DNA of 64,000 nt. Source: Photobacterium aquimaris (GTDB lineage Bacteria; Pseudomonadota; Gammaproteobacteria; Enterobacterales; Vibrionaceae). The translations under genes were made by a program, and so were the position numbers. Where the stretch lies: contig NZ_MSCC01000002.1 of assembly GCF_002954455.1 (NCBI RefSeq), positions 221,501 to 285,500 of the forward strand, given 5' to 3'. Numbering within the stretch: the stretch's first letter is position 1; every line of letters begins with the position of its first letter. Of this stretch, positions 1-64,000 are shown one piece after another. The notes below the pieces were generated by a model that did no database searches, had not been told where the DNA came from, and worked only from the letters and a program-made list of their open reading frames with translations.

Positions 1-1699
1 TATTAACCAGTATTCTACTGCAACAGAAAAAGTCGATATTTTACATACAGGGGTGATTTTTTATGCGGCTCACGGCACTCAAAGTGCAGAACAAGAAATC
101 AGTACCATCGGTTTAGGATCACTATTAGGGATCCTTATTTTATTGGTGGTGGTCTATCGCAGTCCATTACCGTTAGCATTGGCGTTATTGTCCATTAGCT
201 GTGGTCTGATTGCTGCATTTGTCGGTACCGTCGCCATTTTTGGCAAAGTACATCTGTTTAGTCTCGTGTTTGGTGCCAGCTTAATTGGAGTCTCAATTGA
301 TTATGCATTTCACTATCTCACCGATAGATTAGCCGCAGGAAAAGATTGGAATCCACACCAAGGGCTCAAGCATATTTTGGTCGCAATTAGCTTAGGCCTG
401 ATTACCAGCCTGATTGGCTATTTAGGCATGCTAGTCGCGCCTTTTCCTGGACTACAGCAATTATCGTTATTTTCAGCAATAGGATTAATTGCCGCTTATG
501 CCACGGTTGTGTGTTGGTATCCCAGCTTGGCATCTAAGCCATGTTCACCTCGACCATTACCTTGTCGTCAGTTACTTAATGCGTGGCTACAATTGTGGCA
601 TCTAGCGAGCGTTCGTTGGAGTGTGCCATTGATACTGGCAACAGCTTCACTGATCGGTTTATACCATACTCACTATGATGACGACATTCGCCAACTACAA
701 GCATTACCACAGCAGCTCAAACAGCAGGAAGCGACCATTAAAGCAATTACAGGAGTGAGTAGTGGTCAGCAAATGTTGCTCGTTAAAGCCCAAACGGCAC
801 AAGAGCTATTAACAAAGTTAGCTGCTGTCGATCAACAGCTCGACAAGTTAGTAATTAATCACAAACTTGATAGCTACCAAAGTATCGGTCATTACTTGCC
901 GTCGATTGCAACTCAAAAGCATAACTTTGAATTAGTTAAACATTTATATCAACAACAAGGCTCTGAGCTAGATAAAAAAATAAAATTAAGCCAACCACCA
1001 CAATTTACAGCAACATTCCATCCGTTAACCATTGCTGATTATTTAGCTTCGCCAGTATCAAAACCACTGCGTTTTACTTGGCTTGGTAAAATAAATAAAT
1101 CACCTTCTGAGCAAAACTATGGCGCGGTTATTTTGCTCTCTGGTGTCAACCAGCTAAGCGCAATTAAACAACTCGCGGCACAAGATAGCCAGTTAAGCTA
1201 CCTTAATAAAGCCGATGAAGTATCACAACTTTTTGGACAATACCGCCAGCGCGTGACTGAGTTATTAATTGCGGCAACCATAGTAATTTTAGCCTTGTTA
1301 GTGTGGCGCTATAAGCTAAAGAAAGGCCTTCAAATGATCATGCCATCAGTGATTGGTGGCTGTGCGGGGATTGCGATCACCAGTATCAGTGGTACGCCAT
1401 TAAACCTGTTTAATTTATTAGCGTTAATATTAATCCTTGGGATTGGGATTGATTACAGCCTCTTTTTTGCGGAATTAAAATCAACCGATAACGATCATCA
1501 TCGCCGTTCGACATTATTAGCGATTACTTTATCTGCATTAACGACAGTATTATCATTTGGATTATTAGCCTTAAGTGCGACTCAAGCTATTCATAGTTTT
1601 GGGATTACGGTACTAACAGGAATTATTATTGCATGGTTACTCGCGCCTTTGGCCATGACGCCCTCTTCACCAGCGCCGACCAAAGCAGGAGTTAAATAA
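1..1699 (+). CDS. MMPL/RND-family exporter of an aryl-polyene-type cluster, 5' end missing
   Basis: The reading frame is open to the left edge of the window, so this is the C-terminal part (about 566 codons) of a membrane exporter of the MMPL/RND superfamily. Two blocks of hydrophobic helices flank a soluble periplasmic domain (roughly codons 215-420 of the visible part). Each block carries the family-typical Asp-Tyr motif, GVSIDYAF in the first and GIGIDYSLFF in the second. In aryl polyene clusters a protein of this type is thought to move the lipid or its precursor across the inner membrane. It ends 1 bp before the lipoprotein gene, so the two are likely co-translated. The family is certain from the motifs; the substrate is inferred from the downstream ketosynthase, dehydratase and ketoreductase genes. 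Confidence 0.85.
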   Translation, partial: INQYSTATEKVDILHTGVIFYAAHGTQSAEQEISTIGLGSLLGILILLVVVYRSPLPLALALLSISCGLIAAFVGTVAIFGKVHLFSLVFGASLIGVSIDYAFHYLTDRLAAGKDWNPHQGLKHILVAISLGLITSLIGYLGMLVAPFPGLQQLSLFSAIGLIAAYATVVCWYPSLASKPCSPRPLPCRQLLNAWLQLWHLASVRWSVPLILATASLIGLYHTHYDDDIRQLQALPQQLKQQEATIKAITGVSSGQQMLLVKAQTAQELLTKLAAVDQQLDKLVINHKLDSYQSIGHYLPSIATQKHNFELVKHLYQQQGSELDKKIKLSQPPQFTATFHPLTIADYLASPVSKPLRFTWLGKINKSPSEQNYGAVILLSGVNQLSAIKQLAAQDSQLSYLNKADEVSQLFGQYRQRVTELLIAATIVILALLVWRYKLKKGLQMIMPSVIGGCAGIAITSISGTPLNLFNLLALILILGIGIDYSLFFAELKSTDNDHHRRSTLLAITLSALTTVLSFGLLALSATQAIHSFGITVLTGIIIAWLLAPLAMTPSSPAPTKAGVK

Positions 1700-1700
1700 T

Positions 1701-2312
1701 ATGTCTCGTTTTATAAACAACAATAGTAAACGTCACTTCTTGATTGCATTACTGACAACCTTGTTTATTTCAGGCTGTGCGACTATCTCTCAACCTCAAT
1801 CAAATCAAGTTGAAATTGCGCCTCACACCTTAGTTACCTTACCAACACCAGCACAATTGGGTTATTCATTAACCGCCAGTCAATTGATCACTGCCACCTG
1901 GCAGCACACCAATCATCAATTACCGGTACAATTACAAGTCACACCACAAGCATTAGCACTAGCGGGATTTTCGTCATGGGGTTCGCGTATTCTAAGCTTA
2001 GATTATACTCACCAGCAGTTAACTACCTATGTGATGCCGGGCTTAGGTTCAAGCCTACCAGAGCCAAAACAAGTTCTGTTCAATATGATGATCACCTTAT
2101 GGCCACTTTCAGCATGGCAGCAGCCGTTGCAGCATATTGGTTGGCAATTAAAGCAAACCGCGAACCAGCGTCAACTTATCGATGATAAAGGCATGGTTAT
2201 CGCCGATATTAACTACCAAAATGCGAATAAATTAAAAGGGACAATTACGTTTGTAAATCACCAGCCTAATTACACAATCACCATAAAAACATTACACTAT
2301 CAGCGTCAATAA
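1701..2312 (+). CDS. DUF3261-type outer-membrane lipoprotein of the aryl polyene cluster
   Basis: A 203-residue protein with a short basic N-terminus, a hydrophobic stretch and a lipobox ending at Cys26 (FISGC), so it is a predicted lipoprotein. The rest is a soluble beta-rich domain resembling the DUF3261 family, which is found in aryl polyene clusters and is distantly reminiscent of LolB-like carriers. It starts 1 bp after the exporter and its stop overlaps the start of the ketosynthase (TAATG), so it sits tightly in the operon. A role in handling or localising the polyene lipid at the outer membrane is an inference from context; no catalytic motif is visible. Confidence 0.75.
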   Translation: MSRFINNNSKRHFLIALLTTLFISGCATISQPQSNQVEIAPHTLVTLPTPAQLGYSLTASQLITATWQHTNHQLPVQLQVTPQALALAGFSSWGSRILSLDYTHQQLTTYVMPGLGSSLPEPKQVLFNMMITLWPLSAWQQPLQHIGWQLKQTANQRQLIDDKGMVIADINYQNANKLKGTITFVNHQPNYTITIKTLHYQRQ

Positions 2313-3580
2313 TGTCAGCACGGAATTTTATGAAACATAATCAACCTGCAACCCCAATCTATATTCGTGGCTGTGGTTTTCATTCTGCTTTAGGTGCCAC
2401 AACTGAACAAATTCAGCAACGTCTACTGGCAGGGTGTAGTCCTGATATGCATACGGTACGTGGCTGGCTCAATGACGGCAGTGAAACAGTTATTGGCCAA
2501 GTAAGCGCGCCATTAGCCGCTATTGATGAACAACAATACCCGTATCAAAATACCGCAAATAACCGTCTTGCAGCATCGGCATTAGAGCAAATCTCCCCCC
2601 AAATAGAACAGGCTATTAAGCAGTTTGGTCGTGATCGTATTGCAGTAATAATCGGTACGACAACCTCTGGCATCAGTGACGGTGAAGTTGCATTAGAACA
2701 CCTTGCCGAACAAGATCAGCTACCAGAAAATTTTCATTACCACCAGCAAGAACCAGCTAATACCGGCCAATTTATTGCTGATTATTTTGGTTTAACAGGC
2801 TTGGTTTACACCCTATCAACCGCTTGTTCTTCAAGTGGACGTAGCTTTTTATCGGCTAAACGGTTACTTAAGGCAGGCTTAGCAGATGCGGTTATCGTCG
2901 GTGGTGCAGATACATTATGTCGACTGACACTCAATGGTTTTCATGGCCTAGATTCACTTTCTGCTAGCCGTTGTAATCCGTTTAGTGTTAACCGTAATGG
3001 AATTAATATCGGTGAAGCGGCAGCGTTTATGTTGTTAGCACTTACTCCTGATTTAAGAGCTGAAAATCGAGACATTAGCAATAACCATAAAGGTTTATCA
3101 CCCCAAAACATTGCTTTTTTAGGCGGCGGTGATAGCTCTGATGCTTATCATATTTCAGCCCCCCATCCTGAAGGTAATGGCGCAGAAGTTGCGATGCGAA
3201 ATGCATTAGCTGATGCAAACTTAAAACCTGATGATATTGGCTATATTAATGCTCATGGCACAGCGACTCCCCTTAATGATGCGATGGAAGCTAAAGCGAT
3301 TGCACGTGTATTTGGCTCCCAAGTTGCTGTTAGCTCAACCAAACCACTCACGGGGCATACTCTTGGCGCAGCAAGTGCCGTCGAGGCTGCAATTTGCTGG
3401 TATATTTTGGCTTATCAGCTACCGTTACCATTACAAATAAACGATGGTCATCAAGAACCACAGCTGCCAATCACACTTGTAAAACAACCATTACCATTAA
3501 CTACATCAGCAGTATTAAGTAACTCGTTTGCTTTTGGTGGTAATAACATCAGCTTAATTTTTGGATACGTTAATGACTAA
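2312..3580 (+). CDS. beta-ketoacyl-ACP synthase (KAS II type), ApeO-like
   Basis: A 422-residue condensing enzyme with the full Cys-His-His triad: Cys172 in STACSSSG, His315 in NAHGTATPLNDA and His349 in LTGHTLGAA. It would extend the polyene chain on an acyl carrier protein in the cytoplasm. The start codon overlaps the previous stop. In characterised aryl polyene clusters the order ketosynthase, dehydratase, ketoreductase, ketosynthase corresponds to apeO-P-Q-R, and the same order is seen here, so this would be ApeO; that assignment rests on order and family rather than on sequence comparison. A chain-length factor partner is expected further upstream, outside the window. Confidence 0.85.
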   Translation: MSARNFMKHNQPATPIYIRGCGFHSALGATTEQIQQRLLAGCSPDMHTVRGWLNDGSETVIGQVSAPLAAIDEQQYPYQNTANNRLAASALEQISPQIEQAIKQFGRDRIAVIIGTTTSGISDGEVALEHLAEQDQLPENFHYHQQEPANTGQFIADYFGLTGLVYTLSTACSSSGRSFLSAKRLLKAGLADAVIVGGADTLCRLTLNGFHGLDSLSASRCNPFSVNRNGINIGEAAAFMLLALTPDLRAENRDISNNHKGLSPQNIAFLGGGDSSDAYHISAPHPEGNGAEVAMRNALADANLKPDDIGYINAHGTATPLNDAMEAKAIARVFGSQVAVSSTKPLTGHTLGAASAVEAAICWYILAYQLPLPLQINDGHQEPQLPITLVKQPLPLTTSAVLSNSFAFGGNNISLIFGYVND

Positions 3581-4034
3581 AATACCACCGTTAGCACAAT
3601 TATTGCCTCATGAAGCTCCAATGATATTAATCGATGAGCTGATCAGTGTTGATGTGGAAAATGTCCATTGCCAAGTAACAATCCGCTCAGACAATCTTTT
3701 TTTTGATAAACACACTCACGCAGTTGCAGCTTATGTTGGGATTGAATTAATGGCACAAACCATTGCAAGTTGGGCCGGTTATCATGCATGGCAACAAGGC
3801 AAACCAACGCCGATGGGATTTTTACTTGGCTGTCGTCGTTACCACAGCGAATGGGCGCAATTTAAGCAAGGGGTCGTGCTTGATATTCATGCCGAACGCT
3901 TAATGCAAGACAACAACATGGTGGTATTTAGTTGCAAGATCACTCATCAACAACAAACTATTGCTAGTTGCCAACTCAATGCGTATCTTCCTTCAGAAGA
4001 AAAAATTGCAACCTTGCTTACCACCAAACAATAG
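3573..4034 (+). CDS. 3-hydroxyacyl-ACP dehydratase, hotdog fold, ApeP-like
   Basis: A small hotdog-fold dehydratase of about 153 residues. Near the N-terminus it has LPHEAPMILIDE, which matches the FabZ/FabA-type catalytic histidine motif (PHxxPM). I chose the ATG at 3573, overlapping the upstream gene by 8 bp, rather than the TTG at 3561; the motif then sits about 10 residues from the N-terminus, as is usual. The enzyme would dehydrate the 3-hydroxyacyl intermediate to build the conjugated double bonds. Its place between the ketosynthase and ketoreductase genes supports an ApeP-like role. Confidence 0.82.
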   Translation: MTKIPPLAQLLPHEAPMILIDELISVDVENVHCQVTIRSDNLFFDKHTHAVAAYVGIELMAQTIASWAGYHAWQQGKPTPMGFLLGCRRYHSEWAQFKQGVVLDIHAERLMQDNNMVVFSCKITHQQQTIASCQLNAYLPSEEKIATLLTTKQ

Positions 4035-4043
4035 GAAGATTTC

Positions 4044-4769
4044 ATGACTCGACAGGTACTTGTTACGGGTGCTAGTAAAGGCATTGGACGCGCAATCGCT
4101 ATCCAATTAGCACAAGATGGATTTACTATTGCTGTCCATTATATGAGTGATCAAGCAGGCGCAGAGTCAACTCTTGCCACTATTATTAATGCGGGCGGTC
4201 AAGGGCGCATTATTCAATTTGATATCAGTGATCGTGACCAATGTCGCCAGCATCTTGAACAAGATATTGCCAAGCATGGTGCCTATTATGGTGTCGTTAG
4301 CAATGCAGGAATTACTCGCGATACAGCCTTTCCAGCGATGACAGAACAAGAATGGGATGGTGTTATCCATACCAATCTTGATAGCTTTTATAACGTTCTT
4401 CATCCGTGTGTGATGCCAATGGTGCAATTACGTAAAGGTGGTCGTATTGTCACGCTAGCATCGGTATCGGGTATTACTGGCAACCGCGGTCAAACTAACT
4501 ACAGTGCCGCTAAAGCAGGCGTGATTGGCGCGTCAAAATCACTCGCACTTGAGCTGGCAAAACGTAAAATTACCGTTAACTGTGTTGCTCCGGGGCTGAT
4601 TGATACCGGTATGGTTGATGAGCATGTTAAACAACATGCGCTACCGCAAGTACCATTACGCCGCATGGGTGATCCTCAAGAAGTAGCAGGTTTAGTCAGT
4701 TATTTAATGTCAGATATCGCTGCTTATGTTACCCGCCAAGTGATTTCTATTAATGGAGGTTTAGTATGA
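4044..4769 (+). CDS. 3-ketoacyl-ACP reductase (FabG-like SDR), ApeQ-like
   Basis: A classical short-chain dehydrogenase/reductase of 241 residues. The nucleotide-binding glycine motif is GASKGIG (residues 9-15), the NAG motif is at 87-89, and the catalytic residues are Ser140, Tyr153 and Lys157 with the spacing of E. coli FabG. It should reduce 3-ketoacyl-ACP with NADPH during polyene assembly. A ribosome-binding site (AGGAAG) sits just upstream, and the last codons overlap the next ketosynthase (ATGA-type overlap at 4766-4769). The FabG family is certain; dedication to the aryl polyene pathway is from gene order. Confidence 0.87.
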   Translation: MTRQVLVTGASKGIGRAIAIQLAQDGFTIAVHYMSDQAGAESTLATIINAGGQGRIIQFDISDRDQCRQHLEQDIAKHGAYYGVVSNAGITRDTAFPAMTEQEWDGVIHTNLDSFYNVLHPCVMPMVQLRKGGRIVTLASVSGITGNRGQTNYSAAKAGVIGASKSLALELAKRKITVNCVAPGLIDTGMVDEHVKQHALPQVPLRRMGDPQEVAGLVSYLMSDIAAYVTRQVISINGGLV

Positions 4770-5992
4770 ACCATCGCGTAGTGATCACTGGCATGGGAGG
4801 GGTAACCGCGCTGGGTCAAGATTGGCTAACCATAGAACAAAAATTGCGCGAGGGTAAAAATGCCGTGATCTATATGGACGATTACGCCCTTTATGATGGT
4901 TTAAATACCAAACTTGCTGCCCCCATTAGCGACTTTACTGTTCCGAAACACTATACCCGTAAGCAACTGCGCGCAATGGGGAGAGTATCTAAACTCGCCA
5001 CTGTTGCCACCGAGCAAGCACTAACCCAAGCTGGTTTATTAGATCAGAATATACTCACTAACGGCAGCACTGGCATTGCGTATGGTTCATCAATCGGTAG
5101 CACCCCTGCCATTGGTGCTTTTGGTACTATGCTAAATGATAAAACCACCAAAGAAATCACAGCAACCACTTATGTCCAAATGATGCCGCATACCACAGCG
5201 GTCAATGTCGGGTTATTTTTTGGCTTACGCGGGCGCGTGATCCCAACAAGTAGTGCCTGTACATCTGGTAGTCAAGCCATCGGTTATGCTTATGAAGCTA
5301 TCAAGCATGGTTATCAAACTGTGATGGTTGCAGGTGGCGCAGAAGAATTATGCCCAACAGAGTCTGCGGTATTTGATACCCTTTTTGCCACCAGCCTTAA
5401 AAATGACACTCCCAACTTAACTCCACGTCCTTATGATGTTGATCGTGATGGATTAGTGATTGGCGAAGGCGCTGGCTCATTAGTTTTAGAAGAATATCAA
5501 CATGCGCTTGATAGAGGTGCTACGATTTTAGCGGAAGTAGTAGGCTTTGCGACCAATTGCGACGCTGCACATATTACCCAGCCTCAACAACAAACCATGC
5601 AGCAATGTATGACAATGGCATTACAACAAGCACAATTACAGCCACAAGATATCGGCTATATTTCAGCCCATGGTACCGCCACTGAAAAAGGTGATATTGC
5701 TGAAAGTCAGGCAACTGCCAATATTTTTGGCAATACAACTCCAATAAGCAGTCTCAAAAGCTACTTTGGGCATACTTTAGGTGCTTGTGGAGCGATTGAA
5801 GCATGGCTAAGTATTGAAATGATGAACAGTGGTTGGTTTAACCCAACCTTGAATTTAGCTACCCCAGATCCACGCTGCGGTGAGCTCGATTATCTTCAAG
5901 GCCAAGGTAGAAATATTGGTTGTGATTATATCATGAGTAATAACTTTGCTTTTGGTGGCATTAATACTTCATTGATTTTTAAGCGAATATAA
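4766..5992 (+). CDS. beta-ketoacyl-ACP synthase, ApeR-like
   Basis: A 408-residue condensing enzyme with Cys165 (SSACTSGSQ), His302 (SAHGTATEKGD) and His336 (YFGHTLGACG), so it is catalytically complete. It differs clearly in sequence from the ketosynthase at 2312, which fits the presence of two distinct ketosynthases in aryl polyene clusters; ApeR is the last gene in known clusters and this one also ends the operon. A strong hairpin follows 7 bp after the stop. It may prime or extend the chain; the division of labour between the two ketosynthases cannot be read from the sequence. Confidence 0.85.
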   Translation: MNHRVVITGMGGVTALGQDWLTIEQKLREGKNAVIYMDDYALYDGLNTKLAAPISDFTVPKHYTRKQLRAMGRVSKLATVATEQALTQAGLLDQNILTNGSTGIAYGSSIGSTPAIGAFGTMLNDKTTKEITATTYVQMMPHTTAVNVGLFFGLRGRVIPTSSACTSGSQAIGYAYEAIKHGYQTVMVAGGAEELCPTESAVFDTLFATSLKNDTPNLTPRPYDVDRDGLVIGEGAGSLVLEEYQHALDRGATILAEVVGFATNCDAAHITQPQQQTMQQCMTMALQQAQLQPQDIGYISAHGTATEKGDIAESQATANIFGNTTPISSLKSYFGHTLGACGAIEAWLSIEMMNSGWFNPTLNLATPDPRCGELDYLQGQGRNIGCDYIMSNNFAFGGINTSLIFKRI

Positions 5993-5998
5993 ACTTAT

Positions 5999-6036
5999 CC
6001 CTTGGTATCATATTAGCTTGATACCAAGGGGGGTTT
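5999..6036. terminator. hairpin at the end of the aryl polyene operon
   Basis: A perfect 12-bp stem (CCCTTGGTATCA at 5999-6010 with its complement at 6019-6030) and an 8-nt loop. The T-run is short. It lies between convergent genes and probably serves both directions. Confidence 0.7.
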
Positions 6037-6051
6037 CACAACTTATAGTAT

Positions 6052-6417
6052 TTATTGCTGCTGTAAAAATGTAATCGCTTGTTGTTTTTCAGCAAAAGAA
6101 AAGTATTGAATATCAATATGACTAAACAATGCATCTTCTACTTTAACCACTTTTTCAATCCAACTCGCATCAGCAACAACTGCGACTTGAGTAATATGTT
6201 TTAAGCCAGCATGAACAAGGTATTTTAACTCTTCAACAATTGCTGCTAATTCAATGCCTGAAAAACTGTCAATTTCTTCGTAGATCACGATACCACCATG
6301 ATCAACAGTTTTAGCTTTAGCATCCATTAACACACGCTTCATATCATCTTCTGTCACTTTACCTGACAACGTAAAAGCAACGGCGTTATCAATACCAATA
6401 TCAATCATGGTTAACAT
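6052..6417 (-). CDS. SpoIIAA-like (STAS/SEC14-type) small protein
   Basis: About 121 residues, resembling the SpoIIAA-like family: a short alpha/beta protein with the pattern of a STAS or SEC14-like fold (alternating hydrophobic strands such as GGIVIYEE and ITQVAVVAD followed by helices). Function is unknown; members are thought to bind lipids or act as partner-switching modules. I placed the start at the internal ATG at 6417, because AAGAAGGAA immediately upstream makes a good ribosome-binding site that would otherwise be translated. It converges on the aryl polyene operon and looks like a single-gene unit. Confidence 0.65.
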   Translation of the reverse strand: MLTMIDIGIDNAVAFTLSGKVTEDDMKRVLMDAKAKTVDHGGIVIYEEIDSFSGIELAAIVEELKYLVHAGLKHITQVAVVADASWIEKVVKVEDALFSHIDIQYFSFAEKQQAITFLQQQ

Positions 6418-6593
6418 ATAAAATTCCTTCTTCAATATTACATGAGCTAAAAAGACATTATGAATATATAGCTGTTAATTATAATGCGCTTTTATTTATC
6501 TTGCTTCAGTCACTAAATACACATTTTTACTCAATATCACATTGCAACAATAACAATGCCCCTAGTAACGATTGTCATCGTTCAAAGCTTTTA

Positions 6594-7286
6594 TTAACCA
6601 CTGCCTAATGCTAGTAAAGTCGCATTGCCTCCTACAGCAGTAATATTAATCGTGCGCGTACGCTCAGTGATAAACCGTAAGCAATATCGTTGAGCGCCAA
6701 TGACGGCTAACGTTTCACTATCAAGTTCACTCACTAACTGCGCTAATAATCCTTGCCGTTGCGCCAATTGACGTGCCAAATGCTGCGTTGTTTGCAGATC
6801 GCCACAATAAGCAACACCCGCGGTTTGAGGATGATTAACTAACCCATCAAGTTGAGTAATCTTCACCACTGTTATCACATCAGTACTACATCCTAACTGT
6901 TCAAGCTCCTGTTTTACCTGCAGAGCATAGTGCTGATCATCAATACACAGTAATACCGAATTACCGCACACTAAGGCTGCGGTTAATTGGCCTACAATTG
7001 CCTCTTTGGTAATGCCTTGCTGCACTGAAATAATAAACACACCTCGGCCACTGCAATACAGCGCATTGGTTTCACCGGTAGGCCCAGGCATCAATTCAGT
7101 ATCAGCGACATATTGCAGCGCATTGGTACATTGGAAGTTCACCATAGCGCCAATATTCATCGGCACCTGCTTTGCCCAACGTTGTAAAATCGCGGCTCGA
7201 TCATCAAAGCCAACACTATTCCAGCGACGCATCGCCACTTCACTGTTATCAATAAGTATTTGTAGATTATTTGCTGTTTGCTGCAT
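6594..7286 (-). CDS. free-standing C-terminal ALDH-like domain of PutA
   Basis: A 230-residue protein that I read as the non-catalytic aldehyde-dehydrogenase-like C-terminal domain normally fused to the end of long PutA proteins. It contains GPTGETNALYCSGRGVF and ends with TINITAVGGNATLLALG, which match the start and the conserved terminal flap of the PutA C-terminal domain as I recall it (GPTGERN and NTTAAGGNASL-type). It has no catalytic cysteine motif, so it is unlikely to oxidise aldehydes itself. It lies 9 bp downstream of putA on the same strand. It may assemble with PutA to close the substrate-channelling tunnel. Automatic pipelines may call it a 1-pyrroline-5-carboxylate dehydrogenase, which would overstate its activity. 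Confidence 0.75.
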   Translation of the reverse strand: MQQTANNLQILIDNSEVAMRRWNSVGFDDRAAILQRWAKQVPMNIGAMVNFQCTNALQYVADTELMPGPTGETNALYCSGRGVFIISVQQGITKEAIVGQLTAALVCGNSVLLCIDDQHYALQVKQELEQLGCSTDVITVVKITQLDGLVNHPQTAGVAYCGDLQTTQHLARQLAQRQGLLAQLVSELDSETLAVIGAQRYCLRFITERTRTINITAVGGNATLLALGSG

Positions 7287-7295
7287 GATAACTCC

Positions 7296-10200
7296 TTATT
7301 GGTTATTTATTGGCAGAATGCAATCTTGAGTAAAACGGTACAGGTAATGTGGCCCACCTGCTTTTGGTCCCGTACCTGATTGTCCCTGACCACCAAAAGG
7401 TTGCACGCCGACAGTAGCACCAACTTGATCTCTATTTATATAACAATTACCCACATGTACACGTTGCTCTATATCGAGATAAGTGCGCTCATTGCGACTA
7501 TGGATCGCCAGCGTTAATCCAAATCCAGTGTGGTTTATTTGATCAATAATCTGATATAGCGCATTAGCCTTAAACCGAATTACATGCAAAATAGGGCCAA
7601 AGTGTTCTTGTTCTAATAACGTAATATCACTGATTTCAAACGCCGTAGGTGGCACAAAATCACCGAACTGACACTCAGCACTTAGCGGCGTTTGTGTTAT
7701 CAATTTTGCTTGGTTTTTTAAGGTTTCGATATGCGTCAGCAATTTGTTACGTGCGGTCCTATCAATAACTGGCCCAACATCGGTGCAATGAAGTTCAGGA
7801 CGTCCAACCTTGATCTCAGCCATTGCCCCTTTAATTAAATCAATGACTCGATCAGCAATATCAGCTTGAACAAAAAGTACTCGCAACGCAGAACAACGTT
7901 GACCTGCCGAAGCAAAAGCCGATCGCACCACATCACGCACCACTTGCTCTGGCAACGCAGTACTATCAACAATCATGGCATTTTGCCCCCCGGTTTCTGC
8001 AATAAAAGGGACTGGTGGACACGCCCTTGCCGCTAGTGTTCGATTAATAGCTTGTGCCGTTGGTGTTGAGCCGGTAAATACCACCCCAGCAATACGCTCA
8101 TCAGACAATAATTGCTGGCCAATATTCGCGCCACGCCCTGGCAAAAGCTGAATCACACCAGCAGGGATCCCGGTTTCTAGCAGTAGCTCAATCGCACGAT
8201 AAGCAATTAATGATGTTTGCTCTGCAGGTTTGGCAACAACAGTATTCCCCGCCGCTAATGCTGCACTAATTTGACCAATAAAAATGGCTAACGGAAAATT
8301 CCATGGGCTGATACACACAAAGACGCCACGACCTTGATAGCGTAATTGCTGCTCATTACCATGGTAATTGGTGATCTGTTGCGAAGATTCAAATCGCAGT
8401 GTCGCTTGCTGAGCATAGTAACGACAAAAATCTACCGCTTCTCGTATTTCATCAATAGAATCTTGAATAGTTTTACCTGCTTCACGGTGACATAACGCGA
8501 CTAATTCATGTTGATGCTGCTGTAACTGTTCAGCGAGTAAGCATAGATAATAACAACGGACCGAAGCTGCACTTGTTGACCAATCATTAAAGGCATTTGC
8601 AGCCTGTGATATTGCCTCATCGACCTGAACTTCAGTCGCAAACGTTACTTCACCAACAACTTCACGTCGATCATAAGGCGCGGTCACAGTGATAATTTCT
8701 GCAGTAACATCTGGAGTGGTTATTGGTAACGGCACAGCCTGCCACTGATGCTCAACAAAAGCGGCGACGGCAGTACTAAAAGGTTGCCATTGAGCGTCAA
8801 TATCGATATTAATTGCCGTCGAGTTTAGGCGCTCATCACCAAAAATATCCGCAGGTAAAGGGATCAAATTATTATGCAATGTTTGACATTTTTCTAAACG
8901 ATCAACTGGGTGTTCTATCAGTTCCGCAATCGGGCAATCAGCATCAACTAACCGATGCACAAAGGAACTATTAGCGCCATTTTCTAATAATCGTCGCACT
9001 AAATAAGGCAACAGATCTTTATGACTTCCTACTGGCGCATAAATACGAATTTGTGGATGATGAATCGCCATCACATGGTTATACAGTGCGTCCCCCATGC
9101 CATGTAAGCGCTGAAACTCGTAATGTTTATGCGATGCCATTGCTACTATCGCACTCACTGTATGAGCATTATGGGTCGCAAACTGTGGGTAAATAACCCC
9201 ATTTAAGGCTGGCGATAACAGCATTCGAGCACAGGCTAAATATGATGTATCGGTCGCCTCTTTGCGAGTAAATACTGGATAAGCGCTGTATCCTCCTTGT
9301 TGACTTAGTTTAAGTTCACTATCCCAATAAGCACCTTTAACTAAGCGTAATGGAATCACATCACCTTGCTGTTTAGCTAGCCCTGCCACCCAAGCTAATA
9401 CCGGTAAAGCACGTTTTGAATAGGCTTGAACCACTATCCCAAATCGCCCCCAACCTCGTAGTTGCGGTGCTTGATATAATTGTTTAAATAATTTTAATGA
9501 CAGCTCTAATCTATCGGCTTCTTCGGCATCAATGGTGATACCAACATTATATTCACGGGCACAGACTAACAACGACAACACAGAGTCGTACATTTCATTT
9601 AAGACTCGCGCTTCGCTCGCAACATCATAACGAGGATGTAACGCTGATAGTTTTATCGACATGGTTGGATTAGGAGAGCTCGCATTTGCTCCTTTGTAAG
9701 CAGCATGGTTATCACGGCCAACAGCAACTATAGCGGTAAGGTAATCTTGGTAATATTTACTGGCATCAGTGGTTGTTAACGCCGCTTCACCCAACATATC
9801 AAACGAGTAACTAAAACCTTGATCACGTTTTAATTTACCATTTTTCATCGCTTCATTAATGTCACGTCCCAACACAAATTGATGGCCCATGATTTTCATA
9901 GCTTGATGCATTGCTTGGCGGATCACCGGTTCAGACATTTTATTCACTAACCGATTAATCACATCAGACGAAGAGTCATTATCTGACCGACCTAAGCCAA
10001 CCACTTTGCCCGTCAGCATTAGTCCCCAAGTAGAGGCGTTGACAAATAACGAATCAGAATTTTTAAGGTGGGATTTCCAATCAGCAACCGTTAATTTATC
10101 GCGAATCAATGCATCCGCTGTTGCTGCATCAGGAATACGCATCAGTGCTTCAGCCAAGCACATCAGTAAAATACCCTCTTTGGTATCTAAGCTATATTCC

Positions 10201-10436
10201 AATAACAGTGCGTCTATCATTTGCACTGCATGTTTATCTGCTCGTACACGTGCAATGAGTTCTGCGGCTTGTTGCTCAATATCGTAACGCTCTTGAACAG
10301 AGGGCGCAGCTAATGGCAATAACTGAGTCAACCACCATGATTCATCAACATCATAATGGGGAGAAATCAACGACCATAACCGATCGAGTGGTTGATCAAT
10401 AAAAGAAGGCTGAAGAACATCAGCTGCATTGAACAT
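7296..10436 (-). CDS. putA: bifunctional proline dehydrogenase / L-glutamate gamma-semialdehyde dehydrogenase PutA
   Basis: A 1046-residue bifunctional enzyme that oxidises proline to glutamate in two steps, the first with FAD and the membrane quinone pool, the second with NAD. The proline dehydrogenase barrel spans about residues 80-470, with the conserved RLVKGAYWD and MATHN-like segments. The aldehyde dehydrogenase domain covers about 590-1030 with PWNFPLAIFIGQ, the catalytic Glu in FIAETGGQNAM and Cys in SAGQRCSALR, and the C-terminal PFGGQGQSGTGPKAGGP. It lacks an N-terminal ribbon-helix-helix DNA-binding domain, so it should not be its own repressor as in E. coli. The C-terminal ALDH-like domain is encoded separately just downstream. 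No putP transporter is in view. Confidence 0.95.
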   Translation of the reverse strand: MFNAADVLQPSFIDQPLDRLWSLISPHYDVDESWWLTQLLPLAAPSVQERYDIEQQAAELIARVRADKHAVQMIDALLLEYSLDTKEGILLMCLAEALMRIPDAATADALIRDKLTVADWKSHLKNSDSLFVNASTWGLMLTGKVVGLGRSDNDSSSDVINRLVNKMSEPVIRQAMHQAMKIMGHQFVLGRDINEAMKNGKLKRDQGFSYSFDMLGEAALTTTDASKYYQDYLTAIVAVGRDNHAAYKGANASSPNPTMSIKLSALHPRYDVASEARVLNEMYDSVLSLLVCAREYNVGITIDAEEADRLELSLKLFKQLYQAPQLRGWGRFGIVVQAYSKRALPVLAWVAGLAKQQGDVIPLRLVKGAYWDSELKLSQQGGYSAYPVFTRKEATDTSYLACARMLLSPALNGVIYPQFATHNAHTVSAIVAMASHKHYEFQRLHGMGDALYNHVMAIHHPQIRIYAPVGSHKDLLPYLVRRLLENGANSSFVHRLVDADCPIAELIEHPVDRLEKCQTLHNNLIPLPADIFGDERLNSTAINIDIDAQWQPFSTAVAAFVEHQWQAVPLPITTPDVTAEIITVTAPYDRREVVGEVTFATEVQVDEAISQAANAFNDWSTSAASVRCYYLCLLAEQLQQHQHELVALCHREAGKTIQDSIDEIREAVDFCRYYAQQATLRFESSQQITNYHGNEQQLRYQGRGVFVCISPWNFPLAIFIGQISAALAAGNTVVAKPAEQTSLIAYRAIELLLETGIPAGVIQLLPGRGANIGQQLLSDERIAGVVFTGSTPTAQAINRTLAARACPPVPFIAETGGQNAMIVDSTALPEQVVRDVVRSAFASAGQRCSALRVLFVQADIADRVIDLIKGAMAEIKVGRPELHCTDVGPVIDRTARNKLLTHIETLKNQAKLITQTPLSAECQFGDFVPPTAFEISDITLLEQEHFGPILHVIRFKANALYQIIDQINHTGFGLTLAIHSRNERTYLDIEQRVHVGNCYINRDQVGATVGVQPFGGQGQSGTGPKAGGPHYLYRFTQDCILPINNQ

Positions 10437-10960
10437 AGCAAATACCTCAATATAATCGGCACCATTAACACATTATCCACACAGGAAATATTACAGTGTT
10501 GTTGTTTTATATCGACATGATGCTGATAAGCGATAATCGTCTTGCTATTTTCTCTGAATATTTTTAGTCAAACTTTGCTGATTAACAAAATCAGATGCAA
10601 ACACAGCCTTAGTTATAACGTTTAATACGTAACCTCATCAACAATGGTCAACAATTCATTATCACCCACACCAACAAAGGTATGATCACAATTTGATGGT
10701 GACTATGACAGTGGTAACTCACAGTTTAAGCTAGACTGATTACAGTTGTAACTTCTGTAGCATCATTGCTTCCTTACATATGACGGTTTATAACGACGTT
10801 TCATTGCCTCTAAAATAATCACCTACGTACATTTCAACTAAATAGTTACCCACTTTTTTGTGGATAAAACAAAAAAACATCCAAATATCAATATATTAAT
10901 AATTTCAACAATAATAGTTAATATATTGATATTTAAAAACTGCCCCCTGTCTCTACCAAT
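10437..10960. other. intergenic region upstream of putA, with a long inverted repeat
   Basis: About 520 bp of AT-rich sequence with no credible coding frame. It should contain the putA promoter, but I cannot point to a clear operator. Its right end holds a 17-bp perfect inverted repeat, listed separately. Confidence 0.5.
10883..10934. repeat. 17-bp perfect inverted repeat
   Basis: The arm AAATATCAATATATTAA at 10883-10899 is perfectly complementary to 10918-10934, with an 18-bp spacer. It is AT-rich and has no T-run typical of a terminator. It lies just beyond the structured-RNA terminator. It could be a protein-binding site or an element end; nothing nearby decides this. Confidence 0.7.
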
Positions 10961-10989
10961 AAAAAAAGCCGCACTATATCAGTGCGGCT
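10961..10989 (-). terminator. strong Rho-independent terminator, minus strand
   Basis: A 9-bp GC-rich stem (AGCCGCACT at 10967-10975, complement at 10981-10989), a 5-nt loop and, on the minus strand, a run of seven T. No annotated gene ends here, so it implies an unannotated leftward transcript. Confidence 0.8.
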
Positions 10990-11345
10990 AGGATGTTGCG
11001 CTTGAATGTACTTACATGGCACATCAAGTTTGTTACGCTTCGTCACTCATTACGTTGAGCTTGGCGTGTCCGATAACTATGTATGGACGCATATTTTGAC
11101 GAAGAAGCAAGAGTTTTACGGTATTGCTATCCAAATTGTTAACAACTAAGAGTGTTACCTTAGAAGCTTTTACGTATTTAACTTACTGTTACGCGTTGCA
11201 ACTTGATTGTTATTAATAACGGGTTGAATAGGTCTACTAATAACAACCGGGACCTGAATCCCTGAGTTAGATGGAAAACAGCTTGTTTCCTCCGTAAGCT
11301 CGATAATATATCTCAGTTCAGGTTAATTAAACTATGGTAGATAAA
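10961..11345 (-). ncRNA. candidate structured RNA or dispersed repeat ending in a terminator
   Basis: A block of about 385 bp that is less AT-rich than its surroundings and has several nested complementary segments: CCTGAA and CTGAG arms around 11250-11330, a GGAAAAC/GTTTCC hairpin near 11272-11292, TTGTTATTA/TAATAACAA near 11205-11250, and CTAAG/CTTAG near 11145-11165. On the minus strand it ends in the terminator at 10961-10989. This suggests a regulatory RNA transcribed leftward. No known sRNA family was recognised; few GGA motifs are present, which argues against a CsrB-type RNA. Short frames exist on both strands (for example 11006-11149 on the plus strand, 47 codons) but lack a convincing ribosome-binding site. 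It could also be a copy of a dispersed genomic repeat. Confidence 0.4.
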
Positions 11346-11855
11346 TCACAAATAGGCAAATTTTAAGCTGTGATCTAAGCCAAAAATAAACAATAATAAT
11401 AGTTTAAATATTAATCCTATTATTTTTCAACGTACTAATTCAAATAGGTCACTTAGAATATATAATCTAGAGTTATATTCATAACAATGCCTATTGAAAT
11501 ATAAAACTTGAAATTAATATTATCATTTAAATATGAATGATGTTTTTATTTTCTAATAAGCATTACATTAATAGAAAATAATGACTCTAAAAAAGACAAT
11601 TATATAATAAATAGCCTTTAGATTATTATGCTATTGTTTTTCAGATTTATAAAAAACCACACAAACCATCAAAAATGAAATCTCTGTTTTACTAAAAAAA
11701 ACCTCAAAACGTGATCTAACAATGAGATTTAAAATTCCATAAAAAAACTAGGAAAAAGTCTTAATCCCTTTTCCTGTTGTATCGGTATTGTCTCGTCTGC
11801 CGCGATTTGTCTCATTAAATACAAATCTGATTTAAGCCCTAACGAGATTCTACCG
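11346..11855. other. AT-rich region upstream of uhpT
   Basis: About 510 bp, strongly AT-rich, with no coding frame. It must hold the uhpT promoter and regulatory sites. No TGGCA-type UhpA box or clear CRP palindrome was recognised. The stretch 11760-11850 is the likely core promoter area. Confidence 0.4.
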
Positions 11856-13244
11856 ATGGAATTATCAATACTTCAACGCGTCCGCAAGCCTACGCTTGAC
11901 TTGTCGCCAAAAGAACGTCGAAAACTATGGTTCTCTCCTTTTTTAAAGTCCTATTTAGTTGTTTTCGTTAGTTATATGGCCATGTACTTGGTACGTAAAA
12001 ACTTTAATATTGCCCAGAATGATATGATTTCTGACTATGGCATGAGTTTGACTCAGCTAGGTACCATTGGTTTAGGTTTTTCAATTACTTATGGTGTTGG
12101 TAAAACGATTTTAAACTATTGGTCTGGCGGTAAAAATGCCAAAAACATTTTGCCATTAGGGCTATTACTATCAGGTTTTTGTATTCTTGGTATGGGCTTA
12201 GTCATGGGGCCAAGTTCTAGCCAATTCATTATGATGACTATCCTTTATGCGGCCTCAGGTTTCTTCCAATCAGGCGGTGGTTCTAACTCTGTTGTTACTA
12301 TTACCAACTGGACACCACGCAACCGTCGCGGTCTTGGGGTTGGCTTCTGGAACATCTCTCATAATGCAGGTGGAGCATTAGCGGCAGCTGTCGCAATGTT
12401 TGGTGCTGATTACTTCTTTGGCGGTGACGTACAAGGTATGTTTATCTTCCCCGCTGTAATTGCGATTATTATTGCGATTATTGGCTTCTTTATGGGTAAC
12501 GATAGCCCAGAAGCCTATGGCCTTGGTACAGTCGAAGACATTTTTGAAGAACAAATTTCAGAAGAAGATAATGCAGTTAAAGAAAACAAACTAACGAAGA
12601 TGGAAATTTTCAAGAAGTATGTTTTGTTTAACAAAGTTATCTGGATACTTTGTTTTGCTAACGTTTTCCTTTACATCGTACGTAGTGGTATCGATCAATG
12701 GTCGACAGTATATGCGCACCAAATATTAGGATTCTCTAAAGACGTAGCAAACTCAGGTTTTACTATGTTTGAAATAGGTGCATTAGTCGGTACCTGTTTA
12801 TGGGGCTTATTATCAGACTTATTTAATGGTCGCCGTGGTGCTGTATCTTGTATTGCATTGATTGGTATCGTCTTTACCTTAGGTTACTACCAACATGCAG
12901 ATTCTATTTTTGCCTATAAAGCATCGTTATTTGCGTTAGGCTTCTTGGTATTTGCGCCTCAACTCCTGATTGGTGTAGCTGCAATTGGCTTTGTACCTAA
13001 ACAAGGTTTGGCTGCAGCGGATGGTGTTAAAGGTACTTTTGCTTACTTAATCGGTGACTCATTTGCAAAAATTGGTCTTGGTTATATTGCTGAAGGCAAC
13101 CCTTTCTTTGGTCTTGATGGCTGGACTGGTACATTTGCAGCGATCAAAGCAGCAGCGATTGCTTGTTGTGTATTAATGGCAATAGTGGCACTTTTTGAAG
13201 AAATTAAAATTAAAAAGTTAGCACGACAGTCACTCACAAATTAA
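11856..13244 (+). CDS. uhpT: hexose phosphate:phosphate antiporter UhpT
   Basis: A 462-residue major facilitator protein nearly colinear with E. coli UhpT: it begins with a VRKPTLDL-type N-terminus, followed by [25 protein letters not shown] and the strongly conserved [30 protein letters not shown] and [10 protein letters not shown] segments. Twelve membrane helices are expected. It exchanges external sugar phosphates for internal phosphate across the inner membrane. The usual uhpABC sensor-regulator genes are not adjacent, so control either comes from elsewhere or differs. It is a single-gene unit, flanked by a long upstream region and a strong terminator. Confidence 0.93.
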
Positions 13245-13260
13245 GAACCTAAATTTTATA

Positions 13261-13299
13261 AAAACCCTTATAATTAAAACAATTATAAGGGTTTTTTAT
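13261..13299 (+). terminator. Rho-independent terminator after uhpT
   Basis: A 15-bp perfect stem (AAAACCCTTATAATT at 13261-13275 with complement at 13281-13295), a 5-nt loop, and a T-run. Confidence 0.88.
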
Positions 13300-13601
13300 T
13301 ATCTCCCACCCGTAAAGATAGAGTTTTTATTCTAATTAATAATAAGCTTAATTAGCAATTAAAATATAATAGCTATCTCAGCATTAATATAAAAATACAA
13401 AACTTCCGTTCACGATAATTTAAATATCTATTGATAGTTATTATTAATATTTGACTACATAATAGTACAAAAAGTCAGTTAAATGTCAGCATTTCAATAC
13501 GGTCATGCCTAAAGAAATAATTTAGCGTATTATCGCTATTTAATAAGATCCATATATATCACTATAAGATTGGCACAATATAAGTGCTGACTGGAATAAT
13601 T
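13300..13601. other. intergenic region upstream of the DUF1800 gene
   Basis: About 300 bp of AT-rich sequence with no gene. It presumably carries the promoter of the DUF1800-DUF1501 pair; no specific operator was recognised. Confidence 0.4.
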
Positions 13602-15152
13602 ATGACTGACACCAAAATATACAGCGATGACCGCCGTCAATGCGCTAAATTTCTTTATCGTGGTTCATTTGGTCCTAAAAAAGGGCAAATTGAACATCTG
13701 CAAAAAAATGGCTTTGATGCTTGGTTTGATGAACAATTTTCGACCCCTCCTACTTACCACTTACCAAAATTAAGAGCTATTCTCGGCAGTTCCAATTTTA
13801 TAAATGCCCAAGATGATATGCGCCAAGGAATATGGTGGCAATGTGTTATTACTGGTGAAGATCAATTACGCCAACGTATGGCTTATGCATTAAGTCAATT
13901 ATTTGTGGTCTCTTCACATGGCGTTGGATCATTAAATGAAGGCTTAGCCAATTATTATGACCTCTTAGTTGATAATGCTTTTGGTAATTTCAGAACCTTA
14001 TTTAGAGAAATTACCATTAGCGCCATGATGGGACAATACCTAACATTATCAGGTAGCAAAAAGCATAATCCACAAACAAATACCTTTCCAGACGAGAATT
14101 ATCCTCGCGAATGCATGCAGTTATTCACCATCGGATTATGGCAACTTGATAAATATGGTGAGCCAGTACTAGATCAATATGGCAATAAAATACCTACTTA
14201 TAATCAAGATGATGTTGAGAATATGTCACGTTTACTCTGTGGCTGGAATATCAAGTATGAAAATTGGCGCCATGATTGGATCAATCCGATGCAACCTGAT
14301 AACAGTCAGCATGATATGGATGAAAAAAATGTGATGGGGAACCATTTCCCAGCAGGCCAAGATGCAAACCAAGATCTTGATGGTATGGTTGATATGTTAT
14401 TTAACCATGATAATACCCCTGTTTTTATAGCAATCCATCTTATTAAACGTTTTGTAACCAGTAACCCTGGCCGTAATCATATTCAACGTGTTGCTAATGT
14501 ATTTGAAGATAATGGCGATGGTGTACGTGGTGACTTACAGGCCACCATTAAAGCTGTTCTAACAGACCCTGATGTTTGGGCTGGCTTTGGCCATGGTGCA
14601 GGACAAGGAGTTAACGGTGAACATCAACATTTTGGTTTACTAAAAGAGCCCCTTATTGTTGTTGCTAATCAGTTACGTGCATTGGATATGCAAGCTGTGG
14701 GTGATTATTGGTGGGATACTCAATGGGCAGAAGTCACTTATGGTCAAGCTGCACTCTGTGCTGAAACCGTATTTAACTTCTATAAACCTGACGATGCCCC
14801 CCAAGGTGAAATAGCTAATTTAGGCCTTGCAGCACCTGAATTTACCATTATTACTACCGATATCATGCGTAGAACCCACAATAGAATGTGGTACAACATT
14901 TTAAAATGGAAGAACACAGACGATAAAGATTGGCATTGGGATCGTAGTGATTTCAATGACCTTTCTATGGGAACAACAGAATATGTCGCACTTATTAATG
15001 AACGTTTCTTTGGCGGTTTGATGTCACAAAGTTTACAGGATTATATGTATAGATCGTTATCGACACATACTTCACCTAGTCAGCTTAATCTTCGTTTTAT
15101 TAACGCTATTTATATTGCAACAACTGCACCTGAATTTTTCTGTGAAGGATAA
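13602..15152 (+). CDS. DUF1800 family protein
   Basis: A 516-residue protein of the DUF1800 family, recognised by its N-terminal FLYRGSFGPKKGQIEHLQ and the conserved blocks MQLFTIGLWQL, LIKRFVTSNPG and ETVFNFYKPDD. The function of the family is not established. I used the ATG at 13602, preceded by GGAATAAT, instead of the upstream GTG at 13584. No signal peptide is visible, unlike its partner gene, so secretion could occur by co-export with the Tat-targeted partner (inference). The 6-bp gap to the DUF1501 gene indicates an operon; the two families usually occur together. Confidence 0.85.
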   Translation: MTDTKIYSDDRRQCAKFLYRGSFGPKKGQIEHLQKNGFDAWFDEQFSTPPTYHLPKLRAILGSSNFINAQDDMRQGIWWQCVITGEDQLRQRMAYALSQLFVVSSHGVGSLNEGLANYYDLLVDNAFGNFRTLFREITISAMMGQYLTLSGSKKHNPQTNTFPDENYPRECMQLFTIGLWQLDKYGEPVLDQYGNKIPTYNQDDVENMSRLLCGWNIKYENWRHDWINPMQPDNSQHDMDEKNVMGNHFPAGQDANQDLDGMVDMLFNHDNTPVFIAIHLIKRFVTSNPGRNHIQRVANVFEDNGDGVRGDLQATIKAVLTDPDVWAGFGHGAGQGVNGEHQHFGLLKEPLIVVANQLRALDMQAVGDYWWDTQWAEVTYGQAALCAETVFNFYKPDDAPQGEIANLGLAAPEFTIITTDIMRRTHNRMWYNILKWKNTDDKDWHWDRSDFNDLSMGTTEYVALINERFFGGLMSQSLQDYMYRSLSTHTSPSQLNLRFINAIYIATTAPEFFCEG

Positions 15153-15158
15153 TTAACA

Positions 15159-16493
15159 ATGAAATTATCACGTCGACGTTTTTTAAAAACCAGTGCCATT
15201 GTTAGTGCGACAACACTGTCTGCATCTACTTTTGCCTCATCACTCACGCCCACTGATGATATACAACCATCAGACAATGCTAATAAAGCCTTAGTGTGTG
15301 TATTTCTGTTTGGTGGTAACGATGCCTACAATATGATCGTACCCACACCGGGTTGTGATGCCTACCAAGATTATAAAGCTGCAAGGCCTATAATGGGCTT
15401 ACCAGAAACCCAATTAAGTCCATTAAACTTAACCACCTCTAATGGTGTACCACTCAGTATCGATAATAATATGTCATCATTATTACCGTTGTTTGAGTCT
15501 GGTGATGCAACGGCAATTATCAATTCAGGTCAATTGGTCCAGCCTACCACTCGAGATGATATCAGTAATGCCAAGGTTACATTACCACAATTTCTAATGG
15601 CACATAACCAACAGCAAGACCTATGGCAATTAGGTACTGAAAATCTGGGTAATGCCTATGGTTGGGCAGGAAGAATGATGGAAATGCTTGGTGCTAGCGG
15701 CAGTCTATCACCGTTGATTTCAGTAAACCAAGGTCAAAAATTACTCCGTTATAAGACAGCTCAGCAGACAGTAGTAAACCGCGACGGCTCAGGTATCTAT
15801 GCTGGTTGGAAAAGCGAAGAGCGTCTTGATGGTTACTTTGCGCACTTTACTCAACGCAAATATAGCAATATTTATATGCGTAATTATGCCAGTGCAATGT
15901 CGCATAACGTCTCTGAAAATGAAGCCATAACAAAGATTCTTGCTGACCACCCAAGTCATTATAGCTACCCCGAATCAGATTTAGCAGAGCAGCTAGAAAT
16001 GGTCAGTCGTTTAATTAAAGCACGCGATGATATGCATCAGCAACGTCAAGTGTTTTTTGTTGGTCTTGAGGGCTTCGATACCCATAAGAATCAGAAAAAA
16101 ACCCATCCACAGCTGCTCCAGCAAGTCAGTGATGCATTAAGTGCTTTTAATGCTGATATGGTAGATAGTGGTCTCAATGATCAAGTAACCTGTATCACAA
16201 TGTCTGATTTTGGACGTCGCTTACAAGCCAATGCCAGTGGAACCGATCATGGCTGGGCTGGCCACCAAATTGTTACTGGAGGCGCAGTTCGAGGTAATAA
16301 TGTTTATGGCGAATGGCCACAATTAACCGTAAATAGCCAACATAATTATAATAATGGTCGTATTATTCCAACCATCGCAGCAGATCAGGTTAATGCCTCA
16401 CTGTGTCGTTGGTTAGGTCTCTCAGAACCTCAAATATTGTCTATATTTCCTAACTTAAATAATTTTGATTCACCGTATATTGAATTTATTTAA
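15159..16493 (+). CDS. DUF1501 family protein, Tat-exported
   Basis: A 444-residue protein with a twin-arginine signal (SRRRFLKTSA at residues 4-13) followed by a hydrophobic stretch and likely cleavage after about residue 27, so it is exported folded to the periplasm. The mature part fits DUF1501, a branch of the alkaline phosphatase/sulfatase-like superfamily: FLFGGNDAYNMIVP near the N-terminus, EGFDTHKNQ and MSDFGRRLQANASGTDHGWAGH with metal-binding-type Asp and His residues near the C-terminus. The substrate is unknown. It is the second gene of the DUF1800-DUF1501 pair. Confidence 0.87.
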   Translation: MKLSRRRFLKTSAIVSATTLSASTFASSLTPTDDIQPSDNANKALVCVFLFGGNDAYNMIVPTPGCDAYQDYKAARPIMGLPETQLSPLNLTTSNGVPLSIDNNMSSLLPLFESGDATAIINSGQLVQPTTRDDISNAKVTLPQFLMAHNQQQDLWQLGTENLGNAYGWAGRMMEMLGASGSLSPLISVNQGQKLLRYKTAQQTVVNRDGSGIYAGWKSEERLDGYFAHFTQRKYSNIYMRNYASAMSHNVSENEAITKILADHPSHYSYPESDLAEQLEMVSRLIKARDDMHQQRQVFFVGLEGFDTHKNQKKTHPQLLQQVSDALSAFNADMVDSGLNDQVTCITMSDFGRRLQANASGTDHGWAGHQIVTGGAVRGNNVYGEWPQLTVNSQHNYNNGRIIPTIAADQVNASLCRWLGLSEPQILSIFPNLNNFDSPYIEFI

Positions 16494-16584
16494 TTACGAT
16501 AAATGAAAACTGATTACATTCATTATTTTGCCATCTTATGATGAAATAATAATGAAAATAACAAGATTATTATTAATTTAATAT

Positions 16585-16611
16585 AATCAGCCATAATGTT
16601 TATGGCTGATT
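16585..16611. terminator. hairpin between convergent genes
   Basis: A perfect 12-bp stem (AATCAGCCATAA at 16585-16596, complement at 16600-16611) with a 3-nt loop. It lies between the DUF1501 gene and a convergent small gene, so it may work in both directions; the T-run is weak on both sides. Confidence 0.65.
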
Positions 16612-16629
16612 CTTGTAATAAAAAAGCAA

Positions 16630-16833
16630 TTAAGCATCAGAAGATTCAATACTCATCTGAAGCACATCTTCACCAGCGACAGCAAAATGTAACTCAATAC
16701 TACCTTTTGATGTTATGTTTTTTATTAGCTTTATATCATGTTGACTATATTGTTTTAAAACAAGATCATGAATTTCAGAAATCAATTTATCTTTATCCAC
16801 TACTGTTGTTGTTTTTTTGCTTTCAAACCACAT
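16630..16833 (-). CDS. small hypothetical protein
   Basis: A 67-residue frame starting MWFESKKTTTVVDKD and ending MSIESSDA. The amphipathic, charged composition looks like a real soluble protein, more so than the opposite-strand frame at 16596-16835. The frame stays open to a TTG at 16899, which would add a hydrophobic N-terminal segment; neither start has a good ribosome-binding site. Function unknown. Confidence 0.45.
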   Translation of the reverse strand: MWFESKKTTTVVDKDKLISEIHDLVLKQYSQHDIKLIKNITSKGSIELHFAVAGEDVLQMSIESSDA

Positions 16834-16899
16834 AAAACATTTCACATACTGATTATAAACACAGTAATAATAAACCAGAACAATGATTTTCAGAAGCAA

Positions 16900-17416
16900 A
16901 TAACTGTTAGTAAATATTAATCACATCACAAAGATAACCACAAAAAACAACAATTGAGTCAAATTAGCATCATTTAAATTAAATATTCATATTCCCACTT
17001 AGTAACACTGACTTGAGGTGACTGTTTTCTGCCTTTGGGATAATTAGCATCACAGTAACGATTCATTCACTGTTACCCAATATTATATGTGTCAAATAAA
17101 CGCTGTATTGATATGAGTAGTTCTGCTATTAACTTTTTTAATCACAATAAAACCCTTCCAATATAAAACCATACTTAATATATAATAAACCATTATTAAT
17201 ACGTGGTAATAATTACTTCCATACATTTAAAATTTAATATCAAATAAAAGCTACTGATTTTAAAAATTATTTAACTATTACGATAAAACGCGACACAAAT
17301 GTAATTGATATCTATTACCGTTTAAAATAAAATATATTAATAATCACACTAATATACTTATCGTCTTCTCACTATTAGTACTCTTTTAATGACAACATTA
17401 TGTTCGGAGAATAATA
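16900..17416. other. intergenic region upstream of feoB; no feoA found
   Basis: About 515 bp, AT-rich, without a coding frame of 60 codons or more. feoA, a gene of about 75 codons that usually precedes feoB, was looked for and not seen. The segment 17295-17320 (AATTGATATCTATTAC) loosely resembles Fur or FNR half-sites, but the match is weak. Confidence 0.4.
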
Positions 17417-19747
17417 ATGGCAAATAGTATTGCCTTATTGGGTAACCCTAACAGCGGAAAAACCACATTATTTAATACCTTAACTGGAGCTAAACAGCGA
17501 ACAGGTAATTGGGCCGGCGTAACAGTTGATAAAAAAGAAGGGCTATATCAATACCATAACCAAACAATAACGGTTGTTGATCTACCTGGTATTTATTCTA
17601 TGAGCTCATTTGACGAGCAAGGATCTGTCGATGAGCAAATTGGCTGCGACTATATTTTAAGTGGGGAAGCGGATCTTGTGGTCAATATTGTTGATGCTGC
17701 CAATATTGAACGTAATTTGTACTTAACATTACAACTACTTGAAATGAATGTACCTTGTCTAGTTGTACTTAATATGCTCGACATTGCTCGTCAAAAAAAT
17801 ATCGTGATTGATGCTGAAAAATTATCACACCAATTAGGTTGCCCTGTTGTATGCCTAATTGCTAACAAAAATAAAGGCATAGAGTCATTAAAAGCGGCGA
17901 TCGAAAAACAACTCGTCACACCACAACGATCTTCATTTCAAACCCATTTTCCAACCCAATTGCGTCAGGTGATCAATCAATTAAGTGCTGATATTCCTGA
18001 TACATTAATTGCAGACAGCAAGAAAAAATGGCTTGCATTGAGATTACTAGAGTCCGATATTTCAGCACAACATCATGTAGTAAATACCAATATTCCAGAT
18101 CGTGTTAGTCATTATCAAAATGATCTTTACCAAACATATAATGAACATGCAGATTTACTCATTGCCGATGCTCGCTATCAAACCGTATCTGAACTCATTG
18201 CTCAATCAACATCCCATCACCAAGCCACTCAACATAAATTAACCCAATGGATTGATGCGATAGTACTTAATCGCTATCTCGGATTACCTATTTTCTTATT
18301 GGTAATGTATTTAATGTTTTGGTTTGCAATTAATATTGGCGGCGGACTACAACCCATTTTTGATGAAGGCTCTGCTGCAATATTTATTCATGGCACCGCC
18401 TGGTTATGTCAATATCTTGGCCTGCCAATGTGGTTAGGCGCTATTTTATCTCAAGGTCTTGGTGGCGGTATAAACACCGTTATGCCTTTTATTCCGCAAA
18501 TAGGGCTAATGTTCTTATATCTGTCAGTATTAGAAGACAGTGGTTATATGGCGCGTGCGGCGTTTGTTATTGACCGTTTAATGCAAGCGATAGGATTACC
18601 GGGTAAATCGTTTGTACCCTTAATTGTTGGGTTTGGCTGTAATATTCCATCAATTATGGCCTCGCGTACACTTGAAACCCCAAGAGATCGCATCCTAACC
18701 TCAATGATGGCGCCCTTTATGTCTTGTGGAGCACGATTAGCAATCTTTGGCGTTTTTTCTGCTGCTTTTTTTCAGGGAATGGGCAGCTTGATTGTATTCT
18801 CACTCTATCTACTCGGTATTTTAGTCGCAGTATTGACCGGCTTTGTATTAAAGAAAACATTATTAACCGGCGAAGCATCTCCTTTTATTATGGAGCTACC
18901 GACTTATCATGTGCCAAGTCTTAAAACAACGCTGATCCACAGTTGGAGCCGTCTTCGAGGCTTTTTAGTTAAAGCATGTCGACTCATTATTCCCATTTGT
19001 ATGATCGTTATGGCTCTTAATAGTGTCACGTTTTCTGGGCGAGTTATTGAGCCTGGCCAACAACAAGATTCGGCATTATCTGATATTGGTCGCTGGGTAA
19101 CACCTGTATTATCGCCATTGGGCGTCAACCAACAAAATTGGCCTGCAAGTGTTGGTTTGCTGACCGGATTTTTAGCAAAAGAGGTTGTTGTTGGTACACT
19201 CAATACTCTCTATAGTGCTGAATTAGCAAATCAGAATGTTACTAATAGTTCACAGCCATTCAACCTGCTAAGTGAATTAAAAACGGCATGGCAAGATACG
19301 GTTGACGGGGTTGAAAATAGTTTCTCATTAACAACCTTTAAAAATCCAATTAAAGCCAGTGAAGCAGATGGCAGCATGAACACCACAGCGATGGGGAAAA
19401 TGCATAATCAATTTGGCTCAATGGTGGGTGCTTATGCTTATTTAATCTTTGTTTTATTGTATGTTCCATGTGTATCAACTATCGGTGTTATTGCCAAAGA
19501 AATAGGCCGCAATTGGGCATGGTTCTCAACGTTTTGGGGGATAGCTGTCGCCTATGCTTTGGCTATTAGTTTTTATCAAATCGCCACATTTGCAGCACAC
19601 CCACTCACCACTGTCGGTTGGTTAATATTCGCATCCTCACTATTGATAAGCTTTATTATTGGAATCCGTTATTTAAGCCAACGAGTGGATTGGCAATTAT
19701 CAATGCCAACAATACCAGCTCAACATAAAAGTGAGGGGTGTCACTAA
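17417..19747 (+). CDS. feoB: ferrous iron transporter FeoB
   Basis: A 776-residue inner-membrane Fe(II) transporter with an N-terminal G domain: G1 GNPNSGKTT (residues 8-16), the G2 region RTGNWAGVTV, G3 DLPG at about 56-59, and G4 NMLD at about 118-121. A GDI-like helical spacer covers roughly 170-280. The membrane part starts near residue 290 with the conserved Cys-containing gating segments GFGCNIPS and FMSCGARL. The gene is preceded by GGAGAATAATA as a ribosome-binding site and followed directly by a feoC-like gene. feoA is missing from the usual first position, which is notable because FeoA is required in Vibrio cholerae. Confidence 0.95.
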   Translation: MANSIALLGNPNSGKTTLFNTLTGAKQRTGNWAGVTVDKKEGLYQYHNQTITVVDLPGIYSMSSFDEQGSVDEQIGCDYILSGEADLVVNIVDAANIERNLYLTLQLLEMNVPCLVVLNMLDIARQKNIVIDAEKLSHQLGCPVVCLIANKNKGIESLKAAIEKQLVTPQRSSFQTHFPTQLRQVINQLSADIPDTLIADSKKKWLALRLLESDISAQHHVVNTNIPDRVSHYQNDLYQTYNEHADLLIADARYQTVSELIAQSTSHHQATQHKLTQWIDAIVLNRYLGLPIFLLVMYLMFWFAINIGGGLQPIFDEGSAAIFIHGTAWLCQYLGLPMWLGAILSQGLGGGINTVMPFIPQIGLMFLYLSVLEDSGYMARAAFVIDRLMQAIGLPGKSFVPLIVGFGCNIPSIMASRTLETPRDRILTSMMAPFMSCGARLAIFGVFSAAFFQGMGSLIVFSLYLLGILVAVLTGFVLKKTLLTGEASPFIMELPTYHVPSLKTTLIHSWSRLRGFLVKACRLIIPICMIVMALNSVTFSGRVIEPGQQQDSALSDIGRWVTPVLSPLGVNQQNWPASVGLLTGFLAKEVVVGTLNTLYSAELANQNVTNSSQPFNLLSELKTAWQDTVDGVENSFSLTTFKNPIKASEADGSMNTTAMGKMHNQFGSMVGAYAYLIFVLLYVPCVSTIGVIAKEIGRNWAWFSTFWGIAVAYALAISFYQIATFAAHPLTTVGWLIFASSLLISFIIGIRYLSQRVDWQLSMPTIPAQHKSEGCH

Positions 19748-19999
19748 ATGGTTAGCTTAATTACCATTAGAAATGCAGTACGCACAGCTAGAGTGATTTC
19801 TTTGGCTCAGCTTAGCCACACATTAAACAGTGAGCCACAATGGTTATTAGTCTTACTCGATGATCTAATAAAAAGAGGGAGCATTGAGCGTTGTGAAGCC
19901 ACAAAAAACTGTAATCAAGCGTGCCATGGCTGTCAGACTAACTCACAAGATATTATTTTTCACTGGCGTGATGAACGGATTAGCATTACGAATATCTAA
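19748..19999 (+). CDS. feoC: FeoC-like iron-sulfur winged-helix protein
   Basis: An 83-residue protein that begins directly after the feoB stop codon. The N-terminal 55 residues fit a small winged helix (LAQLSHTLNSEPQWLLVLLDDLIKRG as the helix-turn-helix). After it comes a cysteine cluster, CEATKNCNQACHGC (C-x5-C-x3-C-x2-C), of the kind proposed to bind an iron-sulfur cluster in FeoC. FeoC is thought to act on FeoB stability or assembly rather than as a classical repressor. The family assignment is firm from size, position and cysteine pattern. Confidence 0.87.
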   Translation: MVSLITIRNAVRTARVISLAQLSHTLNSEPQWLLVLLDDLIKRGSIERCEATKNCNQACHGCQTNSQDIIFHWRDERISITNI

Positions 20000-20040
20000 C
20001 GGCGATTTTAAACCCTAACGTTATTATGATGAAAATAAAA

Positions 20041-20076
20041 AAGGCCACTATTTCAGAGTAATAGTGGCCTTTTTTT
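20041..20076 (+). terminator. Rho-independent terminator after feoBC
   Basis: A 10-bp stem (GGCCACTATT at 20043-20052, complement at 20060-20069) with a 7-nt loop, flanked by an A-run and a run of seven T. The symmetric A/T runs would let it serve the convergent small gene too. Confidence 0.88.
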
Positions 20077-20103
20077 ATAAATAATAACTGTTTTAACTTG
20101 TGA

Positions 20104-20292
20104 TTAAATACCACTATGTTGCTTTTTATAATGCTTATGAACTTGAGCAAAATTACCATCATCATAATGCTCTAACAAAAATAGTGATAATTCTTCATTT
20201 GGAATGTTCATCATCATATCCAATTCATCCGTTTTATTGACTGATTGATGATGACCATATCCCGTATTTAAAACTGCCGCTTGAATATACAT
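20104..20292 (-). CDS. small hypothetical protein
   Basis: A 62-residue frame beginning MYIQAAVLNTGYG and ending YKKQHSGI. I chose the ATG at 20292 because AAGGA lies about 7 nt upstream. The mixed polar composition (TDELDMMMNIPNEELSLFLLEHYDDGN) is protein-like. No family recognised; function unknown. Confidence 0.5.
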   Translation of the reverse strand: MYIQAAVLNTGYGHHQSVNKTDELDMMMNIPNEELSLFLLEHYDDGNFAQVHKHYKKQHSGI

Positions 20293-20468
20293 AAGCAATC
20301 CTTGCAAATTTGTATAGTCTTCATCATGTCTTACTTTATCTATTTCTTATAATGCTAACTATCAAAAACGATACACGGATCAACAATACATTAACAAGCA
20401 AGACACCTAAAATACACTTAAATGTTAAGCACGTGTAACATCTAAGTTGTCACATTTAGAAACGGCAT

Positions 20469-21010
20469 TTAAGCGCCAGAAAAATTGTATAACTTGTCAG
20501 TATCAATCATTAACCAAGTAAACAATTCATTGGTTAAATCTTCTGTCAAAGCGAAGGTTTGTAATTTATGAAATTTCCAATATGCCGAGTGGTTATCAGC
20601 CTTATTATCACCAAGCGTTAGTGCTTCAGGCACTGAGTCATTCTTTGATAAAACGTTAGATACACACTCAAAGCTGTCATGCCATAAGCGATATATTGAA
20701 CTTCACCAATAGCAATACATGCAAATGTTCAATACGAAAAACAGCAAGGATCATGAGCTGTAGCTTGATAGTGATTGTGTAAGCCTTGCATCACATCATG
20801 GACACTAAGTTTATGTTTAGGGGTTAAGTAAACCGGAAATGATTCATCTTGATCGATTTTGGTCGTAAGGCCATCAGTATCAAAGTCAGAATTTGAGGTA
20901 TATTGAAGCCATCAACAGCCACTTGATTACCTACCAGAATCGTCGTACAAGCGCTTGCTGCTATTTCAGGTTGCTCAGCATTAGTATCAGAATAATATCC
21001 TTATCATCAT
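20469..21010 (-). pseudogene. decayed peptidase C69-type dipeptidase
   Basis: Translation of the minus strand across several frames gives fragments that match a C69-family dipeptidase in order: an N-terminal ACTTILVGNQVAVDG with the family's catalytic Cys, then NSDFDTDGLTTK and YLTPKHKLSVHDVMQGLHNHY from the middle, then QYIAYGMTALSVY, and finally TLGDNKADNHSAYWKFHKLQT near the C-terminus. The whole block is 542 bp where an intact gene needs about 1.6 kb, so large internal deletions as well as frameshifts have occurred. A start codon with a nearby GGG-rich ribosome-binding site remains at 21010. The product cannot be active. The family call is from memory of C69 sequences. Confidence 0.75.
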
Positions 21011-21170
21011 AAACCACCCTTTAAATAACAGTATCTTTAAAGGTATACGGTGAAAACTAAACTTATTTTGAGATGCAAGTCGCATAATTAAGCGACCAAT
21101 AAAACAACACTCACAATCTATATTGATCAAATATCACAAAAACGATCATATCGGCATTAAATTAAAATAA

Positions 21171-21204
21171 TAAAAAACGGCTTTGGTCATGTGCCCAAAG
21201 CCGT
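21171..21204 (-). terminator. Rho-independent terminator after ackA
   Basis: On the minus strand, a 10-bp stem (21195-21204 with 21177-21186) with an 8-nt loop and a T-run, about 65 bp beyond the acetate kinase stop. Confidence 0.85.
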
Positions 21205-21267
21205 TAATTGTTCAACGATGTTCCAGCTTACAATTTTACCTTAGCATTCCACCTAAGGTCATGACTA

Positions 21268-22467
21268 TTACGCCTCAGCGTTAAGTAGCGCCATTGATTG
21301 TTGAGCAATAACAAATTCTTCATTAGTTGGAATAACCATCGCTAATGGTGTGTCAGCTTGGCTGATAACGCCTTCAGCACCAAAACGAGCGGCTTCATTA
21401 CCTGCAACATCTTCACGGTAACCAAAGATCTTCAGTAGATGCATAATTTCGCTACGCACTGGTAATGAATTTTCACCAATACCGCCAGTAAAGATGATAC
21501 CGTCCAATTCATCTAATGCGACCATATAAGAAGCGATATATTTAGCAGCACGGTAACTAAAGACTTCAAAAGCCAGTTTAGCATCGTGATTACCAGCTTC
21601 CATAGCTTCAATGATGCCACGACAATCGCTGGTTAAACCTGAAATACCTAAGAAACCAGAGTTACTAACAAGTTCTTTATGTAAACGCTCAGGCGTCCAA
21701 CCTTTCTTTAATAAATATTCAAGAATACTTGGATCAATATCACCACAACGAGTGCCCATCATTAGACCAGCTAGTGGGGTGAAACCCATTGAAGTATCAA
21801 TACTCTCACCATTTTTAACCACACAAACAGATGCGCCATTACCAAGGTGAACTGAAATAAAGCTTGATGCTTCAACAGGTTTATTAATTCTTTTTGCTGC
21901 TTCACGAGTAACATAATAGTGGCTAGTGCCGTGTGCGCCGTAACGACGAATATTATATTGCTGGCTAACTTCTTTAGAAATAGCATAAGTGTATGCTTTT
22001 TCAGGCATTGTTTGATGGAAGGCAGTATCAAATACAGCAAATTGTTGTAAGGTTGGAAACGCTTTAGCTGCAGCACGCATACCTAACACATGAGCAGGAT
22101 TATGTAGCGGAGCTAAATCACTCAACGCTTCAATGTCAGCCATAACTTGCTCATCAACGCGCACAGTTGAATTAAACCTAGTGCCACCATGTACAACACG
22201 ATGTCCAATAGTCACGATACTATCTTTCATTCCAAGCTCATCAACCAATGTAACGATACGATCAATTGCTTGTTGATGATGACCTTCAAGGCCTGTAAGT
22301 TTAAATTCTTGTTTTTCACCGTTAACTTTCCAGCTAACGACAGCTTCAGGGAGATTAAAACACTCACCAAGACCACTTAACGTAGCTTCACCGGTTACAG
22401 TATCAATCAATGCAAATTTAAGTGAAGAACTACCAGAATTGATTACGAGAACTAAAGAATTGCTCAT
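21268..22467 (-). CDS. ackA: acetate kinase
   Basis: A 399-residue acetate kinase of the usual length. Diagnostic blocks are VINSGSSSLKFAL at the N-terminus (phosphate-binding Asn and Ser), VVHGGTRF, FDTAFHQTMPE, the catalytic-core HLGNGASVC and TSMGFTPLAGLMMGTRCGDIDP, and FTGGIGENS near the C-terminus. It interconverts acetate plus ATP with acetyl phosphate plus ADP in the cytoplasm. pta is not adjacent, so this is likely the second, stand-alone acetate kinase that vibrios carry on the small chromosome rather than the ackA-pta operon copy (inference). Confidence 0.96.
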   Translation of the reverse strand: MSNSLVLVINSGSSSLKFALIDTVTGEATLSGLGECFNLPEAVVSWKVNGEKQEFKLTGLEGHHQQAIDRIVTLVDELGMKDSIVTIGHRVVHGGTRFNSTVRVDEQVMADIEALSDLAPLHNPAHVLGMRAAAKAFPTLQQFAVFDTAFHQTMPEKAYTYAISKEVSQQYNIRRYGAHGTSHYYVTREAAKRINKPVEASSFISVHLGNGASVCVVKNGESIDTSMGFTPLAGLMMGTRCGDIDPSILEYLLKKGWTPERLHKELVSNSGFLGISGLTSDCRGIIEAMEAGNHDAKLAFEVFSYRAAKYIASYMVALDELDGIIFTGGIGENSLPVRSEIMHLLKIFGYREDVAGNEAARFGAEGVISQADTPLAMVIPTNEEFVIAQQSMALLNAEA

Positions 22468-22956
22468 GGTTATCTCATCAGAATTTTTAAGGGCGAATTT
22501 CGGATTTATAACAACATCCAGTTTCGGATTTACTCAGTTCAATGCGTGATATTCATTCAACTCAGTAAGTACGTGCCAATCATATTACTCAATTTTTTTT
22601 TTAAAGTCTCAACTTTTGTTTCAAAAACCACTTAAAAATTTAAAATTTACTGGTTTAGATCAATTTTAAGACTAAAAATCGATTTAATTCGCATAAATCC
22701 GCACCATTTAATCAAATTAAGTTGAATCTGAGGTATAAATTTTTTTAGATTTTAAGCTTTCGCAAACAATATCGTATGATTTATCCACCAAAACGATTAA
22801 AAAAACAACGTTTTTGATAGTTAAATTTCAATTAAAAAATAAAATAGACACACTGAAAATAATCTTATCAGCTATGCATTCTTGCAGCGAATACTAAATA
22901 GTAAGAAAACATTACCGATCACAAACAAATTCTCTTTAATTTAACTCATAAATAAA
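22468..22956. other. intergenic region upstream of ackA
   Basis: About 490 bp, AT-rich, no coding frame. It contains the ackA promoter and the tail region of the acetyltransferase gene. No specific regulator site was recognised with confidence. Confidence 0.4.
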
Positions 22957-23634
22957 TTATTCATCTGTATTACTACTATCCATTGCTTGATAATAGTCAT
23001 ACAGACTATCAATATCAGCACTACACATAATAGCCATAGCCCCTTTTAGTTGTGATGTCGACCAATTCCACCATGCCATCTCCAATAATTGCTCAATATG
23101 GTGTGCTGCAAAACGTTTCTTTACGCATCGCCCAGGGTTTCCCACCACAATAGAATACGGTTCAACATCTTTAGTGATCACTGCTCGTGTCCCAATAACA
23201 GCACCATCACCAATGGTAACCCCTGGCATAATCACGCACTCGGCCCCAAGCCAAACATCATTACCAATGACAGTATTTCCCGCACGTTCAAAACCACTTT
23301 TTACACCATCACCAAACTCTGAAAAATCAAAAGGAAATGATGAAATCCAATCATGTCGATGGCCTTGATTACCTGCCATCATAATCACTACACCGCTAGC
23401 GATAGAACAAAACCGACCAATAATCAGTTTATCAACCTCACCGAAAATACCAGATTGCCACACCTCATTGGTCGATTTATCCCCCAACAGATAATGCACA
23501 CACTGATCTTCAAAATGATGTTGGTGGTAATAGCCAGAGTAATAACTATAATCCCCTACTTCTATATTAGAATTGGTAATATGCTGCTTAATCTCATAAC
23601 CACCAATCCAAGATGGAAAAATACTCAACCCCAT
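22957..23634 (-). CDS. CatB/Vat-type xenobiotic O-acetyltransferase
   Basis: A 225-residue left-handed beta-helix acyltransferase of the CatB/VatD family. It shows hexapeptide-repeat sequence (FCSIASGVVIMMAGNQ, IGNDVWLGAECVIMPGVTIGDGAVIGTRAVITKDV), the GHRHDW segment in which the first His is the expected catalytic residue, and the C-terminal YSIVVGNPGR. These enzymes move acetyl groups from acetyl-CoA to a hydroxyl, for example on chloramphenicol or streptogramin A, but many chromosomal copies have unknown substrates, so resistance should not be assumed. Single gene, divergent from the next. Confidence 0.85.
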   Translation of the reverse strand: MGLSIFPSWIGGYEIKQHITNSNIEVGDYSYYSGYYHQHHFEDQCVHYLLGDKSTNEVWQSGIFGEVDKLIIGRFCSIASGVVIMMAGNQGHRHDWISSFPFDFSEFGDGVKSGFERAGNTVIGNDVWLGAECVIMPGVTIGDGAVIGTRAVITKDVEPYSIVVGNPGRCVKKRFAAHHIEQLLEMAWWNWSTSQLKGAMAIMCSADIDSLYDYYQAMDSSNTDE

Positions 23635-23705
23635 TACAATTCTCCTTTATACTCATATTCACAATAAAACAGCCAATTATAATATTAATGACTTTGGATC
23701 CCTCA

Positions 23706-24167
23706 ATGACACTCGGTAATTTATATAACGCCTATCTAGGTGAACTCTATGGCATTAGTTTTTTTACAACCTTTGTTGAACAGTATAGTGACCGTAGCCA
23801 TAACAACAAATGGCAAGCTTTATTAGATATTGAATTAATAACAGCCCAAAAACTAAAATTAGCCTTACAGCCATTAGGAATGGAATGTCCTGATTATGAT
23901 GCAGAAATGGCGCAAAAAGGCATAACTGATGCAAATAAATGGTTGCACCTACCATGGCCGACATTGATTGATACTATGGTGACCTGGGTTGCTCCTTACC
24001 AACAACGCTATCAGCAGCAAGCCGATAATACACAGCAACATCAAGCTTTATATACACTCGTCGCAGATCATGAAAATACAATTTATGATTTTCTATTGGC
24101 AGAACAAGCAGGTTCAACGGAAAGTCTTCAAATATTGCAGTGTTTTCTTGATAAGCATTGTAAATAG
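23706..24167 (+). CDS. hypothetical protein
   Basis: About 153 residues, mostly helical and acidic, starting MTLGNLYNAYLGELYGI. I chose the ATG at 23706 because GGA precedes it at suitable spacing; upstream codons in the same frame overlap the divergent acetyltransferase gene. Sequence features include KWQALLDIELITAQKLKLAL and a histidine/glutamate-containing stretch (LYTLVADHENTIYDFLL) that recalls a four-helix bundle, but no metal-binding motif is certain. Family not recognised. Confidence 0.65.
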   Translation: MTLGNLYNAYLGELYGISFFTTFVEQYSDRSHNNKWQALLDIELITAQKLKLALQPLGMECPDYDAEMAQKGITDANKWLHLPWPTLIDTMVTWVAPYQQRYQQQADNTQQHQALYTLVADHENTIYDFLLAEQAGSTESLQILQCFLDKHCK

Positions 24168-24206
24168 CAAAGCATCATCACTGACGGTAATCGCAAAGGA
24201 AGATAA

Positions 24207-24368
24207 ATGAAAAATCTTACTGATCGCCCACAATCATGACTGGATGTAAAACACTACCGGCATCAGGTACAGCCAATATATCAATTTGATACTGGCAGCC
24301 AGTGTGATGCTTGGGCATTTAAACGTAGTAGTTGTAGTCGAGAAAATAACGCACCTATCGTTTACTGA
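24207..24368 (+). pseudogene. small frame with one in-frame stop
   Basis: A good ribosome-binding site (AAAGGAAGATAA) precedes an ATG at 24207. The frame runs 53 codons to a stop at 24366-24368 but is interrupted by TGA at codon 11 (24237-24239). The part after the stop (YQFDTGSQCDAWAFKRSSC) looks protein-like. Probably a small gene broken by one nonsense mutation; family unknown. Confidence 0.35.
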
Positions 24369-24465
24369 TATAAATAATATCAACTCAAAGACATAACGGG
24401 TATACGAAGATCTTACCCCGTTCTTTGTATGCCTTTTTTTACATTCCTATTTTATCTAAGAAGCA

Positions 24466-24885
24466 TTATTTTATAATAACTTGGTAACTAACTCTTGCTC
24501 GATGTCCAACACCTAACTTACCGACTAATTGCCACCTAATCACACCTTGATACCCTACCTGATTCACACTATCAGGTGTTATAACATCACAACTGAGCGT
24601 TGACGGTAAGTCGCTATTATTACAACTGATAACAGCAGCTAAAGCCGTAAAGGGAGGTACAGCACTAACTAATTGAATATTTGAAATAGCATCATCAGTA
24701 CCATTAAATAAATCAATATTATATTCAATTACATCACCTGGCCGCCCCTCTAGGGCTGTTGATGCCTCACTACCTTGCGTAATATTAGTAACAGTATTAG
24801 TAAATGTCACTTCAGAACCAAAAGCCATGTAACTAATTGATATTAAACATATATAATACAAAAAATCACGTATAATAACTAACAT
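24466..24885 (-). CDS. secreted DUF11-like repeat protein
   Basis: A 139-residue protein with an N-terminal hydrophobic signal peptide (residues about 5-22) and one beta-sandwich domain resembling DUF11 or related surface-protein repeats: VTFTNTVTNITQG, GRPGDVIEYNIDLFNGTDDAISNIQLVSAVPPFT, and VRWQLVGKLGVGHRARVSYQV-like ending. Such domains usually come in tandem in large surface proteins, so a single exported copy is unusual. Function unknown. It is a single gene. Confidence 0.65.
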   Translation of the reverse strand: MLVIIRDFLYYICLISISYMAFGSEVTFTNTVTNITQGSEASTALEGRPGDVIEYNIDLFNGTDDAISNIQLVSAVPPFTALAAVISCNNSDLPSTLSCDVITPDSVNQVGYQGVIRWQLVGKLGVGHRARVSYQVIIK

Positions 24886-25372
24886 AACCTAGCCTATATC
24901 TCTACAGTTTAATTAATAATAATTTTATTACTTATGATTTTATTGTTTCATTTATTATTCATTGTCTCATTTTTAAGAAATGTATAAACACTATAAATAG
25001 CGGAACGATGATCAAGTTATGATTATTTACGGCTAGTGTCATATCAACTGCTATAGTCGCGCTAAAACCACGTATTAATTAATAAAAAACGGCTATAAAA
25101 CTAAAATTAACCACCTTGCTATCCAATTTACAAAATAAAAGATCTAAATAAACAACATGTTAGATAAAATTATCTCGACCATAAATAAAAAATAGCTCAT
25201 GACCTTGATCATTGTTCCCATAATTTATTCGTCATTGCTACTAACGATATTGTTGCTGTCTACTTAAAGTCATAACGACACCTCATAACTATTCATTTTC
25301 TATAATGACTTTAAATTCTAAAATGTTGCTTTATGCTTAAAGAATATTTGAGTTATTAGTTAGAGGTATCTC
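24886..25372. other. intergenic region with two iteron-like sites
   Basis: About 490 bp, AT-rich and without genes. Its notable content is two 14-bp sequences matching the ori2 iterons, in opposite orientation, listed separately. Confidence 0.6.
25002..25218. promoter_or_regulatory. pair of inverted RctB iteron-like sites away from ori2
   Basis: TTGATCATCGTTCC lies on the minus strand at 25002-25015 and TTGATCATTGTTCC on the plus strand at 25205-25218. The first is identical to the sixth iteron of the ori2 array (36495-36508); the second is identical to the ori2 site at 35813-35826. Both contain a Dam GATC. They are about 11 kb from ori2. RctB binding here is inferred from identity only. Confidence 0.6.
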
Positions 25373-25795
25373 TTGAATGAAATAAAACACATAAGTGATT
25401 TTTTAAAACAAAATCATTTATTAACATTATGCGCTAATTCCGATACCGATTTATGGTGTGCAAGCTGTTATTATTCTTTTAACCCCAAAAAAATGTCTTT
25501 ATTTATTATGACGAGTGAAAGTAGTCATCACAGCCAGTTAATGATACTTAATAAGAATATCGTAGGCACCATAGCTCCTCAGCCTACAAATATAATTGAT
25601 ATAAAAGGTGTTCAATTTAAAGGTAAAATTAAAAAACTAATAAATAAAGATGCTGAAGTAGCAAATGCTGATTATTATTATAAATTTCCTAGCGCCAAAT
25701 TTATTTCAGCCCCGATTTGGGAAATAAAACTGAGCATGATAAAAATGACAGACAATAGCCTAGGTTTTGGTAAAAAACTGTTTTGGTATCAATAA
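25373..25795 (+). CDS. YhbP/UPF0306-type pyridoxamine 5'-phosphate oxidase-fold protein
   Basis: A 140-residue protein of the flavin-binding split-barrel superfamily, closest in pattern to YhbP: FLKQNHLLTLCANSDTDLWCASCYY at the N-terminus, then MSLFIMTSESSHHSQLM and GVQFKGKIKKL. Function of the family is unknown. The start is TTG at 25373, supported by AGAGGT five bases upstream; the ATG at 25377 is in another frame. It lies just upstream of the vqmR operator on the same strand. Confidence 0.75.
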   Translation: MNEIKHISDFLKQNHLLTLCANSDTDLWCASCYYSFNPKKMSLFIMTSESSHHSQLMILNKNIVGTIAPQPTNIIDIKGVQFKGKIKKLINKDAEVANADYYYKFPSAKFISAPIWEIKLSMIKMTDNSLGFGKKLFWYQ

Positions 25796-25851
25796 ACCTT
25801 AAAAAATAGGCACTAATGACAGCTAAGCAATACAAAAACCACAATGTCAAT

Positions 25852-25867
25852 AGGTGATTTCCCCCCT
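25852..25867 (+). promoter_or_regulatory. candidate VqmA operator in front of vqmR
   Basis: AGGTGATTTCCCCCCT matches the right half and centre of the V. cholerae VqmA operator as I recall it (G-run, ATTT, C-run); the left G-run is weaker here. A TAGATA -10 element at 25886-25891 puts the operator over the -35 region, as expected for an activator. Confidence 0.65.
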
Positions 25868-25897
25868 ATTTTGTTACCTGTTGCTTAGATATAGTTG

Positions 25898-26068
25898 CAG
25901 CATTAATATGCTGCCTAATAAAGGTATGATATTAATAATTATCGCTAAGGATTGTTGTAATATATCTATTTCAATACTTAACGATTACCTCTTCTACACG
26001 TCGTACAGGATTATACTCTTAGGAGTCAACGTCTTGTTTTGCCGATCTTTAAGGTCGGCTTTTTTTAT
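25898..26068 (+). ncRNA. vqmR: VqmR-like quorum-sensing sRNA
   Basis: A non-coding stretch of about 170 nt between a VqmA-type operator and vqmA, ending in a Rho-independent terminator (GCCGATC paired with GGTCGGC at 26041-26059, then a run of eight T). The position directly upstream of vqmA on the same strand is that of VqmR, an Hfq-dependent sRNA that in V. cholerae represses biofilm and other targets when VqmA is bound to DPO. The 5' end is placed about 7 nt after the -10 element and is approximate. The RNA is somewhat longer than the V. cholerae one (about 140 nt). Confidence 0.7.
26041..26068 (+). terminator. terminator of the VqmR-like sRNA
   Basis: A 7-bp stem (one G-U pair) with a 5-nt loop followed by eight T. 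It is 118 bp before vqmA, so vqmA may be transcribed by read-through or from its own promoter. Confidence 0.85.
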
Positions 26069-26185
26069 TCAATTATTTTTAGCTTATAAAATGAGCATTG
26101 TATGCTATATATATTTACCCGTAGTAATAAAGTCATTAGAATTAACACAAATAATAATTAATAAAAGATACAAATCTCATAGAAA

Positions 26186-26884
26186 ATGAAAAATAATGGC
26201 AGTTATCCCTCATTCGATATATTAAATCAATTACCAGGTTGTTGGGGTTGTAAAGATATAAACTCAGCTTTTATTTATGTTAATGAGGAATATTCAAAAA
26301 TCATTGGTTTAAATAACCCTCAAGAGTGTATTGGATTAACTGATTTTGATATGCCTTATTTAAACAAAAAATATGCAAAAATATTTCAGCAACAAGATTT
26401 ACAAGTAATAGAATCAGATAAAAAATTACGTATACTTGATATTCATCCATACGCTGATGGCCACTGGCGAGCACATTTATTTACAAAAATAGCATTAAAA
26501 AATGATAAAAATAAAATTATTGGCACTCTCTTTTCAGGTATCGAATTAAAACATACTTCTTTGCTTGAGATCGGACATTGGATTTGCCGCAGTAACACAG
26601 CAAAACAACAAGATAAAGACAATCAATCACTAAATATTGCCCTTAACACTCGAGAGTCTGAAGTTTTATTTCTACTACTCTATGGTAAAAAACCACAATA
26701 CATATCGAAAATATTACAGTTGGCAGTCAAAACTGTTGAAAATTATGTCGTTCGATTAAGAGAAAAATTTAATGCTAATTCAAAAGGTGAATTGATTGAA
26801 TTAGCGCTTGATGCGGGTTTTGGTTCTCATATTCCTGAAAGTATGTTAAAAACTCAACAATCTATCGTATTGAAAGAATGCTAA
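26186..26884 (+). CDS. vqmA: quorum-sensing receptor/transcription factor VqmA
   Basis: A 232-residue regulator with an N-terminal PAS domain (about residues 8-125; LPGCWGCKDINSAFIYVNEEYSKIIGL, then LDIHPYADGHWRAHLFTK and GTLFSGIEL) and a C-terminal LuxR-type helix-turn-helix (about 155-215; NTRESEVLFLLLYGKKPQYISKIL, then VKTVENYVVRLREKF). These blocks match V. cholerae VqmA closely as I recall it. VqmA binds 3,5-dimethylpyrazin-2-ol in its PAS domain and activates vqmR. Synteny supports the call: the sRNA and its operator are upstream, and pdxH is the convergent neighbour, as in V. cholerae. Confidence 0.9.
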   Translation: MKNNGSYPSFDILNQLPGCWGCKDINSAFIYVNEEYSKIIGLNNPQECIGLTDFDMPYLNKKYAKIFQQQDLQVIESDKKLRILDIHPYADGHWRAHLFTKIALKNDKNKIIGTLFSGIELKHTSLLEIGHWICRSNTAKQQDKDNQSLNIALNTRESEVLFLLLYGKKPQYISKILQLAVKTVENYVVRLREKFNANSKGELIELALDAGFGSHIPESMLKTQQSIVLKEC

Positions 26885-26890
26885 TTGAAT

Positions 26891-26916
26891 TTAGCAGAGT
26901 ATAGCTACTCTGCTAA
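26891..26916. terminator. bidirectional hairpin between vqmA and pdxH
   Basis: A perfect 11-bp stem (TTAGCAGAGTA at 26891-26901, complement at 26906-26916) and a 4-nt loop between the two convergent genes. Confidence 0.75.
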
Positions 26917-26923
26917 TTAGTAT

Positions 26924-27562
26924 TTATGGTGCTAAACGCTCAATATCCCACTGATTGTCATCATTTCGTAAGTAAATAAAACGATCATGTAAACGATGCT
27001 TACCACCTTGCCAAAATTCAATAGTATCAAATTTCACTCTATAGCCGCCCCAAAAACTAGGAAGAGGCACTTCTCCTGCAGAAAACTTTTGCTTTAATTC
27101 AAAAAACTTCCCTTCCAATGCCTGGCGAGCTGAAAGTCGTGAGCTTTGTTTACTTGCCCAAGCTGCTATTTGGCTTTCTTTTGGCCGACTTGAAAAATAC
27201 TTCATAACTTCAAGTGTTGATAATTGCTCAACATGCCCAGTCACATGTACTTGTCGTTCAAGTATATGCCATGGAAAATGTAAACTAATTTTATTATTTA
27301 TATTCAATTGTTCAGCTTTACGGCTGCCTAAATTAGTATAAAAAATAAAACCGTCATCATCCAAGTCTTTTAATAAAACGATTCGCTGAAAAGGTTGACC
27401 ATCAGCATTTACTGTTGCAATAGTCATTGCCGTTGGATCAGGTAAATTGGCATCAACAGCTTGTTGTAACCATTTATTAAACAATACTAAAGGCTCTTTA
27501 GGTAAATCATCACGACGTAACCCCCCTTTAGTATATTCTCGGCGAATATCAGTCAAGTCCAT
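26924..27562 (-). CDS. pdxH: pyridoxamine 5'-phosphate oxidase
   Basis: A 212-residue FMN enzyme that makes pyridoxal 5'-phosphate from pyridoxine or pyridoxamine phosphate. It is full length and shows the family blocks [67 protein letters not shown] and the C-terminal FWGGYRV...[12 protein letters not shown] with the PLP-site Arg and His. Single gene, convergent with vqmA. Confidence 0.96.
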
Positions 27563-27828
27563 CTTCTATCTCCTACTCCCAAATATTTAATAATTAATAT
27601 CTATTCATGATGAATAACTGAATAAAAACACTTTCTGATTGCAAACCGTTAATTGTTGCATAAAGAAATAGACACATTTAGCGAAAAACAACTTTTATTA
27701 AGAAACAATCAACTGTATATCGTCGAGGTTTGATAAATTATAGCAATCAAACAGCTCTACTTTCAGCATCTCTTTATCAAAAGCTATTCATTGAATGCTG
27801 CACTTAACTTTTTTTTGGTGCTCAAATT

Positions 27829-29772
27829 ATGACACTTTTCAAACGCCAAGTTATAAGTATAACTGCATTAGTTTGCGCTATTGTTAGCGCAGCATCTGCA
27901 CAACAAATTTATTCCAGCTATTCAACATTAAAACATCAACATATCGTAATGTCACAAACAGATATTAATCGCGCTTTAGTTATACTACCTCAAGCTCTTA
28001 CAAAGCTAAATGCCTCGATGCTGTCTAATACGCAGGAGAAAGAATTATTCACAATCACCAATCATCTGTTCCCGAATATAACTTATAGCCAAATAAATAT
28101 AACAGCAGCTGATTATAGTCAGCTTCTTCGTCAAGATAATGTAATACCAATGGCCCATTCTCCATCTTGGTTTCAGAAACTATTTAAAATCCCTTCCCAT
28201 ACAGAGCAACGTATCATCGAACACAATAATAAATCACTAGGTTTATTAACGATAACTGTTCAGCCAGTGCTTAATTATCAACAACTATGGAAAATTAGCA
28301 CACAAACAGCATTAACAAATCTATTAATTGCAATCATATCAAGTTTATTGGTTTATTTAATTTGTCGTAAAAACTTTGCATCATTATCTCGTCTCACTGC
28401 ACGTGCTCGTACTATAGATAATTTAAATCAGGCTCCACTATCGATTCCCAATGAATCAGATTTAACCGTTATTGTAAGAGCATTTAATAAAATTTGTGCT
28501 CAGCTAGATGTTAACTTTAAAAACCAAGCTGATGAAGCAATGAAACTAAGACAGCAAGCCTATCTTGATACCACTTCCGGTTTAGGTAATCGCAGCTTCT
28601 TTATTCATCAGCTTAGCTCATGGTTAAACGAATCACATAAAGGTGGCTTAGGATTAATTCAGACTGATTTAATTAATGAGTGTTATCAAAATGAAGGATT
28701 TAAGGAAGGCGATGAATTAGTAAAAACAATTGCAACACGGCTAAATGAAGTGCTCATTTTTAATGATGTAACACTTGCACGTCTTTCAAAAGATGAGTTC
28801 GCAATACTCATTCCAAATATTTCGATTGAAAAACTGCAACTTTGCAGTAAATCATTAGTAAACGTTTTTAATGATTTAAATACTGGTACAACAACACTTA
28901 ATAACAATGTTGCTATTGGGTTGGTTTTTAATGAAAACAAAAGTACGCCAAGCCAAATATTAACCCAGTTAGATAATGCATTGACTCAAGCGAAAATAAT
29001 GCCTCATGAGGCTGTTTTCATTATTAAGGACATAAATAACCAAACAACACTTGGAAAGCAACAATGGAAATCTTTGCTTGAAGAAGCAATCAGTGAAGAT
29101 TTATTTATCTATAAATTTCAACCAGCAACACTTTTAAATGGCGCTATCTATCATTATGAAGTATTCACTGCAATTAAGAAAAACAACAACTACTATTCTG
29201 CTGGTATGTTTTTAGGGGCAATAGAAGATCTAAAAATAGGTAGTTGGTTTGATCGTCATGTTATTGTCACGATTATTAATAAATTAAATGCTGATAGAAC
29301 TAGTGGTCCTTTTGCCATTAATATCACTAATAGTTGTATCAATGATCCAAGTTTTATTCGTTGGTTAGATAATCTTCTTCAAAAAAATACACTTTTAAGC
29401 TCTAGACTGTTTTTTGAAATCCAAGAAATCAGCTGTATTCGACATACTGATGCGACAGGTATTTTATGCTCAATCATTCGAAAATATGAATTTGGATTTG
29501 GTATTGATAATTATGGCCGTAACTTTCAATCTTTAACCTATCTAAAAGAACTTCAACCTAATTATGTGAAAATTGACTATGCCTATACTCACCAACTCAA
29601 TGATCAGACCAAGTCAACAGTACTATCATCAATCTGTAGAACGGCACATAGCCTTAATATAAAAGTAATAGCAACACGTGTCGAAACAGCTACTCAATTA
29701 GAAAGACTGTCTGAATTATTTGTCGGTGGCTATCAAGGATTCATTACCGAGAAACAACCGCAACCGGCTTAA
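27829..29772 (+). CDS. LapD-like membrane c-di-GMP receptor with degenerate GGDEF and EAL domains
   Basis: A 647-residue inner-membrane protein. An N-terminal helix (about 9-27) and a second one (about 156-178) flank a periplasmic domain of the LapD/MoxY type. After a HAMP-like linker comes a GGDEF domain whose signature is SKDEF (ARLSKDEFAIL), then an EAL domain whose signature is EVF (YHYEVFTAIKK) and whose metal loop reads GIDNYGRNFQS instead of the DDFG type. Both enzymatic sites are therefore probably inactive, as in LapD, which senses c-di-GMP with its EAL domain and sequesters the protease LapG. No lapG or adhesin gene is adjacent. The stop is followed by a terminator containing a parS2 site. 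Confidence 0.8.
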   Translation: MTLFKRQVISITALVCAIVSAASAQQIYSSYSTLKHQHIVMSQTDINRALVILPQALTKLNASMLSNTQEKELFTITNHLFPNITYSQINITAADYSQLLRQDNVIPMAHSPSWFQKLFKIPSHTEQRIIEHNNKSLGLLTITVQPVLNYQQLWKISTQTALTNLLIAIISSLLVYLICRKNFASLSRLTARARTIDNLNQAPLSIPNESDLTVIVRAFNKICAQLDVNFKNQADEAMKLRQQAYLDTTSGLGNRSFFIHQLSSWLNESHKGGLGLIQTDLINECYQNEGFKEGDELVKTIATRLNEVLIFNDVTLARLSKDEFAILIPNISIEKLQLCSKSLVNVFNDLNTGTTTLNNNVAIGLVFNENKSTPSQILTQLDNALTQAKIMPHEAVFIIKDINNQTTLGKQQWKSLLEEAISEDLFIYKFQPATLLNGAIYHYEVFTAIKKNNNYYSAGMFLGAIEDLKIGSWFDRHVIVTIINKLNADRTSGPFAINITNSCINDPSFIRWLDNLLQKNTLLSSRLFFEIQEISCIRHTDATGILCSIIRKYEFGFGIDNYGRNFQSLTYLKELQPNYVKIDYAYTHQLNDQTKSTVLSSICRTAHSLNIKVIATRVETATQLERLSELFVGGYQGFITEKQPQPA

Positions 29773-29801
29773 TTTATTTACAGTGTAAATTAAAAAATCT
29801 T

Positions 29802-29833
29802 AAACTCTATTTACAGTGTAAATAGAGTTTTTT
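29802..29833 (+). terminator. lapD-like gene terminator built around a parS2 site
   Basis: The stem AAACTCTATTTACA / TGTAAATAGAGTTT spans 29803-29831 and is followed by T residues. The second parS2 palindrome (29810-29822) forms the top of this hairpin. Confidence 0.75.
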
Positions 29834-29983
29834 TTCATTCCAGATTTACACTGTAAATATCAAAAATAAATTATCACCTTTTATTGGCTGCTTTTATTTA
29901 CACTGTAAATTGAACCCGCATAAGCACACAGTTGCACACATTAATCCCCTGTTATTTTATAACTTAATATTCATTTTTTAACT

Positions 29984-30087
29984 GAGGTGTTTAGCTGAGG
30001 TGTTTAGCTGAGGTGTTTAGCTGAGGTGTTTAGCTGAGGTGTTTAGCTGAGGTGTTTAGCTGAGGTGTTTCGCTTAGATGTTTCGCT
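29984..30087. repeat. 13-bp tandem repeat (minisatellite) inside the parS2 cluster
   Basis: The unit GAGGTGTTTAGCT starts at 29984, 29997, 30010, 30023, 30036, 30049 and 30062 with an exact 13-bp period; the last has TTTCGCT, and a further degenerate copy (TAGATGTTTCGCT) follows to 30087. There are thus six identical units plus two variants, between parS2 sites 4 and 5. Confidence 0.92.
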
Positions 30088-30173
30088 TATTTACAGTGTA
30101 AATCATGATCTCCAATTTACACTGTAAATATAAATTATGGCCAGTTTACAGTGTAAACTGGAATACTAACGCA

Positions 30174-30920
30174 CTACCATTGATGGCCTTGGTATTGTTC
30201 AGCAACTGCTTTTCCACGTTCAGTTAAAAAATCTAACAAGCTTTGAGGATGTTGAGTCGTAATCAATTCTTGAGGAAAATTAACATGCGCTAATAAAGTC
30301 TGAATACTAGAAAAGTTACCAACATCAGCAGCAAAGTGCGCATCTGAACCGGTTGTAATTCTAGCCCCGACTTCTTTTGCTATCATCGCAATATCTTCAC
30401 ATCTTGGTGCACTACCAACACGAGAGCGACCCAATGATGAATTATTAATTTCAACTAACACATTATGCTCAGCAGCAGTACGGATCACTTTTTCAAAATC
30501 GAAATCATAATTAGGATTACCAGGGTGACCAATCGCATCAACAACCCCTGATTTAATCGTATTGATCAACGCCTCTGTATGCTCTTTTGCTGTCATTGGC
30601 TTAAATACTGGCTCATGTAAACTCGCAATCACCCAGTCTAATTTAGCTAATACCGTGTTATCTAAATCAACCTCACCATCAGTATTAACAATATTTGCTT
30701 CAACGCCACGTAACACTGCAACGCCATTAAGAAATCGAGGCAATACCCGTTGATTAGCAAAATACCAAAAATGGGGCGCTCCAGGCATTAAAGAAGCGTG
30801 ATCAGTATTACAAAACATTTTTAATCCCTTCGCTGCAGCAGCTTGAGAGTTTTCAATTATTGTACTGTAAGCGTGACCACTTGATAATGTATGGGTATGA
30901 GTATCAACTTGAATCTGCAT
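30174..30920 (-). CDS. PHP-family phosphatase YcdX-like
   Basis: A 248-residue PHP-domain hydrolase of the YcdX type. The metal-binding residues are visible as the N-terminal DTHTHT, CNTDHA, RGVEANI, SLHEP, GHPGNP, EINNSS and the C-terminal TGSDAHF, which together match a trinuclear zinc site. The physiological substrate is unknown. It lies 11-12 bp downstream of tmcA on the same strand, so it is probably the second gene of a tmcA operon; its end abuts the parS2 cluster. Confidence 0.88.
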   Translation of the reverse strand: MQIQVDTHTHTLSSGHAYSTIIENSQAAAAKGLKMFCNTDHASLMPGAPHFWYFANQRVLPRFLNGVAVLRGVEANIVNTDGEVDLDNTVLAKLDWVIASLHEPVFKPMTAKEHTEALINTIKSGVVDAIGHPGNPNYDFDFEKVIRTAAEHNVLVEINNSSLGRSRVGSAPRCEDIAMIAKEVGARITTGSDAHFAADVGNFSSIQTLLAHVNFPQELITTQHPQSLLDFLTERGKAVAEQYQGHQW

Positions 30921-30931
30921 AACGTAAACCT

Positions 30932-33061
30932 CTAATGAACTGAAGAAAATAAAAAATAATAGCGAGCAACAACATCACGTAAATGTTGCTGGGCTAACTT
31001 TCGACTCGATAAATGATAACGTTCAATTATCACTGACCAAGATTGTTTCTGTAAAATTTTTGCAATCACAAATCCTAAATCATCATCCCAACAACAATCA
31101 TCACATAATAAAAACTGTGACAACCAACTTTCAAGACTTGCAACTACGATGTCATAACCAAGGCCACCATCGATAAAAGTATCCAATTGGTGATTAATTT
31201 GCTGTTGCGATAACCCATAATTTAGCGGCTGCTGAACATTTGCAGAATATAATTTAAAAAATAATTGGCTATCTAATTGGCTAAATTGTTCAACTCGCTG
31301 ACAACAAAAAGAAGCGCTAAACAAAGATAGAGCATCATCAAACCATGATTGCGCAGCATTTGATAATGGTTTAACACACAATAAAGAATGGTGTCCACTG
31401 GCAACATCTTTTGTCATTCCTAACCGCAGTGGGCGAAAGGAACACTGAGACCAAAAATCAACGAGCTCACTAACAGCGCCAAAACTTGTGCCAACATAAT
31501 CAATGTTATTATTTCGCGCCTGTTGTAATACCGCATTCACAAGTTGAGTACCAATACCTTGCTGCTGAAAACCATCAACAACAGCAATGCGCAATATACG
31601 ATAGCAATGTTGTTGTGCCGCCACAGAATAGCCAAGATGTGCAGCTAAAGATTGTGCTAACAAATGTCCCTGCGGACGTCGTTTTCCTTGCATTACTAAC
31701 TGCGCTAATTCAGTATCAAAGCCCCCTTCTTGAGATACCACACAACAACCAATAATGACGCCAGCTTGCCTTGCGACAATAAGAGATAAATTGGGATCAT
31801 CCAACAATTGTTGAATATCATTAGGGGATGTTTGGTAATGCGCATTCACTAATAAGCCAAAAAGTTGATTTAGCAACACTTCATCATGCGCAAGTTGTGC
31901 TGTATCTAACACCGAATAATCAATCGCGACAGTAGCTGATTTAATATCACGTAGAGTGCAATCAGGGGCTTGTGCTGTCAGTAATAAGGTTTTAAAAATC
32001 CAAGCCTCTAGTGGATCACCAACAGCCCACCTTATTGGTTGCTCCAAATGATAGCTTCGCCATTGCGGCATTTTTTCAGTTAATCGTTGCTTAAATTTAA
32101 TTTCAAAACCGCGACCTGTTCCTTCATAACCATGGATGGTAGTCGCAAAGACTAAACGATTATGACGACCAAGTAGTTCCGTTAATATGGATGCAGGAAT
32201 AGCAGCGGCTTCATCGACAATAATAAAATCGTAATTAGAAGCATCATTAACAATCTTATCTGCAGCTACAAACTCGAGTCGGCTCGATCCAATATTTAAT
32301 TGATGGGGATGGGTTTGATTCGTTGTCTGCAATCGCAACTTAGCATGTTTAAACACAGTTTCAGCACAAGCAAATGAAGGTGCAGTTACCGCAATCTTCA
32401 TTGTGCGAGTAAGCAATAGTTCCGCGGCAGCGATACCTAACGCTGCCGACTTTCCACGACCACGATCAGCTGATAAGACTAACGGTCGCTTTCGATGCCC
32501 TATCATCACTTTAATGATAGTATCGACAGCTTCTGATTGGCCACTGGTTAAACAACGACGCTGAGTATTGGTATCAGTAAATATTGTTGGTGGGGTTATA
32601 TCATCAAAAACTGCCGTTAAACAACAGCGTGGCAGCGGTTGAGATTGCTGAATCAAGATCACTTCAGGCTCTAAAAACAATCGTCCTAAGCGTTTATAAA
32701 ATGGTGTTGTAGTATGGTGTAACCGCCATGTTGGTGGCGCAATAATAATGCATAAGCCTCCCCCTTTAATCGTACCAGAAAGTGCACCTAAGGCATCAGC
32801 ATTAATACCATCAAAGGCATTGATAACCACTAAATCAAACTCTTGCCCAAGCCACTGCTTAGACTGTTTAAACGATGATGGAATAAAAGACATTGGTGCA
32901 TTATCACCGGCCCATAAACGTTGTGGAAAGTAATTCCCAATCGTCGTTGCACTAGCTGTCGCCCATTCAATATCGCCTTCTAATACGACTAATTGACGAC
33001 AAAAATATTGTGATAGCTGCTGCTGAAGTTGAGCAAAAAATGTCTCTAACTGCATCGACAT
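30932..33061 (-). CDS. tmcA: tRNA(Met) cytidine acetyltransferase TmcA
   Basis: About 709 residues. TmcA makes N4-acetylcytidine at the wobble position of elongator tRNA-Met using ATP and acetyl-CoA. It has an N-terminal DUF1726-type domain, an RNA-helicase-like module with Walker A ADRGRGKSAALG and Walker B IIVDEAAAIP, a GNAT acetyltransferase domain (RILRIAVVDGFQQQGIGTQLV) and a C-terminal tRNA-binding domain. I prefer the ATG at 33061, which has GGA 7 nt upstream, over the TTG at 33073. It is not part of the replication module but sits next to parB2 and shares a bidirectional terminator with it. Confidence 0.92.
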   Translation of the reverse strand: MSMQLETFFAQLQQQLSQYFCRQLVVLEGDIEWATASATTIGNYFPQRLWAGDNAPMSFIPSSFKQSKQWLGQEFDLVVINAFDGINADALGALSGTIKGGGLCIIIAPPTWRLHHTTTPFYKRLGRLFLEPEVILIQQSQPLPRCCLTAVFDDITPPTIFTDTNTQRRCLTSGQSEAVDTIIKVMIGHRKRPLVLSADRGRGKSAALGIAAAELLLTRTMKIAVTAPSFACAETVFKHAKLRLQTTNQTHPHQLNIGSSRLEFVAADKIVNDASNYDFIIVDEAAAIPASILTELLGRHNRLVFATTIHGYEGTGRGFEIKFKQRLTEKMPQWRSYHLEQPIRWAVGDPLEAWIFKTLLLTAQAPDCTLRDIKSATVAIDYSVLDTAQLAHDEVLLNQLFGLLVNAHYQTSPNDIQQLLDDPNLSLIVARQAGVIIGCCVVSQEGGFDTELAQLVMQGKRRPQGHLLAQSLAAHLGYSVAAQQHCYRILRIAVVDGFQQQGIGTQLVNAVLQQARNNNIDYVGTSFGAVSELVDFWSQCSFRPLRLGMTKDVASGHHSLLCVKPLSNAAQSWFDDALSLFSASFCCQRVEQFSQLDSQLFFKLYSANVQQPLNYGLSQQQINHQLDTFIDGGLGYDIVVASLESWLSQFLLCDDCCWDDDLGFVIAKILQKQSWSVIIERYHLSSRKLAQQHLRDVVARYYFLFSSVH

Positions 33062-33114
33062 AAATAGATCCAAAAATAAATGACAAACAGATCATAACAC
33101 AGCTCCAACTGGCA

Positions 33115-33146
33115 TAAAAAAACCACGCATAATAGCGTGGTTTTTA
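33115..33146. terminator. terminator between parB2 and tmcA
   Basis: The stem AACCACGC (33121-33128) pairs with GCGTGGTT (33135-33142), flanked by A- and T-runs, so it can act on either strand. It ends the parA2-parB2 operon. Confidence 0.85.
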
Positions 33147-33163
33147 TTAAGTACAATCGACCA

Positions 33164-34138
33164 TTACTTTAGATAATCATTTAAATAAGCAAGTACATCA
33201 CTGATCTGACGGTCACTCATCTTTTTCAGTTTAAGCTGTAATTTATCACCATCGCGAGTATAAGAAACTTTACCCTTAATGAGATCTTGTGACGTTGGCT
33301 TTTCAACCACAGCTTTCGGGTGTAATTGCTCCCCTAATTGCTCTAATTTTCCAGTCACTTCACGCGTTATACGGCTAATACCTTGCGCATTAATTGTTTT
33401 CCATAATGCCGCATTCTCACCACTTAAATCAGCAATCATATGCTGTTGCTGCTCATGATTTAAACCAAAGAAAATACGATGAAGTTTGACAATCGTTGGG
33501 CGACCAAGCTCACCGACACTAGGGTAAGCCATCAGTAATTCCATCGGTAAACTTGCCGCTTTTAATGCACCACTCACCAATGCTTCACTGCATTGTAAAT
33601 ACTTCGCAAGCTCTTTTTGATCCGCGACTTTTCCTGAATCTAATAGCGACTGCATCTCTTTACCACGTTCAAACAGTGATAAAGGTTTATGCGCATTCGC
33701 AACATCAGATAGAAACTTAGCGTGTTCAGTATTAATGCCCTTTGCTACATAAATTAGAAAATCTTTATGGGCAATAATACAAGACATACGACGGCGACTA
33801 CCGTCTAATACTTCAATACGACCATCTTCAAGCCAACGACCTACAGCTGGATATTGCTGACCGCGATCTTTTAATGTTACTAAAATATCAGCTAAAGCAT
33901 GCTCATTTAGGAAAGCCTGCTCACGGGCATTTTCAGCAAAAACGATTGTTTGAGTACTAACATCATCTGCATTTACTTTTACTAATTCAAACGCAACAGT
34001 ATCTTCGCCCGCAACAGCTAATTCAATAACCGCAGCTTTATCACGTGCTGCTGTTTGTGCTTCTGTAACGTTAGTAGCACGACGTTTATCTGCTTTACCA
34101 AATAAACGCGCATTAAGATCTGTAGTTTTAATCGCCAT
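33164..34138 (-). CDS. parB2: chromosome 2 partition protein ParB2
   Basis: A 324-residue ParB family DNA-binding protein. The N-terminal half contains the CTPase/ParB box region around LEDGRIEVLDGSRRRMS (GSRRR-type motif) and the middle contains a helix-turn-helix (KVADQKELAKYLQCSEALVSGALKAASLP). The C-terminal part is the dimerisation domain. It should bind the TTTACANTGTAAA sites described here and, with ParA2, move the replicated ori2 regions. It is 7 bp downstream of parA2. The type is the chr2-specific one rather than the Spo0J-like chromosome 1 ParB, judged from its context with rctB and the parS2-type sites. Confidence 0.92.
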   Translation of the reverse strand: MAIKTTDLNARLFGKADKRRATNVTEAQTAARDKAAVIELAVAGEDTVAFELVKVNADDVSTQTIVFAENAREQAFLNEHALADILVTLKDRGQQYPAVGRWLEDGRIEVLDGSRRRMSCIIAHKDFLIYVAKGINTEHAKFLSDVANAHKPLSLFERGKEMQSLLDSGKVADQKELAKYLQCSEALVSGALKAASLPMELLMAYPSVGELGRPTIVKLHRIFFGLNHEQQQHMIADLSGENAALWKTINAQGISRITREVTGKLEQLGEQLHPKAVVEKPTSQDLIKGKVSYTRDGDKLQLKLKKMSDRQISDVLAYLNDYLK

Positions 34139-34145
34139 CTGTCAA

Positions 34146-35360
34146 TTACTCCTCGTTCAAGTTTGCCCAGTGGCTGTGCATAACACGTTCTAACTCTAAA
34201 CCAACACGCTGAATCGCTTCCTGAGCTGTTGAAAGGGTCTTTTTGCCCCCTTCAAATTCAGCCGCAGTAAGATCAAAAACAGTACTATAAGTATCAGCAC
34301 AGGTTTCAAAAGCACGGCTGCGCGGCACTGTCGCCATCATTACTTGCTCACGTAGCAAGTAATTCATTTCAGTTAATACAGAAACTTGTTTTTTATTATC
34401 ATCTTCAAACATGGTTGGCATTAAACGAATAAACTCTAAACCATGCCAATCTTCTGGGAACATCTCATAAACAGTCGGTAAATGTTGGAAAAAGTTAACT
34501 GTTGATGCCCAGTCTAGACGTTTTGCAGCACATGGAATAATTAACGCATTAGACGCATACATTGCATTCCACACTAAAGGATCGATGTGAGGACCGGTAT
34601 CAATCATGATGATATCGAACTCATCAGCAATAGGATCTATCACTTTCTCTTTAAGCAACCGAACAATATCAAGGTCTTGATTTACTGCAAGATCTTGCCA
34701 TGCATCAGCGTTGAACATTGCATCTTCTGGAAAAGCAGCAATTGTTTTAAGGTTAGGATATTGGGTTGGCATCACCACATTATCCATTACAAAATGTTTA
34801 TCCGTTAATACGCCTTCAGGCACATTATCTAACATTACATCAACAGCTGAATAGATTGTTTCTTGCTTGCCAATACTAATCAAAGGGTTAAGAAATAAAC
34901 GTAATGATCCTTGAGGATCAAGATCAATAAGGCAAATTCGGTAGCGTTTATCTAAATCTAACGCCAAACATGCAGCAATATGTACTGCTGTCATTGATTT
35001 TCCAGTACCACCTTTTTGGTTCTGAACATTCACTACCCAAGGTTTACGACCAGCACCTTCACGCTCATAAAAAGCAGGTTTTTTCGCTGAAACCATTAAT
35101 TGGTGAGCTTCTTCAAGCGTTATTGAGTAATGGTTCGCTTTATTTTTAGTAAATTGATGACCTGTTGCCTCCATCCGTGAAATAGCATCATCCAACTTTC
35201 GACGCGTTAAGCCTGAACGTGTTTCCATTAAAGCTTTTGACATTGGTGGAAAAACCTCGTCACGACGCTCTTCTAATACAATTTCAATACGATCAGCTTG
35301 TACTTGTTTAGTTTGCTCTGCAATATTGAGCAAATTTTGTATCGTCTGTTCCCTATTCAT
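34146..35360 (-). CDS. parA2: chromosome 2 partition ATPase ParA2
   Basis: About 404 residues from the ATG at 35360 (MNREQTIQNLL), which matches the known ParA2 length of about 405; the 36 codons upstream look like leader sequence. The N-terminal 100 residues form a winged-helix DNA-binding region (SGLTRRKLDDAISRMEATGHQ), as in plasmid type Ia ParA proteins. The deviant Walker A box is NQKGGTGKSMTA, followed by LIDLDPQGSLRL and MIDTGPHIDPLVW. The ATPase forms filaments or gradients on the nucleoid to segregate chr2. The operon parA2-parB2 is divergent from rctB across ori2. Confidence 0.94.
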   Translation of the reverse strand: MNREQTIQNLLNIAEQTKQVQADRIEIVLEERRDEVFPPMSKALMETRSGLTRRKLDDAISRMEATGHQFTKNKANHYSITLEEAHQLMVSAKKPAFYEREGAGRKPWVVNVQNQKGGTGKSMTAVHIAACLALDLDKRYRICLIDLDPQGSLRLFLNPLISIGKQETIYSAVDVMLDNVPEGVLTDKHFVMDNVVMPTQYPNLKTIAAFPEDAMFNADAWQDLAVNQDLDIVRLLKEKVIDPIADEFDIIMIDTGPHIDPLVWNAMYASNALIIPCAAKRLDWASTVNFFQHLPTVYEMFPEDWHGLEFIRLMPTMFEDDNKKQVSVLTEMNYLLREQVMMATVPRSRAFETCADTYSTVFDLTAAEFEGGKKTLSTAQEAIQRVGLELERVMHSHWANLNEE

Positions 35361-35547
35361 TATTACTCTATGCCATGATGATTGACTGAATATATTGTAC
35401 AATAAATAACGACATAAACAATAAAAAGCTGAACAAAAGCATGTGATATTATTCGCACATAAAAACATGATTTAATGCAAAAAGCATAAAATTTCATATT
35501 TTTTAGACTTAAATCTGTCTTTATTATCTTCATAATTACCCAAGGAA

Positions 35548-35567
35548 AACACTTTTATAAAAGTGTT
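35548..35567. promoter_or_regulatory. 20-bp perfect palindrome upstream of parA2
   Basis: AACACTTTTATAAAAGTGTT is a perfect palindrome 188 bp upstream of the parA2 start and 13 bp before a parS2 site. It may be an operator for the parAB2 promoter; its ligand is unknown. Confidence 0.6.
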
Positions 35568-35580
35568 ACAGTGTCACAGG

Positions 35581-35593
35581 TTTACAATGTAAA
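35581..35593. repeat. parS2: parS2 site upstream of parA2
   Basis: TTTACAATGTAAA, a perfect match to the parS2 consensus with A at the variable position. It is the only perfect site found inside the ori2 region. Confidence 0.85.
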
Positions 35594-35697
35594 TTAGAAT
35601 AGGGGCTCTTTTTATCGGAACAATGAAAATAATGAATAATTTACGGGATATGTTATTTCAACATTAAAAGCATTTCCAACACCAACAATAGCGTAAT

Positions 35698-35725
35698 GCT
35701 AATGAAATAGCTCAATTTCATTAGC
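35698..35725. repeat. 11-bp inverted repeat in the rctA-like region
   Basis: GCTAATGAAAT (35698-35708) pairs with 35715-35725 around a 6-nt loop. There is no T-run, so it is not a clear terminator. Confidence 0.5.
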
Positions 35726-35812
35726 AAATCAGCCTAAAATAGCAAATAACGATTAACTATCTAAAAAACAATCTGAAATTAGGCCTAACATTTAAAAAAA
35801 TAGTCTCTGTAC

Positions 35813-35931
35813 TTGATCATTGTTCCATTGAAAATCAGCTAAATATGAAACGATGATCAAGCACTGATAATCATTAAAAAACCATTGTTTACAGTGTATT
35901 TTAGTTAGATTGATAGCGGAAAAATGATCAA
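35813..35931. promoter_or_regulatory. outlying RctB iteron-like sites in the rctA-like region
   Basis: TTGATCATTGTTCC on the plus strand at 35813-35826; TTGATCATCGTTTC on the minus strand at 35847-35860; TTGATCATTTTTCC on the minus strand at 35918-35931. Two weaker plus-strand copies lie at 36110-36123 and 36260-36273. All carry GATC. In V. cholerae, extra iterons here contribute to negative control by RctB. Confidence 0.7.
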
Positions 35932-35965
35932 GAGCAACAATAAAAATCAGCCATTGAAACTAAAC

Positions 35966-36003
35966 GCTACGGAAGCATGTAAAATCTCCGTAGAACTACG
36001 GAG
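35966..36003. promoter_or_regulatory. candidate RctB 39-mer-like regulatory site
   Basis: Read on the minus strand, this segment contains TACGGA, an AT-rich gap and ATGCTTC, a combination found again in the rctB leader (36669-36692). It overlaps an 8-bp inverted repeat (CTCCGTAG, spacer AA, CTACGGAG). This resembles the relation between the 39-mer and truncated 29-mer inhibitory sites of V. cholerae; the match is judged by eye. Confidence 0.45.
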
Positions 36004-36356
36004 AATGCAGATTCAATAAGGGGTTAGAAGCAATAAAGGTCAGCATAAAATGATAAAATTAACATGAGATTGAAGCATCATAGTTAGATTGAAATACACT
36101 TAATCGCTGATGATCATTGATCCCACAACGGATTGATGATGTTTGGTCGCCTTTTTACGTCAAATGTCATTTCAATTTAGTGTCAATTCAACTTAAAATT
36201 CATTGTCGATTGAATATTTGAGCATGATATGACGGCTTAAAACTTGAAACTACGCAATGGTGATCATCTTTCCAGTCTTAAAAGCGCAATCAGAACCCAA
36301 ATAGCCACCTTCATGACCTCAAATAATTCTATATTTACTCAGCTTGTGAATAAGGT

Positions 36357-36365
36357 TGTGGATAA
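36357..36365 (-). promoter_or_regulatory. DnaA box in ori2
   Basis: TGTGGATAA is the exact complement of the consensus DnaA box TTATCCACA. A second, one-mismatch copy (TGTGAATAA) is at 36345-36353. They lie 15 bp before the first iteron, a position consistent with the single essential DnaA box of V. cholerae ori2. Confidence 0.8.
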
Positions 36366-36379
36366 GATGATAACGACCG

Positions 36380-36508
36380 ATGATCATGCTTTCAGATTTA
36401 TTATGATCATGTTTTCAAGTTAATTATGATCATCGTTCCAGCATGATGATGATCATGCTTTCAAGCTCTATATGATCATGCTTCTGTATTTACATTGATC
36501 ATCGTTCC
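36380..36508 (+). repeat. six RctB iterons with a 23-bp period
   Basis: Six 14-bp units start at 36380, 36403, 36426, 36449, 36472 and 36495, exactly 23 bp apart. They read ATGATCATGCTTTC, ATGATCATGTTTTC, ATGATCATCGTTCC, ATGATCATGCTTTC, ATGATCATGCTTCT and TTGATCATCGTTCC. Each has one GATC, so methylation by Dam can gate RctB binding. The period places sites near two helical turns apart. This corresponds to the array of six 12-mers in V. cholerae ori2-min. Confidence 0.93.
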
Positions 36509-36540
36509 AATACGCAATAAAAATAAGTTTAATAAACATA

Positions 36541-36660
36541 AACTTATAATCAAAAAAATAACCTGATCATTAGATCATATAATCAATAAGATCAGATTTA
36601 ATCATAAAGATCAGTTTTAAATACTTTAAATAAAAAACTTTCTTTCTTGATCTTTTTCTA
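36541..36660. other. AT-rich DNA unwinding element with ATCA motifs
   Basis: A very AT-rich segment between the iterons and rctB. ATCA occurs on the plus strand at 36549, 36566, 36574, 36582, 36591, 36601 and 36610, mostly 8-10 bp apart, with several GATC sites. ATCA repeats on one strand of the V. cholerae DUE are reported to bind RctB as single-stranded DNA. Confidence 0.7.
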
Positions 36661-36668
36661 TTAATCTT

Positions 36669-36697
36669 TACGGAAAGATGATGCTTCTACGGCTAAT
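36669..36697. promoter_or_regulatory. candidate RctB autoregulatory site in the rctB leader
   Basis: TTACGGAAAGATGATGCTTC (36669-36688) followed by TACGG lies within 35 bp of the rctB start and shares TACGGA and ATGCTTC with the site at 35966-36003. In V. cholerae a 29-mer in the rctB promoter mediates self-repression. Confidence 0.5.
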
Positions 36698-36702
36698 GAC
36701 AG

Positions 36703-38703
36703 ATGAACTCCGCTCAAAAACCAAAAAAAAATCCGATTGATAAAATATTAATCGAAGCGCCAAGATCACACAAAGATGGTCATTTATTTGTGATCCCTGC
36801 AAATTTAGTTGATTGGTTACCTCAGTATCAACATTTTAAAGGCGTAACCAAAAGTATTATTGAGCTATTGAACATTATTTCATTACGTGGATTATCAAGC
36901 CAAGATGGTATGGTTTCTACGACGGAGCTCATTGAAGCAACAGAAGGGCAGTTAACACGAGCAGCAATTCAACAACGTTTACGAGCCGCGGTTGCAGTTG
37001 GTTTATTTAATCAACAACCAGTACGTTTTGAAGAAGGTCTTGCTGGTAAAACGATGCTTCATCACTTTATCAATCCTGCTTTGCTTATTTCGCAGCTTGG
37101 TACTGGGAGTTTACTCTCTGAACAATTTAAACAGCATGAAAAACAAAAACGTTCTAAAGCCCTTGCTCAAAATCATGTTAATCGCCGTTTACTGACTGAA
37201 TATGGTTTAGGCACTCCGCCTTCAATGCCAGATGAAGCTGATCAGATTGTGGTATCACCGACAAGTTGGGCGGGGATTATTGATCAGGCTTTAGCACCAC
37301 CTCGTACTAAAAAAAGTTATCAAAAAGCCATGGTTGCGATTAGCGGCACTAAAGCGATCATTGAAACACGATCATCAAAGTCGATCATGACTGTTGATGA
37401 TCTTATGACATTATTTGCGTTATTTACATTGACCGTACAATACCATGATCATCATCTTGCGGATTATGAGATCCAACTACGTTCAATGGCGAATAAAACA
37501 CCAGTATATATTACAGATATTTTGGCGCTTCGAGGCAAGAAAGATAGCGGTCCTGCGCGAGATTCTATTCGTGAAAGTATTGATCGCATTGAATTTACTG
37601 ACTTTCAATTGCATGAATTAACCGGCCGTTGGCTGAGTGAAAACATGCCTGAAGGTTTTAAAAGTGATCGATTTAGATTTATAGCTCGTACAATTACAGC
37701 ATCAGAAGAAGCACCTCAAGAAGGTGAAGATGGTGAAATTCGCATCAAACCAAATCTATATATTTTAGTTTGGGAACCTTCCTTTTTTGATGAACTGTTA
37801 ACTCGTGATTATTTCTTCTTGTTCCCGCCAGAAATTTTACGTCAACATACTTTAGTGTTTCAGTTATACACCTTTTTCAGAAGTCGCATGTCTCGTCGTG
37901 TGGTTGATTCAATGCTTTTAAGTGAATTAAATCAAAAGCTTGCTAGGAATATCGAATGGCGTCGCTTTTCTTCAGATATTATTCGTGAATTAAAAAAGTT
38001 AGCTGAAGGAAAAGTGACAGAAACCATGTTTGCGGTAAATTTATGGGGTTATCACTTAACGATTTCTGCTGAAGAAATTGATAAGCGCTACACTGATTAT
38101 CGTATTGACATTAAATCTGATGCTGAAGAAGTCATTCGTTATTCTCGCGCGAAAACAACCAATGAAGGTAAACGTAATATGGCTCCAACAATGCCGAATC
38201 CATTACGTAATGAAATTATGCCTAAGCAAGCATTGGATCAACTCTCAGCGATTATTGACGGTGAATTTGAACCTATTCAGCGTAAAGAATCACGTCCTCG
38301 TGGCCGTTTAGGTCGCCGTATTAAGCTCCGTAAGCACTTAGTTGAAATCAATGCTGATGAGTTAACAATCGTTTTATCTAAATATACTTCTTCAGAAGCG
38401 CTACAACGCAGTATAACTGCTTTATCAGCAATGACTGGTCATCCTGCTGCGACAATAACCGAAGAGTGTCAGGGTTATCTAGAGAAGCTTGATTGGCTGC
38501 ATGTGGCGGGAGAGCGTGTGAGTTATGAAACCCTAAGTAAAACGGTTGAATTGTATAATAGTCGTCAAGATGAACGCCATTTATCCATCGAACGTTTAAT
38601 TTCAGGATTAGCTGTTCGACGCAAAGTATGTAAGCTCGTCCATGAAGGTCATATTACTGAGCAAGTTTTAAGTGCATTAGACGATGTCGCTAAAGGCATT
38701 TGA
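36703..38703 (+). CDS. rctB: chromosome 2 replication initiator RctB
   Basis: A 666-residue protein matching RctB, the initiator unique to Vibrionaceae secondary chromosomes (about 658 residues in V. cholerae). Recognisable blocks are HLFVIPANLVDWLPQYQHFK near the N-terminus, VSPTSWAGIIDQALAPPRTK, a central plasmid-initiator-like pair of winged helices (about 155-480) including YFFLFPPEILRQHTLVFQLY, and the basic RPRGRLGRRIKLRKHLVE segment before the C-terminal regulatory domain. It binds the iterons to start replication and the longer sites to limit it. A short frame of non-coding leader with a possible autoregulatory site precedes the ATG. Confidence 0.96.
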   Translation: MNSAQKPKKNPIDKILIEAPRSHKDGHLFVIPANLVDWLPQYQHFKGVTKSIIELLNIISLRGLSSQDGMVSTTELIEATEGQLTRAAIQQRLRAAVAVGLFNQQPVRFEEGLAGKTMLHHFINPALLISQLGTGSLLSEQFKQHEKQKRSKALAQNHVNRRLLTEYGLGTPPSMPDEADQIVVSPTSWAGIIDQALAPPRTKKSYQKAMVAISGTKAIIETRSSKSIMTVDDLMTLFALFTLTVQYHDHHLADYEIQLRSMANKTPVYITDILALRGKKDSGPARDSIRESIDRIEFTDFQLHELTGRWLSENMPEGFKSDRFRFIARTITASEEAPQEGEDGEIRIKPNLYILVWEPSFFDELLTRDYFFLFPPEILRQHTLVFQLYTFFRSRMSRRVVDSMLLSELNQKLARNIEWRRFSSDIIRELKKLAEGKVTETMFAVNLWGYHLTISAEEIDKRYTDYRIDIKSDAEEVIRYSRAKTTNEGKRNMAPTMPNPLRNEIMPKQALDQLSAIIDGEFEPIQRKESRPRGRLGRRIKLRKHLVEINADELTIVLSKYTSSEALQRSITALSAMTGHPAATITEECQGYLEKLDWLHVAGERVSYETLSKTVELYNSRQDERHLSIERLISGLAVRRKVCKLVHEGHITEQVLSALDDVAKGI

Positions 38704-38731
38704 TTTATAATCACAAAAGAGTATTAATAAA

Positions 38732-38760
38732 GAGAGTGCTTATAAGTGCTCTTTTTGTTT
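38732..38760 (+). terminator. terminator after rctB
   Basis: AGAGTGC and GTGCTCT form a short stem (with two G-U pairs) around TTATAA, followed by TTTTTGTTTT. Confidence 0.6.
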
Positions 38761-38840
38761 TAATAAACTTCAAACAATTAACGCATGATACTAGCAATGT
38801 ATTATGTGATATTAGGTATTATTGTTAGCGGAGTTAGACG

Positions 38841-41111
38841 ATGTTGTTCAGTAAAAAGGATTTTAGCAGGGTTTTATTTTGTATTATTATTAGTACACCA
38901 GCTGCTAATGTCTATGCTGCAGCGGCAGATCGTCCCGTCATTGAACGTCCTAAAATCGGGTTAGTGCTCAGTGGAGGGGGAGCGAAAGGTGCTGCCCATA
39001 TCGGGGTGCTTGAGGTTCTAGAAGAGAATCGTATTCCCGTTGATATTGTGACCGGTACCAGTATGGGGGCTTATGTCGGTGGTATGTATGCGATGGGCTT
39101 CTCGGCACAAGAAGTTAAGCAGCGTACTTTTGATACCAATTGGAATATCGGTTATATAGATCGTGCTAGTCGTAATGACTTATCGCTACGTAGAAAAAAA
39201 CAAAATGATACTTATCAGTTACATACGGATTTAGGCTTAGATATTGATGGTGAGTTTAAATCTCGTCCTGGTGCTTTTCAAGGCCAAGGTTTGGCGGTAC
39301 TTTTACGTCAACTTACTAATAATTTACCCGCATTAAAAACCTTTGATCGTTTGGCTATTCCTTACCGTAGCGTTGCGACTGATATTACGAAGGTGACGCC
39401 TGTCGTAATCAGTTCGGGTCATTTAGCGACTGCAATGCAAGCGTCAATGACAGTGCCGGGCGCATTAAAACCTGTACATTTAGATAATAAATTATTGGTT
39501 GATGGCGGTGTGGTTAATAATATGCCAGTTGATGTCGCTAAACAGCTTGGTGCTGATGTTATTATTGCGGTAGATCTTCGTGATAGCTTAATGCCTAAAA
39601 AAGATTTAGACAGTGCTTTGAATATTGTTTCGCAGCTAACAACTTTTATGACTAATGCCAGTGCTGATTATCAAAAAAGCTTAATGAAGCAAACTGATAT
39701 TTATCTACAGCCAAATGTTGCTTTTATGACGGCTGCTGATTTTGATAAACTTGAGCAAGCCTATCAAGCGGGACGAAAAATAGCGATAGCATCATTACCT
39801 CGTTTATTACGTTATCAATTATCACCAACAGACTATGCTGAATATAATAAACAAAAAAATATTCGGCGAGTACATCTCTCTGCACATGACTCTTATTTTA
39901 TTGATGATATTGAAATTGTAAATAATACTAATTTACCGAATAAAACATTATTAGCACAATTAGATTTAAAAACAGGGAAAGTAATATCTAATGATGAATT
40001 AGAGCAAGCCGTTAAACGACTTCAAAGTGAAGATATTTATGGGCGTATTAATTATTCGATAAAACAAAAAAATAATAAAAATATTCTTGTGATGGATATT
40101 AATGAAAAGTCCTGGGGCCCAGGATATTTAAATTTTACTTTAGCATTTGAAGATGATTTTGAAAGTCGCTCTGATTTTTCTTTTGGTGCTCAATATATTT
40201 ATACAGATCTTACCGAGAAAGGCGGTGAATGGTTACTTGAGTGGCAATTAGGTAGCTGGAAAAAAATTACCACTGAATTTTATTTTCCAATAGATTATCA
40301 GCAACATTATTTCACCGCATTTGGTGCTGAAGTCAGTAATGAAATTCGCCGATTTGATCATTTTAATTTTAATCATAATGAATTAAAAAATATTGATGCA
40401 AAATATAATCAAACACATGCTTATGTTGAAATGGGATGGAATATTAAGCCTTGGGCTGCCCTTACATTAGGTTATCAAGGGCAAACTGGTAGCATTAGTG
40501 TTGCTTCTATTGATCGTAAAGAAGATTATGATTTGTATGGGCCTTACCTCAATCTTACTTATGATGATTTAGATAGCTTCTTTTTTCCAACCCATGGATC
40601 TTATTTAAACAGTGAAGTTGGCTATAGTCATACCCTGCGTTTACCTGACTCTGGTAACAGAAAGAATGGCGATACGGTATATTATAGTTTATCGATGATA
40701 AAACCGTTTACATATAATAGACATACATTAGTAGCATCGATAAAAACTGCAGGTTCAGATGCTGATGATTTGTTGCCTATTTACGCGCAAGATCTTGGCG
40801 GTTTGTTTAACTTATCAGGCTATCATCGCTATGAGTTAAATGGGCGTTATAGTGCGTTGACGAGCTTAGTGTACCGTTATCGTGTCATTGATAATAATTT
40901 TGGGGCGATAAAATTGCCGGTTTATGTGGGTGGTTCGCTAGAAAGAGGCGGCGTATGGGATCGTTCATCAGCTATAAGTTGGGATACTGCAATTACTGCG
41001 GGTAGTGTTTATGTTGCTGTTGATTCTATTTTAGGACCTGTTTATTTAAGTTATGGTCAAACATCTACAGGTGAAAGCTCATTTTATCTTTCACTAGGTG
41101 GAACATTATAA
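38841..41111 (+). CDS. patatin-like phospholipase with C-terminal beta-barrel (type Vd/PlpD-like)
   Basis: A 756-residue exported protein. After a signal peptide (about residues 1-27) comes a patatin domain with the oxyanion-hole GGGAKGAAH (45-53), the nucleophile Ser74 in GTSMG and catalytic Asp221 in VDGG. A POTRA-like segment follows (about 345-425; YFIDDIEIVNNTNLPN), then a 16-strand-type outer-membrane barrel with alternating aromatic strands to the C-terminus (YLSYGQTSTGESSFYLSLGGTL-like end). This is the architecture of PlpD-type autotransporters, lipolytic enzymes delivered through or held in the outer membrane. The substrate is unknown. Single gene after rctB. Confidence 0.88.
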   Translation: MLFSKKDFSRVLFCIIISTPAANVYAAAADRPVIERPKIGLVLSGGGAKGAAHIGVLEVLEENRIPVDIVTGTSMGAYVGGMYAMGFSAQEVKQRTFDTNWNIGYIDRASRNDLSLRRKKQNDTYQLHTDLGLDIDGEFKSRPGAFQGQGLAVLLRQLTNNLPALKTFDRLAIPYRSVATDITKVTPVVISSGHLATAMQASMTVPGALKPVHLDNKLLVDGGVVNNMPVDVAKQLGADVIIAVDLRDSLMPKKDLDSALNIVSQLTTFMTNASADYQKSLMKQTDIYLQPNVAFMTAADFDKLEQAYQAGRKIAIASLPRLLRYQLSPTDYAEYNKQKNIRRVHLSAHDSYFIDDIEIVNNTNLPNKTLLAQLDLKTGKVISNDELEQAVKRLQSEDIYGRINYSIKQKNNKNILVMDINEKSWGPGYLNFTLAFEDDFESRSDFSFGAQYIYTDLTEKGGEWLLEWQLGSWKKITTEFYFPIDYQQHYFTAFGAEVSNEIRRFDHFNFNHNELKNIDAKYNQTHAYVEMGWNIKPWAALTLGYQGQTGSISVASIDRKEDYDLYGPYLNLTYDDLDSFFFPTHGSYLNSEVGYSHTLRLPDSGNRKNGDTVYYSLSMIKPFTYNRHTLVASIKTAGSDADDLLPIYAQDLGGLFNLSGYHRYELNGRYSALTSLVYRYRVIDNNFGAIKLPVYVGGSLERGGVWDRSSAISWDTAITAGSVYVAVDSILGPVYLSYGQTSTGESSFYLSLGGTL

Positions 41112-41319
41112 ATATAAATATTTTGGTCTTTACTTATGCTTTTCGTCTATGTATATGTATAAATTAAATTAATAGTTTACTTAATACTGACAAAAAAAAA
41201 TTTATTTTAGTTGATAATTATTAGCGATATAACCTTTTGCTTTTATATGTTTATTTTTCCTTTGTAAGGATACAAAAAGAACAATAATTTTACGTTTAAA
41301 AGTATGATATGATTTTTTT

Positions 41320-41343
41320 GAGCCCTTGTTGGCTCTTTTTTTT
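41320..41343 (+). terminator. Rho-independent terminator, plus strand
   Basis: GAGCC (41320-41324) pairs with GGCTC (41331-41335) around a 6-nt loop, then eight T. It is about 210 bp after the patatin gene, so it either ends that transcript or a short RNA in between. Confidence 0.8.
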
Positions 41344-41366
41344 ATGCTGAATTTTATAATCAAGGC

Positions 41367-41406
41367 AATAAAAAAGCCCTTTAATAACTATTATTAAAAG
41401 GGCAAA
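41367..41406 (-). terminator. Rho-independent terminator, minus strand
   Basis: GCCCTTT...AAAGGGC-type stem with inner TAATAA/TTATTA pairing and a T-run on the minus strand, directly after the broken gene at 41421-41654. Confidence 0.8.
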
Positions 41407-41420
41407 AAACAGTTTATTGA

Positions 41421-41654
41421 TTAATATTCCCAATGTTCAATATTATGTGAACTACTAAATTGATTTGGGAAATAATCTTCACATGTCCCCTCACGCCATA
41501 CATTGGCTGTTGCACAGTGTAGGCCACCAAATGCATAATCCTAAACAAACGCCACTGGTTATTACTGCTGATAAATAAAAATACCGCAGACAGTGATCCA
41601 CAATATGATATTGGCAAGAATAAAAGCATCAACTGCCCAATAACCTGTTTACAT
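41421..41654 (-). pseudogene. small membrane protein gene interrupted by four in-frame stops
   Basis: On the minus strand a good ribosome-binding site (AAGGAAAGAGTA) precedes an ATG at 41654. A single frame then runs 77 codons to a stop at 41421-41423 and reads as one plausible protein: a transmembrane segment (VDAFILANIILWITVCGIF) and a cysteine-containing tail (FGGLHCATANVWREGTCEDY, ending HNIEHWEY). It is interrupted by TAA at codon 2, two adjacent TAA after IYQQ, and one TAG after PVAFV. There is no frameshift, and a terminator follows. This is most simply a young pseudogene. Confidence 0.6.
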
Positions 41655-41943
41655 TACTCTTTCCTTTTTTTAAGAGGCTGGAGTAATCGATAGCAACACG
41701 CGATGCATAGGTGGTTATATTCGGTGATTTTAAGGTGATGAACTAGCTAAAAGCTGCCGTAAAACAATCAATAAACGCTAGATCTATTTGCATCATTTTT
41801 AAAAGGGTGAAAAAGTATTCATTGTGATTAGCCGCAAAGGCAGTCTTTGTTATAAGACGAAATCGGTCATTGGTTATTACTATAATTTTATATTGTGTCA
41901 GTAATGCTGACGGTATAAATATAAAATTATAGAAGGTTGTATT
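41655..41943. other. intergenic region upstream of the M36 peptidase gene
   Basis: About 290 bp. The minus-strand frame at 41743-41958 overlaps the peptidase start and has no protein-like features. The region presumably carries the peptidase promoter; a ribosome-binding site is weak. Confidence 0.35.
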
Positions 41944-44900
41944 ATGAAAGGATTGCACTATTGGTATGGAATATTACTGGGTGTGTTACTCTCGCTCATT
42001 GGTTGTAATGATAATAGCGCCAAGGTTGATGCTGTAACGGTTGATTTCTCTCCTAAATTTAGTGCTTTTCAAGTATTCAATAATAACAATCAAACCATAG
42101 CCAAAAACGTTCAAGCACCTATTTTAGTTGCGGGAAAATTAACGGTAACTAACCTCGATCAAAATACCACTGAAGATTTTGATTGGAAAGCCTATTTAGA
42201 CGTCGACAGTTTTGCAATATCATCTGCAACTACGTTAGGTTTAGCCCCCGCTAATTATCATTTCGTGCTTCATATACAGCATAATCAACAAGCTTATTAT
42301 GGGGAACTGACAACAGAAGTTTCAAGCGGTAATGCGTTAATCGATATGGTTATAACGCCAGTGTTAGGTAATATTGATACTCAAATATCGATTAATCCTG
42401 AAATGGCGAAATTATTTTTTAATGTCGATGCAACGCAATTAAATCTATTGGCATTGAATAACCCTATTGTTGGGATTGCGATTGATAATGCCGCAGAGAT
42501 GAAATTTGCGATTAATCCTGCAACCTCACGTTCAAATCTTTATTTTAATATTGCTTTTGGTAATTACGATCTTGGGGTTAATTTTTACGATGATAATCAG
42601 CATATAGGTAAACTGGCTTTACCTAATTCAGCATTAGTGATTGACGCAACAACGACAGATATTCAGTACGATATTATTCCTTTAATGGCTATTGCGGTGT
42701 TTAACTTTGACGCGCAGGGAGATAGCACCAACTTAACCATCGAGATTCCAAATAATATTGTCGATCATGTCAATGGTCTTAATCATTTACGTACTCAACT
42801 TAAAGTGATCAACCCTGATAGCATGATTGTCTTTGATAATGCGATTACGTTGACGCCAGCCACTAGCCCAAATACGGCCTATCAAGCGACGATACCACTG
42901 AATATCAGTTTTGCAGACGCAAATAGTGAAGCGCTTTATTTAACCCTTAAATTTTTTGATGAAAGTAATCAGTCGGTCAGTGCTTTTGCAAGTTGTACCT
43001 CAGATAATTTTGTTTTAGCCAAACAAGATAAAACTCTTGGTTGCCAAGTGACGTTTAATGATTCTGAGGTTGAAGTAGTTACGGCATTAAATGCGCAATT
43101 TGTAGTGAATGTCTATGACGCTAATGGCAACCCGATCAAAGGTGCAGAAGTTTATATTGATGATGCATCAACGCCGATTGGTGTTACAGGCGAAGATGCC
43201 TTTACCACCGATGGAGCGTTGGTGTTTACAGCCAGTGTCGGGGCGCACGATATTAAAGCGCAAGCAATTGGATTTATGGTTCAAAAAGCTGTGACAGCGG
43301 CACCATTAAGCATTAATAATGTCGATTTATATTTATCACAACGCCAAGATACAACCGATCATCTTGAAACAGCTAATTATGATATGCGAGTCGCTGCAAC
43401 GGCCAATATCAATATTACTCCCACCACCACACAGGTAAATGCACAAACAACATTGACGCAGCGATTACCGACGTTGAATGTCGATTTTGATAAAAAAACC
43501 GGTGTCGCGCGGGTTATCTATAATCAAACCGGTTATTTAACCGAAGCTGATCCGACAAAATCAACTGCAACAGTAGTAATGGAGTTTCTTAATCAACAAC
43601 GTGGCTTATTACGGTTATCTGACACCGATTTGGCTAATGTTAGTCAGCAAGTTCGTCAAACACAAGCGACGGGTTCACAACGCTATTACTTTCAACAGCA
43701 ACGTCATGGACGCGATATTTTTAATGCCTTATTACAGGTAAATGTTAATCGTGATGGGCGTATTTTAAGTGTTAACAATGGTTTTTCACCCGCCGTTGAT
43801 CAAGTCATCGTTAATAAAGCCGCTCCTGCGGTGTCGGTGCAACAAGCGATCATTAATGGTGCGAGAAAAGTCGGGATCAACCTGATTCATCAACCAAAGA
43901 TCGACAGCGAAGATCTTAGTCGTGACGATCAAAAAACCACGTTAATAGCAACAACTGCTTCTAAAGAGCCAATTGATGCCACACTGGTATATTTTCCAGT
44001 CAAAGGTGATCAACTACGCCTAGCATGGAGTTTTATTTTATTTACCCACGACCAACGCCATGTCTACCAAATGCTGGTGGATGCTCAAAATGGTGATGTA
44101 CTGGCATTCTTTGATCAAGTAGATAGTGATAGCTATGAGGCGTTTCCTATTCCGGTTGAATCGCCAAATCATGCTACGCCATTAAATACTCGTCAAGTGA
44201 TCAGCAACCCAGCGGCTAGCCCAGGTTCACCGTGGAAATGGCATGATCTTGATGCCAGCATTGGTGCTGAATATACCATTATGCGCGGTAATAACGTCCA
44301 TGCTTATAATGACTCAAATAACAGTGGGTCACCGACAGGTACAGAGCCTGATTGTGGTGCCGGTCTTAACTGCTTATTTCCATTGGATTTAACATTGTCA
44401 CCAGCAGACAGTAGCTATGCTGCAACAGCTAACTTGTTTTACTGGAATAATATTATCCATGACATTACTTACCTGTATGGCTTTGATCAAGCATCTGGTA
44501 ATTTTCAGGTGAATCAATACGGCGGTGCAGGTATTGGTGGTGATGATGTTCGTGCTGAAGCACAAGATGGCGGCGGTTATAACAATGCCAATTTCTATAC
44601 GCCAGCGGATGGTATTCGCCCTCGAATGCAAATGTACTTATGGAATTTAACCACGCCTGAACGTGATGGTGATTATGATGGCGCGATCATCGTTCATGAA
44701 TATGCCCATGGTATTTCTAATCGTTTAGTCGGCGGTCCGACCAATGTTAACTGCTTGAGTAACTACCAACGCCCATCTGAAGGGATCAGTGATTTATACG
44801 CCATTATGTTAACCCATCCTGCTGGTATGACTGGGGCAGATCCTCGCGGAATGGGAACCTATGTACTTGGACAGCCAATAACCGGTGCCGGTATTCGTCC

Positions 44901-46320
44901 TCAACAATACAGTACTGATCCAGCGATTAATAATTATACTTATGAAAGCATTATATCTGGCATGTCAGTGCCTCATGGTATTGGCTCGGTGTGGGCGCAG
45001 GCGGGTTGGGAAGTCTATTGGGCATTAGTTAATGAACATGGCTTTGATAGTGATTTGTATAATGCGATGGGAGGCAGTGGTAACCAACGTGCGTTGTTAT
45101 ATTTCACTGAAGGGCTAAAAAATACTATTTGTTCACCGAGTTTTATTGATACACGCGATGGTGTCATTCAAGCTGCAATTGATAATTACGCTGGTGAAGA
45201 TGTGTGCCTAGTGTGGCAAGCCTTTGCTGATTTTGGTTTAGGTGTTGATGCGGTTTCGGTCAGTAATAATAGTCTCAGTGTTACCAATGGCTTCGCGATT
45301 CCAACCGCTTGTGATGATACTGCAGATGTTTGGGTTGAAGATACCCATTATGATTACACCGGTACCGCGCCAGATACCGGAAATGAGCCTGACGCAAATA
45401 TGGTTGGGCAGAATATGTGGCGCAGTAAAGCTATCTGGAATCGTACCACTGTTGGCAGTACTGGTGGTCATCAAAATCCTGAATATGGTCAGCCAAACGA
45501 GATTAATGTAAATGTTAAAAATCGCGGTGCAGCCACAGCCTTTAATACCACGGTTGAAGTCTATTGGGCACATGCTGCGACGGGATTATCATGGCCTGCA
45601 GATTGGACTCTATTAGGGACAGATACTATCGGTAGTTTAGCTGTCGGTGCAGATATTAATGCGACAGTAGGCTGGACACCACCAAGTACTGGTCATTACT
45701 GCTTAATTGCTCGATTGGTAAACCCACAAGATCCAATGACTAATCCTGAAACCAGTAATATTAATTATAATACCCGTTATAACAATAATATTGCGTGGCG
45801 TAATATGAATGTGGTGGATTTATTAGCGAATCTAACTCAACAAATTAACTTTATTGCCCGTAGTATTACTAAAGATAGTAACCCGATTATTCTTCAGATT
45901 GGGACAGCAGAGCAGCAACGGTTTTTACAACAAGGTGGGCAATTACAGATCAATTTAGTTAATTTTACGGGTCAAGATGAATGGCAAACGATCACCCAAT
46001 TGCCGCATATTATTCGTAATCTAAATGCTATTGTGACCCCTAATAACCAAGGTTTAAACGAAGGGGAAATTAAATTACTTTTCAAAGCTGATCCTATGGC
46101 GATCACTGATAATACTCGTGGTATTTATCAATTGGATGTGATGCAACTTGATGATAATTCTGACCAATCCAATGGCGGTATTGCATATGAGATAATTACT
46201 CGTACCCATCTGACAGATAGTGATAACGACACCATACCTGATATCCAAGATCTTGATGATGATAATGATCAGCAACCTGATATTGTTGATAATTTCCCAC
46301 TTGATATGTCACGCCAGTAA
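41944..46320 (+). CDS. large M36 (fungalysin-type) metallopeptidase lipoprotein
   Basis: A 1458-residue exported zinc peptidase. The N-terminus has a signal with a lipobox (LLSLIGC, Cys21), so it is probably lipid-anchored. About 450 residues of repeated beta-sandwich sequence and one carboxypeptidase-regulatory-like domain (VYDANGNPIKGAEVYIDD) follow, then a fungalysin/thermolysin propeptide (about 480-700) and the M36 catalytic domain with HEYAH (His918-His922) and the downstream Glu in PSEGISDLYA. Near 1190-1290 lies a CARDB-like domain, and the C-terminus has calcium-binding aspartate repeats (DSDNDTIPDIQDLDDDNDQ). It is much longer than typical M36 enzymes because of the N-terminal extension. 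Likely degrades extracellular protein. Confidence 0.9.
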   Translation: MKGLHYWYGILLGVLLSLIGCNDNSAKVDAVTVDFSPKFSAFQVFNNNNQTIAKNVQAPILVAGKLTVTNLDQNTTEDFDWKAYLDVDSFAISSATTLGLAPANYHFVLHIQHNQQAYYGELTTEVSSGNALIDMVITPVLGNIDTQISINPEMAKLFFNVDATQLNLLALNNPIVGIAIDNAAEMKFAINPATSRSNLYFNIAFGNYDLGVNFYDDNQHIGKLALPNSALVIDATTTDIQYDIIPLMAIAVFNFDAQGDSTNLTIEIPNNIVDHVNGLNHLRTQLKVINPDSMIVFDNAITLTPATSPNTAYQATIPLNISFADANSEALYLTLKFFDESNQSVSAFASCTSDNFVLAKQDKTLGCQVTFNDSEVEVVTALNAQFVVNVYDANGNPIKGAEVYIDDASTPIGVTGEDAFTTDGALVFTASVGAHDIKAQAIGFMVQKAVTAAPLSINNVDLYLSQRQDTTDHLETANYDMRVAATANINITPTTTQVNAQTTLTQRLPTLNVDFDKKTGVARVIYNQTGYLTEADPTKSTATVVMEFLNQQRGLLRLSDTDLANVSQQVRQTQATGSQRYYFQQQRHGRDIFNALLQVNVNRDGRILSVNNGFSPAVDQVIVNKAAPAVSVQQAIINGARKVGINLIHQPKIDSEDLSRDDQKTTLIATTASKEPIDATLVYFPVKGDQLRLAWSFILFTHDQRHVYQMLVDAQNGDVLAFFDQVDSDSYEAFPIPVESPNHATPLNTRQVISNPAASPGSPWKWHDLDASIGAEYTIMRGNNVHAYNDSNNSGSPTGTEPDCGAGLNCLFPLDLTLSPADSSYAATANLFYWNNIIHDITYLYGFDQASGNFQVNQYGGAGIGGDDVRAEAQDGGGYNNANFYTPADGIRPRMQMYLWNLTTPERDGDYDGAIIVHEYAHGISNRLVGGPTNVNCLSNYQRPSEGISDLYAIMLTHPAGMTGADPRGMGTYVLGQPITGAGIRPQQYSTDPAINNYTYESIISGMSVPHGIGSVWAQAGWEVYWALVNEHGFDSDLYNAMGGSGNQRALLYFTEGLKNTICSPSFIDTRDGVIQAAIDNYAGEDVCLVWQAFADFGLGVDAVSVSNNSLSVTNGFAIPTACDDTADVWVEDTHYDYTGTAPDTGNEPDANMVGQNMWRSKAIWNRTTVGSTGGHQNPEYGQPNEINVNVKNRGAATAFNTTVEVYWAHAATGLSWPADWTLLGTDTIGSLAVGADINATVGWTPPSTGHYCLIARLVNPQDPMTNPETSNINYNTRYNNNIAWRNMNVVDLLANLTQQINFIARSITKDSNPIILQIGTAEQQRFLQQGGQLQINLVNFTGQDEWQTITQLPHIIRNLNAIVTPNNQGLNEGEIKLLFKADPMAITDNTRGIYQLDVMQLDDNSDQSNGGIAYEIITRTHLTDSDNDTIPDIQDLDDDNDQQPDIVDNFPLDMSRQ

Positions 46321-46344
46321 TTTGCTGGTAGCGTAAAATAAGCA

Positions 46345-46388
46345 AGCCCCGCAATTGCTGTTTAATGGCAATGGCGGGGCTGTTTTTA
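46345..46388. terminator. terminator between convergent peptidase and PTS genes
   Basis: GCCCCGC (46346-46352) pairs with GCGGGGC (46374-46380), with further ATTGC/GCAAT pairing inside the loop, followed by a T-run on the plus strand. Confidence 0.8.
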
Positions 46389-46401
46389 TCTGGCTTGAGG
46401 C

Positions 46402-48897
46402 TTATAAACCAATTTGTTCGGTAATAATGGCAATAATTGCCTCTGGTGATTCCGCTTGGCGTAAGCTATCACGGAAACTTTCATGAATAAGTTTGCGGGC
46501 AAGACCTGCAAAGATGCGCATGTGTTGATCACCTTGGTCTTTATTTAGGGTTAGCATGATAACGAAATCAACTTCACCTGAATCAGACATCCAATCAATA
46601 GGTTTATCAAGGTGAGCAATACTGATACTAGAATGACGAATATGGTCAGATTTAGTATGCGGAATCGCAAATCCATGCCCTAAACCGGTTGAGAATACTG
46701 CTTCACGCGCCCATATATCTTCTTCTAACTTATAGGCGTCGTCAGTACGGCCTTGAATACCTAAGTTACCCACTAGCGCTTGGATCACTTGTTCTTTGTT
46801 TGCAAAGTCAGCGCCTTTAAATACACACTGTGTAACTAATATTGGCTTAACTTGAGCTTGAGCATGACGTTGTTCAAGTAATGCCTCGACCTCTTCAATG
46901 GTGGCGCACTCACACGCCTGTGCAAATAGTGTTTGGCTATCAGCGAAGTTGATTTCAGTTAACTGTGCTTTAGTGGCGGCAATCTTTGGTGCGCTCATAC
47001 TGATTTCATCGAGACCTGCGCCAATAAGTAATGGTAATACTTTACTGTCTGCACCAAGTTCACCACATAAACCAACCCATTTACTATGGGCATGCGCAGT
47101 CGTAACCACTTGCTTTAATAAGCGTAAGAAAGCAGGTGCTAAGCTGTTATACAGTTTTGATACACTGGCGTTATCACGATCAACCGCTAATAAATATTGG
47201 GTCATATCGTTTGAGCCGATACTAAAGAAATCTACTTCCTTACAGAATAAATCGACAATAAATGCTACCGATGGAATTTCAACCATGATACCGAGTTGAA
47301 TATCAGCATCAAAAGCGATGTTTTTGGCTGTCAGTTGTTGTTTAATAAATGCTAGTTGCTGCTTAACCCAACGGATCTCTTCAATACTCTGAATCATTGG
47401 AATCATGATTTTTGCTTTGCCATGCACAGAGGCACGTAAAATAGCCGTTAATTGAGTATGGAACAATGCCAAGAACTGTGGGTAAATACGTACCGCACGG
47501 TAACCTAAGAACGGGTTATTTTCATGAGGTAGGGCAAGGTAATCAATCGGCTTATCACCACCAATATCCATGGTACGAATGATGACCGGTTTACCATTGG
47601 CAGCGGCTAATACTTCACGGTAATGATTAAATTGCTCTTCTTCATCGGGTGCTTGCTGGCGATCCATAAACAGCATTTCAGTACGGAATAAACCAATACC
47701 TTCAGCGCCTTGTGCAAAAGCATTATCTGCTTCGACTGAACAGGCAATATTAGCGGCAACTTCGATAGTGTGACCATCAGCAGTGGTCGCTTGCTGGTGG
47801 GCGTACTGGCTTTGCTGTTGTTTAAGCGTATTCGCCAATGTGATGGCACGATCGAAGTAACCACAAACTTCATTGCTAGGCTCAATAGCCAGTACACCTA
47901 ACTGAGCATCAACATAAACATGATGGTTTAATGCTGCTGCACAGTCTTTAATTTCAATCCCTGATAGGGTTGGAACATTAAACGCACGCGCCAAAATCAC
48001 AGTGTGTGAAGTGCTGCCTGCATGAGTTAATACCAAGCCTTGTAATAACGCTTTATCAAGCCCTAAAAATTGACTTGGGGTTAAATCGTTGGCGATCACA
48101 ATACTTGGTTGCTGGAGTGAAAACTCTGCTTGGTTATCAAGTACTGTTGGGTAAGCTGCGGTTAATAATTGGATCGATACATCTTTGATATCCAGTACGC
48201 GTTCTCGTAAGTAACTGCTTGCTGACTGTTCAAGTTGATGACACAGTTTTTCCATCACTGCCAAAATAGCATTAGCCGTCGAGTGGGTTGCTAGCAGTGC
48301 TGTTACGCCGTCAATGAAGCTTGAGTCATTAATAATCGCTAAATGCGCGCTGGTGATTTCCTGCTCGTGGTGTGATCCCGTAGCAATGATGTGATTTAAG
48401 TGGGTACTAACTTGCGCGAGTGCTTGCTCAAAACGCTGTGCTTCATTGTCATCGTGTACTGCTGTTGCAAACTGCTGTGGATCGACTTGACTCATCGCAA
48501 CTAAAACACCACAACCAATACCAGGGGCAAGACGTTTACCAGTGATCAAATGTGGCTGGTGGCGTAACAATGATTGCGGTATTACGATGTCGCTATCATC
48601 AGAAAACGTCTCTAATACCTCATCGCAATGGGGAAATTGTTGTTCAATGTAAGTCTGAAGTGTCTGACATGCTTGTTCACTGTCTGCGCCTTCAAAGCTT
48701 ATTGTGCAGTTATCATTTAATAGCGTATCGGTGCCTACTAAGGCTAAAACACTTTTTGCATCACCGGAATTATTAGTGCGGTGATTGGTTAGTGTAATTT
48801 GACACTCAAATTGGCGGCACTGTTGTTCTAAATGGTTAGCTGGACGAGCGTGAATGCCGTTGGGTAATACACATTGAAACTGAAATTGATGAGTCAT
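46402..48897 (-). CDS. PTS multiphosphoryl transfer protein (HPr-EI-EIIA fusion)
   Basis: An 831-residue soluble phosphotransfer protein. It has an N-terminal HPr-like domain (1-90; NGIHARPANHLEQ with the phospho-His), an enzyme I domain (about 120-670; phospho-His in THAGSTSHTVILA, substrate-binding GIGLFRTEMLFMDR, catalytic Cys in VGLCGELG) and a C-terminal fructose-type EIIA domain (about 690-831; LGHGFAIPHTKS with the phospho-His). Length and order match E. coli FryA/PtsA-type proteins. It passes phosphate from phosphoenolpyruvate to an EIIB. The EIIB gene is 28 bp upstream, but no EIIC gene is present, so the transported sugar, if any, is unknown. Confidence 0.9.
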   Translation of the reverse strand: MTHQFQFQCVLPNGIHARPANHLEQQCRQFECQITLTNHRTNNSGDAKSVLALVGTDTLLNDNCTISFEGADSEQACQTLQTYIEQQFPHCDEVLETFSDDSDIVIPQSLLRHQPHLITGKRLAPGIGCGVLVAMSQVDPQQFATAVHDDNEAQRFEQALAQVSTHLNHIIATGSHHEQEITSAHLAIINDSSFIDGVTALLATHSTANAILAVMEKLCHQLEQSASSYLRERVLDIKDVSIQLLTAAYPTVLDNQAEFSLQQPSIVIANDLTPSQFLGLDKALLQGLVLTHAGSTSHTVILARAFNVPTLSGIEIKDCAAALNHHVYVDAQLGVLAIEPSNEVCGYFDRAITLANTLKQQQSQYAHQQATTADGHTIEVAANIACSVEADNAFAQGAEGIGLFRTEMLFMDRQQAPDEEEQFNHYREVLAAANGKPVIIRTMDIGGDKPIDYLALPHENNPFLGYRAVRIYPQFLALFHTQLTAILRASVHGKAKIMIPMIQSIEEIRWVKQQLAFIKQQLTAKNIAFDADIQLGIMVEIPSVAFIVDLFCKEVDFFSIGSNDMTQYLLAVDRDNASVSKLYNSLAPAFLRLLKQVVTTAHAHSKWVGLCGELGADSKVLPLLIGAGLDEISMSAPKIAATKAQLTEINFADSQTLFAQACECATIEEVEALLEQRHAQAQVKPILVTQCVFKGADFANKEQVIQALVGNLGIQGRTDDAYKLEEDIWAREAVFSTGLGHGFAIPHTKSDHIRHSSISIAHLDKPIDWMSDSGEVDFVIMLTLNKDQGDQHMRIFAGLARKLIHESFRDSLRQAESPEAIIAIITEQIGL

Positions 48898-48925
48898 AAA
48901 TAAAACGCCTTAAATTTATTTAATA

Positions 48926-49243
48926 TTATTGGTGAGTTAACAACAGTTGCTGACATTGAGAAAAAATGCGTCGTGGATGCTGTAATGCATCTTGAATAGA
49001 AACTTCTAGACAGCGGTGTTTATTAAAACGATCGCTTTGCTCAACATTGATGTCGGCGGCGAGAATAACAATATCAGCGCGCTCAACATCCTGTTCAGTG
49101 AGGCGATTTTCAATTCCCATTGCTCCTTGGGTTTCGACTTTTATTGTGATTCCAAGTTTTTTTGCTGTCTCTGTGAGCTTGTCGGCAGCCATATAGGTGT
49201 GTGCAATTCCTGTTGGACATGCGGTGATCGCGACAATTCTCAT
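48926..49243 (-). CDS. PTS fructose-type EIIB component
   Basis: A 105-residue fructose-family EIIB. The phosphorylation site is Cys9 in ITACPTGIAHTYMAA, followed by KVETQGAMGIEN and ILAADINV. It would accept phosphate from the EIIA domain of the downstream gene. A good ribosome-binding site (CAGGAGAAAC) precedes the ATG. The order EIIB then HPr-EI-EIIA is clear; the expected membrane EIIC is absent from both sides. Its C-terminus (residues 85-105) departs from the usual family ending. Confidence 0.88.
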   Translation of the reverse strand: MRIVAITACPTGIAHTYMAADKLTETAKKLGITIKVETQGAMGIENRLTEQDVERADIVILAADINVEQSDRFNKHRCLEVSIQDALQHPRRIFSQCQQLLLTHQ

Positions 49244-49570
49244 AGGTTTCTCCTGCTGTTAAATAATTTAGTGCTTGGGCAATGCGCTCAATATAAGCAC
49301 TTCATCGTGAGCAAGATAGAAGAGAAACGACGCTTTTATAGGACATTTGTAACCGTAATAACCAACCGTGATAAGGATCTCATTGCTTTTTAAGCTGGTA
49401 GCGACATAACCTACTAGCATTTTTGTGCGTAGTAAGTGAAGATGATTTAGTTTCTGAAAGGCTATATTGCGAGTTGTTATTGAGTGGTTTGTATTTAAAA
49501 CGGTAGTTAATTAGATGGCAAACAAGAGTGGGGAATATAAAGGAGTATATCAACGCTAATAAGCGATAAA

Positions 49571-49605
49571 TAAAAAGGCAGCATGAGCGGGGGACTGCAT
49601 GCTGC
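49571..49605 (-). terminator. orphan Rho-independent terminator, minus strand
   Basis: On the minus strand, GCAGCATG pairs with CATGCTGC (49598-49605 with 49578-49585) around a 12-nt loop, followed by CTTTTTATTT. No annotated gene on the minus strand ends here, so an unannotated RNA or a lost gene lies to its right. Confidence 0.65.
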
Positions 49606-49837
49606 TAAAGATGTTTCAATAATATAATAATTATATCTATTTAAGCTGTGATTTTATTATTACCCATTTTTTTAAAATAGAAACTGGATAAATATCACTT
49701 TAATAGCACTATGCTATCTAATTGTTTTTTATGTGATATCACGCAGCCTAATATTAATAATTAAACTATCGTTATTGTTGTTATTTAATTAAATACTCAA
49801 CTTTTATAGTGTTCGATAATTTAATAATTATAAACTG

Positions 49838-49939
49838 TGATATTGAGCCAAAATATTCCCATATAGCAGTGGGAGCTTCGTTCCAGCTATTTATAACAGC
49901 TACAAATATGCAGTGAATGCGTAATTAATCCTATATCTC
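49838..49939 (+). promoter_or_regulatory. conserved upstream block, copy 1 (first GH92 gene)
   Basis: About 100 bp nearly identical to 56198-56300, including GTGATATTGAG, TGGGAGCTTCGTTCCA and GCTACAAATATGCAGTGAAT. Within it TGGGAGCTTCGTTCCA is an imperfect inverted repeat (TGGGA/TTCCA). It ends 140 bp before the GH92 start codon. Confidence 0.8.
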
Positions 49940-50078
49940 CATCGATATTTATTTTTAATAATGCTCGTCAATAACGATACAGAATATCATTTAAGAATAA
50001 CGTTCAAATTATGTTCGTGGTCATGAATGATAACTCTGACTGTGAACATCAATTAAATCGATAACAAAAGGATTTGAA

Positions 50079-52979
50079 ATGAAATTCAAACGTACCCTAC
50101 TTGCAATGGCCGTTATTACCGCCACATTTGGCTTAACGGGCTGTGATGAAGAAACCAATAATATTACGGTTACTCACCCTAATAGTGGTGATACGTTGCC
50201 GCCGGTTGATGAAGGGGATAAGCCTGTCTGTCCTCCAACTGGTGATGAAGATTGCGATGATAAACCTAGTACCGAAAAGCCTGTCATTGACATGGGTGTA
50301 CATATTCCTGTTGATTTATCGGGCATGGATGTTACCCGTTATGTTAACCCTTTTATTGGTACTGGTAATTTAGGTAATACTTACCCTGGTGCAACTACAC
50401 CCAATGGTATGGTGCAATTATCGCCTAATAACGGCTCTAATGGTTGGGAATATATCTCTGGTTATTATTATCACGATGCCCGTACCAGTGGTTTCTCTCA
50501 TACTCATCTTTCCGGGGCGGGTGCGGGTGATTTAAATGACATTTTAGTGATGCCGATTAACTCGCGCTCTGATTTTATGATCAACGAAGGCTCCGCCACG
50601 CTTAACTTAGAAGCCTCGCATTTTAAACATAAAGATGAGCAAGCAACGGCGGGTTATTATAAAGTTGATTTACTTGATTATGATATTACTGCTGAGTTAA
50701 CCGCTTCCGATCGTGTTGGTGTCCATCGTTATACGTTCCCGCGTGACCAACAATCAGAAATTATTGTTAACACCGGTTTTAAACTTAACTGGGATTATAC
50801 TTCAGACTCGTTTATTCGTTGGGATAAAGAAAATAACCGTTTGATTGGTCATCGATTATCTGATGGTTGGGCTGCATCTCAGAAAGAATATTTTGTGATG
50901 GAATTTGATCAACCGATTAAAAATGTCCGTTTTGCTTATTACGACAAAGAGACTAAAAAATACGTTAATGCGCCGGCTGATTTTACTGAAATAGGCTCAA
51001 TTAATGGCTCTCAAACCTATGATGCTGTTAATGATCGTGATGTGTTTGGTAAATATCAATATGCGCGCGCTTATGTTGAATTTGATACCGAAAAACAAGG
51101 CTTAACCGTTGAAGCAAAGTTAGCACTATCAAGTACCGCGATTGGTAACGATGGCACTAATAAAGCACCATTAAGTGGTGCATTCTTGAATTTGACTGAA
51201 GTGGCAAATAAAAACTTTGATCAAGTACGTTTAGATGCTACCAAGGAGTGGGAAGCGTTATTAGGTAAAGTAAAAGTTGAAGGCGATGAAGCCTATAAGC
51301 AAACTTTCTATACTGCGATGTACCATGCATTCTTAGGTCAAACCACTCACTCAGATCTTGACGGTAAATATTACCGTGCTTTCCAAGGTCGTAATGCTTA
51401 TCCAAATGGCCGTCCATCGTGGGGTCAAGAAGCACCTTTAGTCGATGATATTCGTTTAGCTGATGCTAACAACGATGGCAAGGCCGACTTTACTCGTTAT
51501 GACACTTTCTCACTGTGGGATACATACCGTAACGTGCAACCACTCGCTTCTATTTTGACCCCAAATTCATTAGCTGATGTGGTGTTGTCGATGTTGTCGT
51601 ACGCAGAAGAAGAATTTACGCCGTTGGATGCAGAAGGTAATGCAGGTCAACCACGTAAAGGTCGTCTACCTGAATGGACATTTAAAGGTAACGAAACCGG
51701 CATGATGATGGGGATGCATTCAACTCCGGTTATTTATGATGTACTGGAAAAAGGCATTCTTGATGCGCGTATGACTGAGCTTGGCTTTAGTCAATTAGAG
51801 CAAGATGACATTAAAGCGCGTTTGATCAATGCGATGGTGACAGATGCACGTAGTGGCTCAGCTGTTTCGTGGATAAAAGAATATGAAAAAAATGGCTGGG
51901 TGCCAGCACAACTACATGATGCAGAAACGGACTCTTACGGTAAGCACTCACCGTTTAAAGACTCATGGACAGCCTCATACTCACTTGAATATTCAATGAA
52001 TGATTGGATGATCGCTAAATCCATTGCCTTGGTGTTTGGTGAAGATGATCCACGTTACACTGAATTTGCTGACCGTTCTAATAACTGGCAAGCACAGTTC
52101 GATTTTGGTGGTGAGCCGAATACACCGTGGAAAGGTTGGTTTAAAGCTCGAGATTATAAAGGTCAATTTATTGATAAGAACTGGACTGATCCTGTCACTG
52201 GTGGAAATACGGGTAAAGACTGGCGTCCTGATATGTTTAATTGGGCGTTCTCAGAGTCAAATGGTTGGCAATACTTCTTTAGCGTGCAACATGATATGCA
52301 TGGTCTAAAAGATCTGATGACCCAAGTTGATCTTAAATCTAACCCAGACGCTAAAGATGGTGCATTATTTGCTGCGCGTTTAGATGAATACTGGTCAACT
52401 TACCCTGATCGTAATGCAGGTGATAACCAATTCCCAGTGTTTAACACCGGTAACGTTGGTCAACATGTTCAAGGTAACGAACCCGATCTTCATGTACCGT
52501 ATTTATATAACTATGTTGGTCAACCATGGAAGACTCAAGCAGCGATTGCGGCATCGACTAACGTTTGTTACGACAACACCGCCGATGGTATTTGTGGTAA
52601 TGATGACTTTGGTACCCTTTCTTCATGGTTTGTATTCCGTGCTCTTGGTTTCTACCCTGTGAATGCGGGCAGTATCTATGAGATTGGTACGCCAATGTTT
52701 GAAACTGCGTCGATTGATGTCGGTAATGGGCAATCGTTTAACGTTACTGCAAAGAACGTCAGTCGCGACAATATATTCATTCAAAATGCGACCTTTAATG
52801 GTAAAGCGTTTAACCGCACTTACTTAACCCATGATGAGATAATGTACGGTGGTGATTTGGTATTCACAATGGGTGATACGCCAAATAAACTGTGGGGATC
52901 GGCTGCAGACTCAGTGCCACCAGATACTGGCATTGGTGAGTTCCTGCATGCTGATTCGTTACCTGCTGGTGCGCGATAA
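50079..52979 (+). CDS. GH92 alpha-mannosidase, lipoprotein
   Basis: A 966-residue glycoside hydrolase of family GH92, calcium-dependent exo-acting alpha-mannosidases. The lipobox ends at Cys22 (FGLTGC), and a low-complexity acidic/proline linker (about 25-80) leads to the N-terminal beta-sandwich domain (YVNPFIGTGNLGNTYPGA, GFSHTHLSGAGAGDLND). The catalytic alpha-barrel domain has FSLWDTYRNVQPL, WTFKGNETGMMMG and the family signature GNEPDLHVPYLYN. It is thus likely anchored to the outer membrane or periplasmic face, trimming mannosides. A second GH92 gene lies 3.5 kb downstream with a shared promoter block. Confidence 0.93.
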   Translation: MKFKRTLLAMAVITATFGLTGCDEETNNITVTHPNSGDTLPPVDEGDKPVCPPTGDEDCDDKPSTEKPVIDMGVHIPVDLSGMDVTRYVNPFIGTGNLGNTYPGATTPNGMVQLSPNNGSNGWEYISGYYYHDARTSGFSHTHLSGAGAGDLNDILVMPINSRSDFMINEGSATLNLEASHFKHKDEQATAGYYKVDLLDYDITAELTASDRVGVHRYTFPRDQQSEIIVNTGFKLNWDYTSDSFIRWDKENNRLIGHRLSDGWAASQKEYFVMEFDQPIKNVRFAYYDKETKKYVNAPADFTEIGSINGSQTYDAVNDRDVFGKYQYARAYVEFDTEKQGLTVEAKLALSSTAIGNDGTNKAPLSGAFLNLTEVANKNFDQVRLDATKEWEALLGKVKVEGDEAYKQTFYTAMYHAFLGQTTHSDLDGKYYRAFQGRNAYPNGRPSWGQEAPLVDDIRLADANNDGKADFTRYDTFSLWDTYRNVQPLASILTPNSLADVVLSMLSYAEEEFTPLDAEGNAGQPRKGRLPEWTFKGNETGMMMGMHSTPVIYDVLEKGILDARMTELGFSQLEQDDIKARLINAMVTDARSGSAVSWIKEYEKNGWVPAQLHDAETDSYGKHSPFKDSWTASYSLEYSMNDWMIAKSIALVFGEDDPRYTEFADRSNNWQAQFDFGGEPNTPWKGWFKARDYKGQFIDKNWTDPVTGGNTGKDWRPDMFNWAFSESNGWQYFFSVQHDMHGLKDLMTQVDLKSNPDAKDGALFAARLDEYWSTYPDRNAGDNQFPVFNTGNVGQHVQGNEPDLHVPYLYNYVGQPWKTQAAIAASTNVCYDNTADGICGNDDFGTLSSWFVFRALGFYPVNAGSIYEIGTPMFETASIDVGNGQSFNVTAKNVSRDNIFIQNATFNGKAFNRTYLTHDEIMYGGDLVFTMGDTPNKLWGSAADSVPPDTGIGEFLHADSLPAGAR

Positions 52980-53019
52980 TTAATAATAAAACATAAGCAT
53001 TAATTGAAATTACTATTCT

Positions 53020-53053
53020 AAAAATCCTACGGTAAACATCGTAGGATTTTTTT
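53020..53053 (+). terminator. Rho-independent terminator after the first GH92 gene
   Basis: An 11-bp perfect stem (AAAATCCTACG at 53021-53031, complement at 53040-53050) with an 8-nt loop and a T-run. Confidence 0.88.
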
Positions 53054-53354
53054 TGTGTTTTTTATATTCAAATCATAATCGATATCAAACATTGTATTGT
53101 TTATGAAGTCATTTATAGAATCAGTGTTTGTTATATTAAGATTTATTTTAAAGTGAAATAAGGCGTAATATTAATAAAATATCTATATGTATAAATAGAA
53201 AAATAAAGCTATTAAGAATATTTGATAGATTATGTATTGTTAATAAATACCACTGGCTGTAAGTAATTTATTGTCACCAGTAAGTGTTACGTTAAATACG
53301 TTGAATATCATTATTTTCAAGGCGCTTAGAATATAAATGGCAATTGGAGATATT
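53054..53354. other. intergenic region upstream of the reductase gene
   Basis: About 300 bp, AT-rich, no gene. It lacks the conserved block found before both GH92 genes. No TorR-type or FNR box was recognised. Confidence 0.4.
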
Positions 53355-56030
53355 ATGCCTATTTCTCGTCGTAACTTTTTAAAATCTGCTATCGGCACCG
53401 CTATTGCTGCAAATGGTTTAACATTATTCCCCGCAAACTTTGCATTTGCTGATGATACAATTTTAATTCCTAGTGCAAGCCACTGGGGACCTTTCTATGG
53501 TGTAGTAAAAGACGGTAAATTAGTCGGTATTCAACCTCGTAAAGAACTTGATCCACAGCCAACTGAAATGTTATTAGAAGGCTTATTAAGCCGAACTTAT
53601 AATAAAACACGCATTCAATATCCAATGGTACGTAAATCATATTTAGAAAATTTAGGTGGTGATACTAAACCTGAATTACGCGGTAAAGAGCCGTTTGTTA
53701 GAGTAAGTTGGGATACGGCATTACAATTAACAGCCAGTGCTATTCTGCATACCATTGAAAATAAAGGTAACCAAGGTATTTTTGACTCATCTTATGATGG
53801 TTGGTCAAATACGGGTTTATTACGCCCACCTGTTGTTCAAGGACGTTTCTTTAATTTAATCGGTGGTTGTAGTACCACTATTGGTGACTATTCAGCAGGT
53901 GCTTCAACCGTTATTCTGCCGCATATTGTCGGTGATATGGAAGTATATTCACCTCAAACAGCGTGGCCTGTTATTGAAGAAAACACCGAAGTATTTGTTT
54001 TAGTTGGCAGCGATCCTTGGAAAACCAACCGAGTTGAGTTTCGTGTAGCTGATCATCAAATGCAAAGCCATTGGCTGAAGTGGAAACAAAAAGGGATTAA
54101 GTTTATTTCAATTAACCCTAAACGAACCACGACAGATCGTAATTTAGACAGTGAGTGGGTATCAATTATTCCAGGTACTGACACTGCGTTATTTAATGCA
54201 ATGGCTTTCCATTTACAAGATCAAAAATTAGCTGATCTTGAATATTTGAAAAAATATACTGTTGGTTATGAAAAATATCTTGATTACTTATTAGGTAAAC
54301 AAGATGGCGTAGCGAAAACTCCTGAGTGGGCGGCTAAAATCACTGGTATTTCAGCTGATGAAATTAAAAAGCTAGCAGTATTATTTAAAACGAAAAAAAC
54401 TCAAATTGCTGCTGGTTGGGCGGTTCAACGTGCCGATCACGGCGAGATGATCCACTGGTCCATTATTAACTTTGCCGCTATGGCGGGTAAAATTGGTAAG
54501 GCTGGTGAAGGCTTTGGTTTTAGTTGGCACTATGGTAACGGCGGTATGCCACAATCAGGTGCATCACTACCTGTAACATTAGGTCAAGGTTTTAACCCTG
54601 TTTCTGCGGGTTGTCCGGTTGTTCTGCAAGCTGAAATGCTACGTAACCCTGGTAAGTCATTTACTTATAATGGTCAAACATTGAAGTTCCCTGATATATC
54701 TATGGTATATAACTCAGGTAATAACTTGTTCTCACACCAACAAAACCTCAATGCTTTGATTAAAGCAATGAATGACAAAGTTGAGACTTATGTTTGTCAG
54801 GATACATGGTGGTGTGCGTCAGCTCGATTTGCCGATATTGTTTTACCCGCAACCAGTGCATTAGAGCGGATTGATATTACTTCTGGCGGTACGTATAGCA
54901 ATAATAAAGTTTATGCTATGCAGCAAGTGATTGAACCTTATGGTGAAAGCTTAGATGACTTTGAAATTTTCCGTCGTTTAGCCAAAATCTTCCATGTAGA
55001 AGATAAGTTCACCACCGGTAAAGATATGATGACGTTGCTGAAAACAGCATATGAATCATCTACTGCCGCGAAAATCAAACCATTTGATGAGTTCTGGAAA
55101 GATGGTGTCACCGTAATGCCAACCCCAGAGAAAGCCGATTACTGGCAACGTCATGGTGCATTTTATGATGATCCAGAGAAATACCCATTACATACGCCAT
55201 CCGGTAAAATTGAGCTGTACAGCGAATCTATCGCTAAAATGAAGCTTGACGATTGCCCACCTGTACCGACATATATGCAGCCGTTTGAATTTTTAGGTAA
55301 TGCTAAAAAAGGTCAATTACATATTCTGAGCCCACATCCATGGATGCGCTTACACTCACAAATGGCAAATGCCGATACCAATAGTTATGAGTGTGTTGAC
55401 GGTCGTCAGTATTTGTTGATTAACGAACAAGATGCGCATGATCAAGGTATTGTTGATGGCGATCTTGTTGAATTACATAATGAACGTGGCGCACTACTTT
55501 GTGGTGCTAAATTATCAAAAGAAGTTCGTCGCGGTGTTGCTTGTCTCCATGAAGGCGCATGGTTACAGTTAGATAAATTAGGCCGTTGTAATAGTGGCCA
55601 GATTAATATTCTGACATCAGATCAATCATGTGGTGGACTAAGCCAAGGTACCAGTGCGAATACCTGTTTAGCGTATTATAAAAAATGTACTAATCCATGC
55701 TCACCTAATAAAGCTTATGAGCCGCCAATGATAGAACAACCTACAGGGCCTAATGATGGTTCTATTTTGCCAATGGTTGATTTGAACATTGATGGTCGTA
55801 TTGCCTTATTGCATAAAGCTAATGCGGGTAAAGCAGCGCCAAAGATTAGCCGTGGTCAAGAAATTTTCTATGCTAGTTGTACTATGTGTCACGCAGCACC
55901 GAACCCAGCAGCACATACGCGTGCTCAATGGGCTGGGATCACCCAAAGTATGTTCCCTCGAGCAGGGTTAAGTGCCGCTGATCGTAAACTTGTTTTAGAA
56001 TATTTAGATAAACACGCAGCAAAAGCATAG
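53355..56030 (+). CDS. TMAO/DMSO-reductase-type molybdoenzyme with fused C-terminal cytochrome c domain
   Basis: About 891 residues from the ATG at 53355, chosen because TTGGAG lies just upstream and the Tat motif SRRNFLKSA then sits at residues 4-12. The body (about 40-780) is a bis-MGD molybdoenzyme of the TorA/BisC group: ASHWGPFYGVVKDGKLVGIQP, a Ser-containing GWSNTG segment at the expected molybdenum-ligand position, and HILSPHPWMRLHSQMAN. The last 60 residues hold CTMCH (Cys842, Cys845, His846) and resemble the C-terminal monohaem domain of TorC, with HTRAQWAGITQSM and LVLEYLDKHA. Such a fusion would deliver electrons in cis. The substrate may be TMAO or another S/N-oxide. No torC or torD is near. 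Confidence 0.88.
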   Translation: MPISRRNFLKSAIGTAIAANGLTLFPANFAFADDTILIPSASHWGPFYGVVKDGKLVGIQPRKELDPQPTEMLLEGLLSRTYNKTRIQYPMVRKSYLENLGGDTKPELRGKEPFVRVSWDTALQLTASAILHTIENKGNQGIFDSSYDGWSNTGLLRPPVVQGRFFNLIGGCSTTIGDYSAGASTVILPHIVGDMEVYSPQTAWPVIEENTEVFVLVGSDPWKTNRVEFRVADHQMQSHWLKWKQKGIKFISINPKRTTTDRNLDSEWVSIIPGTDTALFNAMAFHLQDQKLADLEYLKKYTVGYEKYLDYLLGKQDGVAKTPEWAAKITGISADEIKKLAVLFKTKKTQIAAGWAVQRADHGEMIHWSIINFAAMAGKIGKAGEGFGFSWHYGNGGMPQSGASLPVTLGQGFNPVSAGCPVVLQAEMLRNPGKSFTYNGQTLKFPDISMVYNSGNNLFSHQQNLNALIKAMNDKVETYVCQDTWWCASARFADIVLPATSALERIDITSGGTYSNNKVYAMQQVIEPYGESLDDFEIFRRLAKIFHVEDKFTTGKDMMTLLKTAYESSTAAKIKPFDEFWKDGVTVMPTPEKADYWQRHGAFYDDPEKYPLHTPSGKIELYSESIAKMKLDDCPPVPTYMQPFEFLGNAKKGQLHILSPHPWMRLHSQMANADTNSYECVDGRQYLLINEQDAHDQGIVDGDLVELHNERGALLCGAKLSKEVRRGVACLHEGAWLQLDKLGRCNSGQINILTSDQSCGGLSQGTSANTCLAYYKKCTNPCSPNKAYEPPMIEQPTGPNDGSILPMVDLNIDGRIALLHKANAGKAAPKISRGQEIFYASCTMCHAAPNPAAHTRAQWAGITQSMFPRAGLSAADRKLVLEYLDKHAAKA

Positions 56031-56153
56031 TAACGTTATTTGTTATTATATTTTGGTGTGAAGTAACTTAACTAGCTCATATAGTTAATATAAATCCCAT
56101 GACTTTTGTTGTGGGATTTTTTATTTAAAAATAGTCGAATTAATTAAACAGTC

Positions 56154-56195
56154 TAATAAATAATAAATAATAAATAATAAATAATAAATAATAAA
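56154..56195. repeat. 7-bp microsatellite (TAATAAA)6
   Basis: Six perfect tandem copies of TAATAAA from 56154 to 56195, directly before the conserved block upstream of the second GH92 gene. Confidence 0.9.
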
Positions 56196-56197
56196 TA

Positions 56198-56300
56198 GTG
56201 ATATTGAGTCAAAATATCTAAATATAACAATGGGAGCTTAGTTCCAACGATTTATAACCGCTACAAATATGCAGTGAATGCGTAATTTATCCTATATCTC
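56198..56300 (+). promoter_or_regulatory. conserved upstream block, copy 2 (second GH92 gene)
   Basis: Counterpart of 49838-49939, with the same order of elements (GTGATATTGAG, TGGGAGCTTAGTTCCA, GCTACAAATATGCAGTGAAT, CCTATATCTC). It ends 157 bp before the second GH92 start. The central TGGGA/TTCCA inverted repeat is conserved. Confidence 0.8.
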
Positions 56301-56456
56301 AGTGTTTTTTTATTCTTAATAATATAGCCACAATACGGTGATTATTATTATTCAAGCGCGAATAAATAATATCTACCTAATAAATGAGATTGTTTTAATA
56401 CTATTACTATCGCTTTGATAATTAAGTGATGTAATACATAAAAGGATGGATATACG

Positions 56457-58982
56457 ATGTTTAAACCGTCAATAGTTGCAGCAGCCATCGCACTCTCAAT
56501 AGGTCTGAGTGGATGTAATAATGACAATGGATCAGGATCGTCAACCAGTAAAGATGATCTGCAGCCAACATTGGCAGTATTAAAATATGTTGATCCTTTG
56601 ATCGGCACTGATGGTTTAGGCAACGTTAATCCAAGTCCAGTAACGCCTGAAGGTATGATCCAGCCAAGTCCTGATAACTGGAATCCTAATAATTGGGGCG
56701 GCAAAGGTTCACCTTCTGATTATCATCATTATTTAAATCAATTATCTGGTTTTAGTACTACCCATATCTCCGGTGCGGGTAAAGGCGATCTCAATGACTT
56801 TGCTTTTCTGCCTTATACCGATTTTCATTCAACAGCCGTTACCATGGACAAGCAGACTGAAGTCTCAAAAGTGGGCTATTACGCAGTTGATTTGATTGAA
56901 ACTAAAGTAAAAGCAGAGTTAACCGCCACCGATAGGGTTGCCTTTCATCGCTATAGTTTTCCTGAAGGAAAAGATCGTAAAGTGAAGATCGACTTACAGC
57001 ATGAACTACTAGAACAATATGGTAACCATTCACGCAGTATCTACTATAAAAAAGTCGCTGATAATGCGATAGCGGGAGCCCGTACCAGTAATGAATGGGG
57101 TCAGTGGCAAACTGTTTATTTTTATGCTGAATTTTCAGAACCATTCAGTGGCCACATGGCCTATGTTGATGAAAAGCCAACCACGGCAACAGAAGTCGGC
57201 TTAGCTGATTATCAAGGTTATGGCGATAAGCGTGATCGTGTTCGTGATGTAGTGACCCATTTAAACTTTGGTGAAGGTGAGCAACCGATCACGGTAAAAA
57301 TTGCAATTTCAGGCACTGGTATTGATGGTGCGATGGCAAACTTACATGCTGACACTAATGGCTATGATTTTGATGATGTTGTAGCAGATAACCAACAACA
57401 ATGGGCGAATATTCTTAATAAATTTACCATTAAAGGTGGAACTCAAGCCGATAAAACTATGTTCTATACCTCATTATATCGTACCTATGTCGCACCATTT
57501 TTGTACCAAGATGTCGATGGTAAATACCGAGGTATGGATGGTAAAGTTCATCAAGCCAATGCGGATTTTACTAACTATTCAGTCTATTCAATGTGGGATA
57601 CTTTCCGCGCTGCGCACCCCCTTAAAACCATTATTGATAAAGATCGCGCTATTGAATATGCCCATGATTTAATGAATAAATTTAAAACAGGTGGAGTATT
57701 ACCGAAGTGGGAATTACATTCTGACTACACCGGTGAAATGGTGGGCTATCCGGCAGTATCGGTCATTGCCGATGTAATGGTTAAATACCCAGATGCCTTT
57801 AGTCAGCAAGACTTTGAATTAGCGCTTAAAGCCGCTGATGTGTCAGCGAACTTTGATCTTACTATTACCCAAGATTGGGTACCTTATAAAGACGCATGGA
57901 ATGGTGATAAACGCTTTACGGTCATGACCCGTCATGGTGAATATGCCGAGCAACACGGTTATGTACCTGCCGATGCTAAAAAACAGCCGCAAGATGGTGG
58001 CGTTGCCCAAGATAAATATGATGAGTTAGTCAATGAATCGGTGTCATATGGTTTAGAAAATGCGTATTACGATTGGTGTATTGCTCAAATCGCTAAGTTA
58101 GCCGGTAATGAAGCGCAATATGACCGTTATATGGCGCGTTCACAAGCTTATAAGCCTTACTTTGATCTTAATAAAGCTGAGTATGGCAAATATGGTGCGA
58201 CTGGATTTATGCGCCCTAAAAATCATGATGGTTCATGGGTAAATAACTATCCATCATGTGCCATTAATGGTCAAGGCGATCCGATTTCGCCACTGCCTGA
58301 TGGCTGTAATATTAATGATGCCACATCGTTTGATATTTTCTGGCCTTATCGTGCCGAGCATCGTGGTCAAGATTTCACTGAAGGTAATACCTGGCAATGG
58401 AGCTGGTTTGCCCCACATGATATTGCGGGCTTAAAACAGACCATGGGTGGTGAAGCGAGCTTCTTGCAGAACTTAGATGCATTATTTACCGCCAACGATA
58501 AAGCTGATACCTCACAAGGGGATATGACTGGTTATATTGGTCAGTTTATTATGGGTAATGAGCCTGATCATCATGTGCCATACCTGTATAACTGGACTGC
58601 CGAGCCATGGAAAACCCAAGAGTACGTTGATCAAGCAATGAAGGAGTTTTTCCATCCAACCAAAGCGGGTTTAATTGGCAATGAAGACGTTGGTCAAATG
58701 TCAGCTTGGTACATTATGGGCGCGTTAGGTTTTTATCAAGTCAACCCAGGTGAGCCAATCTATACCATTGGACGACCATTATTTGATGAAGTGAAATTTG
58801 ATATTGATGGTGGTCAATTTACTATCACGGCTGAAAATAATAGCCCTGATAATCTTTATGTTGAATCGGTAACTATTAACGGTAAACCACTTAATACTCA
58901 CTTAACTTTTGCGCATGATGAAATTCGTGCTGGCGGTGAACTACATTTCGTGATGACTAATAAAAAGCCAACGATGAAATAA
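56457..58982 (+). CDS. second GH92 alpha-mannosidase, lipoprotein
   Basis: An 841-residue GH92 protein with a lipobox at Cys20 (GLSGC) and a short Asn/Ser-rich linker. The N-terminal domain shows YVDPLIGTDGLGNVNPSP and GFSTTHISGAGKGDLND. The catalytic domain has YSMWDTFRAAHPL, LPKWELHSDYTGEMVGYP and GNEPDHHVPYLYN. It is only moderately similar to the first GH92 protein, so the pair is probably an old duplication or has different linkage preferences (inference). It has an ATG preceded by AAAGGATGGATAT. Confidence 0.93.
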   Translation: MFKPSIVAAAIALSIGLSGCNNDNGSGSSTSKDDLQPTLAVLKYVDPLIGTDGLGNVNPSPVTPEGMIQPSPDNWNPNNWGGKGSPSDYHHYLNQLSGFSTTHISGAGKGDLNDFAFLPYTDFHSTAVTMDKQTEVSKVGYYAVDLIETKVKAELTATDRVAFHRYSFPEGKDRKVKIDLQHELLEQYGNHSRSIYYKKVADNAIAGARTSNEWGQWQTVYFYAEFSEPFSGHMAYVDEKPTTATEVGLADYQGYGDKRDRVRDVVTHLNFGEGEQPITVKIAISGTGIDGAMANLHADTNGYDFDDVVADNQQQWANILNKFTIKGGTQADKTMFYTSLYRTYVAPFLYQDVDGKYRGMDGKVHQANADFTNYSVYSMWDTFRAAHPLKTIIDKDRAIEYAHDLMNKFKTGGVLPKWELHSDYTGEMVGYPAVSVIADVMVKYPDAFSQQDFELALKAADVSANFDLTITQDWVPYKDAWNGDKRFTVMTRHGEYAEQHGYVPADAKKQPQDGGVAQDKYDELVNESVSYGLENAYYDWCIAQIAKLAGNEAQYDRYMARSQAYKPYFDLNKAEYGKYGATGFMRPKNHDGSWVNNYPSCAINGQGDPISPLPDGCNINDATSFDIFWPYRAEHRGQDFTEGNTWQWSWFAPHDIAGLKQTMGGEASFLQNLDALFTANDKADTSQGDMTGYIGQFIMGNEPDHHVPYLYNWTAEPWKTQEYVDQAMKEFFHPTKAGLIGNEDVGQMSAWYIMGALGFYQVNPGEPIYTIGRPLFDEVKFDIDGGQFTITAENNSPDNLYVESVTINGKPLNTHLTFAHDEIRAGGELHFVMTNKKPTMK

Positions 58983-59066
58983 GTTCTTACACTGTGATAA
59001 ATATTTGTCTTCAATGGTCAAATAAAGCGCAATTACAATCTTGTTAGTTATTGATTAACAATGATT

Positions 59067-59105
59067 AAAAGCTAATTCTATGCAAGTAGGATTAGCTTTT
59101 TTTTT
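59067..59105 (+). terminator. Rho-independent terminator after the second GH92 gene
   Basis: AAAGCTAAT and ATTAGCTTT form a stem with a 13-nt loop, extended by TCT/AGG partial pairing, then nine T. Confidence 0.85.
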
Positions 59106-59421
59106 ACGAAAAATAGTAATAATGAGGTCAAACCCACAAAACAAAACAACAACTATTGTTTAAGCCAATGATTGAGAATAAATTCATTTGGCTACGAAAA
59201 TCTTATGCCTCGTTAAGTCAATCCTGAACAATTGGCTTACGAGGCAGTCCTCCTTTATTCCATTTATTCCTTCGCTTACACTTCATCGTTCTGTCTCCAC
59301 AGTTGGTGTTTTCTTTCGTTATGACAACTGCAAACATTTTATGTTGTAAACTTTCAGCTTAATTAAGCAGCGAAAAAAACAGAGTCTTTTGGCCCATAGA
59401 TTAATGTTTTAGAGTGGCTAT
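59106..59421. other. intergenic region with no clear gene
   Basis: About 315 bp. On the minus strand a short basic peptide (starting near 59285, with RNKWNKGGLPRKPIV) could be a remnant of a transposase or other gene, but the evidence is too thin for a call. Confidence 0.3.
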
Positions 59422-61134
59422 TTAGTTTGTTGCTAAAATAGCACTTTTACGATAAATCGTTTTGCCATCCTTTATTGTTTCCAATACATTAATATCCTTA
59501 ATTGCCATGACATCAACATTAAGCGGGTTGTTATCAAGAATCACTAAATCGGCACGTTTACCAACTTCTATCGTGCCTTTTTGTTGTTCTTCAAAATTCT
59601 GGTAGGCTGCATTTTTGGTGATAGATTCTAGCGCTTGATAGGCTGTAATTCGATGATGCTGTCCCAGAACCTCTCCACTGCGTGTTATACGATTCACTGC
59701 AGACCACATATTTGTCATCATGTCAGGAAACAATACTGGTGCATCCATATGAATGGTAAAGGGGAGTTCTTGAGAATTAGCCCATCCCATTGGTGAAATA
59801 TTTGATGCTCGCCATGGTCCCAAAACGGAATCTCGATGGTAATCTCCCCAAAAATAAGTATGGGCAGGGAAAAATGATGGGATCATTTCATTCTTTTTCA
59901 TTCGTTTGATTTGATCTAAACGTGTGGTTTGAGCATGAATCACAACAGTACGACGATCTTGTTTACCGTATTTGGCATCAGCTTTCTCGATTGCATTTAG
60001 TAAAATATCAGCTGACGCATCGCCATTACTGTGGCTGAGGATTTGTGCTCCAGCTTGATAAGCTGTATCAACCCACTGATTCATCTCTTGCTGGGTTAAT
60101 ACTGGATAACCATGATAATCATAAGCATGATTATGTGGTGCTTCATAATACGGTGAAGAAAGATAAGCTGTTTTACCTTGCGGAGAACCATCTCCAACCA
60201 TTTTTACACCAGCAAGAGTGAAGCCGTTAACACTACTTTTCATCGGTAGTACTTCAATCGCTTCTGCTAAATTAACCCACTTGGCATAAGCGAGCATATC
60301 AATCTTTAAGAGATCATTTTCAGCCATTTTTTTTAAAGTAGTGATGGTTGAAAGTGTTGCTAAGCCTTCTTGCGCTGTGGTTATGCCATAGCTGGCAAAC
60401 ATATCTTGTACCTTGGTAAATTTACGAATAGCGTCGACTTCAGAGATAGCAGGAAGGCTACTAAGAATCGGATAAATCGCAGCCTCTTCAAGTACACCAT
60501 TCATTTCGCCATTAGCATCACGACGAATAACGCCACCACTAGGATTAGGTGTGTCGTTGTTAAAGCCGATAAAAGCTAAACCATCACTATTACAGCTCGC
60601 CAAATGCCCAGAAATATGTACAGCACAGAAACGATAACCTTGAGTAAATTTATCTAATTCTTGCTTAGTCGGATGACGCTTTTCGGCCAATTCCGCATCA
60701 TCATAGCCAAACGCCACATGTAAAATATTGTTATCTATATTTGGTTGGGAAAAATAACGCTGCATTTTATGCTTCAGATCATCAAATGAATTGACGTCTC
60801 CTATAGGGGCTGGATATAAGAACTCACTTTCAATCAATGGAATATATTGAGCAAAATGGCCATGTGCATCAATAAACCCAGGCGTGACTGTTTTACCATA
60901 AAGATCGCGTACTTGTGTCGTTTTTCCTTGATACTGAAGTACGTCTTTATTAGAACCAACCGCAATAATTTGACCATCTTTAATTGCCATTGCTTGAGCA
61001 CGATGCTGTTCGCCCGTTACAGGGACAATATCACTGTTAATCAAAATTAAATCAGAACTTGCAAAAGCAAAGCTGGAAGTGAGCGCAACAATAAGCGGGA
61101 AATACTTTGTTTTGTTCATTACGTTTATTTTCAT
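59422..61134 (-). CDS. exported amidohydrolase (YtcJ-like)
   Basis: A 570-residue metal-dependent amidohydrolase of the YtcJ/AepA group. A signal peptide (about residues 1-26, ending FAFAS) points to the periplasm. The first metal motif is DAHGHF at about 91-96, preceded by GKTVTPGFI; further metal-binding His residues lie in ILSHSNGDAS and VVIHAQTT, and a conserved HMDAPV follows. The C-terminus closes with GKRADLVILDNNPL, as in urease-superfamily hydrolases. The substrate cannot be predicted. AGAGGA sits just before the ATG. It is divergent from a LysR gene that probably regulates it. Confidence 0.85.
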   Translation of the reverse strand: MKINVMNKTKYFPLIVALTSSFAFASSDLILINSDIVPVTGEQHRAQAMAIKDGQIIAVGSNKDVLQYQGKTTQVRDLYGKTVTPGFIDAHGHFAQYIPLIESEFLYPAPIGDVNSFDDLKHKMQRYFSQPNIDNNILHVAFGYDDAELAEKRHPTKQELDKFTQGYRFCAVHISGHLASCNSDGLAFIGFNNDTPNPSGGVIRRDANGEMNGVLEEAAIYPILSSLPAISEVDAIRKFTKVQDMFASYGITTAQEGLATLSTITTLKKMAENDLLKIDMLAYAKWVNLAEAIEVLPMKSSVNGFTLAGVKMVGDGSPQGKTAYLSSPYYEAPHNHAYDYHGYPVLTQQEMNQWVDTAYQAGAQILSHSNGDASADILLNAIEKADAKYGKQDRRTVVIHAQTTRLDQIKRMKKNEMIPSFFPAHTYFWGDYHRDSVLGPWRASNISPMGWANSQELPFTIHMDAPVLFPDMMTNMWSAVNRITRSGEVLGQHHRITAYQALESITKNAAYQNFEEQQKGTIEVGKRADLVILDNNPLNVDVMAIKDINVLETIKDGKTIYRKSAILATN

Positions 61135-61262
61135 ATTTTCCTCTCAAGATAAAATAGTGATTCACATTATTAAATGCGTCGCTTATTTTTACTTTTACCG
61201 CCTTTACAATAAAGACAGGTTTGATAGGGTAATACGTTCAATAACGAGGGGACTTATTTAGT
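61135..61262. promoter_or_regulatory. divergent promoter region, amidohydrolase/LysR
   Basis: A 128-bp interval between divergent start codons. It should hold both promoters and a LysR binding site; no clear T-N11-A palindrome was fixed by eye. Confidence 0.45.
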
Positions 61263-62174
61263 ATGCATACATTAGAACAGCTAAATGCTTTTATTATGGT
61301 TTATGAGCAAGGTTCATATAGCGCAGCAGCAAAGCTATTAGGTAAATCTCGCACTACAGTGAGAGAACTCGTTATTACATATGAAGACACGGTAGGTTAT
61401 TCATTGTTTGTTATTGATGGGCGTAAAGCAGTTCCGAGCGATAAAGCTCATCAACTCTATTTTCATGCCAAGGTAGTTGAGAAACAAAATAGAGATTTAC
61501 ATTGTTATAGTCAGGCGTTATTTGAACAAGAGGTACATACCATCAATATTGTACATGATGTGATTGTGCCTTTAATTTTAATGTGTAACATTGAGCAAAA
61601 AATCAAATCGACGTACTCGCATTTAACGATTAATTGGTTACATAGAACGCGTCAAGAAGCATTGATCATGTTACAAGATGGCGAAGCAGATTTAGCCATA
61701 ATGCCAGACAGAGGTATGTTGTTTCCGGAAGCTGAGATGACCTGGGTAACTTTAGGTTCGCTACACTTAAAATGTTATGCTGGAAAAAACTCGCCATTAT
61801 TGATGTCAAAAAAATCACATCACCACGATACTGAAGTGACAATCCATCATTTACAAAACGAAACGCAATATATTACTGAGAATTTTTTTAGTATGAATAT
61901 AGGTTTTGCTAAAGTGTCGCCAAAAATGCAAATAGTGAGTAATAATGATCTGTTGTGTGAACTATTAAAATATAATGGCTGGGCAGCCATGCCTGAAGAG
62001 TATATGAGAAACCACCTAAAATCAGGTGATTTAGTTGAAGTAAATATTAAAGAAATGAGTAATAGTCGATTGATCTCATTAAATATTTATTTCATGGTTG
62101 GTAAAGATACTCAAGATCTATTTAAAGATACAATAAACGACATAGTTGAAACCGCTAAATCTTCACTTCAATAA
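61263..62174 (+). CDS. LysR-family transcriptional regulator
   Basis: A 303-residue LysR-type regulator: winged helix-turn-helix at residues 1-60 (LEQLNAFIMVYEQGSYSAAAKLLGKSRTTVRELV), a linker helix, and a periplasmic-binding-like effector domain (about 95-300). The recognition helix is slightly atypical (SRTTVRELVITYEDTVGYSLF instead of the common QxAVSxxIxxLE). Control of the divergent amidohydrolase gene is the usual arrangement and is inferred. The effector is unknown. Confidence 0.88.
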   Translation: MHTLEQLNAFIMVYEQGSYSAAAKLLGKSRTTVRELVITYEDTVGYSLFVIDGRKAVPSDKAHQLYFHAKVVEKQNRDLHCYSQALFEQEVHTINIVHDVIVPLILMCNIEQKIKSTYSHLTINWLHRTRQEALIMLQDGEADLAIMPDRGMLFPEAEMTWVTLGSLHLKCYAGKNSPLLMSKKSHHHDTEVTIHHLQNETQYITENFFSMNIGFAKVSPKMQIVSNNDLLCELLKYNGWAAMPEEYMRNHLKSGDLVEVNIKEMSNSRLISLNIYFMVGKDTQDLFKDTINDIVETAKSSLQ

Positions 62175-62278
62175 TATTGGTTAAAGATCGGTAATGCACC
62201 CAGCGTTGAATAGCGTGAATAAAACCGTTGCAGTAATGAGGCAGATAGCATTATCAGCTTGGTTATTTGTTTTTAGTT

Positions 62279-62539
62279 TTACTTGGCATAGCAATTCATG
62301 CGAATTGTTGCTCCAGAGGCAATGTAGTTAAGCAATGCTTTACACCTATCATTAATAATTTGATTATTATTATTCATACCTTGAGTCAAAGATTGAATTA
62401 ACCCAACTGATTCATATTTCTCTAATGGAATGATCACTGTACCAGAAAGGTTTTTATCTTTATCGCAACATGCTTTTATTGAAACTTTTTTGGGCGTATT
62501 TCTGTAATTACTAACTTCAACGGTAATATTTTCTGTCAT
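62279..62539 (-). CDS. small hypothetical protein
   Basis: An 86-residue protein (MTENITVEVSNYRNTPKKVS..., ending IRMNCYAK) with two strand-rich halves and three cysteines. It has no signal peptide. The ribosome-binding site is weak. No family recognised. Confidence 0.5.
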   Translation of the reverse strand: MTENITVEVSNYRNTPKKVSIKACCDKDKNLSGTVIIPLEKYESVGLIQSLTQGMNNNNQIINDRCKALLNYIASGATIRMNCYAK

Positions 62540-62580
62540 TTTTTATTCTTTAAATAGTCTAGTAGACGTCATTTAGGTAA

Positions 62581-62615
62581 CAAAAACCCTTAAACAAAGT
62601 TCAAGGCTTTAAGGG
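62581..62615 (-). terminator. terminator after the small exported protein gene
   Basis: CCCTTAAA (62587-62594) pairs with TTTAAGGG (62608-62615); on the minus strand a run of T follows. Confidence 0.7.
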
Positions 62616-62682
62616 ATCATTGGGTAATGAAATTATTTTCAGGGTGTTACTTATTACATCCGTTTTTTGAAGATATTTACGA

Positions 62683-62925
62683 TTACTTGTCAGCTGCAGA
62701 TAATAGTTTTTCATTAAAGCTCATATGGTTGTTTGGGTTAGTCACCACAATGCCTGAGTGTGATTTATCGGCGGTACCGTTTACAGCATAGTGATAAGCA
62801 ACAACAGCATTATTTGCTTGGTTATCGAAACTAACGTTACCTGTGAATGCGCCATCACGTGCAGATGCTGTGTAAGAAGTGGCGATAATAGCGGTTGCGA
62901 TAATTACTTTAATAACTGTTTTCAT
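62683..62925 (-). CDS. small exported protein
   Basis: An 80-residue protein from the ATG at 62925, with a basic start (MKTVIKV), a hydrophobic core and a signal peptidase site after TASA. The mature part (about 58 residues; GAFTGNVSFDNQANNAVVAYHY) resembles short periplasmic proteins of vibrios of unknown function. The frame extends upstream to 63030, but the signal peptide then would be internal, so the later start is preferred. AAGG lies 13 nt upstream, which is long. Single-gene unit with its own terminator. Confidence 0.6.
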   Translation of the reverse strand: MKTVIKVIIATAIIATSYTASARDGAFTGNVSFDNQANNAVVAYHYAVNGTADKSHSGIVVTNPNNHMSFNEKLLSAADK

Positions 62926-63030
62926 GAGTTGTGTAACCTTATCTTTATAGTTGTTTACCAACGCTGTCTGCGTCTCGATGGATGTATTATTGATAATTAC
63001 ACCAAAAACAACAATAGCCCAAATTAACAA

Positions 63031-63348
63031 AAGATTGTTACAGTATGGAAATAATCTAAAGGGCAGGGTTTAGGGGCGAGGTTTTTAGATGCACGGAGCG
63101 AGTTTTCAAGTGGTGAAATGCATTTAGGAAAGACGAAGGTTCAGATATAACAAAGGCTGCAATAATGCAGCCTTTGTTTTGGATCATATCAAAATATAAT
63201 AAATAAAATGTGTAATCTATGATCTTTAGAGATTATAAAGTCTCATTATTTTTATTCATATTTTGCTGTTGTATTTCACACATCATTACTGGCATATAAT
63301 CTTGAGTACATGCAGACTCTGCATTGTTATCGTTTGTTTGAATACCAT
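63031..63348. other. intergenic region before the partial LysR gene
   Basis: About 320 bp with no gene. It contains a strong hairpin at 63151-63180. The left part may carry the promoter of the small exported protein gene. Confidence 0.4.
63151..63180. terminator. hairpin terminator
   Basis: CAAAGGCTGCA (63151-63161) pairs perfectly with 63166-63176 around a 4-nt loop; TTTT follows on the plus strand. It is about 170 bp downstream of the LysR stop on the minus strand and could serve either direction. Confidence 0.75.
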
Positions 63349-64000
63349 TTAGCCTTTTTTACGGCGTTGGATCTCATCTTGAAATTGCGCGATTGTAAAA
63401 TCAATAAAAGCACGTAATCGGCGCGGCATTAAATCGCGCTCTGGGTAAATGAAGCTTACAGGAATAGGGATTTGCGACTTATAAAGGCTAGGTAAAATAT
63501 GAATTAATTTGCCTTCATTAATTAGATTTCGGCACAAAAATTCAGGAATGTAGGTAATACCAAAACCTTCTAAGCACATATCTAACGCTGCACTTAATGT
63601 ATTAACTTTAAAACGGTAAGGTAGCCCTTCTAGTACATCTTTATTATTTGTACGTACATTACTTATCATACAAATTTGTTGATGTGGTATTTTTAAGTCA
63701 GATAAGTTTTGTGGTAAACTATATTGTTCTATGTATTTTGGGCTAGCTACTAACACCCGTGTTGTATGATGGAATGTTCTGACAATCAAAGACGAATCTT
63801 CAATCTCCCCAACCTGTATCATAATATCAAAGCCTTCCTTGATAAGATCAACTTTACGGTTTGATAGCTCAAGGTGGATTTTTAAATTAGGGTGAAGGTT
63901 CATAAATGCTTTTATACAATCGCCAATAATTCCTTTTCCTACCTCAACTGGCATTACCATATTTAATGTGCCGCAAATTAAATCATGGCTAGCAGTCACT
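63349..64000 (-). CDS. LysR-family regulator, 5' end beyond the window
   Basis: At least 216 codons of a LysR-type effector-binding domain: GTLNMVMPVEVGKGIIGDCI, the LSNRKVDLIKEGFDIMIQVG segment typical of the CrgA/DsdC-like group, LVASPKYIEQ, and GFGITYIPEFLCR. The DNA-binding N-terminus lies outside the window, since the frame is open to the edge. Targets are unknown. Confidence 0.85.
   Translation of the reverse strand, partial: VTASHDLICGTLNMVMPVEVGKGIIGDCIKAFMNLHPNLKIHLELSNRKVDLIKEGFDIMIQVGEIEDSSLIVRTFHHTTRVLVASPKYIEQYSLPQNLSDLKIPHQQICMISNVRTNNKDVLEGLPYRFKVNTLSAALDMCLEGFGITYIPEFLCRNLINEGKLIHILPSLYKSQIPIPVSFIYPERDLMPRRLRAFIDFTIAQFQDEIQRRKKG

Follow-up and report, generated by a model that had tools for sequence, protein, structure and literature searches.

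In the araBAD promoter of E. coli, CRP sits near -92, and the direct repeat for an AraC-type regulator lies between CRP and the -10 hexamer. This promoter works like those proposed below for two GH92 genes, although its regulator, sugar and sequences are different, and nothing in the present analysis bears on looping. The closest described system is found in Vibrio cholerae. There ManR (VC1825), an AraC-type sensor that binds mannose-6-phosphate, activates manP-manA, its own gene and VC1820-1824 (PMC9392796). Its binding needs the word AATCC, the site ahead of manP lies at -61 to -65, and manP expression is little changed by cAMP (PMC9392796). A CRP ChIP-seq site, CGAGATCTAAATCACA, lies between VC1825 and VC1826, and it is classed as not CRP-regulated (PMC6050953). 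The ManR of Bacteroides thetaiotaomicron belongs to the GntR family and is unrelated to AraC-type ManR, but it covers mannose uptake and extracellular alpha-mannosidases in one regulon (PMC3878776).

The window analysed here is a stretch of 64,000 nucleotides from Photobacterium aquimaris. The initial annotation had described nearly identical blocks ahead of two moderately similar GH92 genes, here called A and B. This is borne out by an identity of 84% between the 111-nt cores of the two blocks, against 32% between the proteins, and the distances given from block to start codon (140 and 157 bp) agree with the sequence. With a repeat finder (seed 12, minimum 40 nt), one direct repeat was found in window positions 40000-64000; its copies, 49816-49962 and 56177-56323, are 147 nt long and 82% identical. 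The geometry shared by the blocks extends about 23 bp beyond the ends first reported, up to a -10-like hexamer (Table 1). Based on comparison of sequences, the blocks are probably ManR-type promoter/operator regions that bring genes A and B into the mannose regulon (probability about 0.77).

Table 1. Features of the two GH92 promoters and of the neighbouring PTS genes, in window positions.
Feature	Position	Strand	Remark
Upstream element TGTGATATTGAGCCAAAATA, block A	49836..49855	+	Specific to GH92 A-C type promoters
Dyad TGGGAGCTTCGTTCCA, block A	49870..49885	+	Occupies place of CRP-type site in related promoters
ManR-like box and half-site 1, block A	49899..49920	+	TGC at 49909-49911; TCC in PTS promoters
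Half-site 2 AATCCTATAT, block A	49927..49936	+	20 bp past half-site 1; contains AATCC
Predicted -10 hexamer AATAAT, GH92 gene A	49957..49962	+	Predicted transcription start about 49969
GH92 gene A, 966 aa	50079..52979	+	Lipobox-like LTGC near start, read by eye
Upstream element AGTGATATTGAGTCAAAATA, block B	56197..56216	+	
Dyad TGGGAGCTTAGTTCCA, block B	56231..56246	+	CRP position; CRP matrix score -0.67
ManR-like box and half-site 1, block B	56260..56281	+	TGC at 56270-56272
Half-site 2 TATCCTATAT, block B	56288..56297	+	TCC at 56290-56292; word is TATCC
Predicted -10 hexamer AATAAT, GH92 gene B	56318..56323	+	Predicted transcription start about 56330
GH92 gene B, 841 aa	56457..58982	+	Lipobox-like LSGC near start, read by eye
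Third promoter of the class: CRP-like TGAGATCCTTATCACG, then GGTTACAAATGTCC, ahead of PTS genes	49314..49384	-	
PTS EIIB gene, fructose/mannose type	48926..49243	-	Frame read by eye
Fused HPr-EI-EIIA PTS gene, behind EIIB	46402..48897	-	

Relatives of the blocks occur in 11 of 52 Photobacterium genomes. There are 22 copies (21 full, one partial), and every one lies ahead of a GH92 gene. Nineteen of these were aligned, two near-duplicates (L071 and L083) and the partial copy (L064) being omitted. In the P. aquimaris genome itself, a third strong DNA match to the block (G000:C2:310530-310634) precedes another GH92 gene; a match at C2:355556-355579 falls within a coding frame and is considered chance. 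More than one copy per genome is what a dispersed repeat would show, but no copy beside an unrelated gene was found among the 22 from 52 genomes, and the three strong copies of this genome all precede GH92 genes. The chance that the block is such a repeat is vanishingly small.

A structured leader RNA, which the initial annotation had offered as another possibility, fares little better. Both genes do have the block in their 5' region, but it ends upstream of the predicted -10. No consensus secondary structure was found in the 19 aligned blocks, and RNA folding of blocks A and B on both strands gave z-scores of 0.00 to 0.12, no better than shuffles. No Rfam match reached its gathering score within the window; a search of 49400-50080 at E<=1 gave a single match, which at 19.2 bits (gathering score 150) was put down to chance. 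A leader or riboswitch is thus extremely improbable, and the blocks are taken to be neither structured leaders nor dispersed repeats.

Evidence that the blocks belong to a known class of promoter is provided by searches in both directions. Model R1 was trained solely on the GH92 blocks (n=19). It matches PTS and manR loci. In other species it reaches 74 of 80 manR loci at E<=1 and 62 of 80 at E<=0.01, and its best place outside mannose and mannoside genes in the P. aquimaris genome has an E value of 0.033. One R1 match, G000:C1:1466969-1467028, was rejected as lying within a coding frame. Twenty-four R1 matches were selected by hand and fetched, and by our own reading of the frames 22 of the 24 precede a PTS or mannoside gene. 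Of the two exceptions, L157 falls within a frame, and one of the pair of matches in L159 is followed by a transposase-like frame.

Model R2 was built the other way round, from 61 promoters of 57 manR loci of other species. Its input was 66 hand-picked matches out of 110 R1 matches at manR loci (94 of the 110 at E<=0.05), minus four duplicate sequences and L176; most matches of the P. phosphoreum group, most extra matches per locus and most weak ones were passed over. A search of the whole P. aquimaris genome with R2 yields eight sites at E<=0.001, and the next follows at 0.118. The eight lie ahead of manP, frw-type PTS genes, GH2, GH92 E, GH92 C, EIIB-FPr, GH92 B and GH92 A, all of them mannose or mannoside genes and four of them GH92. 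Blocks A and B rank last among these sites, with E values of 0.001 and 0.0005. The core is found ahead of eight mannose or mannoside transcription units and nowhere else in the genome at E<=0.001, which supports the shared control element that had been proposed. Among 52 fetched GH92 stretches, 33 have a sense-strand R2 site upstream of the start at E<=0.001, and 14 of these 33 lack the full block. At E<=0.1 a sense-strand site is absent from 18 of the 52, some of which are truncated or belong to the second gene in a tandem pair. GH92 gene D is matched with no more than 8.0 bits, and not at all in the R2 genome scan.

GH92 and PTS promoters have in common TCAC, 16 bp, TACA, a direct repeat with its halves 20 bp apart, and a -10-like hexamer. 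The distance of 16 bp from TCAC to TACA is kept in 16 of the 19 fetched GH92 blocks and in all 61 PTS promoters, the latter having been picked from R1 matches, so that they do not confirm the spacing independently of R1. The -10-like hexamer lies 28 bp past half-site 2 in 21/21 GH92 and 36/61 PTS promoters; it is not unique, since 13 of the 21 GH92 promoters have a second such hexamer 21 bp past half-site 2. In blocks A and B, the predicted transcription start is about 60 bp downstream of half-site 1. The two classes part in the position of the word TCC. It is present in half-site 1 of all 61 PTS promoters (as AATCC in 37 and TATCC in 21 at manR loci) but in none of the 21 GH92 A-C promoters, blocks A and B included, where it is found in half-site 2 (21 of 21). 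The GH92 E promoter of the same genome has the TCC box.

The genome holds two regulators of the appropriate type. An orthologue of ManR (L156:5523-6377) has an AraC HTH and shares 67% identity with the protein of V. mimicus, and a paralogue of 61% identity, here called ManR2, is found at L155:4632-5474. At an identity of at least 76%, ManR2 is present in all 11 block-bearing genomes and in 17 of the 52 overall; within one group, the block and ManR2 have a common descent. A further AraC gene adjoins frw-type PTS genes (L155:7515-8306).

The resemblance to the ManR/CRP promoters of V. cholerae takes in the AraC-type activator, the TCAC-16 bp-TACA class, the box at around -60 relative to the predicted start and the second half-site 20 bp on. 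The TCACA arm found in V. mimicus agrees with the V. cholerae CRP site, CGAGATCTAAATCACA; the word AATCC was not found in the V. mimicus stretch examined. Four differences stand out: targets here also include GH92 and GH2 enzymes, the GH92 A-C promoters carry TCC solely in half-site 2, they have an extra upstream element, and in A and B a TGGGA/TTCCA dyad replaces the CRP arm. The initial annotation had suggested, as one possibility, an unknown mannoside regulator. The regulator is probably not an unknown one, as the core matches promoters of manR loci.

The inverted repeat TGGGA...TTCCA, to which attention had been drawn, is present in both blocks as TGGGAGC-TT(C/A)-GTTCCA, but it is not their conserved part. 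As a conserved core it was ruled out by comparison with other blocks, since 5 of the 19 aligned blocks have it and in most of the rest its place is taken by a CRP-type site. A search for the 16-mer that allowed up to 3 mismatches found exactly these two places, against an expected 1.01, and two or more turned up in 25 of 100 shuffles, so by this test the dyad alone is unremarkable and its weight lies in its position within the block. Scores for CRP were obtained with a matrix of 30 V. cholerae ChIP-seq sites (P<=1e-3) from the first part of the Table 1 section of PMC6050953, VC1825<>VC1826 being deliberately excluded. With this matrix, drawn from that part of the table, the dyad scores -1.16 in A and -0.67 in B, the V. 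cholerae manR-manP site 13.75, and six A/B blocks of five other genomes (G061, G063, G066, G012 and G022) 11.65 to 15.18. A CRP site scoring like the V. cholerae ChIP-seq sites is absent from blocks A and B.

One may speculate that in the GH92 promoters of this lineage the CRP site, which serves catabolite control, was replaced, in the same 16-bp slot, by the palindrome TGGGAGC-N3-GTTCCA, that the palindrome was copied between paralogues by gene conversion, and that the activator's TCC contact shifted from the distal half-site to the proximal one. This is a tentative proposal, rather doubtful as it stands. If it were true, surface mannosidases would answer to mannose and a second dimeric regulator, and no longer to glucose via CRP.

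Upstream of the dyad, a further element shows 80% identity when the A/B group is compared with the C group, against 43% for the adjoining spacer, and sequence comparison marks it as specific to blocks of the GH92 A-C type. With up to 3 mismatches it is found at 8 places in the genome, compared to 3 for a reversed control pattern; at 0-2 mismatches it is confined to A, B and C and to a single site (window 6522-6541) that lies between convergent frames. The element was rejected as a CRP site on inconsistent matrix scores: 7.06 (A), 3.22 (C) and -1.28 (B).

Recent gene conversion between neighbours could also make the blocks alike, with no functional meaning. Blocks A and B of this genome (G000) are 84% identical, above block A of G000 compared with block A of G066 (79%) or G063 (77%), even though between these species the A proteins are 93-95% identical in their N-terminal parts, and the shared tract takes in a spacer that is otherwise variable. 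In this lineage, conversion has probably added to the resemblance between A and B. As the whole explanation it is very unlikely: A and B of G066 are just 77% identical, and the core recurs with the same geometry in C promoters, two G008 promoters and PTS promoters of other genera, a sharing that conversion leaves unexplained. Between A/B and C, moreover, the two long spacers drop to 43-50% identity while the boxes hold 80-88%.

Alternatively, the core may be a ManR-type promoter by descent only, with A-C now driven by another regulator that binds the upstream element TGTGATATTGAG, the TGGGA/TTCCA dyad or half-site 1 in its changed form. The loss of TCC from half-site 1 in 21/21 A-C promoters and the restriction of the upstream element to A-C would fit such a change. 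So would the dyad, with the same arms in place of the CRP arm in five copies, and the extra AraC gene beside the frw-type PTS genes. However, half-site 2, the spacing and the -10 geometry are retained, and GH92 E of the same genome carries the TCC box. Replacement of the regulator is thus judged unlikely, though far less so than conversion alone.

Under the preferred reading, control by a ManR-type activator, the order from upstream to downstream would be the GH92 A-C-specific element, a site centred at about -91.5, where most related promoters have a CRP-type sequence, a direct repeat whose two half-sites, at about -60 and -40, are spaced by 20 bp, and the -10 hexamer. Either ManR or ManR2 would bind the direct repeat, respond to mannose-6-phosphate and recruit RNA polymerase, so that surface mannosidases would be made together with mannose uptake and ManA. 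The ManR regulon, in V. cholerae the PTS genes, manA and manR, would then grow to include enzymes that free mannose outside the cell, and a single switch would govern mannoside trimming, uptake and use. Fixed geometry across genera combined with altered GH92 sites would provide natural material for testing how a growing regulon exchanges AraC-type half-sites and CRP arms.

The window's third promoter of this class is the one ahead of its PTS genes (Table 1). Frames like its EIIB frame are also found in L169 and L172.

The blocks before the GH92 genes A and B can provisionally be read as promoters of a mannose regulon of the ManR/CRP type, with altered sites. They are real matches. A repeat search returns them as one direct repeat of 147 nt (82% identical) with a 111-nt core that is 84% identical, and the two proteins are 32% identical. 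Their contig carries a gene for RctB and thus represents the second chromosome of a member of the Vibrionales. The genome (4.5 Mb, 10 contigs) falls within the group of Photobacterium malacitanum, kishitanii, piscicola, phosphoreum, iliopiscarium, and carnosum, since its ManR, an AraC-type protein and putative mannose-6-phosphate sensor, is 95–99% identical to theirs.

The initial annotation had proposed searching for further copies and comparing related species. The genome has five GH92 genes, and a third full block precedes one of them, C. Within the genus, 16 of 52 genomes have at least one GH92 gene, and the core (at least 32 of 39 positions) is found in 19 of 52 stretches fetched from upstream of GH92 genes, ending 76–164 bp before the start codon. 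Together with A, B, and C this gives 22 copies in 11 genomes; the copy in G027 is partial, without the upstream part. A model trained on an alignment of 19 of these 22 copies (R1) finds the identical 22 places in the 52 genomes at E≤1e-8. Among 296 Vibrionaceae genomes, searched at that threshold under the stricter filters that apply to large sets, it finds the same 11 genomes.

Coordinates of features in the window and in related loci
Feature	Location	Strand	Remark
Window	G000:C2:221501-285500		own genome
RctB gene	window 36703-38703
R1 match	window 49314-49404	-	before EIIB gene and fused HPr-EI-EIIA gene
Stem-loop, then T run	window 49571-49606	-	z -3.73; paired change in G075
Palindrome GTGATATCAC	window 49733-49742		within 49703-49746
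Predicted starts	near 49969 and 56330
Molybdopterin oxidoreductase gene	window 53337-56030	+	between GH92 A and B
Tandem array	window 56156-56197		adjoins upstream end of block B
R1 match	L155		before frw-type PTS operon and GH2 gene
GH2-type gene	L155:1914-4421	-	mannosidase Ig-like domains
R1 match	L156		before PTS EIIABC gene (manP), adjoining manA and AraC gene
Doubled PTS promoter core	L159:3271-5091 (G029:C2)		transposase-like frame between
AraC-type gene	G027:C54:196658-197467	-	31% identical to ManR2; adjoins two GH92 genes

The TGGGA/TTCCA dyad, which the initial annotation had singled out, is not the core of the control element. Across the 19 blocks of the R1 alignment, agreement between the A/B and C groups is 80% for the upstream element, 81% for the box GYTACAAANANNCAGTGAATGC, 87% for the seven bases 3' of the box, and 88% for ATCCTATATCNCC. 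It falls to 43% and 50% for the two longer spacers and to 49% at the dyad position. The dyad itself occurs in five of the 19 (G000_A, G000_B, G001_A, G075_A, and G066_B). At its position the remaining A/B blocks have TGAGA-N6-TCACA or TGCGA-N6-TCACA, C blocks TATGC-N6-TCACA, and the blocks of G008 CCTGC- or TATGT-N6-TCACA. A CRP matrix built from 30 V. cholerae ChIP-seq sites scores 11.65 to 15.18 in six A/B blocks from five other genomes, 9.27 to 10.28 for three C dyads, and 2.67 and 6.59 for the two G008 blocks. The window's own blocks have no CRP-type site by this matrix (A -1.16, B -0.67). Judged by these scores, the slot is of CRP type in most relatives and altered in A and B of the window.

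R1 also matches promoters of phosphotransferase (PTS) genes, mostly through the part from the CRP slot to the -10, including those of this genome (table) and others in genomes without GH92 genes (L158-L162, L164, L165, L167, L169, and L170). The AraC protein adjoining manA here is 67% identical to its V. mimicus counterpart. Genome contigs were scanned with it, and among the best 80 of 153 confirmed manR loci (842 kb in all, a match being counted anywhere in the locus) R1 matches 74 at E≤1 and 62 at E≤0.01. No match at E≤1 was found in L181, L182, L198, L199, L228, or L236. E-values of R1 and of its counterpart R2 are rough, as the tool itself states.

The reciprocal model, R2, rests on 61 promoters taken from the manR loci of other species. 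Across the whole genome it finds eight sites at E≤0.001: manP (8.5e-14), the frw-type PTS (3.4e-10), GH2 (4.7e-7), GH92 E (2.1e-6), GH92 C (2.8e-6), EIIB-FPr (7.7e-5), GH92 B (4.8e-4), and GH92 A (1.0e-3). The ninth stands at 0.118. With filters off, EIIB-FPr, B, and A head the window's list and the next match has E 0.47. The control element that the initial annotation supposed A and B to share is borne out. Since a separate site of this class precedes the GH2 gene, a beta-mannosidase-like enzyme may also belong to the regulon. GH92 D gives a weak match (8.0 bits); by eye, its upstream region shows TCAC and, 16 bp on, a TCCAG box. Sense-strand sites at E≤0.001 precede GH92 genes in 33 of the 52 stretches, 14 of them without a full block. 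In 32 of the 33 the site ends 77–166 bp before the start, and in the remaining one the distance is 330 bp. Another stretch has a site at 0.016, and 18 have none. The upstream element has no R2 match in the window; with up to two mismatches it occurs in this genome upstream of A, B, and C and once more between convergent frames.

The two sets of promoters share their geometry. The distance from TCAC to TACA is 16 bp in 16 of the 19 fetched GH92 blocks, the other three having the TTCCA dyad in place of the TCAC arm, and in 61/61 PTS promoters, a figure that depends on R1, by which they were picked. The box is half-site 1 of a direct repeat, TCCAGTAA, followed 20 bp on by TnCACTAT as half-site 2. 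A -10-like hexamer begins 28 bp downstream of the first base of half-site 2 in all 21 GH92 promoters (13 also have one at offset 21) and in 36 of the 61 PTS promoters, where the next commonest offset accounts for 11. From this offset, transcription is predicted to start near the two positions in the table, which would put the centre of the dyad at about -91.5 and the two half-sites at about -60 and -40. This geometry would resemble that of araBAD. The suggestion of a structured leader RNA did not hold up.

The half-sites differ between the two sets. Half-site 1 contains TCC in 61/61 PTS promoters (AATCC 37, TATCC 21, others 3), in a register anchored by a TCC-holding pattern that favours TCC, although R1, which picked the set, is without TCC. 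It contains TCC in none of the 21 GH92 A–C promoters (TGC 7, GCC 7, TAC 5, GGC 2). In half-site 2, TCC is found in 21/21 GH92 A–C promoters versus 18/61 PTS promoters, a set in which TGC (18) and TAC (15) occur as often. In the promoters of GH92 E the box contains TCC.

In V. cholerae, ManR (VC1825) is described as an AraC-type protein that activates manP-manA (VC1826-1827), VC1820-1824, and its own gene and that binds mannose-6-phosphate; its sites contain AATCC, with one at -61 to -65 before manP (PMC9392796). The same account gives cAMP little effect on manP, and a CRP ChIP-seq site, CGAGATCTAAATCACA, between VC1825 and VC1826 is marked as not CRP-regulated (PMC6050953). The V. mimicus manP promoter reads AGCGATCTAAATCACA, 14 bases, GTTACAATTGTCCAGTAAATG. 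If transcription starts 30 bp before the ATG, as published for V. cholerae, the TGTCC of this promoter would occupy about -62 to -58; AATCC was not found in the stretch examined. From its position and the CRP arm, we infer that the published site corresponds to the box, the DNA compared being that of V. mimicus.

Membership of the blocks in the mannose regulon is provisional because half-site 1 is without TCC, A and B lack a CRP-type site, and binding is predicted. Confidence is slightly lowered by the V. cholerae CRP results, by the alternative -10 hexamer, and by the absence of AATCC from the V. mimicus stretch. Among the open-licence papers listed, no report was found of GH92 genes in a ManR regulon, nor of an alpha-mannosidase regulon or the GH92 family in Vibrionaceae. 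In Bacteroides, a ManR of the GntR type is described as tying mannose uptake to alpha-mannosidases (PMC3878776).

A paralogue, ManR2, is 61% identical to ManR in this genome, and its gene adjoins the frw-type PTS genes. Matches to it of at least 76% occur in 17 of the 52 genomes, including all 11 with the block. This is weak evidence that ManR2 regulates the blocks, because nine of the 11 belong to a single close group. The C-terminal DNA-binding regions of the two are much alike, so both may act. A further AraC-type gene (table) is found in G027, whose block is the sole one before a GH92 gene to lack the upstream part.

Recent gene conversion, the initial annotation's other explanation, likely holds in part. 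Block A of this genome is nearer to its own B (84%, with a shared tract that takes in an otherwise variable spacer) than to A of G066 (79%) or G063 (77%), species whose A proteins are 93–95% identical to each other and to this one over the first ~380 residues; A and B are also alike within G063 (85%). However, they are just 77% alike within G066, and block A here is 93–98% identical to A of the close relatives G001 and G075. These few sequences suggest concerted evolution of A and B as a likely part of their history.

Gene A comes before B in G000, G063, and G066, whereas the order is reversed in G012, G022, G061, and G067. In all of these and in G001 and G075 the first block stands ~0.5 kb from a divergent EIIB-type site, except in G066, where the distance is 13 kb. 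The catalytic domains of A and B are ~1.4 kb apart in G063, G066, and G012 versus 4.4 kb here, so the oxidoreductase gene probably does not separate them there. By eye, this gene has a twin-arginine-like start and a C-terminal CTMCH motif.

The interval separating the EIIB promoter from GH92 A contains the stem-loop and the palindrome, both conserved. The 191-bp stretch here, possibly a small RNA gene, matches no Rfam family at gathering scores. It occurs once, adjoining the block, in nine of 52 genomes, and a tenth has a short weak match. The PTS promoter core is found twice in L159, and a short tandem array of 7-bp units (AATAAAT, by eye) adjoins block B on its upstream side.
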